A stretch of DNA of 41,692 nt, taken from NCBI GenBank assembly GCA_030669595.1, contig DAOVDG010000003.1:1-41692 (forward strand), read 5' to 3'. Position numbers and translations under genes: made by a program. This document shows, one piece after another, positions 1 to 41,692 of this stretch. Every line of letters starts with the position of its first letter. Position 1 is the first letter of the stretch. Below the pieces are notes generated by a model. That model saw only the letters and a program-made list of their open reading frames with translations, was not told the origin of the DNA and made no database searches. This stretch comes from Candidatus Thorarchaeota archaeon (GTDB lineage: Archaea; Asgardarchaeota; Thorarchaeia; Thorarchaeales; Thorarchaeaceae).

Positions 1-1424
1 TGCTCCAAGCTTACGAAATCTCAGAGAAGCTCGAGCTACCTATTCTCTTTCGTACAACCACCCGAATCAATCATACTAGATCACCAGTCACATTCGGCCC
101 GATTCGAGATAGACCAAAGAAGGTTGAATTTGTCAAAGACCCATTCAGATTTGTGCCAATACCTTCAGTAGCTCGAATTCGCCATTCTTGGCTCTTGAAA
201 CAGATTGAACTGGCAATGGAAATCTCAGAATCATCAAAGCTCAACTTCACAATTGGTAGTGGAAATCTGGGAATAATAACTAGTGGAATTTCATACAATT
301 ATGTGATTGAGGCTTTATCAGCTTTAGACATTGATGCTGAAACCTTGAAGCTTGGAATGACACATCCTGTTCCTGAGAAGATGATATCGAAGTTTCTCAA
401 GCATCATAAGCAAGTGGTGATAGTCGAGGAACTTGATCCATTCTTGGAAACACATGCTAGAAGGATTGCACAGCTCAATGGAATCAAGGTAAACATTCTC
501 GGTAAAGAACAGGGTTTCTTCCCTCGAACGCTCGAATACAGTCCACGAATTGTGATTGAAGCCCTCTCAAAGATTCTAAATCGTAATACGAGTATTAACT
601 GGAAGGTAATCGATCAGAAAGCTAGTGAAATCTCAGAATTGCCTCCACGACCTCCACTTCTTTGTGCTGGATGTCCTCACAGGGCTACGTACTATGCAAT
701 TCGAGTAGCTACGCGCGGAAAAGCAATCTACCCATCGGACATCGGGTGCTATACGCTCAGCATTTCACCACCATTAGAAACCGCTGACATTCTATTCGAC
801 ATGGGTTCTTCAATTACAACAGCCTGTGGTCTCGCTGAAGTCACGGACCAAGATGTTGTTGCTACAATAGGTGACAGTACCTTCTTCGCAGCTGGATTAC
901 CTGGGATTGCCAATGCTGTTTACAATCAGCATAGAATTAGTCTTGTCATACTTGACAATCGCACAACTGCAATGACCGGACACCAACCTCATCCAGGAAC
1001 TGGTGTCACAGGAATGCAGGAAAAGGTACCACCAATCAACATTGCAGAGGTCTGCAAGGGACTTGGAGTAGAATATGTGAAGACAATCAATCCATTCGCC
1101 TCCTTAGCAGATCTTGTTGCTGCAGTTCGGGAGATGACCACATGGACAAGACAAAATCACAAACCAGCAGTACTAGTTTCAATTGCTCCTTGTGCACTCC
1201 TTGAAGCTGCTGAGCGTCGTAAGACCGGTGAATTCCCCCAACCTTACTACGTCGACTCCGAACTCTGTAACTCATGTAAACGCTGTTTGAATCGCTTATC
1301 ATGTCCAGCCATGTATCTCGATGCGGAAACCGGACAGGCAGTAATTGACCAGACTATGTGCAATTTTTGTGGAACATGCGTTTCCGTATGTCCACAAGGC
1401 GCAATCAAACAGGAGGATGCCTGA
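1..1424 (+). CDS. iorA: Indolepyruvate ferredoxin oxidoreductase, alpha subunit (5' partial)
   Basis: Thiamine-diphosphate enzyme that oxidatively decarboxylates aryl-pyruvates (indolepyruvate, phenylpyruvate) to aryl-acetyl-CoA and reduces ferredoxin; cytoplasmic. The frame is open from base 3 to the window edge and the upstream residues (LPILFRTTTRINHTRSPV) are typical of the family, so the gene begins outside the window and the GTG at 153 is internal. The TPP-binding segment is visible as GDSTFFAAGLPGIANAV (about 876-930). The last 60 codons carry a ferredoxin domain with two 4Fe-4S motifs: a CNSCKRC run followed by a downstream SCP, then CNFCGTCVSVCP. It runs into iorB with one base between the stop and that gene's ATG, so the two are co-transcribed. 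IorA proteins are usually about 600 residues; roughly 470 are visible here. Confidence 0.96.
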   Translation, partial: LQAYEISEKLELPILFRTTTRINHTRSPVTFGPIRDRPKKVEFVKDPFRFVPIPSVARIRHSWLLKQIELAMEISESSKLNFTIGSGNLGIITSGISYNYVIEALSALDIDAETLKLGMTHPVPEKMISKFLKHHKQVVIVEELDPFLETHARRIAQLNGIKVNILGKEQGFFPRTLEYSPRIVIEALSKILNRNTSINWKVIDQKASEISELPPRPPLLCAGCPHRATYYAIRVATRGKAIYPSDIGCYTLSISPPLETADILFDMGSSITTACGLAEVTDQDVVATIGDSTFFAAGLPGIANAVYNQHRISLVILDNRTTAMTGHQPHPGTGVTGMQEKVPPINIAEVCKGLGVEYVKTINPFASLADLVAAVREMTTWTRQNHKPAVLVSIAPCALLEAAERRKTGEFPQPYYVDSELCNSCKRCLNRLSCPAMYLDAETGQAVIDQTMCNFCGTCVSVCPQGAIKQEDA

Positions 1425-1425
1425 A

Positions 1426-2034
1426 ATGAAGAGTAATACAGTAAACATCGTTATCTCAGGGGTCGGTGGCCAAGGTGTCCTTACATTGGCAGAGATACTA
1501 GCAAAGGCTGCTCTATCTGATTCGCACAATGTCCGTGTGGGTGAAATACACGGAATGGCCCAAAGAGGAGGTCATGTGGTATGCACTGTTCGCATTGGTG
1601 CTGGTGCGCGAGGTCCAATAGTAGACCCAGGGACAGCTAATCTTCTTGTTGGCTTTGAACCAGTTGAAACACTACGTGAGGCTCACATGATTCAAAAAGA
1701 TGGATGCGTTTTGTTGAGCTCACACATACAATATCCCATAGCGGTTTCTATGGGCAAATCAGCATACCCTACCAACAAAGAAATCATTAATGACATTCGC
1801 AAGTTCACTGATCACATCCTTGAATTCGATGCAATGAAAATGGCAAAGGAAGCGGGGAGTTCAAGAGCACTTAACATGATAATGCTTGGTGCCATCCTTG
1901 GCACAGGACTGACTCAGATAACCGAAGAGGCAGCTATAGATGCAGTCCGCAACACTTTCTCAAAGAAGTTTGAGTCTATCAATATCAAAGCAGTCAAGAT
2001 GGGCCGCGAAAAGGTCGAAAAGCTCAATCGCTAA
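1426..2034 (+). CDS. iorB: Indolepyruvate ferredoxin oxidoreductase, beta subunit
   Basis: Gamma-domain partner of IorA in the aryl-pyruvate oxidoreductase. The N-terminus has the family signature VISGVGGQGVLTLAEILA, followed by a glycine/arginine-rich loop (GMAQRGGHVVCTVRIG). I chose the ATG at 1426, giving 202 residues, because a perfect AGGAGG (1411-1416) sits 9 bases upstream inside the end of iorA. The reading frame is open further upstream, but that part only shadows the IorA ferredoxin domain. An in-frame ATG at 1417 is too close to the SD. The stop codon lies 3 bases from the convergent hypF stop, leaving no room for a separate terminator. Confidence 0.95.
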   Translation: MKSNTVNIVISGVGGQGVLTLAEILAKAALSDSHNVRVGEIHGMAQRGGHVVCTVRIGAGARGPIVDPGTANLLVGFEPVETLREAHMIQKDGCVLLSSHIQYPIAVSMGKSAYPTNKEIINDIRKFTDHILEFDAMKMAKEAGSSRALNMIMLGAILGTGLTQITEEAAIDAVRNTFSKKFESINIKAVKMGREKVEKLNR

Positions 2035-2037
2035 CAT

Positions 2038-4410
2038 CTATTTTTCAAGCTTTGCAGCTGCAACTACGGCTTGACCTGATGAAATTCCTCCATCACCAGG
2101 TGGAATATGCCTGTGGATTAATGGAGTGAGATGCTCATTGGTGATATGGTTGATGATTGCATTGGTTATGATTCGATTCAATGCAACACCTCCAGAGAAC
2201 CCTACATAGTCTAGCTCTTCATTGTGTGCTGCATCACAAGCTATCTTGGCAAGTGATTCACCTAGGAACCATTGAGCTGCATAGGCAAGTTCAACAGGCT
2301 TAGCTCCATCCTTTTTGAGCTCGAGTAGCTGTTTTAGCGACTCAGCAATATCCAAGAATGTTCCACGACTATTTGTATTAAATCTGGGTTCAAGTCGTAT
2401 CTTTGTTTTATGAGCAACCGATTCAAGTTTCATGGGGCATTCACCATCATAGGTATTCTCCGAGCAAATCCCTAGTGCTATTGCCACTGCATCAAGATAT
2501 CGTCCAGCACTGCTGCTTTGAACAGCATTCACTTTTCGTTTGGTCACTTCAAGGAGCAATGACAGTGATTCATCCGTAGTGCTTATGCCAGGGGCAATCA
2601 AGCTTCCTTCAACAATATCCAACATCTCACGCGTACTCAGTTCCCTTCCAAGAAGTCCAACGAACGGTCTCACTGCATACTTTGCAGAGAGATCCCCACC
2701 GGAATAAACAGTCTGTTTCAGCCCCCCGATTTTCACATACTCTTCAAAGCCTCCTACAAGAATTTCACCACCCCATGCACTGCCATTATTCCCATAACCA
2801 AATCCATCTGCTGTAATACAAGTGATACGCGTATTGGATGACAGTTGATGGTCAACTATGAGGGATGCTAGGTGCGCATGATGATGCTGTACCCGAAAGA
2901 GTGGAATGCCCTTGTCCGATGATAGCGCTTCTGCGAACTCAGTAGTCAGGAATTCAGGATGGAGATCACAAGCCACAGCATCGATCTGGTCGACAGCCAA
3001 TAGATGAATCGTGTGATTCAATGCGTCAGACAGGAAATCGATGTTCTCAAGTCGGTCTGTGTCACCGATGTGCTGAGTAACGTAAATGCGTCCAGACTTC
3101 AACACTGCACCGGTCGTCTTTTCTTCTGGACCTACCGCAACTATTGTTGACGGACCATAGGGTCCTTCCAACCTCATCGGATTAGGCACGTAACCCCTTG
3201 CTCGCCGTATGAAGACAGCATTATCACTACTGATGGCCCTAATGACTGAATCATCTGCTCTTTGGTATATTCTCCTATTGTGAACAAGAAAATAATCTGC
3301 AACACTTTCTAGTTTAGATATGATGGTGTCAGGATGAATATACATTGGAAGTCCTGTAGGATTCGCACTTGTCATGATCAGTGCTGGCTCTTCTAGAAAC
3401 TGAAACAATAGATGATGAAGAGGAGAGTACGGGAGCATCACTCCCACAGTATCAAGACTTGGTGATATCAACTCCAAAGAGTCGTCAGGTATTGCACCTT
3501 CCCCTTCAGATTGCTGATTCCTGTCATCAATCCAGTTTCGCTTCTTCACGAGTACGATTGGCTTTCTCCATGAAGTGAGTAGTTCCTCCTCCATCGGCGT
3601 GGGTCTTGAGAATGCTCTAACAGCATCGAGGTTTCTTGCCATGATGGCAAAGGGTCGATACGCTCTCTGTTTCCGGGTTCTAAGGTTTCGTATAGGAGTG
3701 ACATCGGTCACTTTCGTGACTAGATGAGTTCCCCCTATTCCTTGAACTGCAATGATGAATCCCCGTGACAACAGCTCTGCAGCACCAGCAATCGATTTGT
3801 CATTCACAGCTGGTCGGTTTTGTGCATCTACAAGTCGATAGGTCGGCCCACAATTTTCACAAGCAGTAGTCTGAGCATGATACCGGCGGTCAAGAGGGTC
3901 TGTATAACCTGTATTACAAGTATCACACAGAGGAAAATCAACCATTGTAGTATTGGGTCTATCATAGGGAAGATTAGTAATTGTTGAGAACCTTGGACCA
4001 CAAGCAGCACAGGAAGTAAATGGATACAGATACCACCTTGAATTGGGATTGGTTACGTCAGTGATGCAATCCGAGCAGATTGCAATATCGGGGGGTATGT
4101 CGGGGGCCAATCCAGTACTTCTGGATGTAGAGGACTTCTTTATGATGAAATCATTGAAGGGTTTTCCTGATTCTTCCCATTCGATGTCAAGTTTGTCCAC
4201 CCGTGATATGGATGGAGGATCCTGCTCAACTTTGTGTATCAGTTCCTTAATACTCTCTGAATTGCCTTCAACAACAATACTGACACCTGCATCACCAAGA
4301 TTCAAGACATATCCTTTTAGGGAGAGGGACTTTGCAGCACGATACACAAACGGGCGAAAGCCTACTCCTTGTACGATTCCAGTGACATGAATGCTGGCTC
4401 TGCGCTTCAC
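2038..4410 (-). CDS. hypF: Carbamoyltransferase HypF, [NiFe] hydrogenase maturation
   Basis: HypF converts carbamoyl phosphate and ATP to a carbamoyl-adenylate and moves the carbamoyl group to the HypE C-terminal cysteine; it becomes the cyanide ligands of the NiFe centre. All domains are present in order: acylphosphatase (residues 1-95, VQGVGFRPFVY), two zinc fingers (C112/C115 with C134/C137, and C162/C165 with C184/C187), a YrdC-like domain (about 205-395), and a Kae1-like domain (about 410-790) with HHHAHLASL, DGFGYGNNGSAWGGE and GGVALN. The 790-residue length is normal. The start is GTG at 4410, with GAGAGG a short distance upstream. No other hyp gene is adjacent, but a hydrogenase maturation protease lies at 27813. 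Confidence 0.96.
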   Translation of the reverse strand: MKRRASIHVTGIVQGVGFRPFVYRAAKSLSLKGYVLNLGDAGVSIVVEGNSESIKELIHKVEQDPPSISRVDKLDIEWEESGKPFNDFIIKKSSTSRSTGLAPDIPPDIAICSDCITDVTNPNSRWYLYPFTSCAACGPRFSTITNLPYDRPNTTMVDFPLCDTCNTGYTDPLDRRYHAQTTACENCGPTYRLVDAQNRPAVNDKSIAGAAELLSRGFIIAVQGIGGTHLVTKVTDVTPIRNLRTRKQRAYRPFAIMARNLDAVRAFSRPTPMEEELLTSWRKPIVLVKKRNWIDDRNQQSEGEGAIPDDSLELISPSLDTVGVMLPYSPLHHLLFQFLEEPALIMTSANPTGLPMYIHPDTIISKLESVADYFLVHNRRIYQRADDSVIRAISSDNAVFIRRARGYVPNPMRLEGPYGPSTIVAVGPEEKTTGAVLKSGRIYVTQHIGDTDRLENIDFLSDALNHTIHLLAVDQIDAVACDLHPEFLTTEFAEALSSDKGIPLFRVQHHHAHLASLIVDHQLSSNTRITCITADGFGYGNNGSAWGGEILVGGFEEYVKIGGLKQTVYSGGDLSAKYAVRPFVGLLGRELSTREMLDIVEGSLIAPGISTTDESLSLLLEVTKRKVNAVQSSSAGRYLDAVAIALGICSENTYDGECPMKLESVAHKTKIRLEPRFNTNSRGTFLDIAESLKQLLELKKDGAKPVELAYAAQWFLGESLAKIACDAAHNEELDYVGFSGGVALNRIITNAIINHITNEHLTPLIHRHIPPGDGGISSGQAVVAAAKLEK

Positions 4411-4525
4411 CGAGTAACAGCCTCTCAGAAACCTTGTTTAGTCATGATATTAATCCAGTGAAGTAACGACGAATTACATGTAGCTTTGTAGGACCTCTTA
4501 AGGAAATGCTAGAACACATGTATGA

Positions 4526-4972
4526 TTGACCTTGCATGCTTTCAGTAAAAACACGAAGTCCATCGTTCATGAACCAATAACTACCCCTTCCATTCTTGCC
4601 ACTGTGCCGGAGTGCTTGAGGAACACTCTGAAAAAATCCATTGGCAAGACGCAGAAGCGGAGGAAGTCTGTTCTAATCTCAAGTAACAGTCTTGCAAATC
4701 GATTCATTCTTTCTAGGTGGGGAATCCACCCGTCACAACGCAGGCACTATCGAAACTTATTCGCAGCAGTGAGGAAGCACTGTAGAGCTGTCTTCAGGCA
4801 CACTCTTGCTCAAGGCCGCTTGGAGTGGGAATCGGCATCCGAAAGCTATGTGTTTGGAGTTTACAAGTTCGACGAGATACGAGGGAATCTAATACTTGGT
4901 TTTGTGATAGTGTCTCCCAATTCAGAATGGTTTCTTAAGCCGAGATCATCCACTTGGCGCCCCAAAACCTAG
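4526..4972 (+). CDS. Hypothetical basic protein, doubtful gene
   Basis: An open frame of 148 codons starting with TTG. I do not recognise the product. The middle (about residues 30-105) is rich in Arg and Lys with a plausible helical pattern, and the C-terminal part has hydrophobic strands. There is no convincing ribosome-binding site for the TTG. It lies in an otherwise empty 700-base gap between hypF and the next conserved frame. It could be a lineage-specific gene, the decayed remnant of a basic DNA-binding protein, or a chance frame. Confidence 0.3.
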   Translation: MTLHAFSKNTKSIVHEPITTPSILATVPECLRNTLKKSIGKTQKRRKSVLISSNSLANRFILSRWGIHPSQRRHYRNLFAAVRKHCRAVFRHTLAQGRLEWESASESYVFGVYKFDEIRGNLILGFVIVSPNSEWFLKPRSSTWRPKT

Positions 4973-5243
4973 TGGATGGTATTACAGATATTACTCAATG
5001 GTAAGCAGTTCGCGAAAGACATATCTCAAGCTCACCGTACGAAACACTGGTATACAATACCGTATCCGCTAAGAGGCTCCCATAACTCGCGTGTAGAACA
5101 GTCATCATAGACCTCTACAACCGAAATTGGGCTATATGAGGCACGTTCTCTGTAGCTATGGTGGGATCCAATCATCAAATTCATGCAGAATAACGGAGTG
5201 TAGAGTCTTGGAATCGAATAAGAAAGAGCAAGGGTTTCGGGGA

Positions 5244-5768
5244 GTGTCGAAAAGGCGAATCCGATCCAATGTTAAACAGGTTTTGAACGAACCAATACTG
5301 AAGACCCTACTCAAGCAATCAATGCTCACTGAAACACAACTTGAAACACTAATCATTGATCTTCTAGTGGAAGACAACTACGGAGTTCACATTTCCTATG
5401 ATGACAAAGCAGCATTCAGGTCTCGTCGGGATACTAGAGCACGAGGAGTATCACGTGGATCATTCAACAGATCACTGAGCCAGGCACGGACGAACCTGAC
5501 GCGGTGTCTAAGTACAATGCTTCTGCTAGCCTATCTTGGACTGTTTGAATTCGCAATATTCCGCCCTTTTGAAGAGATAGCTGGAAGAATTGGAAACTAC
5601 AGGCACATCCGCGACATACTGGGCAACAAGGTTCAGTTGTCAACCGAAGACGTCGAAAGCTACCGTGCGGCTGAACGTATGATTCTTGCAGCCCTGGATG
5701 AGCTTACCTCGTCTGTTGCATTGAAATCCGATCTCTCTAAGAGAAGGTCTAGCCATACAACTGATTAG
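5244..5768 (+). CDS. Conserved hypothetical helical protein
   Basis: Function unknown. The convincing part runs from residue 27 (MLTETQLETLIIDLL) to the end: an amphipathic helical segment, then a strongly basic stretch (SRRDTRARGVSRGSFNRSLSQARTNLTR) and a hydrophobic helix (LSTMLLLAYLGLFEFAIF). The layout resembles small archaeal proteins with a helix-turn-helix-like basic core and a hydrophobic dimerisation helix, but I cannot name a family with certainty. The frame opens at 5127 with TTG, but the first 39 residues are cysteine-rich and unlike protein, so I prefer GTG at 5244. ATG at 5322 is the alternative. No clear SD supports any of the three. Confidence 0.62.
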   Translation: MSKRRIRSNVKQVLNEPILKTLLKQSMLTETQLETLIIDLLVEDNYGVHISYDDKAAFRSRRDTRARGVSRGSFNRSLSQARTNLTRCLSTMLLLAYLGLFEFAIFRPFEEIAGRIGNYRHIRDILGNKVQLSTEDVESYRAAERMILAALDELTSSVALKSDLSKRRSSHTTD

Positions 5769-6169
5769 CTTTGAAGAGATGTACCAGACCCGTGATTGCA
5801 GGAAGTCAAAAAACGGCACGAATGTGTCGTGTCATCGAAGACGCATCGCAACGCCGGCTTGGTTCGTTTTCCCATCGGACCGTTCATAGCCACATTGATC
5901 ATCTTGGAGGTGTATCTTGAGGAGATAGAGATGCCAACGATATTGCCTGAACTTGCCAAGGCAATCCGAAACTTCGGCATTGGCATGTCATCTTTGACAC
6001 GACACACTCATACTAAACATAAACACAATGATACATAGTTCTAATCTTAGAACAGGAATTTTGCTCAAGATAGACGTGTAAAGAGCCTGATTGTAATACG
6101 TAACATACGGATAATACAACAGCCTTTTGTCTGGCCAACCTTTATCCTTTTTGGATAAATCAGTAGGTC
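5769..6169. other. 400-base stretch without a confident gene
   Basis: Opposing open frames of 80 codons (5796-6038 plus, 5765-6007 minus) overlap almost completely, and neither shows protein-like character or an SD. The right end (about 6090-6170) is AT-rich and contains TTGTAATACGTAACATAC and the TATA-like box of the next gene. No structured RNA was recognised. Confidence 0.5.
6140..6147 (+). promoter_or_regulatory. Probable archaeal TATA box for the gene at 6170
   Basis: CTTTATCC is centred about 27 bases before the TTG at 6170, the normal TATA-to-start-site distance in archaea. The transcript would therefore begin at or next to the start codon and be leaderless, which agrees with the absence of an SD. 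Confidence 0.45.
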
Positions 6170-7447
6170 TTGATTCAGGCAGTGACAGTGATAACGGTGG
6201 TCAAGGAGAATCCCTTGGACAGGCTACTGAAAGAAAGTAGAATGCGAATTGCAGAAATCGAGGAGCGCGATAAGCTTGATGAAATCGCGAATGCAATTGG
6301 CGACCGAAGAGAACGGGACCTACTTGATCTCCTGGCCAACATCGAAGCCGGAAACGGATGGGGGACTGCAGTTCAATTTCTAATCGAGTCAGCAAAATCT
6401 ACATATTCAGCTCCAATTGGCGCAGGGGGACGGCAACGAAGAATTGAGCCTTTGAAGTATCGAGAAGTGATTTTTGCCACCTTCTCTTCCGCTGGCCTAG
6501 AACCTGTGAATTATGATACAGTAGCATTACTCGATGAACTACAAGATGAAAAGTCAATGGTGTCCGCCATACGCACATTCGCTGCCAGAGTTCAGAATCT
6601 TGCAATTGAGCAATTCCAGAATGGAGATGCCCTTTTCTTCGATTTGACGAGCATGAGCAGCTCTCTTCCAACAGAATTGATCGAAATGGCTGAAGCAATT
6701 CACAAGAAACGAATTCACGAGCTAATTATTCCGGTTAATGGGAAACAAGCACACCTGAAACAGCTGTGGTACTCCGAGTACGGTCGGATAGCCTTATCAG
6801 AACAAGGAATCAAAGGAAACAAATTACTACTCTTCAATCTCGATTCAGTATTATCTGTAATACAACTAAGAATTGGCTATCGGCCGATGACCAAGGAAGA
6901 TGACAGTCCCCTAGAAGTACCAGAAGTTTCACCAGCTAATACTGAATACGGAAATCTTCTCACCATGATGATCAACCAAGACATCAATGGACTTGGCCTT
7001 CTTGGAAGCAAATACTCACTTCCTCTTCTTAATGTTGTACTGGAATCAGCTGTTGTTGATTACCAGCAAGATAAGTCTAACAATCTGTTCAGGAACTTTA
7101 TCTCTCGTATGAATAGCCATGTACAAGTTCGATCACTAAATTCACTCGCAACGTTTGAGCGAATTATGCAACTAGACAACAGCCGCCTTGTGACACCCAT
7201 CACCATTGCTCTTGGGAATTATTATCATGAATCTGCAGCTTCAGTCTTAATTGAGCTAGCATGTAGGACAAGGAATAAGGAAGTGGAAGCTGCTTCAATC
7301 ACATCCATTGCAAACATTCACCGAAAGTGTCCTGAGGTTGAAGTCGTATTGGACAAGGTCTTAGCATCGGAGTGCAGAAATCGCGGCAGACTAAGACGCT
7401 TACAGAAGAAGCTTCTAAAGACAAGCAAAAGCCAGTATTACAGCTAA
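6170..7447 (+). CDS. Hypothetical protein with HEAT-like C-terminal half
   Basis: A 425-residue protein of unknown function. The N-terminal 75 residues are charged and helical. Residues about 75-230 form a mixed alpha/beta region with the hydrophobic stretches DALFFDLTSMSSSL and HELIIPVNGKQ. From about 265 to the end, leucine-rich helical pairs (for example SAASVLIELACRTRNKEVEAASITSIANI) look like HEAT or armadillo repeats, a protein-binding scaffold. No catalytic motif is seen. The frame opens with TTG at 6170; GTG codons at 6182, 6188 and 6197 are alternatives. The upstream TATA-like box favours a leaderless start near 6170. It lies about 50 bases before acdA on the same strand and could be co-transcribed with it. 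Confidence 0.8.
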   Translation: MIQAVTVITVVKENPLDRLLKESRMRIAEIEERDKLDEIANAIGDRRERDLLDLLANIEAGNGWGTAVQFLIESAKSTYSAPIGAGGRQRRIEPLKYREVIFATFSSAGLEPVNYDTVALLDELQDEKSMVSAIRTFAARVQNLAIEQFQNGDALFFDLTSMSSSLPTELIEMAEAIHKKRIHELIIPVNGKQAHLKQLWYSEYGRIALSEQGIKGNKLLLFNLDSVLSVIQLRIGYRPMTKEDDSPLEVPEVSPANTEYGNLLTMMINQDINGLGLLGSKYSLPLLNVVLESAVVDYQQDKSNNLFRNFISRMNSHVQVRSLNSLATFERIMQLDNSRLVTPITIALGNYYHESAASVLIELACRTRNKEVEAASITSIANIHRKCPEVEVVLDKVLASECRNRGRLRRLQKKLLKTSKSQYYS

Positions 7448-7510
7448 TATGAGTATTACGTGCCGTGAGCACGACAGACATAAATCAACTGGCCCTCTCG
7501 CGTGAGAATC

Positions 7511-8905
7511 ATGAGCAAATCAAAAGGGAATGCAATGGAGGAAATTGACAAATTTTTCACACCTCATTCCGTTGCCTTAGTTGGAGCTTCATCTGACTAC
7601 AGAAAGTTAGGTAACTCAATACTGATGAATCTCCTAGCTTCAGAAATACAGGTATATCCCGTTACCCGAAGTAGAGACCGTGTCCTCGGTGTCAAGGCGT
7701 ATCCGGATTTGAGAAGCCTACCCGAACCCGTTGACCTAGTTATCATTGCGGTAGCTGCTAAATACTGTGCAGAACTTATGTCAGAAGTACAAGGCGCTGG
7801 GGCTAGACATGCAGTGGTAATCTCCGGTGGATTCAGTGAAACTGGTCCTGAAGGAAAGAAGCTCGAGGATGTGCTAGTCGCAGCTGCAAGAAATGCGGAT
7901 GTTAGAATCATGGGTCCGAACTGCGTTGGAGTATCCAACAGTCGAATCTTCAATGGCACATTCACTATGATGCCAGAGCGCGGCAACATAGCATTTCTGT
8001 CTCAAAGTGGCGCGCTTGGAGGCATGACGATTTATATGACGCGAGCGAAACGTATTGGCATAAGCAAGTTCGCTAGCGTTGGAAATGCAGCAGATGTGAG
8101 TTTCGATGAGATAATTGACTACTTTAGAACAGATGTAAAGTCTACGGTCATTGCAGTCTACGTAGAAGGAGTCGATGATGGCAGGTCATTCTTCAATGCT
8201 CTATATAACGCCGCCAACGAAAAGCCAGTTGTTATTCTGAAAGGTGGTCGGAGTGATGTAGGTGGAATGGCTACACGATCACACACCGGATCTATGGCTG
8301 GATCTCCAAAGCTGTTTGAAGGAATGATTCGCCAAGCCGGCTGTGTCACAGCCCCAACATTCGATTCATTACTTGAGATATGCAAGCTATTTGATTATCA
8401 ACCCCTTCCGGCGGGAAATCGTATTGGTATTATTAGTAATACAGGCGGAGCGGGAGTTCTGGCTACGGATGCAGTGTCTGATTTCAATTTAGAGGTTCCG
8501 AATCTGGAAAGAGAAACTCGTCATGAGCTTAGGCAGATTCTATCTCCCATGGCGTCGACAGATAACCCAGTGGACGTAGTGGCTGGTGCTGGCCGAAAAG
8601 AGTATAGTATCACAACAGAGCTTTTACTAAGGGATCCAAACATAGACATGCTGTTGGTAATTTGTGGCGTGCCCACATTTGCAGGAATGACACAGACTGA
8701 ACACGCTGCTGGTACTCTGGAAGGACTGCGAACAGCAGGGAGCGGGAAGCCTGTAGTCGGAGTCTGGTTGGCGGGCGACGTTGGCAAACCTGGTAAGGAC
8801 TTACTAGAAATGAACAGAATACCATGTTATAACGACCCTGCACTAGCAGCTCTCTGCATGTCACGAGTGGCACAATACGCCGAGATGCATAGCTCTTCCA
8901 AGTAA
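7511..8905 (+). CDS. acdA: ADP-forming acyl-/acetyl-CoA synthetase, alpha subunit
   Basis: The alpha subunit binds CoA and carries the phospho-histidine of the reaction acyl-CoA + ADP + Pi = acid + CoA + ATP, the energy-conserving last step of peptide fermentation in archaea. A CoA-binding Rossmann domain comes first (SVALVGASSDYRKLGNSI), followed by succinyl-CoA-ligase-like domains with FLSQSGALGG, GNAADVSFDEIIDYF and the active-site loop RSHTGSMAG, whose His is residue 258 from this start. At about 465 residues it is alpha-only; the ATP-grasp beta subunit is neither fused nor adjacent. GTG at 7502 and ATG at 7535 (preceded by AAGGGA) are alternative starts. It could use the aryl-acetyl-CoA made by IorAB, but substrate choice cannot be read from the sequence. 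Confidence 0.93.
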   Translation: MSKSKGNAMEEIDKFFTPHSVALVGASSDYRKLGNSILMNLLASEIQVYPVTRSRDRVLGVKAYPDLRSLPEPVDLVIIAVAAKYCAELMSEVQGAGARHAVVISGGFSETGPEGKKLEDVLVAAARNADVRIMGPNCVGVSNSRIFNGTFTMMPERGNIAFLSQSGALGGMTIYMTRAKRIGISKFASVGNAADVSFDEIIDYFRTDVKSTVIAVYVEGVDDGRSFFNALYNAANEKPVVILKGGRSDVGGMATRSHTGSMAGSPKLFEGMIRQAGCVTAPTFDSLLEICKLFDYQPLPAGNRIGIISNTGGAGVLATDAVSDFNLEVPNLERETRHELRQILSPMASTDNPVDVVAGAGRKEYSITTELLLRDPNIDMLLVICGVPTFAGMTQTEHAAGTLEGLRTAGSGKPVVGVWLAGDVGKPGKDLLEMNRIPCYNDPALAALCMSRVAQYAEMHSSSK

Positions 8906-8923
8906 GCCGTTGTACTGATATAT

Positions 8924-8938
8924 CATGTATTACATGTA
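8924..8938. repeat. Palindrome matching the one upstream of the AAA+ gene
   Basis: CATGTATTACATG is a 13-base near-perfect palindrome followed by TA. Its 13-base overlapping core TGTATTACATGTA (8926-8938) recurs with one change at 10255-10267, upstream of the AAA+/RHH operon. It lies between the convergent acdA and RHH stop codons. A binding site for the RHH protein is the obvious inference. Confidence 0.5.
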
Positions 8939-8952
8939 TTAGAGCCGATACC

Positions 8953-9261
8953 TTATGATTTCAGATGTCTTTTTGCAATGGTCGGAAACTCGTTTGTCAC
9001 CGCTTCGCGCAGCTTACGTTCAACCCACATACTCAGATTAATCGACTTTTCATTTCTCACAGCCTGCAAACAACTTCTCAGATCTATTGGAATGGAGAAC
9101 GAAACAATGGGACTCTTTCGCTCACGGTTTGGCACAGCCTCAACATGCCCAGTTTCATCTACTCTCTCTACAGAGGTGTGTGAAGGTCGACTTATTGCTG
9201 CTGTGACCTCATCCTTCTTTCGTCTATCTTCTTCCTCTCGTCTATATTTACCTAGAACCAT
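8953..9261 (-). CDS. Small ribbon-helix-helix DNA-binding protein
   Basis: A 102-residue protein. The first 45 residues are charged and probably disordered. Residues about 48-92 fit an Arc/MetJ-type ribbon-helix-helix: a short strand (SPIVSFSIPIDL), helix 1 (RSCLQAVRNEK), a turn (SINLS) and helix 2 (MWVERKLREAV). Such proteins bind DNA as dimers through the strand. The ATG at 9261 abuts the TAA of the AAA+ gene with no spacer, so translation is almost certainly coupled. The palindromes at 8924 and 10255 are candidate operators, suggesting autoregulation. The family is a fold-level call; the exact target is inference. Confidence 0.8.
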   Translation of the reverse strand: MVLGKYRREEEDRRKKDEVTAAISRPSHTSVERVDETGHVEAVPNRERKSPIVSFSIPIDLRSCLQAVRNEKSINLSMWVERKLREAVTNEFPTIAKRHLKS

Positions 9262-10239
9262 TTAGTACACCTCCTTCAAGATACTGGCATAAGCTTCTGT
9301 CACCAGCTCGGCAATCTCTGGAGTAACAGCTGGATCTCCTGAGTGTCTAAGCTTTTCTGCTGCCACCTGTTGGCACCCACGTGCAAGCATTCGTATATCG
9401 CGTGGATTTCCTCTGGCTGCACGGTTGATCGTTTCTATTGTTTTCTCATCAAACGGATATAGGTCAAAATTAGTGGCATCGAAAATATCGATCTTTCCTT
9501 TTGCGTATGCCAATCTGCGGCCAACGAATTCCTTCGCCTTTTGGTCATCAAGTGGCGGCACATCAAGTGGTTCAGTCCTGTGTGCAATCTGCGGCAGGAA
9601 GTTGAGCATGGCATTCCAATACTCCATTGTTCCACTCATGATGAGCGTGATAATGGGCTCATCAAGTGTGCTTCCTCTATTTGAATCGACCATCTCTTCA
9701 GTAGGCAAATCTGCCAAATATCGCAGTTTGTGGAAAGCTGCCTCTTGGTTGTCAGCAACATCTTCTATGAATAGGGCTGTGCGACACTTGTCTTGGACAT
9801 ATCTTCTTAGACTCTCCTTGGCAACGGCCTCTATAATCTGACTTGATTCCCATGACCGGCGATACTTAATCCTTAGAGAATCGGCTATTGCTGCTGACAT
9901 TTGTTTTTCGTAGAGACCGGTCATTCCGACATAGCCTGTGACAAACTTATTGCCACGTCTATCCGCCAAGGTGGGCAAATCTCGAAGAGCCAAGAGCATC
10001 AAAGTACTCTTGCCAGATCCCACTGGACCCCTCAAGAACACATGACGCTCATTCGTAAGAATCAAGTCAACGATACTGTCAAGGAACGTTGGGTGTTCAA
10101 TGTATAACCTTGAATCCGGCATTTTATAGCCCCGGAATGGTGAGGACCTGCAGTTAACAGTCTCTTCCCACGCACGCAGAACTTCTTTCCTAGTGTTGAA
10201 GTGCCTGATCAAAGCGCTTTCATGAATGGCAATTGTCAT
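9262..10239 (-). CDS. AAA+ ATPase of the Orc1/ExeA-like type
   Basis: A 325-residue P-loop ATPase: Walker A GPVGSGKST (residues 72-80), a Walker B-like segment TALFIEDVAD, a sensor-1-like LIMSGTMEYW, and a sensor-2-like GNPRDIRMLARG near the C-terminus. The layout recalls Orc1/Cdc6, ExeA or TniB ATPases, but no winged-helix domain follows, so it is not a standard initiator. I start at ATG 10239. The frame continues to 10380, but those 47 extra codons overlap the TATA box and putative operator and look untranslated. It is followed without a gap by a ribbon-helix-helix protein; together they form a two-gene ATPase/DNA-binder module of unknown job (partition, defence or element maintenance are options). 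Confidence 0.85.
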   Translation of the reverse strand: MTIAIHESALIRHFNTRKEVLRAWEETVNCRSSPFRGYKMPDSRLYIEHPTFLDSIVDLILTNERHVFLRGPVGSGKSTLMLLALRDLPTLADRRGNKFVTGYVGMTGLYEKQMSAAIADSLRIKYRRSWESSQIIEAVAKESLRRYVQDKCRTALFIEDVADNQEAAFHKLRYLADLPTEEMVDSNRGSTLDEPIITLIMSGTMEYWNAMLNFLPQIAHRTEPLDVPPLDDQKAKEFVGRRLAYAKGKIDIFDATNFDLYPFDEKTIETINRAARGNPRDIRMLARGCQQVAAEKLRHSGDPAVTPEIAELVTEAYASILKEVY

Positions 10240-10254
10240 CTTGTTTTGCCCTCT

Positions 10255-10282
10255 TGTATCACATGTACTTCTTGTAATACAG
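10255..10282. promoter_or_regulatory. Candidate operator: inverted repeat at the AAA+/RHH promoter
   Basis: TGTATCACATGTA is followed by CTTC and TTGTAATACA, giving imperfect inverted arms TGTAT(C/T)ACA. It lies between the TATA-like box (10303-10313) and the ATG at 10239, about where transcription should begin, which is a typical repressor position. Confidence 0.5.
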
Positions 10283-10302
10283 TTCCTACCATTCACTATT
10301 TC

Positions 10303-10313
10303 GATATAAATAG
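10303..10313 (-). promoter_or_regulatory. TATA box of the AAA+/RHH operon
   Basis: On the minus strand this reads CTATTTATATC, a good archaeal TATA box. Transcription would start about 25 bases downstream, near 10280, giving a short leader before the ATG at 10239. Confidence 0.55.
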
Positions 10314-10437
10314 TATGGTTGATTACCGAGGCTGCACCAAACACATCACGATGAACGATAACCTTTTTCAAGCAGACCAAATTAGAAAACCCAGCCGGTA
10401 AGTTGACCAGAACCGGTGTGACAGGGAGTCAAGTGAA

Positions 10438-10716
10438 ATGGATATCAGTCGAGCTCAACACATACTAAACTCATTGATGACTCTCTCTTTTTTGATATTC
10501 GGAGGTCTCTCAGGTGTGCTGCTTATCACAGATACACCTCTCACGAGTTCAACGGTTGCACTCCCATTCGCTTTCCTCTTCTTATGCATCATGACTCTCA
10601 TAATCACTGGACAGATTGATGAGAAACCTCAGATGATTGAGAAGTATCTACGCGAATGGCTCCTAATTTGTATCTTCGGTGTCATAGTGGCCGCTTTGGC
10701 CTTTACACTTGCCTGA
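10438..10716 (+). CDS. Small membrane protein, three predicted helices
   Basis: A 92-residue hydrophobic protein with membrane segments at about residues 12-31, 38-57 and 72-91. The loop between helices 2 and 3 (GQIDEKPQMIEKYLREW) is charged. No family was recognised. The ATG at 10438 is preceded by GGGAG. It lies upstream of the V-ATPase subunit D gene on the same strand, but about 90 bases separate them, so a shared transcript is possible and not shown. Confidence 0.7.
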   Translation: MDISRAQHILNSLMTLSFLIFGGLSGVLLITDTPLTSSTVALPFAFLFLCIMTLIITGQIDEKPQMIEKYLREWLLICIFGVIVAALAFTLA

Positions 10717-10808
10717 TGTTCAACGCAAGAGTTTTAGGAACTCGGGAATTGAGCTATTCATTAGAGTAATAGGTACGAGATTTGGTCCTTTTTGCAGAAG
10801 TGAACTCA

Positions 10809-11441
10809 ATGAGCAAGATTTTGCCAGGCACAAAGACAACACGTATGGAACTGCTTCGTCTCAAGAATAGGAAACGACTAGCTCAGCGCGGCTATGATCT
10901 TCTCAAAGAGAAGTTAGATTCGTTAATCATGGAGTTCTTCAACTCGATTGCAGCAATCAAACAGTCTCGTGAAGCCATGGAAAAATCATTGTCTGAGGCA
11001 TTCTCAGCACTTACTCAAGCTAAGATGATTATGGGACCATCAAGAGTTGTGGAGTTCGCTCATGCAAGTCAGGTACGCGCCGACCTCCGAATCTCCACTC
11101 GTTCAATGATGGGGGTTCGTGTTCCTGTTCTAGCAGTTCAACAGCGTTACCCAGATCTTCCCTATTCATTGATTGACTCAAGTGCAACATTAGATGCGAT
11201 GAGCACGAAATTTGGAGATGCACTGAAGGCCATTGTTAGACTTGCTGAGATAGAAGCAACTGTGAAGCGACTTGCTCTTGAGATTGAACGAACAAAGAGA
11301 AGAGTTTCCGCGCTCGAAACCATTGTCATCCCGAAATTAGAAGCCACAACTAGACACGTGAAGTTAGCTCTGGAGGAAAGAGAACGAGAAGACTTCTTCA
11401 GAACCAAGATTATACGGGATCGGATTACTGCAGAAGAGTAG
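10809..11441 (+). CDS. atpD: V/A-type ATP synthase subunit D
   Basis: Central-stalk subunit that couples rotation of the A3B3 head to the membrane ring. The N-terminal sequence (PGTKTTRMELLRLKNRKRLAQRGYDLLKEKLD) and the C-terminal long helix (RTKRRVSALETIVIPKLEATTRHVKLALEEREREDFFRTK) are diagnostic: two long helices forming an antiparallel coiled coil. The 210-residue length is normal. I chose ATG 10809; the frame extends 9 codons further up with no SD. It stands alone, away from the other ATP synthase genes, and is exactly convergent with the NAC gene, the two stop codons abutting with no spacer. Confidence 0.95.
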   Translation: MSKILPGTKTTRMELLRLKNRKRLAQRGYDLLKEKLDSLIMEFFNSIAAIKQSREAMEKSLSEAFSALTQAKMIMGPSRVVEFAHASQVRADLRISTRSMMGVRVPVLAVQQRYPDLPYSLIDSSATLDAMSTKFGDALKAIVRLAEIEATVKRLALEIERTKRRVSALETIVIPKLEATTRHVKLALEEREREDFFRTKIIRDRITAEE

Positions 11442-11822
11442 CTAGCCGTGACGAATCTTCAATATCGCAGAAGCTAAGTCCCCCTTACTCTCCTTCAGAG
11501 CTTCTATCGCATCTTCAATACTAGCTCCAGTCTGACTTGCCACCAAGGCTGCATCTTCCATAGGAATTTCAATTTCCTTCTTCACCAGTACTTCCTCGGT
11601 TTCAACGCTGGCGGTAAGTCCGCGTTCTATCTTCATACCAGATACCTGAAACGATTCACTACCTGCTTGTTTAATCATCGCTACTTCGGGATTTGATATG
11701 ACCCATTCCTTATCTTCGAACCTAAACAGAACTTCCTGCACGCCGGCAATATCCTTCTGTTCGATTCCTGCCTTCTTCATCATCCGAGCCATTTGTTTTG
11801 GTGACATACCTCTGAATCCCAT
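11442..11822 (-). CDS. nac: Nascent polypeptide-associated complex protein
   Basis: Archaeal homodimeric homologue of alpha-NAC, a ribosome-bound chaperone that contacts emerging chains. It starts with MGFRGMSPKQMARMMKKAGI, has the NAC barrel (VLFRFEDKEWVISNPEVAMIKQ and following strands), a linker, and a C-terminal UBA domain (ALVASQTGASIEDAIEALKESKGDLASAILKI). At 126 residues it has the usual archaeal length. The ATG at 11822 has a GGGGTGTGA stretch upstream. Confidence 0.95.
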   Translation of the reverse strand: MGFRGMSPKQMARMMKKAGIEQKDIAGVQEVLFRFEDKEWVISNPEVAMIKQAGSESFQVSGMKIERGLTASVETEEVLVKKEIEIPMEDAALVASQTGASIEDAIEALKESKGDLASAILKIRHG

Positions 11823-11921
11823 TGAGTCACACCCCAGTCAATCGTCTTCCTAGTCATGGACTTGGTGTCCGATTTCATCATACGTGGTCTTTCAAACCTG
11901 ATAAAATGCTTGTGCTTGGTT

Positions 11922-12758
11922 TCAACATGTACGAATGGGTGTGGTGTGGATGTCAAACACGTAGTGCTCAATACCGGGAGAGTAGTGCTTCACCTCTCGT
12001 ACAGAAAATTCAGTGCCAAAACCCTGTTTCATTGCGAGGGTATTAATTGTATTACCAACGCTCGGAACCTCCTTCTTTGGCAATGCAGCATGAAGATGCA
12101 CATATCCGCCATCCTCACTCAATGCCCTCAAAGCGTAAGGCAGATACTCGATGGTGTTGTGGAGATATCCTAAAATTACTCGATTCGCCTCATTAACCGG
12201 GTGCATCTCTCTACAATCACCAAGCAGAGCTTGCATTCTGTCTTCCACTCCATTCATATTGATATTCTCAACAAGAAAGCGGTGCGCCTCCGGGTTGATT
12301 TCAATGGCCACAATCCTAGATCTAGTCTTCTTGGCGATATGCAGAGAGAACTGTCCTACGCATGCAAACATGTCAAGAACCATCTCATCTCCCTTTATCA
12401 TGTTGGGCAAGCGCATTCTTTCAGCGACATTTCCCCCCGAAAAGGTTAGCCGCAACGGATCAAGTCGGAATAACACTCCGCCCTCAACGTGCTCAGTAAC
12501 AGTATTGGAGTCACCTGCTATCAGCTTATACCCTGGCTTACGCATGATTCCTCTCGTCGAATCTGTTTTGATTGCTACTGAGCGGATTCTATAATCAAAC
12601 TCCATTGTAGCTTCTCCGATAAGCTGTGCGAATTTGCTCAGCTTTTCATGAAGCTCTAGTAGGGCAACATGTCCTACGATTTGAAAACCCGAAGGGACTA
12701 GAACACGATTTGGAAGCCGATTCCCAATCTTCTCTCTGAGGAACTTTCGATAACGCAT
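11922..12758 (-). CDS. taw2: tRNA(Phe) wyosine aminocarboxypropyltransferase Taw2
   Basis: Transfers the 3-amino-3-carboxypropyl group of S-adenosylmethionine to the wyosine base at position 37 of tRNA-Phe. It belongs to the Trm5/Tyw2 fold: a D1/D2 N-terminal region (RKFLREKIGNRLPNRVLVPSGF, VGHVALLEL) and a Rossmann core with VLDMFACVGQFSLHIAK and the acidic loop AIEINPEAHRFLVENINMN. In Trm5 methyltransferases the segment after DRVI reads N-L/P-P; here it is RVILGYLHNTIEYLPYAL, the form that I associate with Taw2. The 278-residue length is typical. Trm5 cannot be fully excluded without an alignment. It lies about 30 bases downstream of PAN on the same strand. Confidence 0.85.
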   Translation of the reverse strand: MRYRKFLREKIGNRLPNRVLVPSGFQIVGHVALLELHEKLSKFAQLIGEATMEFDYRIRSVAIKTDSTRGIMRKPGYKLIAGDSNTVTEHVEGGVLFRLDPLRLTFSGGNVAERMRLPNMIKGDEMVLDMFACVGQFSLHIAKKTRSRIVAIEINPEAHRFLVENINMNGVEDRMQALLGDCREMHPVNEANRVILGYLHNTIEYLPYALRALSEDGGYVHLHAALPKKEVPSVGNTINTLAMKQGFGTEFSVREVKHYSPGIEHYVFDIHTTPIRTC

Positions 12759-12786
12759 GGCATGTAGACTCTGAGGTCGTTGTCAT

Positions 12787-13986
12787 TTAGCAGTAGATGT
12801 TGCTAGGAAACTTTTCTTGCTGTCGCTCGTGAATCTTCTTTATTGCTTTGAGAAAGTCGTCCTGAGTGACACACCCTCTATCCTCACTGATCGCAAACAT
12901 GCCAGCTTCTGTGCAGACTGCCTTGATATCTGCTCCCGACATTTTGTCACTCAAGGATACCAATGGCTTACAGCTAAATACTGATTCGATATTCATTCCA
13001 CGAGTGTGAATGGCGAAAATCTTCTCTCTGCCTTTGTCATCAGGTAGTGGGAAATCAATAATCCGGTCAAAGCGTCCAGGCCTAAGCAAGGCTGGGTCCA
13101 ATATGTCAGGTCTATTTGTGGCTCCAATTACGGCAACTTGTCCACGAGAAGAAAAACCATCTAACTCGCTAAGCAATTGCATGAGAGTGCGCTGCACTTC
13201 ACGGTCTCCCGAAGTCGCTACATCAAGTCGGTGAGAGCCCACTGCATCCAATTCATCTATGAAGATTATCGCAGGAGCTTTATCTTTCGCGAGCAAGAAT
13301 ACTTCTCGTACTAATCTAGCACCTTCCCCTATGAACTTCTGGACCAATTCTGAACCAATTACACGAATGAAGGTAGCCGTGGTCTCATGGGCAACCGCCC
13401 TGGCAGCTAGAGTCTTTCCTGTGCCAGGGGGACCAGTGAGCAATACACCGCGAGGTGGGTCAATGCCAACCCTCTCAAATAACTCCGGTTTCAGAAGAGG
13501 TAGTTCAACAGTCCCTTTAAGATCATCAAGCTGCTTGTCCAAGCCTCCAATATCTGAATACGAAACGTTTGGAGCCACCTCGATCTCCATGGCTCGAATC
13601 ATTGGGTCTCGCGGGGGCGGAAGCTCCTGAGTTACAGCAAATGATCGCTGATTCAGAGCAACTCGCATACCTGGTGAAAGCCGGTCTCTCGAGATTGAGG
13701 ATGCCACATGCACAACGAAGTTAGGTCCGGTAGAGCTCTTCACAACAGCCCTTCCATCGTCAAGTATCTCAACTACGGTCGCAGTAATGAGCGGGGACTG
13801 CCGGAGTTTCTCAAGTTCTGTTCTCAGAGTTTGAGTTTCTTTTTCCAATCGACTGCGCTCAGCATGCAGTATCTGTTTTTCTGTTTCGAGAGCACGAAGT
13901 CGACGTTCTAAATGCCGAGTATAAGTTTCGGTGTAGGTCGAATCATCAATGCTGCCCTCTTTCTTTGCATCCGTAGTCCCTGGCAA
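12787..13986 (-). CDS. pan: Proteasome-activating nucleotidase (Rpt-like AAA ATPase)
   Basis: Hexameric unfoldase that feeds substrates to the 20S proteasome. An N-terminal coiled coil (about residues 20-64) is followed by an OB domain (65-125) and an AAA domain with Walker A GPPGTGKT (185-192), Walker B IIFIDELDAVG and the second region of homology ATNRPDILDPALLRPGRFDR. The C-terminus ends in Ile-Tyr-Cys, a hydrophobic-Tyr-X (HbYX) tail that opens the 20S gate, so it is a genuine proteasome partner. The start is TTG at 13986: a perfect GAGGTGA (13993-13999) sits 6 bases upstream and no ATG competes. Confidence 0.95.
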   Translation of the reverse strand: MPGTTDAKKEGSIDDSTYTETYTRHLERRLRALETEKQILHAERSRLEKETQTLRTELEKLRQSPLITATVVEILDDGRAVVKSSTGPNFVVHVASSISRDRLSPGMRVALNQRSFAVTQELPPPRDPMIRAMEIEVAPNVSYSDIGGLDKQLDDLKGTVELPLLKPELFERVGIDPPRGVLLTGPPGTGKTLAARAVAHETTATFIRVIGSELVQKFIGEGARLVREVFLLAKDKAPAIIFIDELDAVGSHRLDVATSGDREVQRTLMQLLSELDGFSSRGQVAVIGATNRPDILDPALLRPGRFDRIIDFPLPDDKGREKIFAIHTRGMNIESVFSCKPLVSLSDKMSGADIKAVCTEAGMFAISEDRGCVTQDDFLKAIKKIHERQQEKFPSNIYC

Positions 13987-14158
13987 TGAAGGTCACCTCA
14001 CTTCTTTTTCGATTGTTCAGAATTTAAGGATTCCTTTGAAGAAGTACTATTGGCAGTATGTTCTGGTTCCAAATGAGAGTTTGAGCCGCTATGTTGTGCC
14101 AGGTCGGCAATGCTTATCTGTTGAGATACAATGAAGTTACTTGAAGAGGGATATTCCC

Positions 14159-14734
14159 GTGCCAAGCTGTGAGTTATGTGGTCGAAATATGAAAGGTGCT
14201 GGCCGTGAAGTCACCATAGAGGGTGCTGACATGCTTGTATGTCCACATTGTGCCGCCAAGTTTGGAGGACACACAATGGACTCCACTTCAAGAAGAATCC
14301 ATTCAGCTCCGAAAAAGCCGTCATGGATAGGCAGCCCATCTGAGCCTTCAAGGGTTTCTCCTACTTCAACACCTCCACGAGCTGGCCCCAAGCGAAGGCC
14401 AAAACCTAGGCGTGCCTTGCTCGATGATATGATTCTAATTGAGGACTACGCACAGGCTATTCGGGGTGCTAGGCAGAAGAGGAATCTGAACCAAGATGAG
14501 CTTGCCCAAAAAATTGGTGAGAGAGTTTCTACTCTCCAAGGTATTGAAACTGGCAGGCTGAAGCCCACCAAAAAGACAATTCGGGGGTTAGAGAGAGAGC
14601 TTGAAATCTCTCTACTGGAATCTATCGGACCTGTACCGATAAAGAGTGACCGAGTGACATCAGGAGGAAGCCCCACTCTCGGAGATGTTGTACACATCAA
14701 ACGAAAGAAGTCCCAGAAAAGCGAAGCCAAGTAA
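14159..14734 (+). CDS. mbf1: Multiprotein bridging factor 1 homologue (aMBF1)
   Basis: Archaeal MBF1: an N-terminal zinc ribbon (CELCG and CPHCAAKFG), a Pro/Ser/Arg-rich linker, and a Cro-type helix-turn-helix (residues about 100-155, YAQAIRGARQKRNLNQDELAQKIG, then LQGIETGRLKPTKKTIRGLE). Archaeal MBF1 associates with the ribosome and may act at transcription/translation initiation. I choose GTG at 14159 because GAGGG lies 8 bases upstream and MPSCELCG is the usual beginning; a TTG at 14141 is also in frame and would add 6 residues. It is divergent from pan, about 170 bases away, and upstream of the TFE gene. Confidence 0.92.
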   Translation: MPSCELCGRNMKGAGREVTIEGADMLVCPHCAAKFGGHTMDSTSRRIHSAPKKPSWIGSPSEPSRVSPTSTPPRAGPKRRPKPRRALLDDMILIEDYAQAIRGARQKRNLNQDELAQKIGERVSTLQGIETGRLKPTKKTIRGLERELEISLLESIGPVPIKSDRVTSGGSPTLGDVVHIKRKKSQKSEAK

Positions 14735-14744
14735 TAGCTCTTAT

Positions 14745-14766
14745 ATAGTATTCAAGCCAATACTAT
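14745..14766. repeat. Inverted repeat between MBF1 and TFE
   Basis: ATAGTATT and AATACTAT form perfect 8-base arms around a 6-base spacer (CAAGCC), 10 bases after the mbf1 stop. It overlaps a TATA-like TTATATAG (14741-14748). It could be a regulator site or an RNA hairpin at the 3' end of mbf1. Confidence 0.5.
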
Positions 14767-14857
14767 TACACGGCCAAATATCTCAACTAGGACGTTTTCA
14801 ATGATAGTACGAAACTAGTCGGCCATACAAATTCAATATGCTAAGGTGATTACTTCC

Positions 14858-15379
14858 ATGGTACACAGCTCCTTCAATCATGACCTCTTTCGTCTTGTAG
14901 TGGAGGAGATAGCTGGAAAAGAGGGCGTCGATGTATCAACAGTTCTTGTGAACTCTGAAGAAACAACCGATGAGGAAATCGCTACAAAGACTGATCTAAA
15001 GCTGAATGTAGTTCGCAGAATACTATACAAACTGCACGACAATCATCTCGCATCCTACAGACGAATCCGTGACACTAACACTGGTTGGTTTCTATACTAC
15101 TGGCGTATCGACCCGAAAAAGGCTCAATCTCTCGTGAACAAGAAAAAATTCATGGTTCTGAACCTTCTAGAACAAAGACTAGAACACGAGAGTAACAACG
15201 ATTTGTATACCTGTGTGAACAGGGATTCGTCGCCGGTCCCTTTCGAGGAAGCAATGAATCTCTCGTTCCGGTGTCCTGTATGCAATAGCCAACTGGAGTA
15301 TGTAAACAACGAGAAGGCAATCAACTTTCTCCGCAAGCGCGTGGAGGAGCTCAGAGCTGACCTGAAAGCCCCCTCATAG
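14858..15379 (+). CDS. tfe: Transcription initiation factor TFE, alpha subunit
   Basis: Archaeal counterpart of TFIIE-alpha, which helps open the promoter with TBP and TFB. An N-terminal winged helix (DEEIATKTDLKLNVVRRILYKLHDNHLASYRRIRD, then GWFLYYWRID) precedes a coiled segment and a zinc-ribbon region (FEEAMNLSFRCPVCNSQLEY). The first half of the ribbon reads LYTCVNRDSS, with only one cysteine where two are expected, so three metal ligands remain. ATG 14858 is preceded by AAGGTGAT (14843-14850), a strong SD; the GTG at 14846 overlaps that SD. It is followed about 90 bases later by DUF2110 and an RNA methyltransferase gene, an arrangement I recall from other archaea. Confidence 0.93.
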   Translation: MVHSSFNHDLFRLVVEEIAGKEGVDVSTVLVNSEETTDEEIATKTDLKLNVVRRILYKLHDNHLASYRRIRDTNTGWFLYYWRIDPKKAQSLVNKKKFMVLNLLEQRLEHESNNDLYTCVNRDSSPVPFEEAMNLSFRCPVCNSQLEYVNNEKAINFLRKRVEELRADLKAPS

Positions 15380-15395
15380 TTTCTCCATGTCGCAA

Positions 15396-15408
15396 GAAAC
15401 TGAGTTTC
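15396..15408. repeat. Short palindrome between TFE and DUF2110
   Basis: GAAACTGAGTTTC, 6-base arms around a single G, 17 bases after the tfe stop. It may be a small hairpin or operator; no known regulator is implied. Confidence 0.35.
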
Positions 15409-15467
15409 GTGCAAAAGGTACTTAGCAATTGCATAGATGTCATCATTATCAGGATAGGCTATCTTTG

Positions 15468-16235
15468 ATGATAACACTCATTGCTCGAGCATACGGTCCA
15501 TACCGCGGACGGGTACTAGGTCTGATGAAATCTGAGATTACTAACATGATTTCAGAACTCGACGCAACGGTGCAGAAGGCAGCTACTGACAAGAGAGGTC
15601 ACATCACACTCACTATCACGGGAGAAGACGAGGAATTCATTGCTAATGTTCTGGATCGCGAGTATGGCATAGTACCAAGACCAGAGAAGCTCACTATTGG
15701 CCAAGTTGAAAATGGTTACATCGTAGACCTCGGCAAAGTGGGGTATGGACTATACGTGAATGTTGGTGTTTCGAAACCGAGTCGTATGGACGCTTTGCTA
15801 CCGCTACACAAGATTCGCGATCAGTTTGAGATGCCGAAGACCCCACTGAGAAAAATCACCAAAGCCCTTATCCTGGTTGACAATCTCCCTGTTGAAATAG
15901 TATTGACTGGCATTGACATTCCTAATTCCAAAATTGAAGCGGAGTTCAGCAAGCAAACTCTTGACAGAATCAAGAGGTGGAGCAAGGACGATCATGAGCG
16001 CCTTCTTGTCTTCGGTGTTACAAGAGAGCTACTTGACAGAGTTCTCTCAAAATCGGGCCACGAAGGGGACATATATAGAGTTGAGAGAATTGGTCCTTTC
16101 GAGTATTCTCTAAGATGCAAACGAAGCACACGTGCTTCAGGGATAGTCACAGCCATAGGGCCCAAACTAAGGGGCGTTCCAATGCATCTGGTCATTCCGC
16201 GCGAAATGGAGGCGATTCGCGATGCCAAGGCTTGA
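15468..16235 (+). CDS. DUF2110 family protein
   Basis: An archaea-specific protein of unknown function (255 residues). The N-terminal part (ITLIARAYGPYRGRVLGLMKSEI) and the central barrel-like stretch (YIVDLGKVGYGLYVNVGVSKPSRMDALLPLHKIRDQF), which looks like an RNA-binding OB/S1-type fold, match what I remember of DUF2110. The family often sits between TFE and an RNA methyltransferase, as here. ATG at 15468 is chosen with AGGATAGG upstream; the frame runs back to a TTG at 15429 without support. The C-terminus overlaps the next gene by 14 bases, so the two are translationally coupled. A role in rRNA or tRNA processing is inference from context. Confidence 0.85.
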   Translation: MITLIARAYGPYRGRVLGLMKSEITNMISELDATVQKAATDKRGHITLTITGEDEEFIANVLDREYGIVPRPEKLTIGQVENGYIVDLGKVGYGLYVNVGVSKPSRMDALLPLHKIRDQFEMPKTPLRKITKALILVDNLPVEIVLTGIDIPNSKIEAEFSKQTLDRIKRWSKDDHERLLVFGVTRELLDRVLSKSGHEGDIYRVERIGPFEYSLRCKRSTRASGIVTAIGPKLRGVPMHLVIPREMEAIRDAKA

Positions 16236-16899
16236 TGTCTGGCTCACAGAACAAAAACTGTTCTCATCTCGCCAAGTGGCAAAACGTGCGATACGAGCTG
16301 GCGGTGTTACGGTCGATGGAAGAATGGCCAAACCATCAACTTGGATTTCAGGCAAAGAAGAGGTTTTAGTCAATGACTGTGCATCCAATACTCCACAGGG
16401 TTATTCCAAACTTATGGCAATTGAATCTGCACTTGACATTCAGTTTGCTAGCCCTGGTATCTTGGCCCTCGATATCGGCAGTTCAGCTGGTGGGTTCCTA
16501 ATCTATCTGGCGGAGAAGGGCGCCAAAGTTATCGGTCTAGAATTCTCAGACGATTTTATTGCCCAACTGAGCGAAATCTCGGAAGCATTTCCAGATGTTT
16601 CAATTCTCATGTGTGATGCATTTGAAGTCGATCCTATGATTGTCTGCGGTCCAAACGAACTCGATCTTCTACTCATTGACGTTACAACAGACCCCTACAA
16701 TACAATCACCTTGACAAAGCGATTTACGCCCTTGTTGAAGAGGGGCGGTATAATTGTCGCAGCGCTGAAAATCAAGCCAACAAGTGAGGAATTACATGTT
16801 CTACAGGATAAACTGGCCGAGCTCGGTTATGGGGATATTCAGAAGGTTGTACTGAATCAATCTCGCCAAGAAGTGCATCTAATCGCCACTCACCAGTAA
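16222..16899 (+). CDS. S4-domain FtsJ/TlyA-like RNA methyltransferase
   Basis: An S4 RNA-binding domain (residues 1-45, RLDVWLTEQKLFSSRQVAKRAIRAGGVTVDG) is fused to a Rossmann methyltransferase: the SAM loop LALDIGSSAGGF (about 83-94), an acidic residue at the end of strand 2 (VIGLEFSDDF), motif IV LLLIDVTTDP, and RGGIIVAALKIKP. The architecture matches the TlyA family of rRNA 2'-O-methyltransferases; the archaeal target is not known to me. ATG 16222 has GGAGG (16208-16212) 9 bases upstream, inside the DUF2110 gene. The frame ends 40 bases before tRNA-Val. Confidence 0.88.
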   Translation: MPRLDVWLTEQKLFSSRQVAKRAIRAGGVTVDGRMAKPSTWISGKEEVLVNDCASNTPQGYSKLMAIESALDIQFASPGILALDIGSSAGGFLIYLAEKGAKVIGLEFSDDFIAQLSEISEAFPDVSILMCDAFEVDPMIVCGPNELDLLLIDVTTDPYNTITLTKRFTPLLKRGGIIVAALKIKPTSEELHVLQDKLAELGYGDIQKVVLNQSRQEVHLIATHQ

Positions 16900-16905
16900 G
16901 CAACG

Positions 16906-16914
16906 CTTTTATTC
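16906..16914 (+). promoter_or_regulatory. TATA box for tRNA-Val
   Basis: CTTTTATTC is centred about 29 bases before the 5' end of the tRNA at 16939, which is the expected spacing for transcription starting a few bases upstream of the mature end. Confidence 0.45.
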
Positions 16915-16938
16915 AGCTACCGCTTGGCACGCTTCGTA

Positions 16939-17048
16939 GGGCCGCTAGTCTAGCCCGGCTATGATGTCTCGCTTACACCGAGAATCCATTTGAGTCTTAC
17001 ACTCATTGGTATCGAAGGTCGCTGGTTCAAATCCGGCGCGGCCCACCA
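16939..17048 (+). tRNA. tRNA-Val(TAC) with intron in the variable region
   Basis: The acceptor GGGCCGC (16939-16945) pairs with GCGGCCC (17038-17044), followed by A73 and encoded CCA. The D stem is GTC/GAT. Anticodon stem TCTCG/CGAGA (16967-16971, 16979-16983) closes loop CTTACAC, anticodon TAC. The T arm is GCTGG-TTCAAAT-CCGGC (17021-17037). Between the anticodon stem and the variable AGGTC are 31-32 extra bases (about 16985-17015) containing a hairpin TGAGT/ACTCA. The anticodon stem is already complete and no downstream segment pairs better, so the intron is not at the usual 37/38 site but after position 43-44. Confidence 0.9.
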
Positions 17049-17146
17049 TACTTCTGATACACCTGTCATCAGTCACCAAAGCATTGAAGAGCCAATTTAC
17101 TAGCCCAGAAACTTGCGGTGAGTTCCTGCGGGGTTGACCAGAGAAC

Positions 17147-17268
17147 GCGGGAGTAGCCAAGACTGGTCAAAGGCGGCGGACTTAAGATCGTATGAAGATA
17201 TGGGGTCATTCGAATGAGATATCCGCTCCCGTAGGGGTCCGTGGGTTCAAGTCCCACCTCCCGCACCA
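17147..17268 (+). tRNA. tRNA-Leu(TAA) with canonical intron
   Basis: The acceptor GCGGGAG pairs with CTCCCGC (17258-17264), then A73 and CCA. D stem GCC/GGC. Anticodon stem GCGGA (17176-17180) pairs with TCCGC (17222-17226); the loop starts CTTAAG, anticodon TAA. The intervening 34 bases (about 17187-17220) are an intron at the usual 37/38 position and include the palindrome TCATTCGAATGA. The long variable arm (TCCCGTAGGGG) is typical of leucine tRNA. T arm GTGGG-TTCAAGT-CCCAC. It lies 80 bases upstream of gatD. Confidence 0.94.
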
Positions 17269-17350
17269 ATTTCTCCAAAAACAAGCACAAGATAGCTTCT
17301 GAGCGAAGATTTATGACCACGCCAAAGGCGAAGAGCTGCGGAACTCATAG

Positions 17351-18715
17351 GTGAGGATAGCATTGACTCTGGATGACTCTGGTTATAGGGGCCTGGTTCT
17401 TGAGAAACTATCCGCTGCTGGTGCGAATGTAGGTGATACAATCACGATTGGCCATCAGCGACGAGAGTATGTAGGCATTCTCATGCCTCGTGCACAGGTT
17501 GGACGCGATCCCGACCATGTGGTGATAAAGCTCACTTCGGGATACAATGTTGGCATTCGGTTGAATGAGTTGTCTGAGATTCACTTGACTAAATCGGGAA
17601 AGAAAAGAAAGCGGACCGCAGAAAAGACCGCACCCAAAACACAATCCGGTCTGCCTTCTGTTTCAATCCTGAGTACTGGGGGTACGATTGCAAGTAAGGT
17701 GGACTATCAGACTGGCGCTGTCAATCCCGCATTATCAGCACAGGACCTCTATGATACTGTTCCTGAGCTCAAGGACCATGCGAATATTCATGCTCGCATT
17801 GTAATGAGCGTTCTTTCAGAGAACATTCAACCTGCCGATTGGACGAAGATTGCCAGAAGTGTTTCATCCGAAATTAAGAAGAGCGTAGACGGAGTTGTCA
17901 TTGCGCATGGTACAGATACACTCGGAATCACTTCTGCCGCGCTTGCATTTGCACTCCAAGACCTACCTGTTCCAGTTGTTCTTGTGGGCTCTCAAAGGTC
18001 CTCTGATAGACCATCTTCTGACGCTGCTATGAATCTAATCAGAGCAACTGATTTCGTCGGATATGCAAATGCTGCGGAGGTAATGGTGGTGATGCATGGC
18101 GAAACAGATGATACGTTTGCATATGCACACAGGGGAACTCGAGTGCGTAAATGCCATACTAGTAGAAGGGATGCTTTCCAGTCAGTTAATTCCAGTCCCT
18201 TATTCAGGATAGGTGAAACGGGCATAGCTGAGCTGTCTGCTCCTCTTTTGCAACGAAACCCCAAGCGGAAACTTAAGATGAAGCCCAAGTTTGATGATCG
18301 CGTCACTATCGTGAACACTTTTCCAGGAATCAAACCTGATGTGATTGATTCGTATGTTGATAAGGGGTACAGAGGACTTGTACTGGCCGGAACTGGTCTT
18401 GGACATGCTCCTAAACACATTCATCCAGCCCTGAAACGAGCCATAGATGCTGGCGTTATTGTGGCCATGACAAGCCAATGCATCTGGGGACGCGTCAACA
18501 TGAACGTATATCGACCAGGCGTGGAGATGCTCGAAATGGGCGTCATACCGTGCGAAAACATGCTCACCGAAACGGCAGCTGTCAAGCTAATGTGGCTTCT
18601 TGCAAACATGAAGACTGCTGAGAAGGCGCATGCTGCAATGTCTGAGTCCATCGTTGGCGAAACAAACATGCGAACGGAACAGTCTGAGTATAGAATACAG
18701 TCGGAGGCATATTGA
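17351..18715 (+). CDS. gatD: Glutamyl-tRNA(Gln) amidotransferase subunit D
   Basis: Asparaginase-like subunit that releases ammonia from glutamine for conversion of Glu-tRNA(Gln) to Gln-tRNA(Gln); archaea-specific. An N-terminal small barrel (residues 1-80, ANVGDTITIGHQRREYVGILMPR) precedes a basic linker and an L-asparaginase domain with both catalytic threonine loops, STGGTIASKVDY and IAHGTDTLGITSA. The 454-residue length is normal. The start is GTG at 17351 with no SD; a TATA-like GATTTATGAC (about 17307-17316) would give a very short leader. The stop directly abuts the gatE start. Confidence 0.96.
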   Translation: MRIALTLDDSGYRGLVLEKLSAAGANVGDTITIGHQRREYVGILMPRAQVGRDPDHVVIKLTSGYNVGIRLNELSEIHLTKSGKKRKRTAEKTAPKTQSGLPSVSILSTGGTIASKVDYQTGAVNPALSAQDLYDTVPELKDHANIHARIVMSVLSENIQPADWTKIARSVSSEIKKSVDGVVIAHGTDTLGITSAALAFALQDLPVPVVLVGSQRSSDRPSSDAAMNLIRATDFVGYANAAEVMVVMHGETDDTFAYAHRGTRVRKCHTSRRDAFQSVNSSPLFRIGETGIAELSAPLLQRNPKRKLKMKPKFDDRVTIVNTFPGIKPDVIDSYVDKGYRGLVLAGTGLGHAPKHIHPALKRAIDAGVIVAMTSQCIWGRVNMNVYRPGVEMLEMGVIPCENMLTETAAVKLMWLLANMKTAEKAHAAMSESIVGETNMRTEQSEYRIQSEAY

Positions 18716-20641
18716 GTGAGCGACGAGGGTCGCTATAGAGAAATTGGTTTGATGGTGGGACTTGAGCTTCATCAGCAACTAAACACATCTCGCAAACTCT
18801 TCTGCCACTGTCCGACAGTGACTCGCGACGACAAACCTGACGGTGGTTTTGTAAGACGTCTCAGACCCACACAGAGCGAAATGGGTGCGGTAGACCCCGC
18901 AGCACTCTTTGAGTTTCAGAGGAAGAAGAAATTCTATTACGAGTATTACAATGACACAACATGCTTGGTTGAAGCTGACGAGGAACCCCCTCACAACCTG
19001 TGCGAAGAGTCCATAGATGTAGCCCTTACAATGGCCATCTTCCTAGGTTCATCTCAGCTAGATGAGATACATGCAATGAGGAAAATAGTGATAGATGGTA
19101 GCAATACAACTGGCTTTCAACGCACAGCCGTTATTGCTATGGGTGGCAAGGTCTTGGTGGGGACTAAGGAAATTGGCATACTAGCAATCAGTCTTGAAGA
19201 GGACGCAGCCCGCAAAATCGCCGATGATGACAAAGAGAACATGAAGATATATCGACTGGACAGATTAGGCATTCCTCTGATTGAAATCGCAACAGCTCCT
19301 GACATCAGAACTCCCTCCGAGGCTCAAGAAACCGCTTTGGCGATTGGTCTGCTCTTGAGGTCCACTGGAAAGGTAAAGCGTGGACTTGGCACAATCCGTC
19401 AAGACGTTAATGTGTCCATCAAGGGAGGGGCCATTATCGAGATCAAGGGATTTCAGCAACTCGATATGCTATCCACTCTCGTCGAACTAGAAGCCCTTAG
19501 GCAGAAGCGCTTGTTGGAGATACGTGACGCCCTACATGAGAGAAACATCTCTCCAAAACAAATTAGTGGCGAACCGGTAGACGTCAGCACTATCTTTGCG
19601 GAATCAGGCTCGAAGATGATCAAGAAGGCGTTGAAGGCCGGCCACACGATCTACGGGGTGCGGCTTCCAGGCTTTGCTGGTCTGATAGGGCGTGAGGTGC
19701 AACCTGAGCGCAGGCTTGGCACAGAACTGTCAGACTATGCCAAATTCTGGGGCGACGTAGGGGGCATCTTTCACACAGACGAACTGTCAGGATACGGAAT
19801 ATCCGCACAAGAAGTAGCCCAACTAAAAGAAGCTGTAAGCGCAAGGTCTCAAGATGCTGTGGTTATAGTCGCAGCCCCGGTGCACAAGTGCGTGGATGCG
19901 CTCAAGGCGGTAGTACGACGAGCACGTGAGGCAATTGAAGGTGTGCCAGCTGAAACCCGAACTCCACTGCCTAACGGAACGACGAAGTATGCACGCCCTC
20001 GCCCTGGTGCAGAAAGAATGTATCCTGAAACAGACGTGAGACCTGTGCAAATATCGCAATCCCGTTTGAAGCGGATTCGGAAAAACATGCCTGAAACCTT
20101 TGACAACAAAGAGAAGCGATTCGTCAAGGACTACGGTCTCAGCAAGGATCTCGCGTCACAGATGGTGCGTTCTCTGAATCTTCCACTATTTGAGCAAATC
20201 ATAAGCGAGATGGAGGTCCCTGCAACACTTTTGGCCGTAACACTGGAAAATACGGTCGTAAGTCTTCATCGCGATGGTGTTCCTATTGAACGATTGGAGG
20301 ATAATCACTTCCGGCAGCTCTTCAAATGCGTCACTAAGGCTGAAGTTTCTCCAGATGCAATCCCTGCGATTCTGACACATCTTGCGAATAACCCCACTTC
20401 TGGGATTCAAGATGCGCTGGATGCAACAGATCTTGGCAAGATAGATACTACCGAGCTCAAGAACCTGATTCGAGAGATAGTGGAGGACCGTATTGACTTC
20501 GTGCGCGAACAAGGAGAGAGAGCACTCGGTGGACTCATGGGTGTTGCAATGAAGCAGCTAAGAGGAAAAGTTGACGGGAAAGTCATCAAGAAGCTTCTTG
20601 CAGCTGAGATTCAACGTGTTCTTGCGTCCGCTGAAGAATAG
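18716..20641 (+). CDS. gatE: Glutamyl-tRNA(Gln) amidotransferase subunit E
   Basis: Kinase/tRNA-binding subunit of the archaeal GatDE amidotransferase; it phosphorylates the Glu side chain on tRNA-Gln. The GatB-like cradle has IGLMVGLELHQQLNTSRKLFCHCP, the metal/ATP region and GLGTIRQDVNVSIKGGAIIEIKGFQQL. A GAD insertion domain (about residues 300-400, VRLPGFAGLIGREVQPERRLGTELSDYAKFWG) marks it as GatE, not GatB, and a YqeY-like helical tail ends in LRGKVDGKVIKKLLAAEI. Length 641. GTG 18716 has GGAGG (18703-18707) 8 bases upstream and follows the gatD TGA with no gap. Confidence 0.96.
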   Translation: MSDEGRYREIGLMVGLELHQQLNTSRKLFCHCPTVTRDDKPDGGFVRRLRPTQSEMGAVDPAALFEFQRKKKFYYEYYNDTTCLVEADEEPPHNLCEESIDVALTMAIFLGSSQLDEIHAMRKIVIDGSNTTGFQRTAVIAMGGKVLVGTKEIGILAISLEEDAARKIADDDKENMKIYRLDRLGIPLIEIATAPDIRTPSEAQETALAIGLLLRSTGKVKRGLGTIRQDVNVSIKGGAIIEIKGFQQLDMLSTLVELEALRQKRLLEIRDALHERNISPKQISGEPVDVSTIFAESGSKMIKKALKAGHTIYGVRLPGFAGLIGREVQPERRLGTELSDYAKFWGDVGGIFHTDELSGYGISAQEVAQLKEAVSARSQDAVVIVAAPVHKCVDALKAVVRRAREAIEGVPAETRTPLPNGTTKYARPRPGAERMYPETDVRPVQISQSRLKRIRKNMPETFDNKEKRFVKDYGLSKDLASQMVRSLNLPLFEQIISEMEVPATLLAVTLENTVVSLHRDGVPIERLEDNHFRQLFKCVTKAEVSPDAIPAILTHLANNPTSGIQDALDATDLGKIDTTELKNLIREIVEDRIDFVREQGERALGGLMGVAMKQLRGKVDGKVIKKLLAAEIQRVLASAEE

Positions 20642-20684
20642 ATTTAAGAGTCTGCATCATCGGGCCGTCTGACTTGAATAATGT

Positions 20685-20857
20685 GCCGCGGTGGCCTAGC
20701 CTGGTTAGGGCGCGAGACTCATAATCTTGCTGGATCTTTCCGGTCAAAATCATGGGGTCATTGTCTCATGCCTGGCCCGAGATGAGAAATCTCGAAGTCG
20801 TGGGCTCAAAACTTTATCACATCTCGTGATATCGAGCGTTTCCCACCCGCGGCACCA
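20685..20857 (+). tRNA. tRNA-Met(CAT), elongator, with two introns
   Basis: The acceptor GCCGCGG (20685-20691) pairs with CCGCGGC (20847-20853), then A73 and CCA. D stem GCC/GGC. Anticodon stem CGAGA (20713-20717) pairs perfectly with TCTCG (20790-20794) once a 65-base intron at the 37/38 site (20724-20788) is removed; the loop is CTCATAA and the variable loop AAGTC. T stem GTGGG (20800-20804) pairs with CCCAC (20842-20846), but the T loop is split after CTCAAA by 30 bases (20811-20840) that fold as TATCAC-ATCTC-GTGATA. Removing them restores CTCAAAT. The anticodon stem lacks the GGG/CCC pairs of initiator tRNA, so this is the elongator. Confidence 0.9.
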
Positions 20858-20949
20858 ACATCTACTGCAGCTTTGCAGGTATGTTTTTGTGTGTACATAA
20901 TTTCTCGGTAGGGGTGAGATTCGCACTGTAGAAAGAGAGGTTACTTGGA

Positions 20950-22158
20950 ATGAAACTTCCCTTCAAGACCCTTGATGACGTTGAAGCCGAAGGAAAGCGT
21001 GTTTTGGTCCGTGTCGACATAAACTGCTCTATTGACCCCGATACTAAGAAGATAACCGACGATTCTAGAATAGATGCCATTGTTCCCACACTCAAAGAAT
21101 TGTCCAAGAGCAAGGTTGTGTTGATGGCCCACCAAGGCCGTCCGGGCAGTAACGATTTCATATCACTTGAACAACATACTAAGATTCTGCAAAAATTGGG
21201 GTTCAATGCCACTTTTGTGGATGACATATTCGGAGATAGAGCCAAGGCGGCCATAGAGAAGGTGCAGGTGGGAGAGATACTTGTTCTACAAAACGTGAGG
21301 ATGTTCGAGGGCGAACTGAAGAAAGCACCACCAGACGAAGTTGCAAAAGAGCCAATTGTCCAAGAGCTTTATCCCTTGTTTGATTTGTTCCTGAATGATG
21401 CATTTGGTGCAGCACACAGGTCTCAGGCGTCCATTGTAGGTTTCACCGCAGTACTGCCTTCAGTGGCAGGTCGGCTTGTCGAGAAGGAGGTTCGTATACT
21501 GACCGAGGCCACAGCCATAGAGAAGCATCCATGGATTCTTGTATTCGGCGGAGCTAAGGTCGCTGGCAAGGTGAAGACTCTAGGCAAGCTATTGGCCACT
21601 GGACGAGTAGACAAGGCACTACTAGGGGGCCTTCTTGGCCAGCTGTTCTTGATTGCAAAGGGCTTGATTCCCACTGAATACTCTGCTCCAATCAAGGGTT
21701 TCGAATCGGCAGTGGAAACAGCAAAGGAACTCCTAGAGAAATATCCGGACATATTGGTTCTCCCAGAGGACGCAGCCGTTGAGAGAGATGGAAAGCGATT
21801 CGAATGCGCCTTCAATGAGATGGACGGTGATCCGTTTTTCGATATAGGTCCGTCCACAGCCAGTGAGTACATGCGGATGATACGTGGAGCTGCAGTGGTA
21901 TTCAGCAATGGTCCTATGGGTCTGTTCGAGAAAGAGCCCTTTGCCAAGGGCACAGTCAGCGTTCTGAATGCAATCGCTGAGTGTGAAGGTGTAAGTGTTG
22001 TTGGGGGCGGACACATGGGAGCCATGGCAATAAGCGAGGGCTTTGCAGACAGGATCTCACACATCAGTACGGGGGGTGGAGCCACGATTAACTTCTTGAC
22101 TGGGAAAAAACTAGATCTCGTGGTGGCGCTTGAAGAAGCCGCACGGAGGATGGTGTAG
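20950..22158 (+). CDS. pgk: Phosphoglycerate kinase
   Basis: Interconverts 1,3-bisphosphoglycerate + ADP with 3-phosphoglycerate + ATP. Family marks in order: VLVRVDINCSI near the N-terminus, DDSRIDAIVPTLKEL, VVLMAHQGRPG, LLQNVR-type (LVLQNVRMFEGE), LFLNDAFGAAHRSQASIVGF, ILVFGGAKVAGKVKTL, NGPMGLFEKEPFAKGT and the C-terminal nucleotide loop GGGHMGAMA with ISTGGGATINFLTG. At 402 residues it is a usual archaeal length. AGAGAGGTTACTT precedes ATG 20950. It may share a transcript with the upstream tRNA-Met, 90 bases away. Confidence 0.97.
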   Translation: MKLPFKTLDDVEAEGKRVLVRVDINCSIDPDTKKITDDSRIDAIVPTLKELSKSKVVLMAHQGRPGSNDFISLEQHTKILQKLGFNATFVDDIFGDRAKAAIEKVQVGEILVLQNVRMFEGELKKAPPDEVAKEPIVQELYPLFDLFLNDAFGAAHRSQASIVGFTAVLPSVAGRLVEKEVRILTEATAIEKHPWILVFGGAKVAGKVKTLGKLLATGRVDKALLGGLLGQLFLIAKGLIPTEYSAPIKGFESAVETAKELLEKYPDILVLPEDAAVERDGKRFECAFNEMDGDPFFDIGPSTASEYMRMIRGAAVVFSNGPMGLFEKEPFAKGTVSVLNAIAECEGVSVVGGGHMGAMAISEGFADRISHISTGGGATINFLTGKKLDLVVALEEAARRMV

Positions 22159-22160
22159 TT

Positions 22161-22469
22161 ATGCAGCTGCTGGAATTCTCACATATTCTTATCATCTACC
22201 TAGTCGCTGTGAACATCTTTACTCTCACCCTTATGTGGTGGGACAAGAGAAAGGCTAAGAAGAAAGAGTGGCGTGTCGCAGAGGCTACACTTCTTCTGCT
22301 GGCATTCATTGGTGGCGCCTTGGGCCTACTCTTTGGAATGTTCAAGTTTCGGCACAAGACTTTGAAACGCTCATTTCAAGGAGTTGCTATCATTGGTCTT
22401 ATCGTTTCCCTAATCATCTACTGGATTGCTTTCAGAATATTGACATTCGGCCCTGTGCCAATAGTGTAA
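22161..22469 (+). CDS. DUF1294 family small membrane protein
   Basis: A 102-residue protein with membrane segments at about residues 7-25, 42-60 and 75-95 and a basic loop DKRKAKKKEWRVAE between the first two. The pattern MWWDKRKAKKKEWRVAEATLLLLAFIGGALGLLFGMFKFRHKT fits DUF1294, whose function is unknown. The ATG is two bases after the pgk stop, with GGAGG (22145-22149) in the end of pgk, so it is the second gene of the pgk transcript. Confidence 0.85.
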   Translation: MQLLEFSHILIIYLVAVNIFTLTLMWWDKRKAKKKEWRVAEATLLLLAFIGGALGLLFGMFKFRHKTLKRSFQGVAIIGLIVSLIIYWIAFRILTFGPVPIV

Positions 22470-22840
22470 GCTATTCGAATAAACCAATAGAGTGGATACT
22501 GGTCACACTAGAGCAAGAAATGTTGCTGAGGGCACATCTCTGTACCCTCATAATTTCAAGGGTTTACCAAGGTTCGTGGGGTGGTTTTACAGGACCATTC
22601 ATGTTAATTCATAGTTAGATGCAAACCATACTCAATTACGGCCACTGAAACAATTACGACCAATCCTAATCTCTTTCGGCCACAAAACCGCGCATTGGCA
22701 TTGTCCTCTGTTTATAACTCTCTACATCCTTATATTGGAAATTCCGAGAACATTAATGTCCAATCAGCAAATCAATATGTAACACAGAGTGATGTCAGTT
22801 CTGAAAAAAAGAGTTCCTGTAGGTCAATAAGGGTTGAAAA
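22470..22840. other. 370-base stretch without a confident gene
   Basis: AT-rich intergenic DNA between the DUF1294 gene and the 3' side of tRNA-Thr. It holds two tandem CAATTACG(G/A)CCA copies (22633-22644, 22651-22662) and no frame that looks protein-coding. Confidence 0.5.
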
Positions 22841-22916
22841 TGGAGCCTCGGGCGAGATTCGAACTCGCGACCTGCTGATTACAAGTCAGCCTCTATAACC
22901 CCTAAGACACCGAGGC
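22841..22916 (-). tRNA. tRNA-Thr(TGT)
   Basis: Read on the minus strand: acceptor GCCTCGG pairs with CCGAGGC, discriminator T73 (usual for archaeal threonine tRNA), encoded CCA. D stem TCT/AGA, anticodon stem GCTGA/TCAGC around CTTGTAA (anticodon TGT), variable AGGTC, T arm GCGAG-TTCGAAT-CTCGC. No intron. Confidence 0.95.
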
Positions 22917-23005
22917 TTTCCTAAATGAATCAAGCAGCATATTGTCTTTAAAAGCTGCTCCTCAAGACTTCATCAACCGCGCGTTTCTGACGGCAGGACC
23001 GTTTA

Positions 23006-23557
23006 CTACTTATCATGATACACGTTGTCAATGATAATAGCGTAAGATAGTAGCATCAATCGATCAACATCCGGATCTATTATGTGAAGTGCATACCTGT
23101 CCTTGAAATTGAACATAGGTGCAAAAACATCGCGCCATTTGTCAGCCTTCTTGATAACAGCGTACACTTTCTTCTTATCTTTCGGATGACGAATCTCGAA
23201 ATTCCATTTCGTCACGCCGCCCTGCGCCTTGAATATGAGCTTGTCTTGAGGATCATACATGTCAACTGAGCCACGAAATGCGATCATTGGCCTTTTCCCA
23301 CGCCCTATTAGCTGCCCTTCTGGGGTTTTCACATCATAGATTGGACGCACTGCAGCTAGCTTCTTGTTAATAACGCAGATTGGTGTTTCATCAGCATTTC
23401 GCAATTCGATTTCGGCGCGTAATGATACAATTTTCCTCTTCATTATCCCAATCTTGTTGCCGTCTGTATCGAGAATCTCGCCTCCACCGAATTTCCAAGC
23501 TTTTTCATGCATTACATAGTGAGTAATCTCAGGGTCCAGCAAGTTCATCATCTGCAC
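23006..23557 (-). CDS. LURP-one-related (Tubby-like fold) protein
   Basis: A 183-residue cytoplasmic protein. HEKAWKFGGGEILDTDGNKIGIMKRKIVSLRAEIELRNADE, then VINKKLAAVRPIYDVKTPEGQLIGRGKR, shows the alternating strand and turn pattern of the LURP-one/scramblase beta-barrel with a buried helix. Members bind phospholipids or are stress-linked in eukaryotes; the archaeal role is unknown. ATG 23557 starts the frame; ATGs at codons 3 and 4 are also possible. The stop lies 90 bases from tRNA-Thr on the same strand. Confidence 0.78.
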   Translation of the reverse strand: MQMMNLLDPEITHYVMHEKAWKFGGGEILDTDGNKIGIMKRKIVSLRAEIELRNADETPICVINKKLAAVRPIYDVKTPEGQLIGRGKRPMIAFRGSVDMYDPQDKLIFKAQGGVTKWNFEIRHPKDKKKVYAVIKKADKWRDVFAPMFNFKDRYALHIIDPDVDRLMLLSYAIIIDNVYHDK

Positions 23558-23820
23558 ACTCCCTTGAGATATTCTTGCGCTACCTATTAAGCGAATCTGG
23601 GCCAGAATGAAGAATCACTGACACGTCCACAGGCACGCTCAGATGGCTCATTTCATCACGCACATGTTTATGTGCCATTGCGCTATCTAACCTTCAGAAA
23701 TCCGACCTTAGCACAGATTCCCATATTACATGTGTGTCATACAAAGGCTAAATGCTACGGGAAAGCTAAAATAGTATACAGGATTTCGTCAAAGGACGAC
23801 GTACAACTAGGTGATACCAT

Positions 23821-24843
23821 TTGCAATCGGATTCGTACTCCCAATTCACTCAAGCTATCGTGGACCTATTTAGAGGGTTCTCCAACATGTTTCAACCTAT
23901 GGGAATACCATTTGGACCGATTGCTTGGTTCGTTATCGTTGTTACTGTACCCCTGGCCGTAGTCATAGCGTTTCTGTTGTACACCTATCGTTTCAAGGGC
24001 TCTGCCGGCGGCTTGCCTGATGGTGTACAGAAAATCATTGCGTCAACCGGAGATGTTTCCTCGGGCATTGCAGGCACGAAAAAGGTGCGTTTCATAAAGA
24101 CCCCTGGTGAGGCATTAGTCTTCCTCAAGATTGAAGAGAACGCAATTCAACAGGCTTTGTCTGCAGTTGATTACTACACTCAAGAAGGCGAGGTAGACAG
24201 CTCGCTTCAAGGCAAGCTTGTTTCACTCTATCGCTCCAGGCTCACTGCTGTGCAGGCTGCAATTGCTAAAGACGAGGAGCTGAAGGCTGTCGTGGATGCA
24301 GACTCTGCTATGGACAGAGCACGATCTGATTACCTTCGGAAACTTGCAGCGATGTCTGGTACCACTGTAGAAGCAGACACTACTGAGTCAGGCCCGCCCA
24401 GCGTTGGGGCACCAAGCGCAGCTGCGGTTACACCAAGTGATGCAGCGGCTCCTTCAACGGGTCCCCCAAGTGGAGGCGCACCTGGTGGCGGTGCTCCAAG
24501 CGGTGGACCTCCAGGCGGTAGTACACCAAGTGGAGACAGTCCTCCAGGTGGAGGTGCACCTGGTGGTGGACCTCCAAGCGGTGGCGCACCTAGTGGTGGA
24601 CCTCTAGGCGGTGGTGCACCAAATGGTGGCGGACTTCCAAGTGGCACGCCTAGTAGTGGTGGTCCTCCAGGTGGCACACCCAGCAGCGGTGTTCCAAGCG
24701 GCCCTCCGGGTGGTGGAGTCCCGAGTGGTCCTCCTGGTGGCACGTTAAGCGAGAAACCTTCTGGTGCACCTGGCAAAAGCTCTCTCCAATCTGAGATGCT
24801 CGCAGAAATGGAACGTCTGCGAACCCTGATGAGTGGGGACTAA
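23821..24843 (+). CDS. Membrane-anchored protein with Pro/Gly/Ser-rich tail
   Basis: A 340-residue protein with no enzyme motif. One membrane helix (about residues 33-54, GPIAWFVIVVTVPLAVVIAF) is followed by a helical, partly coiled-coil region (about 60-185) rich in Ala, Glu and Lys, then about 130 residues built from short units such as PSGGAP, PGGGAP and PSGGPP, and a final amphipathic helix (SLQSEMLAEMERLRTLM). The TTG start is supported by AGGTGAT (23809-23815) 5 bases upstream; ATG 23887 would cut off the part before the membrane helix. The tail lies at 24390-24770. The family is not recognised; it could be a scaffold for partners that bind proline-rich segments. Confidence 0.8.
   Translation: MQSDSYSQFTQAIVDLFRGFSNMFQPMGIPFGPIAWFVIVVTVPLAVVIAFLLYTYRFKGSAGGLPDGVQKIIASTGDVSSGIAGTKKVRFIKTPGEALVFLKIEENAIQQALSAVDYYTQEGEVDSSLQGKLVSLYRSRLTAVQAAIAKDEELKAVVDADSAMDRARSDYLRKLAAMSGTTVEADTTESGPPSVGAPSAAAVTPSDAAAPSTGPPSGGAPGGGAPSGGPPGGSTPSGDSPPGGGAPGGGPPSGGAPSGGPLGGGAPNGGGLPSGTPSSGGPPGGTPSSGVPSGPPGGGVPSGPPGGTLSEKPSGAPGKSSLQSEMLAEMERLRTLMSGD
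24466..24760 (+). repeat. Low-complexity Pro/Gly/Ser codon repeats
   Basis: Degenerate in-frame repeats of 12-24 bases (GGTGGxGCxCCAAGCGGT-like) inside the membrane-protein gene. The frame is kept open, and differing synonymous codons show it evolves under protein-level constraint. The opposite-strand open frame here is a by-product. Confidence 0.75.
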
Positions 24844-24970
24844 TGGCTCGGCTAATCCTTGTATCCATCCTTAGGATTCATTGAATCTTAGATCGGATTC
24901 GATTGTCAGAAGCCTTTTTGAGTAGCCTACTCATGAGGTTCCGTATCACTGAGTTAAGGATGCTGACGAC

Positions 24971-25654
24971 ATGTCAGGTGCTAAGCTAAATGCAGTAAAG
25001 AGCGTCATTCCCCTGATTCCTAAAAGTGGAGCAATAGGTTTGGGCAGTGGCTCCACTGTAGCAATCCTTGCAGAGGAACTTGGCAAACGGATTCTGAATG
25101 GAAGCATCGACATAAGCGTCGTTCCAACTTCCTATCAAGCCTATGAACTGGCTATAGAACATGGAATACCCCTCACAAATCTGGATTTGAATCCTGAATT
25201 ACTTCTGACTATTGATGGTGCTGATGAAGTTGACAAAGACCTTAACCTGACGAAGGGCGGAGGTGGCGCTCTGTTTCAGGAGAAGATAGTCGCATCGGCA
25301 TCCAGGAAACTGATAATCATAGTGGATGAATCTAAATTGGTAGAGCGTCTTGCTACTAAGTTCGAGATTCCAGTGGAAATACTCCCATTCTCGCTGGGTG
25401 TTGTTCGAAGGAAGATCGTGGAAATGAGAGTCACTCCGAACGTACGGCAGGCTCAGAAGAAGATGGGTCCCGTAGTAACTGATAATGGAAACTTCATTCT
25501 TGATCTCAAGTTTTCCAAGCCAATCAGTGATCCAAGACAGGTTGCAATAGACCTAAAGATGATTCCCGGCGTAATAGAAACCGGACTCTTCATTGACATG
25601 GCAGACGAGGTGCATGTTGGTACAAAAACCGGCGCGCGCGCGCTGAAGAAATGA
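24971..25654 (+). CDS. rpiA: Ribose-5-phosphate isomerase A
   Basis: Interconverts ribose 5-phosphate and ribulose 5-phosphate. GAIGLGSGSTVAILAEELG, VPTSYQAYELA, TIDGADEVDKDLNLTKGGGGALFQEKIVA and IIIVDESKLVERL are the classical RpiA motifs, including the catalytic Asp and Lys; the C-terminal half has PVEILPFSLGVVRRKI and the final NFILDLKF segment. Length 227 is normal. ATG 24971 has TAAGGA upstream. The stop directly abuts the CCA end of the convergent tRNA-Arg gene. Confidence 0.97.
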   Translation: MSGAKLNAVKSVIPLIPKSGAIGLGSGSTVAILAEELGKRILNGSIDISVVPTSYQAYELAIEHGIPLTNLDLNPELLLTIDGADEVDKDLNLTKGGGGALFQEKIVASASRKLIIIVDESKLVERLATKFEIPVEILPFSLGVVRRKIVEMRVTPNVRQAQKKMGPVVTDNGNFILDLKFSKPISDPRQVAIDLKMIPGVIETGLFIDMADEVHVGTKTGARALKK

Positions 25655-25732
25655 TGGCGGGCCCGCCCGGATTTGAACCGGGGACAACTTGCTTAGGAGG
25701 CAAGTGCCCTATCCATACTAGGCCACGGGCCC
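25655..25732 (-). tRNA. tRNA-Arg(CCT)
   Basis: On the minus strand: acceptor GGGCCCG pairs with CGGGCCC, discriminator G73, encoded CCA. D stem GCC/GGC, anticodon stem CTTGC/GCAAG around CTCCTAA (anticodon CCT), variable TTGTC, T arm CCCGG-TTCAAAT-CCGGG. No intron. Its CCA begins at the base after the rpiA stop. Confidence 0.95.
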
Positions 25733-25794
25733 TCGGAGGAGAGCGTGCAATCAGTCAGTTGTTAAAGCTTTTGTAGTATTCTATCAGCAGACTG

Positions 25795-27075
25795 CTATTC
25801 CGCGATTTTTGCAGTGATTACTGAATTCTCCTCGAGAGCGTCAGCAAGCACACCACCCTGTCTAGTCTTGATTCGGATAGAACTCTCACCATTGCGGCCA
25901 ATGACCGTTGTTAGAAGGTAGTGCTCATCAGCGAAGACCTCTATCCTCATTTTTGCGAACTTCCGACCAGCAGTGATTGTGACTTTCTTCTTGGAATAAC
26001 TTACACTAATGGGCACTGATTGCCCTGGGGTGCTTCGCTTGGGACCCCTACTGCGTTGCCTGACTTCGGGCCGCATTCCACCCCTCACAGGTACTATAAT
26101 CTTCTCGCCTCCAAACGAGAAAATCTCATGCTCAAGAACTCCCATCTCAAAGTCACGTATTTCTATAACCGGTCTTGCCAGATCTCTCTGACTACCGCCC
26201 ATGCCTGTAGGGAGTTTCACTTTGAGAGCGAGCGAGGATATTTTGGCAACGCGACCTGCTTCGATATGAAGGACAGTATCAACCGTACTGGGCAGCTGGC
26301 CAAGTTCGACTCTCCCGCCCAAGATAAGACGCTGAACTGCGTCAATGGCCGAACCGGCATGTACCACTCCCACCATGCCCACGCCTGCTGACCTGAGGTC
26401 TGAATACGCCTGAAAGTCAGCGTTTTTTCTGAGTTCATCGTAGATTACGTAGTCTGGGCGCACAAGCAATAGGATGTCTGCAGCCTTTTCCATACTGCCA
26501 TCTAACGGGGAATACTGCACGATGTCCTCTGTGACCTGAAGGTCTCGTGGCTGTTCAAGTGTCTTAACAACGTTACCTTTCCGACTGTAGAACTCTGCGA
26601 GAGCTGCAGCGAAAGTGCTTTTTCCTGAGCCTGGTGATCCGGAAACCAAGATGCCCTCAGCTCGAGTTTCGAGCCGTTTCATTAGTTTCGGGCTAAGCTT
26701 GTAGTCTTTAATATTCAGTTTGGTAATGGGACGAATTGCAGAGATTTCCATCTTGTCGGCGAATGGGGGCATGGCAATCGCGATTCTCAAATTTCTAAGC
26801 TGAACCACAGCAGCTCCGTGTTCCTCTATCTCTATGAATGAGGCTTTATCATATCTTGCGCTCTCCATTATCGCCTCTGCAAGAACTTCCAATTCCTCAT
26901 ATGTGAGAATCCTTTCGGACAGCTCAACAAGATCCCAATTGCCTGGTTCGCCACGTTTGGCCCTAGGCGGATTATTTTCAACGAGATGAACCGACATTGT
27001 ACGGTCATCAAAGAAGGCTTCAAGTTTCACAATCTCTTCGGTTTCGAATTCAGCTTCATCTGAAGTGTCTGTCAT
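25795..27075 (-). CDS. PilT-like ATPase of the PIN-ATPase family, lacking the PIN domain
   Basis: A 426-residue P-loop ATPase of the secretion/retraction superfamily: Walker A GSPGSGKST (146-154), FVKT-like motif NVVKTLEQPRDLQV, Walker B-like DYVIYDELRK, and GVGMVGVVHAGSAIDAVQR. The sequence matches COG1855, whose members normally begin with a PIN nuclease domain of about 150 residues. Here the frame starts (TMSVHLVENNPPRAKRG at residue 26) just where that domain should end, so the PIN part is absent. A small basic C-terminal domain follows a Pro/Arg-rich linker; a KH domain is known there, but I cannot confirm one. The ATG overlaps the EndA homologue stop by 4 bases (ATGA), so the two are co-translated. 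Confidence 0.88.
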   Translation of the reverse strand: MTDTSDEAEFETEEIVKLEAFFDDRTMSVHLVENNPPRAKRGEPGNWDLVELSERILTYEELEVLAEAIMESARYDKASFIEIEEHGAAVVQLRNLRIAIAMPPFADKMEISAIRPITKLNIKDYKLSPKLMKRLETRAEGILVSGSPGSGKSTFAAALAEFYSRKGNVVKTLEQPRDLQVTEDIVQYSPLDGSMEKAADILLLVRPDYVIYDELRKNADFQAYSDLRSAGVGMVGVVHAGSAIDAVQRLILGGRVELGQLPSTVDTVLHIEAGRVAKISSLALKVKLPTGMGGSQRDLARPVIEIRDFEMGVLEHEIFSFGGEKIIVPVRGGMRPEVRQRSRGPKRSTPGQSVPISVSYSKKKVTITAGRKFAKMRIEVFADEHYLLTTVIGRNGESSIRIKTRQGGVLADALEENSVITAKIAE

Positions 27076-27782
27076 TCACTTTCACCACCACGATTCTCTA
27101 GAATTGTCTGTGAAACTCTGTAATAGTTCACTTCACCATTTTGGTCTACAATGGCGAATACTAGTTTTTTCCTAGCAGCAGAGGCAGCCTCCGTTACTCT
27201 GTCCAATTCATCGAGAGTTATGGGAACCCCCTCCTTGAGTACGTAAATCAGCTGTTTCGCTGGTGTTGTGCCGGGTTTATCTCCACGTGCGTAGACTCGA
27301 AAGCCCAATCCTCCTCCGAATCCCTGACGGACTGCAAACCCCCTACTCCTGAGGTCTCGGAAAACCAAGTAATTGACCCAAAGCTCGGGGTCTCTCTCCA
27401 TCAACGCACTAACAATATAGCTCATTTGGATTCTCTTTCCGGCAGCATTCTTGGCAACAACCCTCTTCCAATCAATCAAGTGAATGAGCTCGACCGACTC
27501 AAGCTCCAGCCTGCCATCGTCAAGTCTGACACCATAGAAACCCTGACGTGATATCCGGTCTGCATCTTCCTCGGCAACATAGCCTTTCTGCCCATCGAAA
27601 ATGGCTTCAGCTGGTTCAGCTTCCGGTTCTGGAGGTTCTTCCACAACCTCATTGTCGTTGAATGGATCAATTGGCTCTAGATTTGGGTCTTCTCCGCTGT
27701 CATCTGACAATTCTTGATCGCCTGTTTTACCTAGGCCCGGACGTTCCTGTGAAAAACCCTTCGACACGCCAGATGACAACAA
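27072..27782 (-). CDS. endA: tRNA-splicing endonuclease EndA homologue, catalytic His replaced
   Basis: Endonuclease family that cuts the bulge-helix-bulge motif in tRNA introns. A 60-residue acidic N-terminal tail (EVVEEPPEPEAEPAEA) is additional to the family. Residues 60-130 fit the N-terminal domain and 135-225 the catalytic domain (VNYLVFRDLRSRGFAVRQGFG, FRVYARGDKPGTTPAKQLIYVL, ARKKLVFAIVD, VNYYRV). Of the triad Tyr/His/Lys, Tyr164 and Lys205 are present, but the histidine position is Pro174 (compare EHSVYLV of Methanocaldococcus EndA). This suggests a structural or regulatory subunit, not the active one. It overlaps the ATPase gene by 4 bases; its start at 27782 is divergent from the hydrogenase protease gene, 30 bases away. 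Confidence 0.88.
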   Translation of the reverse strand: MLSSGVSKGFSQERPGLGKTGDQELSDDSGEDPNLEPIDPFNDNEVVEEPPEPEAEPAEAIFDGQKGYVAEEDADRISRQGFYGVRLDDGRLELESVELIHLIDWKRVVAKNAAGKRIQMSYIVSALMERDPELWVNYLVFRDLRSRGFAVRQGFGGGLGFRVYARGDKPGTTPAKQLIYVLKEGVPITLDELDRVTEAASAARKKLVFAIVDQNGEVNYYRVSQTILENRGGESE

Positions 27783-27812
27783 CTAATAACCGACTCAAGA
27801 AACTGCAGGTTC

Positions 27813-28316
27813 GTGACCGACATCGGGGCCAGCCTGAAGGAGTTCATATCCGGTATAAGACGTATTGCTGTCCTAGGAATTGGAAATGAGCTGCGGACGG
27901 ACGACGGCATCGGTCCATTCATCATTGAGGGGCTGAACGTGGAGAGTCCAAGCCTGATGATTGAGAATGTTGGATCGGTTCCTGAGGCCTTCGCACGACC
28001 GCTTGCAGAGTTTAAGGCTGAAAGAATCATAATGATAGATGCCGCAGATATGAAAAAACCGCTAGGTCATATCGAGTTAATCACAAAAGACCGGATAGGT
28101 GGGATTGCGATAAGTACACACAGCATGCCTTTGTCCTTTCTAATGATGTATCTGGAGCAGGAAACTGGTGCTCAGACGATTCTTCTTGGGATTCAACCCC
28201 AAGACATCCAATTCGGGGAGGGACTGACCCCTGAGATAAGCAAGGTCGCTCAGAAGATTATTAGCACATTAAACATTCTACTTTCCGACCATGTGCGAGG
28301 GCTGAAAGATGTTTAG
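27813..28316 (+). CDS. hycI: Hydrogenase maturation protease
   Basis: Cleaves the C-terminal tail of the [NiFe] hydrogenase large subunit after nickel insertion. IAVLGIGNELRTDDGIGPFI supplies the first metal-binding acid, IIMIDAADM the second, and STHSMPLSFLMMYLE the His. Length 167 is typical. The start is GTG at 27813. It ends inside mtnA (8-base overlap). With hypF at 2038 it implies a hydrogenase encoded elsewhere in this genome; the large subunit is not in the window. Whether it matches an F420-reducing, MBH or group 3 enzyme is open. Confidence 0.93.
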   Translation: MTDIGASLKEFISGIRRIAVLGIGNELRTDDGIGPFIIEGLNVESPSLMIENVGSVPEAFARPLAEFKAERIIMIDAADMKKPLGHIELITKDRIGGIAISTHSMPLSFLMMYLEQETGAQTILLGIQPQDIQFGEGLTPEISKVAQKIISTLNILLSDHVRGLKDV

Positions 28317-29346
28317 AACAATCGAGTGGCTTGACGAAGAGCAGGCGGTCAGACTTGTCGACCAGACAAAGCTGCCTTTGGTGACTGGACATATCATCAC
28401 CGAAAGTCATGAGCGAATTGCTTATGCTATCAGAATAATGGAGGTTCGTGGTGCTCCTGCCATTGGGGCCGCTGCAGGAATGGGAATGGCACTGGCCGCA
28501 ATCGAGAGCAACTCGAAAACAAAGGATGAGCTACTAGATTTCCTTGAAACGGCTGCTGTAACATTGAATACACGACCAACCGCTGTCAATCTCACTTGGG
28601 CCACATCACGTATGCTCAGTGTGGCACGAAACAGCGAAGGCAGTGCGGACGACATAGTCACGATTCTGGTTGATGAAGCCAAAGAAATCGCTGAGGAAGA
28701 TGTTCGTATGTGCAGAAGCATAGGTGAACATGCATTACCTCTGATTAAGCCCGGCTTCACAATTCAGACAATATGTAATGCAGGGTCTCTTGCGACGGTA
28801 CATCTTGGTACAGTAGGCGCTGTAATTCGCGTGGCTCACGAGAAGTATGATGGAAACATTAAAGTCTATGCAGCCGAAACGCGACCTAGACAACAGGGTG
28901 CCAGACTGACTGTTTTCGAACTAATGGAGGACGGAATAGATACAACACTCATAACAGATGGCACAATCGGTACGGTGTTTCGTGAAGGGCGAATTGATTG
29001 TTGTGTGGTTGGTGCTGATAGAATACTAAGAACAGGCCATGTGACCAACAAAATTGGAACATATACAATGGCAGTCACTGCGAAATATCATAACATACCA
29101 TTCTACGTTGCAGCCCCAATGTCCACAATTGACATGCAAACTAATGCAGATGACATTGAGATCGAGGAGCGTAATGGAAATGAAGTTCGAATGATAAACG
29201 ACGAGTATATCACGGTTCCATCTGCCAAGGTGTACAACCCAGCATTTGACACGACACCTCCTAATCTTATCACAGCTATAATCACAGACAAGGGAGTCGT
29301 AAGGAATCCTAACGAAAACAGAATGCGCAAAATGCATGAATCTTGA
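28309..29346 (+). CDS. mtnA: S-methyl-5-thioribose-1-phosphate isomerase (eIF2B-alpha family)
   Basis: Converts methylthioribose-1-phosphate to the ribulose form in methionine salvage. VRGAPAIGAAAGMGMALA, the catalytic CNAGSLATVHLGTVGAVIRVAHE (Cys at residue 156), VYAAETRPRQQGARLTVFELMEDGID, GADRILRTGHVTNKIGTY with its Asp near residue 237, and APMSTIDM are all family motifs; 345 residues. The related ribose-1,5-bisphosphate isomerase is shorter and lacks much of this N-terminal region, so MtnA is preferred. It overlaps the hydrogenase protease gene by 8 bases and is followed without spacing by the LRR gene. Confidence 0.94.
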   Translation: MFRTIEWLDEEQAVRLVDQTKLPLVTGHIITESHERIAYAIRIMEVRGAPAIGAAAGMGMALAAIESNSKTKDELLDFLETAAVTLNTRPTAVNLTWATSRMLSVARNSEGSADDIVTILVDEAKEIAEEDVRMCRSIGEHALPLIKPGFTIQTICNAGSLATVHLGTVGAVIRVAHEKYDGNIKVYAAETRPRQQGARLTVFELMEDGIDTTLITDGTIGTVFREGRIDCCVVGADRILRTGHVTNKIGTYTMAVTAKYHNIPFYVAAPMSTIDMQTNADDIEIEERNGNEVRMINDEYITVPSAKVYNPAFDTTPPNLITAIITDKGVVRNPNENRMRKMHES

Positions 29347-30324
29347 ATGTGGGTTTCTAGAGAGGGAATGCCTAAAAGGTTCAGGAAACGTAAGGGAAGT
29401 GCTGAGATCTTGAGCAGTGTTCTTGTCGAGTTTCGGACTATTGATGGGGAAATCAGCCATGTGCCTTTCAACAAAAGTGAAACTAAGATCAATCTATCAG
29501 AAACAGGCATAGTTTCTATAGATTTGTCGACATTTTGCGAGTTTTTGACATTGGAATCACTGAATCTCTCCCGAAATCATTTGGAGCATCTTGACCTAGG
29601 GCCTCTCAGTCAGAACAATCAACTTGAATCCTTAGACCTCAGTCACAATGCATTGATAAAAATAGACCTCAGTCCGCTAAGCAAGCTTAAGAATCTCAAA
29701 AGACTATCACTATCATACAATCCTTTCGCAGAGCTGAGCTTTGCCCCATTTCAACATTATACCGGCCTGCAGACACTTAGGCTCACAAATGTTGGGCTGA
29801 AAGAGGCAGATCTCTCATTCTTGACGCAATGCACCAAACTGCAGCAGGTTTCATTGGCCTTCAATAATCTGAATCAAATAGACCTCGCACCTCTGGCTTC
29901 ATGTCGGAATCTGCAGATGCTTTCAATCAACAAGAACCAACTCGAATCCATCGACCTGACTCCTCTCAAATCCTGTCCTAATTTAGCTACATTGAACCTC
30001 AGTGATAACCAGTTGTCCGAGATAGATTTGACATCACTCCAAGAATGTTCCAAGTTCTACTCTCTGATTCTATTCAAGAACAAACTGCAAGAGATTGCTC
30101 TTGAGCCAATCGGACAGATAGAAACTCTAAGGGGTCTCAATCTAGCTTACAACGAGCTACAAAGTGTTGATTTGAGGCCTTTGTCCCAATACTCTCAAAT
30201 GAAGGAAATTCATCTTTACGGCAATCCGCTTGAAGAACTTGACAAGCCGGATGTTGCAAATCCCGGTCTGATGTTGAAACCACCTGAAGGAAGAAGCATC
30301 TCACAGAATTCCTCGTACAACTGA
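29347..30324 (+). CDS. Leucine-rich-repeat protein (SDS22-like)
   Basis: About ten repeats of 24 residues between residues 65 and 305, with consensus LxxLxLSxNxLxxIDLxPLxxCxN, plus an N-terminal cap (residues 25-60). No signal peptide or membrane helix, so it is cytoplasmic and probably a protein-binding scaffold; Asgard genomes are rich in such proteins. ATG 29347 is immediately after the mtnA stop; ATG 29368 is an alternative. The last ten residues (RSISQNSSYN) look out of place: one base back, the frame reads KKHLTEFLVQLTRFYLEQRR, which continues smoothly into the next frame at 30351. A frameshift near 30286-30296 would join them into one protein. Confidence 0.88.
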   Translation: MWVSREGMPKRFRKRKGSAEILSSVLVEFRTIDGEISHVPFNKSETKINLSETGIVSIDLSTFCEFLTLESLNLSRNHLEHLDLGPLSQNNQLESLDLSHNALIKIDLSPLSKLKNLKRLSLSYNPFAELSFAPFQHYTGLQTLRLTNVGLKEADLSFLTQCTKLQQVSLAFNNLNQIDLAPLASCRNLQMLSINKNQLESIDLTPLKSCPNLATLNLSDNQLSEIDLTSLQECSKFYSLILFKNKLQEIALEPIGQIETLRGLNLAYNELQSVDLRPLSQYSQMKEIHLYGNPLEELDKPDVANPGLMLKPPEGRSISQNSSYN

Positions 30325-30350
30325 CACGATTCTATCTTGAACAGAGAAGA

Positions 30351-30656
30351 ATGAAGCAGGCCTTCGCTACCGTGACTGAAGGGATTGATGTAATTGAGAG
30401 CACTGACCAGGAAAAGGTGGTTCATAGGCGCAGGCTGGTCGATGCTCTGATTGTCAAGGCGGAGGTGCTTATGGAGGTGAGGCATTCCTCTGGTACCACT
30501 GCAGACTACGGGTATGTCAGAGGACTACTTAGGAGAGCAAGGGAGATTGTCTTGGCCTTGAAATTCTACGATAAGCTGGGCAAAGAAGATCAGAAGACCA
30601 TGAATCGCATAGACGCAATTCAGACTAAGCTTGAATCTATGGATACCGGGTTTTAA
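30351..30656 (+). CDS. Helical protein, probably the displaced C-terminus of the LRR protein
   Basis: 101 residues from ATG 30351, all helical and TPR-like (FATVTEGIDVIESTDQEKVVHRRRLVDALIVKAEVL and RGLLRRAREIVLALKFYDKLG). The frame is open from 30288, just after a TGA at 30285. The upstream codons look coding but contain no start codon. Starting at ATG 30351 would cut through a helix (LTRFYLEQRRMKQAFATV). The most likely reading is one protein of LRR followed by helical repeats, broken by a -1 shift near 30290, either a sequencing/assembly indel or a real mutation. No classical slippery heptamer is present. Confidence 0.65.
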   Translation: MKQAFATVTEGIDVIESTDQEKVVHRRRLVDALIVKAEVLMEVRHSSGTTADYGYVRGLLRRAREIVLALKFYDKLGKEDQKTMNRIDAIQTKLESMDTGF

Positions 30657-30843
30657 TCAGACAGCAGGCAATACCCCAAATGCGATTAATTCGATTCGCA
30701 CAGAAACAATCTTGCAGCCATCTCATATCTATACCTAAGGGTTTTTTGGAAAATCCTGGGATTTTGAATTCATCTAGATGTATCGCACATGACGCGAAAG
30801 GGAAGTCCTTAAGAGTCGTTCAAGCTGAGCTAGAGTGAATTCA

Positions 30844-30921
30844 GGGCGCGTAGTCTAGTCTGGATAGGGCGCCAGCCTTCGAAGTTGGACGTCCCAGGTT
30901 CAAATCCTGGCGCGCCCGCCA
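30844..30921 (+). tRNA. tRNA-Arg(TCG)
   Basis: The acceptor GGGCGCG pairs with CGCGCCC (30911-30917), discriminator G73, CCA encoded. D stem GTC/GGC, anticodon stem CCAGC/GTTGG around CTTCGAA (anticodon TCG), variable ACGTC, T arm CCAGG-TTCAAAT-CCTGG. No intron. Its last 19 bases are duplicated at 32487-32505. Confidence 0.95.
30903..30921 (+). repeat. Direct repeat copy 1 (3' end of tRNA-Arg), attachment-site-like
   Basis: AATCCTGGCGCGCCCGCCA, from the T loop to CCA of tRNA-Arg(TCG), identical to 32487-32505. Integrases of archaeal elements commonly use exactly this part of a tRNA gene. Confidence 0.75.
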
Positions 30922-31160
30922 TTCTCATTTTCAATTTCTCCTCTTCCTACCATCAATGGAGCCCTGTAGAATGAGTCGAATGACAGAAAAAAGCCAGAAT
31001 TCCATCTCTTCGATGTTGCATTTCATACATCCCGCAAGAAAACCGATGCTGATAGCGATCACATCGAGTGTAAACTAACGGGCTTTTTCCACAAAGCTGC
31101 TTTCTTCGGACAAATTATTAGCAACAGGGTACAAATCACGGTTGAGGGGAAGGTAAACCA

Positions 31161-32396
31161 TTGATTGCGATTCCGTATCCAGTGAAACATGCAAGGTGGT
31201 TGAAAGTCCTAGTTTATTCGGTCATTCTTCTATGCTCTATTGTCGGGACAGTTAACCTGACCGTTTCTCTGGAAACCTACGATAGAGAACCAGTGGCAAT
31301 CTGGGAGGAACTGGAAAATCCGTGGCGCGATACAGGCGATGCTCTCTACGACATTGCCTTCCTTAATTCATCTCACGGGTGGGCAACTGGAAAGGGAGAT
31401 GTTGGGACAGGGAGAGGGGAAGGTGGCTGGGGAGTTGTGCTACAAACCAAGGATGGAGGAGATACGTGGACCCTATCCTATTCGAACCGGAGTATTCATC
31501 CTAACTTCATTGAGATTGTTGATTCCGATACGGTATGGATTGCTACAGCCAGAGGGCTCCTGAACACGTCTGATGGTGGTAGAACATGGTATATGGACCA
31601 CGCAGAACCTGGGTCCTATCGCACCGTGGCATTCAAGAACTCCACGCATGGTTGGACAAGTAGAAAAAGGGAACTCCTCCATACTGTAGATGGAGGGCAC
31701 ATCTGGAAGCTTGTCGAATCCTGGTCCTTTGATACAAGGCTCTACCAGATTCGTTTTGTGGGAAAACAACTGATGTGGGCTGGGGGGTATGATGGAATAT
31801 TCCACAGCCAAAATGGGGGACAGACTTGGACTCAGCAATCCAATGAAACAGCCCTTGGTCTTGCAATAGTAAGTGAAACTGAGGGATGGGCTTGTTACTT
31901 AGACCGTCATCTCTCACACATGATAGATGGACAATACTGGATTGAAAAGTATCCACCCAGTAGAGTGTCCTATTACTGGGCGCCTTCGCACTATACGGAT
32001 CTAGAATTCATCAACTCCAAACAGGGTTGGATGGTGGGGTCTATCGTGGGTGTCGCTTATACTCCAGATGGGGGATTGAACTGGTATGAACAAAAGCTAC
32101 CCCCGCGCTGGAGTGGTCTAAAGGCTGTAGACTTCATCAATGAAACACATGGCTGGGCTGCTGGATGGGATGGAAACATATACCGTACAAGAACAGGCAA
32201 TCAATATGGTAAAAGGTTGATAGGGGAGGGGTACGTGATAGAGTTCATGATGGGAGGTAGGGTTATTCCAAGGAGCACTGTGGTATGGGTTATTCTGGTT
32301 GCCTTTGGTGGAATTGCATCACTTCAATTGCTTGAGAGATATCTGGAAAAGAGAAAAGCTGAGCCAATTCAAGCATCCCTGAGGATTCAATGGTAG
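31161..32396 (+). CDS. Secreted/membrane beta-propeller protein (Ycf48/BNR-like)
   Basis: A 411-residue extracellular protein: an N-terminal membrane helix or signal anchor (about 13-35), then about six repeats of the form DIAFLNSSHGWATG...ILxTxDGGxTW (for example LQTKDGGDTWTL, LLNTSDGGRTWYM, FHSQNGGQTWTQ, AYTPDGGLNWYE), and a C-terminal membrane helix (about 372-393) with a basic tail. The DGGxTW repeats match Ycf48/BNR/sialidase-like propellers. Several N-x-S/T sequons fit an extracellular domain. The TTG start is supported by GGGGAAGGT 7 bases upstream. It stands alone between tRNA-Arg and the duplicated tRNA tail. Partner and ligand unknown. Confidence 0.85.
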   Translation: MIAIPYPVKHARWLKVLVYSVILLCSIVGTVNLTVSLETYDREPVAIWEELENPWRDTGDALYDIAFLNSSHGWATGKGDVGTGRGEGGWGVVLQTKDGGDTWTLSYSNRSIHPNFIEIVDSDTVWIATARGLLNTSDGGRTWYMDHAEPGSYRTVAFKNSTHGWTSRKRELLHTVDGGHIWKLVESWSFDTRLYQIRFVGKQLMWAGGYDGIFHSQNGGQTWTQQSNETALGLAIVSETEGWACYLDRHLSHMIDGQYWIEKYPPSRVSYYWAPSHYTDLEFINSKQGWMVGSIVGVAYTPDGGLNWYEQKLPPRWSGLKAVDFINETHGWAAGWDGNIYRTRTGNQYGKRLIGEGYVIEFMMGGRVIPRSTVVWVILVAFGGIASLQLLERYLEKRKAEPIQASLRIQW

Positions 32397-32486
32397 GATT
32401 GTGTGCCGAAAGGTTAGCAATCTAAATATCAATAGTCCCCAATAGACGAAAGATAAGAGTAGAGTCATCCCTAATCTAAACCCTTG

Positions 32487-32505
32487 AATCCTGGCGCGCC
32501 CGCCA
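32487..32505 (+). repeat. Direct repeat copy 2, orphan tRNA-Arg 3' end
   Basis: Exact 19-base copy of 30903-30921, ending in CCA, with no tRNA body in front of it. This is the expected appearance of the second attachment site of an integrated element. Confidence 0.75.
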
Positions 32506-32508
32506 CGC

Positions 32509-32727
32509 CTAATTCTTGCCTAATTTCTTGGTCCAAACTTCAATGAAGTACTCAAGAGATCTGTCGAAGGTTTTCTCGGCTTCAGGTGGAAAGAGGCATC
32601 CTGGTAGCTCACGGTGCGCCCAATGAAACTCTATACACTCGCAACAGATTCCCTTTTTTGAACATCCGGGATAGGTGCAACCACACCGCTCTTTGTTTCT
32701 CTCGACGTTACAGATTCTGCCAGTCAT
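32509..32727 (-). CDS. Cysteine-rich DUF6485 family protein
   Basis: 72 residues with a metal-binding pattern: ICNVERNKERCGCTYPGCSKKGICCECIEFHWAHRELPGCLFPPEAEKTFDRS. Seven of its eight cysteines cluster within 28 residues, followed by His and one more Cys. This fits DUF6485, a small archaeal/bacterial family of unknown function, probably binding zinc or Fe-S. I start at ATG 32727 since family members begin just before the first Cys; the frame is open to 32754. It is divergent from the kinase-fold gene at 32821. Confidence 0.8.
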   Translation of the reverse strand: MTGRICNVERNKERCGCTYPGCSKKGICCECIEFHWAHRELPGCLFPPEAEKTFDRSLEYFIEVWTKKLGKN

Positions 32728-32820
32728 TTCTAGCCCCGTCAGTGCCTTGAGCAAGCCGGTTAAAACATAATTGGTCTGGTCGGCAGGCTAATAGACAGGA
32801 ACAGCCAATCTGCTATCGTC

Positions 32821-33600
32821 ATGGACCTTGTGAAGGAACTCGGTAACGATCTCACCGGAGTTGACGGCATCAAACTGAATCCTGCAAGAGCGCGAGCTCT
32901 AGAGAATCTTCTCACGCAGAACTTTGGTCCAGATGTTGAAGTCAGACTGATTCGGCGCTTCAAGAGCAAGAAGAACGTGGTCATTCACATAGGTATGGGC
33001 CCAGATACCGCTGGGCTAGGTCTTGTAGCAAAGATGTTCGTCACAGAGCATTTCAAAACAGACTTGATGGCACTGAAACTGAGTCATGAGAATGGACTTG
33101 CTGTACCCAGAGTCGTTGACGCTGACGATGGAGTCATTCTCATGGATTTCATTTTCGGAGAACCTCTAACTGAACGAATCAACAGAACGTTCGAATCCAC
33201 CCTGATAGACGACTTGGCCAAGTGGTATTACGATTATCATTCCATCCGCGACATGATAAAGGGCGACCCCCGTCTACGTAACTTCATCTGTGCTGAGAAT
33301 GCACTTGTTGGACTAGATTTTGAAGAAACAATACAAGGTCACTGGATTCTTGATATTGGCGGGGTCAGCGCAAGTCTACTCGACACGAAGCCAGTTTTCG
33401 ATTCTAGAAAGAGGAAACTGGTATGGCATTTGCTTGAAGAATACCTTTCATTACGTGGCAAGGAACGGAGCAAGAGCGTTGATGACCTGTTCATCACAAC
33501 TGTTTCGGAAGCCCTGAAACGCACAGCTTACTGGCGCAAGGACAATGACATTCTAGCACTTGCAGACCAAGTCAGGGAGAGTGGGATTCCGGTCGACTAG
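32821..33600 (+). CDS. Protein-kinase-fold (Kdo/RIO-like) protein
   Basis: 259 residues. An N-terminal lobe (VEVRLIRRFKSKKNVVIHIG, then LVAKMFVTE with a candidate ATP-binding Lys), a hinge-like GVILMDFIFGEPL, then the catalytic-loop-like KGDPRLRNFI and a metal-binding GLDFEE. This is the order of kinase-fold phosphotransferases such as RIO, Bud32 or Kdo kinases; HxD is replaced by KGD, which some of them share. Substrate unknown. ATG 32821 begins the frame; no neighbour suggests a pathway. It could phosphorylate a protein or a small molecule. Confidence 0.75.
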   Translation: MDLVKELGNDLTGVDGIKLNPARARALENLLTQNFGPDVEVRLIRRFKSKKNVVIHIGMGPDTAGLGLVAKMFVTEHFKTDLMALKLSHENGLAVPRVVDADDGVILMDFIFGEPLTERINRTFESTLIDDLAKWYYDYHSIRDMIKGDPRLRNFICAENALVGLDFEETIQGHWILDIGGVSASLLDTKPVFDSRKRKLVWHLLEEYLSLRGKERSKSVDDLFITTVSEALKRTAYWRKDNDILALADQVRESGIPVD

Positions 33601-33717
33601 TCCTAGGATGTTCAATCTCACAGAAATGTCATCCCCAAACGTTCATATTCTGGTACCTTGCTGATATGCACAGCCAAACATATCACTCCACTGTTTTGGT
33701 CGCGTAGGCGTGACACG

Positions 33718-35274
33718 ATGGAACTGCAAGCAAAAGCATTGGCCGCATTGGTATTAATCATTGTAGCCAGTGGTACCGCAATTTTCCTTTTCGCGTTTCA
33801 AAGTGCAAGGAACAATCCAGTAGTTCTTGTAGAGGGCGGGTACATCACTTCACAGGATTCCGAGTTGGTCACTGTTAGAGCAATGGGACTAGATGTGAAT
33901 ATAACTCTGGTATGGGAGAATGACCTTGGTGTGGGCAGCTTTGTTGTCAATATCACCAATATAGATGTGGTTCGGGTAGAGATCATATCCGAGGCAGATG
34001 TTACATCAGTAGCCAGTGGAACCTCCTTTGAAGTACTTGATGTGAGTACTACCGAGGTTGATGCTCTAATTCAGATACGAGTGCCTTATGTAGGGAATAC
34101 TATCACTTTCTATGTCTTGGGCGACTCACAGGGCTATCAAGGGGGAATTGAGCAAGTTGCGGATGATGCAAATATGAATCGACCAGATTTCGTATTTCAT
34201 TGCGGTGACCTTACTCCTTTCGGCCAAGAGGCCCAGTATCTAGATGTCGTGGACGCACTGAATGGTTGTAATGTTCCGGTGTTTGCAACAGTTGGAAATC
34301 ACGACATTCGTCTAGGTGGGGGTGATCGATATCTCCAACACTTTGGCCCATCGACATACAGTTTTGACTTTGGTCCAGCACACTTCGCAGTCTTCAACAC
34401 CTCAGATGGCGATGTTGCCGAAGATGAGATCCAATGGTTGACCAAGGATCTCACCGAATCCAGCGCAGAATGGAAATATGTGTTTACACATATGCCTCCA
34501 TTCGACCCCCGGCCTGAAGCAAACCACTCGATGTTCAATTCGACAACTGTTGAACGGCTCAAGGACATCTTTGAAGATAGTGGGGTTGATGCGGTCTTCA
34601 CCGGACATATCCATCTGTTCAACAATAGCGTCGTTGAGGGCGTTCGCTACATCATTACAGGCGGAGCCGGGGCCAGTCTCTATGCTGCTCCTGAAGATGG
34701 TGGCATCTATCATTATGTGGAAGTCACAATCGTCGGGTCATTGCAGACAATCGGAGCAGTGACTCTTGATTCACCATCAGTAGAGCGAAACATGATTCTC
34801 GTTAGAGGCATTGACGAAGATGTTACACTAAACGTAGATGACTTACTGGCTATGCCCATTGCCGAAGGCTATTCATCATTCCAAAATCGATACGACAACT
34901 GGCGAGGCCAGGGCACCTACCGCGGAGTCCAACTTTCGAACCTACTTGACCTAGTAGGTGGAATGACCGTTTCGGATCGTCTAAGAGTGTCTTCTAGCGA
35001 TGGCTACGAGCAATACTTCAGCTACTGGAATGTCTACCCTAATGCCTCGTGGCTATCGATTCAAGGCGACATGATCTTGGCCTTTGAGTTCAATGGGTCG
35101 GTGGTTCCGGAATGGTCTAACGGCATGAGATTGGCGATGATGCCATCCGACGGAGGCTACAGTAACTATGATTGCCAAGCGACATCGGCACCTGACATGG
35201 GATGGCACGTTTATCCCTCTGCAGGCTCCCGATGGGTGAGATACGTTGAAACAATCGAGGTGGTTTCGAGTTGA
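33718..35274 (+). CDS. Extracellular metallophosphoesterase with C-terminal sulfite-oxidase-like domain
   Basis: 518 residues. A signal anchor (about 7-28, ALAALVLIIVASGTAIFLFAF) leads to an extracellular beta domain, then a calcineurin-like phosphatase with metal motifs GDSQG, HCGDLTPFG, GNHD, THMPPF and TGHIHLF. The last 150 residues (LNVDDLLAMP, GTYRGVQLSNLLDLVGG, ILAFEFNGSVVP, RWVRYVETIEV) resemble the molybdopterin-binding fold of sulfite oxidase without its cofactor cysteine loop. ATG 33718 is preceded by AGGCGTGA; the frame is open to 33658. Its stop overlaps the start of the ECF S component (TTGA). It probably dephosphorylates a vitamin or precursor outside the cell before uptake; this is inference from the operon. 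Confidence 0.85.
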   Translation: MELQAKALAALVLIIVASGTAIFLFAFQSARNNPVVLVEGGYITSQDSELVTVRAMGLDVNITLVWENDLGVGSFVVNITNIDVVRVEIISEADVTSVASGTSFEVLDVSTTEVDALIQIRVPYVGNTITFYVLGDSQGYQGGIEQVADDANMNRPDFVFHCGDLTPFGQEAQYLDVVDALNGCNVPVFATVGNHDIRLGGGDRYLQHFGPSTYSFDFGPAHFAVFNTSDGDVAEDEIQWLTKDLTESSAEWKYVFTHMPPFDPRPEANHSMFNSTTVERLKDIFEDSGVDAVFTGHIHLFNNSVVEGVRYIITGGAGASLYAAPEDGGIYHYVEVTIVGSLQTIGAVTLDSPSVERNMILVRGIDEDVTLNVDDLLAMPIAEGYSSFQNRYDNWRGQGTYRGVQLSNLLDLVGGMTVSDRLRVSSSDGYEQYFSYWNVYPNASWLSIQGDMILAFEFNGSVVPEWSNGMRLAMMPSDGGYSNYDCQATSAPDMGWHVYPSAGSRWVRYVETIEVVSS

Positions 35275-36335
35275 GTAGCAGGCAGAACTCTTCCATCACA
35301 ACTCGGAATATTGTCACAGTAGCCATCTTGGCCTCTTTAGGCGGCTCACTCAGTACGTTCGTTGGTTACTTGGGAAATCTAGTCAATCTAAGCCTTGGAG
35401 TACCCTTTGGGGCAGGTCAGTTTATGGCGGGCCTTCACGTCTTCTGGCTAATTCTCATTCGAGCAATTGTTGCCAAGCGTGGAACGGGCACGATGGGGGG
35501 GCTTCTGAAAGGACTAGTTGAGCTGTTCACTGGTAGCACACATGGAATAGTGATAGTTGCAGTTTCAGTGGTTCAGGGTTTTCTTGTTGACATGGGTGCT
35601 GAAGTTGCTGGAAACCCGCACGACAGCGGCACAGCTTCTAGGCTAGTATGGTGGCTGAGCGCAGGAATTGCAGCTGCGTCGAATGTGTTTGTGCTCCAAG
35701 CATTCTACTTCTCGGGCGCACATTGGATTCTTCTTACTGTAATAGCGACCTTGGCCTTCAGTTCAGGTGTGATATTTGCTGGGTACTTCGCTTGGGAAAC
35801 ATTGGAATTCCTTAAGGACTCGAGAGTTCTGTCGAACAGCTTCTCAAGCACACGTCCTCCCACGGCGTCTAGAAGGAGAGTCACATATCGCAATATACCT
35901 GCCATTGCCCTTGTTATCTTCATTATAGTTGGTTCTTTCTATTACACCGTCGCTGTTGCACAGATTTTCTCCGATCCCTACAGCTGTACGGTCACAGGGC
36001 TAGTGGAGAATCCTTACACTTACAGTCCACAAGCATTCGTTGGGCAAGAGGTAACAGTGCAGGCAGAGCTTCAAGGCGCGAACATTCACCTTGATCCAGC
36101 CAATTACACCGGTATTCTGCTAAGTACAATACTTGAAGCCGCCGTACCGATGGCAGAAACTACCGGCGTTCGGATTATGGCGCGCGATGGATACACAATC
36201 CTCCTCGATCTTGATGAAGTCATGACTGATACTCATCTGTTACTCACCGAGGCTGAAGACGGCCTCTGGTTGGTTGCAGGCAACTACGATGGTGCTCTCT
36301 GGATTCGGATGGTCACTACTCTTGAGGTATACTAG
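35271..36335 (+). CDS. ECF transporter S component (YkoE-like) with C-terminal ligand-binding-like domain
   Basis: 354 residues. The N-terminal 190 form a multi-helix membrane domain (ITTRNIVTVAILASLGGSLSTFVGYLGNLVNLSLGVPFGAGQF) like the YkoE type of S component, which imports thiamine or its pyrimidine precursor. A further helix (about 208-228, NIPAIALVIFIIVGSFYYTVAV) leads to a 125-residue extracellular domain (VGQEVTVQAELQGANI, NYTGILLSTILEAAV, GYTILLDLDEVM, RMVTTLEVY) of the same kind as the end of the preceding gene. TTG 35271 has GAGGTGG upstream. It is followed by EcfA and EcfT. Substrate assignment to thiamine is by family likeness only. Confidence 0.82.
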   Translation: MSSRQNSSITTRNIVTVAILASLGGSLSTFVGYLGNLVNLSLGVPFGAGQFMAGLHVFWLILIRAIVAKRGTGTMGGLLKGLVELFTGSTHGIVIVAVSVVQGFLVDMGAEVAGNPHDSGTASRLVWWLSAGIAAASNVFVLQAFYFSGAHWILLTVIATLAFSSGVIFAGYFAWETLEFLKDSRVLSNSFSSTRPPTASRRRVTYRNIPAIALVIFIIVGSFYYTVAVAQIFSDPYSCTVTGLVENPYTYSPQAFVGQEVTVQAELQGANIHLDPANYTGILLSTILEAAVPMAETTGVRIMARDGYTILLDLDEVMTDTHLLLTEAEDGLWLVAGNYDGALWIRMVTTLEVY

Positions 36336-36347
36336 GCGATTGAAGAA

Positions 36348-37802
36348 ATGCTGGAAGTACATGATGTAAGCTTCTCATATGATAACGAGAAGATGATACT
36401 AGACTCGGTGAACCTTCAGATACGTCGCGGCGAAATTACAGTGATTACAGGCCCCACGGGCTCGGGCAAGTCCACACTGGCTTTGATTCTTGCAGGATTT
36501 ATACCGAGAGTCATCAAAGGGACCTTCACAGGTTCGCTTCTAATCGACGGCGAAAACGTAGAGAAGGATTCGATTTCTGAGATTGCACGCAAGGTAGCTC
36601 TAGTGCAGCAGGACCCAGAGAGTCAAATATGCACACTCCTTGTTTCCGACGAAGTAGCTTTTGGGCCTGAAAACTACTCCGTAGCGTTCTCCGAGATACA
36701 GAACCGAGTTGAGGTGTCTCTCAAAGCAGTTGAGTCGTCACACCTTGCGAATCGTCCTACGTATGCCCTATCTGGCGGGGAAAAACAACGTGTCACCATC
36801 GCCTCAATGTTGGCAGGTAAACCTGATTTCTTACTACTGGATGAACCATCAGCAAGCCTAGATCCAAAAGGGATACAACAGCTCCGGAAGATTCTACTCG
36901 GTTTCAAGAACAGTGGATACGGGATTCTCTGCATCGAACACCGTCTGGCAACAATCCTACCCATTGCGGACAGAGTACTACAACTCTCTGAGAGCAAAAT
37001 CAGCAAGTGGAACGGCAAAACTAGTTCTACAAGATCCACTCCAGTTGAGCATATCCGGCGGCCAGACTCTGCGGAACCATTGCTAATAGCCAAGGGTGTA
37101 AGTTACTCCTACGGGACTATCAGAGCAGTTCGAGATGTAACATTGAGCGTTTATCCTGGAGAAATAGTAGCCCTTATGGGCGACAACGGTTCGGGAAAGT
37201 CCACTTTGGTCAGCCTACTGGCTGGGCTATTGCATTCTACGGACGGAACTACCTACATAGATGATGTTCCGTCTATTGAACTGACTGCACAGGATGTCGC
37301 AGCAAAAGTCGCAGTTGTGTTTCAAAATCCAAACCATCAAATCTTCGAGCGCACAGTTCAGAGGGAACAGCACTTAGTCTTCGATGTACTAGACTCACTG
37401 GATGAAGTCCCTTCAGAAAGGTCCGAGGACGTTCTATTGGCTGCAGGCCTTGCAGATCTAAAGGAACGGAATCCATTCTCTTTGAGTCATGGTCAGAAGA
37501 GAAGGCTCAATGTCAGCTCTGTGACGGTTCATGAGCCGCTTGTGTATCTCTTTGACGAGCCATTCATAGGCCAAGATGAGATAGGTCAAAACTTCATCAC
37601 ACAAACTATTCGAAAACAGGGTGAGAGCGGCGGCGCAGCAATATTGGTGACTCACGATTCTACAGTAGCAACTAGTCTTTGTAACCGTTTAATCTTCATG
37701 GAACGAGGATCAGTTTTGTTAGATGGCTCGCCAAAGATAGTGCTAGACCGACTAAGGGAGATAGGATATGGCGAATATGCTGATTTGGGGGTGTTATCCT
37801 AG
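36348..37802 (+). CDS. ecfA: ECF transporter ATPase, two fused ABC domains (EcfA1-EcfA2)
   Basis: 484 residues holding two complete ABC nucleotide-binding domains. Domain 1: Walker A GPTGSGKST, Q-loop QQDPESQ, signature LSGGEKQRV, Walker B FLLLDEPSASLDP. Domain 2 (from about 245): GDNGSGKST, QNPNHQ, LSHGQKRRLN, and VYLFDEPFIGQDE, where the signature is less canonical. Fused EcfA pairs are known in archaea. ATG 36348 lies 12 bases after the S-component stop, and the stop abuts EcfT, so all are one transcript. Confidence 0.93.
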   Translation: MLEVHDVSFSYDNEKMILDSVNLQIRRGEITVITGPTGSGKSTLALILAGFIPRVIKGTFTGSLLIDGENVEKDSISEIARKVALVQQDPESQICTLLVSDEVAFGPENYSVAFSEIQNRVEVSLKAVESSHLANRPTYALSGGEKQRVTIASMLAGKPDFLLLDEPSASLDPKGIQQLRKILLGFKNSGYGILCIEHRLATILPIADRVLQLSESKISKWNGKTSSTRSTPVEHIRRPDSAEPLLIAKGVSYSYGTIRAVRDVTLSVYPGEIVALMGDNGSGKSTLVSLLAGLLHSTDGTTYIDDVPSIELTAQDVAAKVAVVFQNPNHQIFERTVQREQHLVFDVLDSLDEVPSERSEDVLLAAGLADLKERNPFSLSHGQKRRLNVSSVTVHEPLVYLFDEPFIGQDEIGQNFITQTIRKQGESGGAAILVTHDSTVATSLCNRLIFMERGSVLLDGSPKIVLDRLREIGYGEYADLGVLS

Positions 37803-38621
37803 TTGACGATTGAGCACCAGTCCACCGAGAGCGGTAGCATACTGCACAGACTCAACCCTTCATTGAAGTTAGCTGGCCTTATCATCATCACAACAGGAAT
37901 ACTGATCTATCCAAGCTGGCGGTTCAGCGGCCTTCTGCTCCTCCTGACTATTCTTGGATTCAAAGCATCCAATGTACCTCTGGACGTGAGCAAGAGGCGA
38001 ATCCGCTTTCTTATGGCTTTCTCAGCATTGCTTTTTGCCTTTCAAGTGCTGATGACTGCAAATGGCACTATTCTATTCTTCATAATTCCAAAGTATGACT
38101 TCATGGGACCGTTCCTACCAGTGACAGACTTCGGGATAGAGAAAGGGTTTGATATGTCCTTAAGATTCCTACTTGTTGTGTTTTCCAGCATGCTGTTCGT
38201 ATCGGTGACTGATCCGACTCTTCTTGCTCATTCACTCACTAGGCTTGGGATTTCCTACAGATACAGCTTTGCGCTCGTAATCGCGCTGAGGTTTCTCCCA
38301 CTCTTTGACATGGAGAATAAAACAGTAAAAATGGCACAGAGGTCCAGAGGAATCTCAATCAGTGTACGGGGAATGTCAAGAATATTAAGAACCATCCGGT
38401 ACACCTTCTTTCCCCTCCTTGTTTCCGCATTGTCAAGAGTGGACGCTCTCTCCCTATCTATGGATGGGCGAGGTTTTGGGCATAGTAAATCCCGGACCTA
38501 CCTTCGCAAGTCCAGTTGGACTGCCCTTGATTCTGCAGTGCTTGTTCTATTGTCCGCGCTCCTGCTGGCATCCATTCTTCTAACACTGGGATTTCTCCCC
38601 CAGATATCTGCAATAATCTAG
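37803..38621 (+). CDS. ecfT: ECF transporter transmembrane component EcfT
   Basis: 272 residues with membrane segments near residues 20-50, 70-95, 115-145 and a C-terminal helix about 240-265. The two cytoplasmic coupling motifs are visible, KMAQRSRGISI and LSLSMDGRGFG, which contact the two ATPases. The start is TTG at 37803, right after the EcfA stop. It closes the operon and is convergent with the HEAT-like gene 12 bases away. Confidence 0.93.
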   Translation: MTIEHQSTESGSILHRLNPSLKLAGLIIITTGILIYPSWRFSGLLLLLTILGFKASNVPLDVSKRRIRFLMAFSALLFAFQVLMTANGTILFFIIPKYDFMGPFLPVTDFGIEKGFDMSLRFLLVVFSSMLFVSVTDPTLLAHSLTRLGISYRYSFALVIALRFLPLFDMENKTVKMAQRSRGISISVRGMSRILRTIRYTFFPLLVSALSRVDALSLSMDGRGFGHSKSRTYLRKSSWTALDSAVLVLLSALLLASILLTLGFLPQISAII

Positions 38622-38633
38622 ACCAATTCCAAA

Positions 38634-39224
38634 CTAGGGATGCAGTAACGATTCTTCATGTTCCGATTCAGGAACCAGCTTCTGGTTTGCGAGTGCTTCC
38701 AGCTTAGAAACTTCCTGACCAGTGCCCGTATCATCGACAACCTCAACTCCCAATCGCTTACAGACGTTCTTCAGAGTGCCAATAGCTACTGAAGTCCAGC
38801 CAGTCACATCCAGTTCACCTGGTTTTGCAAGTTGTCGTGTCATGATGCTGAATGGATGGATATGTTCAGCAGTCAGTAACCGTCCTACCACATCTATGAT
38901 AATTACACGATCTTCCGAATAGCATTGGGCGTACAACATTACTAGTCGATCAATGGCTTCTCCGGTACGTAGCGCAGCAAGAGCTCGTATTGATGCACGC
39001 CATTCATCAAAATCATCTGAAACTATAAGATTCTCACAAAACTCAAACATCTCCGGCTCATTTCTGCGAGCAAGCTCAATCATGGCAGGCTCTCTGAGGA
39101 GCAGGTGGATGTTTTTATCATGGACTAGTTCCCATAGCTGCGCACTGCTTGTTTGAGTGTGTAAAGAGGTACGGTCAACATCCGATTGAGGGTGCGAGTG
39201 CAGGCGCAGCTGTGGGTGGTTCAT
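38634..39224 (-). CDS. Hypothetical HEAT-like helical protein
   Basis: 196 residues, mostly paired helices (for example LVHDKNIHLLLREPAMIELARRNEPEMFEFCENLI and WRASIRALAALRTGEAIDRLVMLYAQ), like armadillo/HEAT repeats; acidic and cytoplasmic. Function unknown. ATG 39224. It might follow the methylase gene at 39303 on the same strand (about 80 bases between). Confidence 0.7.
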   Translation of the reverse strand: MNHPQLRLHSHPQSDVDRTSLHTQTSSAQLWELVHDKNIHLLLREPAMIELARRNEPEMFEFCENLIVSDDFDEWRASIRALAALRTGEAIDRLVMLYAQCYSEDRVIIIDVVGRLLTAEHIHPFSIMTRQLAKPGELDVTGWTSVAIGTLKNVCKRLGVEVVDDTGTGQEVSKLEALANQKLVPESEHEESLLHP

Positions 39225-39302
39225 GTATCAGCGTTCTGGGGTCTCCTATTAAGGTCGTAAAAGAGTGCAATTGCCCAATCATCTCACATCCGTACTATCT
39301 AG

Positions 39303-41471
39303 TTAAGGAGATAGAATCTGGCTCTCAATTGCTTCTCTAATTGAGTTAAGGGCCTCCTTCACGCTCACACTTCTTCCTTCAGCATTGACGTTTGGATAAT
39401 GCTTCGAGTACTCTTCTAGGCATTTGCCGAAGGCCATCACAAAGACGTCCAGAGAACTGAACATTTCTTCCTGCTCCGTGGCATTCTCAATCAGTTTCCT
39501 TGAAGCCCTTAAGATCTCTGCCCTGATTGATTTCCATGAACGCTCTGGGGGGTTTCGTCCTCTCTTTCGACATACAAGGACCATATCCATCGTGATGTTC
39601 CTCATCTGATGGAGGTGCGTTGAAGCTCTCATCTCACTTCTGACAGGATACGACGCGGAAATGTAGAAGCCAGAATTCAAGACTGCTTTTAAGACAAGAG
39701 CCCAAGCGTCGATTCTCTTGTGATGAAAAGTAAATGCAAGAATGCCCTCGTCCTTTAGAACCCGACAAGCTTCAGAGAACACTTGCGTAAGTCCTTCTAC
39801 GAATTCCTCCTTTCCTTTCTTTTGAAATCGATTCTCAATCACTTCTGCTTGCCATGGAACGGTTTCCCCCTTGAAGCAATCATATCTTGTTCTTAGGGCA
39901 ATCCTAAGCCAGACGTAAAAGAAGTTCGAGAGCTCAGAGTACATCACATTGCCTGCATAAGGTGGGTCGGTTATCACCGCATCCACGCTCTTACTGGGGA
40001 TGTCTATAGATTCCGATGACCCACACTGAAGAAGCACACTGCCCGGCTCATGGATGCTATCAAATGTCGTAGCGAGTTTTCCGATAATTGGTGTTTCAAA
40101 CTGCACCTTTCTATTACCATCTTTCTCGATAACCCTCTCAAACGGCTGTCTACAGTACGCCTTTCCTTCCATTACAAGATTGACAAATGCAGTAAATGCA
40201 CCCCTCCCCTTTGACATGTCGTAGCAGTTTGCTTCCACCGGAGCCGTTGAAGGCGAATATGAATGAGTCCTAAAGATGTCTGTTATGAATCCTCGAGTAC
40301 TGTTGTATTTCGCGAACATGTTGTTATACTTCAGACAATTCGAGAATGCAAGAAGGAGAAACTCCTTGAGGTTCCAGTCCTCAATCTTCAGAATCCAATC
40401 AAGGATTTTCCCTAGATTCAACAGCTGTCTCTCATTGAACAAATCCTTGAATCGGACATATCCATGGTTTAATGCTCTCTTTGTTTCAACTCCAAGAGGA
40501 ATCGGAGTATCTGGGATTGGCAGCTGGTCCTTCAGCTTGTCGAATTCCTGCTTAGCTGATGCAAGAAGCTGAAGGTCCGCTGAGTCAGCAGTCTTGTATC
40601 CTCGACCATTCATTAACCTTGGATTATTGGTCCACTCGCATTGCGGACAATAGAATTCAACAGCATACATCCGTTCATGGAGCGGACCATTTCTCCCAGT
40701 TGCTGCTACTATCTTGCCGCCTTTACAACCATTATTGGGGCATTCATATTCCTGTCTTTTTACAGATGAGGTTGCTTTCGGAACGAATTCTGCTTCACAT
40801 TTCGTGCATTTTGTCTTGATTTCCGCACTTTTCGCCACAAAAACATCCCAACATTGTGGGCATACAACCACATCTCCGGCCTTAACTGGAGACCGTGCCA
40901 AGAAGTGGTTCCGCATCAAAGGGATAGTGTCACCGCACTCAGTACACTTCAGCTCTTTGCAGTAGAAGTAATATATCGCCTGAGCGGCGCTTCCGCATTC
41001 TGGGCATGTGGTCTTGTAGTACCTGCGCAGTTCGCCGCCGAGTTCTCTCTCAAGCAGAGCAAGAGCTTGTCCGAGTTTCTTAGGGTTAATGTCCTCAATC
41101 TGTTTCTTTACCACGAACCATGCGACTGGGTTGAGATCTCCAGCAACAACGCTGCAACCAAATCTTAGAGCTTCCACGACGGTGGTTCCACCACCCATCA
41201 TAGGATCAAGAATCACCTTGCCAGGGATCTTGACATCCTGAGAGTAATATTCCCAGAGCGAGTGAGGATCTAGATTCCAACCTTCTATCTGTTCATCTGC
41301 GAGAGTGTAGAGTATAATGGCACGAAAGACTGACCCAAGTCGCCTTGCCCACCACTTATGCATTGTATAGACGGGTCTGTAGTGTCGTCTACCGAAGCCA
41401 GTGGATTCCTTTTCAGCGATTCTGTTTATCTCGGTTACCGGAAATGTAACCTCAATGGGTTTCTTTGGCAG
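39303..41471 (-). CDS. Zn-ribbon adenine-specific DNA methylase (COG1743/DUF1156 type), CTG start
   Basis: About 722 residues. The N-terminal motif (IARGKES-like: NRIAEKESTGFGRRHYRPVYTMHKWWARRLGSVFRAI) and VILDPMMGGGTTVVEALRFG form the methylase start, and ITDPPYAGNVMYSEL (DPPY motif IV) near residue 490 marks N6-adenine/N4-cytosine chemistry. Between them lie several zinc-ribbon knuckles (CPECGS, CTECGD, CPQCWD, CTKCEA, CPQCEW). The first ATG is at 41363, but the conserved frame continues upstream to CTG at 41471, which follows GGGAGGT (41478-41484) at 6 bases spacing. No ATG/GTG/TTG exists in frame before a stop at about 41495. Related genes occur in DUF499/DUF1156 defence-like operons; no such partner is seen here. 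Confidence 0.88.
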   Translation of the reverse strand: MPKKPIEVTFPVTEINRIAEKESTGFGRRHYRPVYTMHKWWARRLGSVFRAIILYTLADEQIEGWNLDPHSLWEYYSQDVKIPGKVILDPMMGGGTTVVEALRFGCSVVAGDLNPVAWFVVKKQIEDINPKKLGQALALLERELGGELRRYYKTTCPECGSAAQAIYYFYCKELKCTECGDTIPLMRNHFLARSPVKAGDVVVCPQCWDVFVAKSAEIKTKCTKCEAEFVPKATSSVKRQEYECPNNGCKGGKIVAATGRNGPLHERMYAVEFYCPQCEWTNNPRLMNGRGYKTADSADLQLLASAKQEFDKLKDQLPIPDTPIPLGVETKRALNHGYVRFKDLFNERQLLNLGKILDWILKIEDWNLKEFLLLAFSNCLKYNNMFAKYNSTRGFITDIFRTHSYSPSTAPVEANCYDMSKGRGAFTAFVNLVMEGKAYCRQPFERVIEKDGNRKVQFETPIIGKLATTFDSIHEPGSVLLQCGSSESIDIPSKSVDAVITDPPYAGNVMYSELSNFFYVWLRIALRTRYDCFKGETVPWQAEVIENRFQKKGKEEFVEGLTQVFSEACRVLKDEGILAFTFHHKRIDAWALVLKAVLNSGFYISASYPVRSEMRASTHLHQMRNITMDMVLVCRKRGRNPPERSWKSIRAEILRASRKLIENATEQEEMFSSLDVFVMAFGKCLEEYSKHYPNVNAEGRSVSVKEALNSIREAIESQILSP

Positions 41472-41645
41472 GCTAGGACCTCCCGTACATTAGGGGTGCG
41501 TGAGTAGGAAGCAGTCAGCCCTTTCAATATTCCTAGATTGACTCAATTATTAGCAAACCCTTGACAGGAGTAGGAATTAACTCAACTGACTAAACAGGTC
41601 AAAAGTTAAAATAGATAAAACCGGTAACATGGTTTAGGTGATAAC

Positions 41646-41692
41646 GTGCAGGTAAATTTTTGGAACCCACTCACGTTTTTAGCAGCGTGTCT
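41646..41692 (+). CDS. Start of an unidentified gene (3' cut by the window)
   Basis: GTG 41646 begins a frame open to the window end (MQVNFWNPLTFLAAC). AGGTGAT (41636-41642) lies just upstream and an AT-rich TTAAAATAGATAAAA stretch (about 41606-41620) could hold the promoter. Too short to identify. Confidence 0.45.
   Translation, partial: MQVNFWNPLTFLAAC

Follow-up and report, generated by a model that had tools for sequence, protein, structure and literature searches.

Mobile insertion cassettes consist of IS ends around a passenger gene and are mobilised in trans. Attachment sites of integrating elements in archaea are preferentially located at the 3' end of tRNA genes, with lengths that can go down to 8-13 bp (PMC8371274). 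Tyrosine-integrase elements such as SSV, pNOB8 and their relatives leave a direct repeat of the tRNA 3' end, with an intact tRNA on one side and the chromosomal flank following the other copy, and the corresponding empty sites occur (PMC8371274). At the tRNA-Thr(GGU) locus of Caldiarchaeum, an inserted element with an 813-bp ORF of uncertain family lies with a tRNA fragment and a complete, intron-bearing tRNA (PMC3293823), and among the Asgard archaea, aloposons and proviruses of Heimdallarchaeum have been described at tRNA sites (PMC8813620).

Here, we analysed a stretch of 41,692 nucleotides from a Candidatus Thorarchaeota genome (GCA_030669595.1), referred to as the window, in which the tail of a tRNA-Arg(TCG) gene recurs downstream of a gene for a propeller protein. 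The two repeats are probably the attachment sites of an old site-specific insertion at the 3' end of the tRNA, into which an IS5-type cassette was later inserted and from which sequence was subsequently deleted.

The tRNA-Arg(TCG) repeat and the site in related genomes

The tRNA-Arg(TCG) gene was located by ARAGORN at 30844-30921 (plus strand) and represents a complete, attL-like copy. Its last 19 nucleotides, from the T loop to the CCA (AATCCTGGCGCGCCCGCCA; 30903-30921, plus strand), recur exactly at 32487-32505 on the same strand, at a spacing of 1584 nt, and no tRNA body was found upstream of this second, attR-like copy in the window. The second copy is followed by native chromosomal flank (CGCCTAA..., the end of the DUF6485 gene; 32509-32754, minus strand), and throughout the family DUF6485 natively lies to the right of the tRNA. 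Within the 2.17-Mb assembly, AATCCTGGCGCGCCCGCCA occurs at just these two sites. The longest match of tRNA-Arg(TCG) to the rest of the window was 19 nt, compared to a maximum of 13 nt when the window was resampled 60 times under a dinucleotide model and to 11-13 nt for the three other tRNAs of the window, so the repeat is far above chance expectation.

An empty site was directly observed in MAG_9 (G006), where left flank, tRNA and right flank align to the window with one copy of the repeat, the right flank of this single tRNA being the one that follows repeat copy 2 in the window. In the distant Thorarchaeota G007, G009, G013, G015, G020 and others, the tRNA directly adjoins the DUF6485 gene with no insert, and the family conserves the gene order aIF2B-like gene, (LRR gene), tRNA-Arg, DUF6485, kinase-like gene. 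Because of the tRNA-DUF6485 adjacency in the distant members, the ancestral state of the family was likely an empty site. The sequence-only reading of this stretch had described an exact tail copy without a tRNA body, unexpected by chance and mirroring attL/attR, and had suggested looking in relatives for an empty site with one copy; the exact copy, the missing body and the excess over chance were borne out by ARAGORN, the repeat match and the resampling, and the single-copy sites in G006 and several distant Thorarchaeota support an att-like insertion with duplication of the tRNA tail.

Occupied sites were found in three relatives. G004 and G005 share the arrangement of the window, with a degenerate second repeat copy. 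In G003, a left arm, a molybdopterin oxidoreductase gene and a right arm with a degenerate second repeat copy were identified; this gene was pieced together from contigs C155 and C210 (127 nt shared), with each junction lying within one contig. The left arm (30922-30958 in the window), as judged by the alignments, is common to G003, G004 and G005 and missing at the empty site of G006. The interior of the insert therefore varies between the molybdopterin oxidoreductase gene in G003 and the propeller in the window genome (G000), G004 and G005.

On the backbone tree, G006 was nested inside the occupied group and, therefore, its empty site may reflect precise loss or local exchange instead of a never-occupied state. 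G006 as outgroup, under a constraint that did not force G002 outside, was rejected with codon positions 1+2 (AU p = 0.016) and not with all positions (p = 0.106). A strict reading in which G006 was never occupied is disfavoured by the tree, albeit not firmly given the latter value.

The propeller gene and its IS5-type cassette

The sole plausible gene between the repeat copies encodes a Ycf48/BNR-like propeller of 411 aa (31161-32396, plus strand, TTG start), which matches the Pfam family PSII_BNR/Ycf48 with an E-value of 4.5e-18. As the protein has hydrophobic stretches near both ends, it is predicted to be membrane-anchored, and 'surface propeller' is a fair name. Pairwise dN/dS values of 0.34-0.73 and intact reading frames suggest that the gene is under mild constraint.

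The propeller also occurs away from the tRNA. On contig C17 of G006, it was directly observed inside a ~1.6-kb element with ~90-bp terminal inverted repeats (TIRs) at 94% identity on both sides, flanked on both sides by an 8-bp target duplication (TGTTAGCA); there is no tRNA repeat at this location and no transposase inside the cassette. The same IS5-type ends and 8-bp target duplications were found in 145-bp MITEs of G006 (L099, L101, L102, L103). On contig C156 of the window genome, 8 bp separate the right end of a second propeller copy from an IS5-family element that has the terminus GGGCCCTGTGGAATAA. With small changes, this terminus bounds the MITEs of G006 and the IS5-family element of C156, as in the cassette, and the transposase of the latter element matches NF033579 above cut-off, its gene being cut by the contig end. 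No IS-type TIRs were found around propeller paralogues of ~40% identity in other genomes, and for this reason the cassette form of the propeller appears to be limited to the close clade.

In the window, the left TIR of the non-autonomous cassette lies at 30959-31048 (plus strand, the start at about 30959 being approximate), with 93% identity to the left end of the G006 C17 element. The gene is followed by a 3' remnant of the cassette (32397-32458), as aligned to the G006 C17 element; the right TIR has been lost, which leaves this copy with one TIR. The alignment to G006 C17 stops at 32458 in the window genome, likewise in G004, and near there in G005. The adjoining right arm (32459-32486) matches G003 C210 and consists of the end of the former molybdopterin oxidoreductase gene (GAG TAG) and a spacer to the repeat; the match begins at the molybdopterin stop codon and continues past it, and thus the cassette is fused to this stop codon at the right junction. 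On the propeller tree, the three tRNA-site copies (G000, G004, G005) were split from two free copies at 100% support. Given this split and the closely shared truncation of the three propellers, a single insertion and a single deletion would explain all three loci. The alignments indicate that the propeller reached the tRNA site separately, on a transposase-less IS5-ended cassette, and not via the tRNA repeats.

The preferred reading of an old att-type insertion followed by a cassette would thus comprise several steps. An element entering tRNA-Arg(TCG) at its 3' end would have restored a complete tRNA at the left boundary (attL), with the last ~19-20 nt of the gene remaining at the right boundary (attR), and the insertion would formerly have carried the molybdopterin oxidoreductase gene that G003 retains. 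In the lineage of the window genome and G004/G005, an IS5 transposase acting in trans would have placed the non-autonomous IS5-type propeller cassette at a distance of 37 bp from the tRNA, and a deletion would afterwards have removed the right end of the cassette along with the older molybdopterin gene. Direct observations in this scheme are the repeats, the empty sites, the shared arms, the alternative gene in G003, the TIR cassette with its target duplication in G006, the matching IS5 copy and the truncated right end; we infer a tyrosine integrase as the agent of the first step, the sequence in which the steps took place and the movement of the cassette in trans. No integrase gene was found among the ORFs between the window repeats, in the one-gene insert of G003 or in any occupied copy, and because of this the insert is described as a decayed remnant working like a tRNA-integrated element. 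Two integrase matches were obtained in the window genome (C41, C64), neither beside a tRNA detected on the fetched stretches of these short contigs, and the tails of the four window tRNAs had no other long copies on them. A search of viral contigs for the 19-nt repeat gave no match.

The earlier proposals on the insert fared differently. That it holds a single surface Ycf48/BNR-like gene and no integrase was confirmed by the ORFs and the Pfam match, and a decayed element is supported by the differing interiors and the lack of a remaining integrase. The propeller is consistent with the other proposal, a cassette moved in trans, although IS5-type TIRs, and not the tRNA repeats, form its mobile ends. 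The propeller is also not shared by all relatives, with G003 carrying the molybdopterin gene and G006 being empty.

TnpB elements at the tRNA and other possible origins of the second copy

In related genomes, the same tRNA gene is occupied by elements of another kind. In G004 (C91, L047:423-7494), a ~7-kb element splits tRNA-Arg and encodes a protein of ~1,556 aa divergently from a TnpB-family gene; no Pfam, NCBIfam or PADLOC match was obtained for the protein, and no match for the TnpB in phage records. One end of the element carries an inverted, intron-bearing tRNA-Arg, and at the other a truncated native tRNA follows right after an omega-RNA-like end. Relatives of this protein pair recur across the family. 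Elements of this kind were found at tRNA-Arg in the distant Thorarchaeota E44_bin77 (L143:11084-19721), G010 (L183:7070-9457) and G022 (L195:865-7933, with a different TnpB), each locus having a complete tRNA in inverted orientation as well as fragments of tRNA, and also at tRNA-Ala(TGC) in G016 (C84, L186:1816-9350), with an inverted recoded tRNA on the left and the native 3' half on the right. These loci indicate that tRNA-Arg(TCG) is a repeated target of TnpB elements with an inverted recoded replacement tRNA. Just 5' of the window tRNA, a second scar (30631-30802, plus strand) is 88% identical (152/172) to the G004 element, in a part that comprises the tRNA leader and the terminal portion of the ~1,556-aa gene.

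The 3' region of TnpB is conserved, with a fold in which 14 pairs show two-sided changes in one or more of eight sequences; it runs into the truncated tRNA in the tRNA-site cases, and other copies abut non-tRNA sequence. In 11/11 members of the main TnpB subfamily, the usual RuvC-II glutamate was apparently missing, with the motif judged by eye. Because the omega-RNA-like 3' end runs straight into the truncated native tRNA, the tRNA gene itself is the putative guide. Over the first 14 nt from a guide start of our own assignment, the replacement tRNAs differed from the putative guides at 5, 5, 3 and 5 positions (G004, E44_bin77, G010 and G016, respectively), a divergence that is suggestive in these four cases; the window tRNA equals the putative guides of the three tRNA-Arg elements at 14/14 nt, but as the guide is a piece of native tRNA by construction, only the divergence of the replacement copies is informative. 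We tentatively propose that TnpB elements of a new kind, which pair TnpB with the unclassified ~1,550-aa protein and are guided by the tRNA gene itself, might home into tRNA-Arg(UCG) of Thorarchaeota, that the inverted recoded tRNA might escape this guide, and that the window tRNA, with the end of such an element in its 5' flank, might be a scarred target. If this holds true, essential tRNA genes would be sites of homing by RNA-guided nucleases, a possibility that lends itself to direct testing. The TnpB lead is the part most deserving of specialist attention.

Some further features were observed at these loci. A 101-aa ORF upstream of the window tRNA (30351-30656) ends in the residues ESMDTGF, compared to ESMDVGF at the end of the 1,556-aa protein of G004; the ORF had no relative in the fetched loci and no Pfam or NCBIfam match. 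Inverted tRNA-Arg(TCG) genes without an element occur at the conserved tRNA-Arg/DUF6485 locus in AMARA_8, HM6_B34, AB_25, OWC3, OWC5 and G017 (loci L139, L142, L145, L149, L152 and L090) and could be footprints of TnpB elements. In several Thorarchaeota, tRNA-Arg(TCG) carries intron-like inserts at differing positions (L047:430-539; L081, L086, L089). At the empty site of G006 (L050:10070-10147), the 3' half of tRNA-Arg (anticodon stem CCTGC/GCAGG) is nearer to the replacement tRNA of G004 than to the tRNA of the other relatives, possibly due to an exchange.

The presence of such elements raises another explanation for the second repeat copy, namely that it is the native tRNA stump of a TnpB element that inserted with its own replacement tRNA and was later lost. 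TnpB elements do leave a truncated native tRNA by the right flank in G004, as well as at tRNA-Ala in G016, and the scar 5' of the window tRNA is of this element type. However, the replacement tRNAs were inverted in 5/5 cases examined, whereas the window tRNA is direct, its native 5' flank is present in G003 and G005, and the sequence before the second copy shows no omega-RNA-like end. In addition, G004 has both the tail with the arms and the TnpB insertion, which cut the tRNA to their left, and the tail is therefore older than the TnpB insertion. We consider an origin as a TnpB stump unlikely.

Improbable to a higher degree is an exchange of single-gene cassettes at the tRNA via the 19-nt repeats, in the manner of an integron-like site served in trans; the molybdopterin oxidoreductase and the propeller would then be alternative cassettes. 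Different single genes between the same arms in G003 and the window genome, and none in G006, would be expected from such swapping, but elsewhere the propeller resides in a TIR cassette without the tRNA repeat. Furthermore, the retention of the molybdopterin gene end in the right arm of the window points to insertion and deletion rather than clean exchange and largely contradicts a swap. Finally, descent of the second copy from a tandem tRNA gene or from a partial duplication at the locus, the former already named as an alternative in the sequence-only reading, agrees with the confinement of the repeat to the tRNA 3' end but is very improbable, as the sequence before the second copy is not a tRNA body in 4/4 genomes, the molybdopterin gene lies directly before the tail in G003, and the empty relatives have a single tRNA and no tandem tRNA-Arg.

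Comparison with known systems

The best explanation for the window is a decayed insertion at the tRNA that was later taken over by an IS-end cassette, both of which are of kinds already known. It provides a worked Asgard case of the reuse of a tRNA insertion site, in which the cargo of an att-type insertion was probably replaced by an IS-end cassette and emptied sites occur in relatives. Like the aloposons and proviruses of Heimdallarchaeum, these are Asgard mobile elements at tRNA genes; the tandem giant proteins of aloposons (3,000-6,000 aa) have no counterpart of that kind among our findings (PMC8813620). The element-broken tRNA of Caldiarchaeum finds its nearest match in the TnpB insertion of G004 and not in the window repeat (PMC3293823).

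With the archaeal tyrosine-integrase elements, the window shares the direct repeat of the tRNA 3' end, the intact tRNA on one side, the chromosomal flank after the other copy and the empty sites, but its insert lacks an integrase or other mobility gene and its interior is a single gene (PMC8371274). The repeat of 19 nt is shorter than the 40-50 bp usual in Sulfolobales and within the archaeal range (PMC8371274). The propeller cassette, in turn, resembles mobile insertion cassettes (MIC elements such as MIC231; e.g., PMC3913671) in its IS-type inverted repeats around a passenger, the absence of a transposase, the target duplication and the matching IS in the genome. It differs from them by its IS5-family ends with ~90-bp TIRs, its Asgard host and its Ycf48/BNR-like passenger, and by the truncation of the copy in the window.
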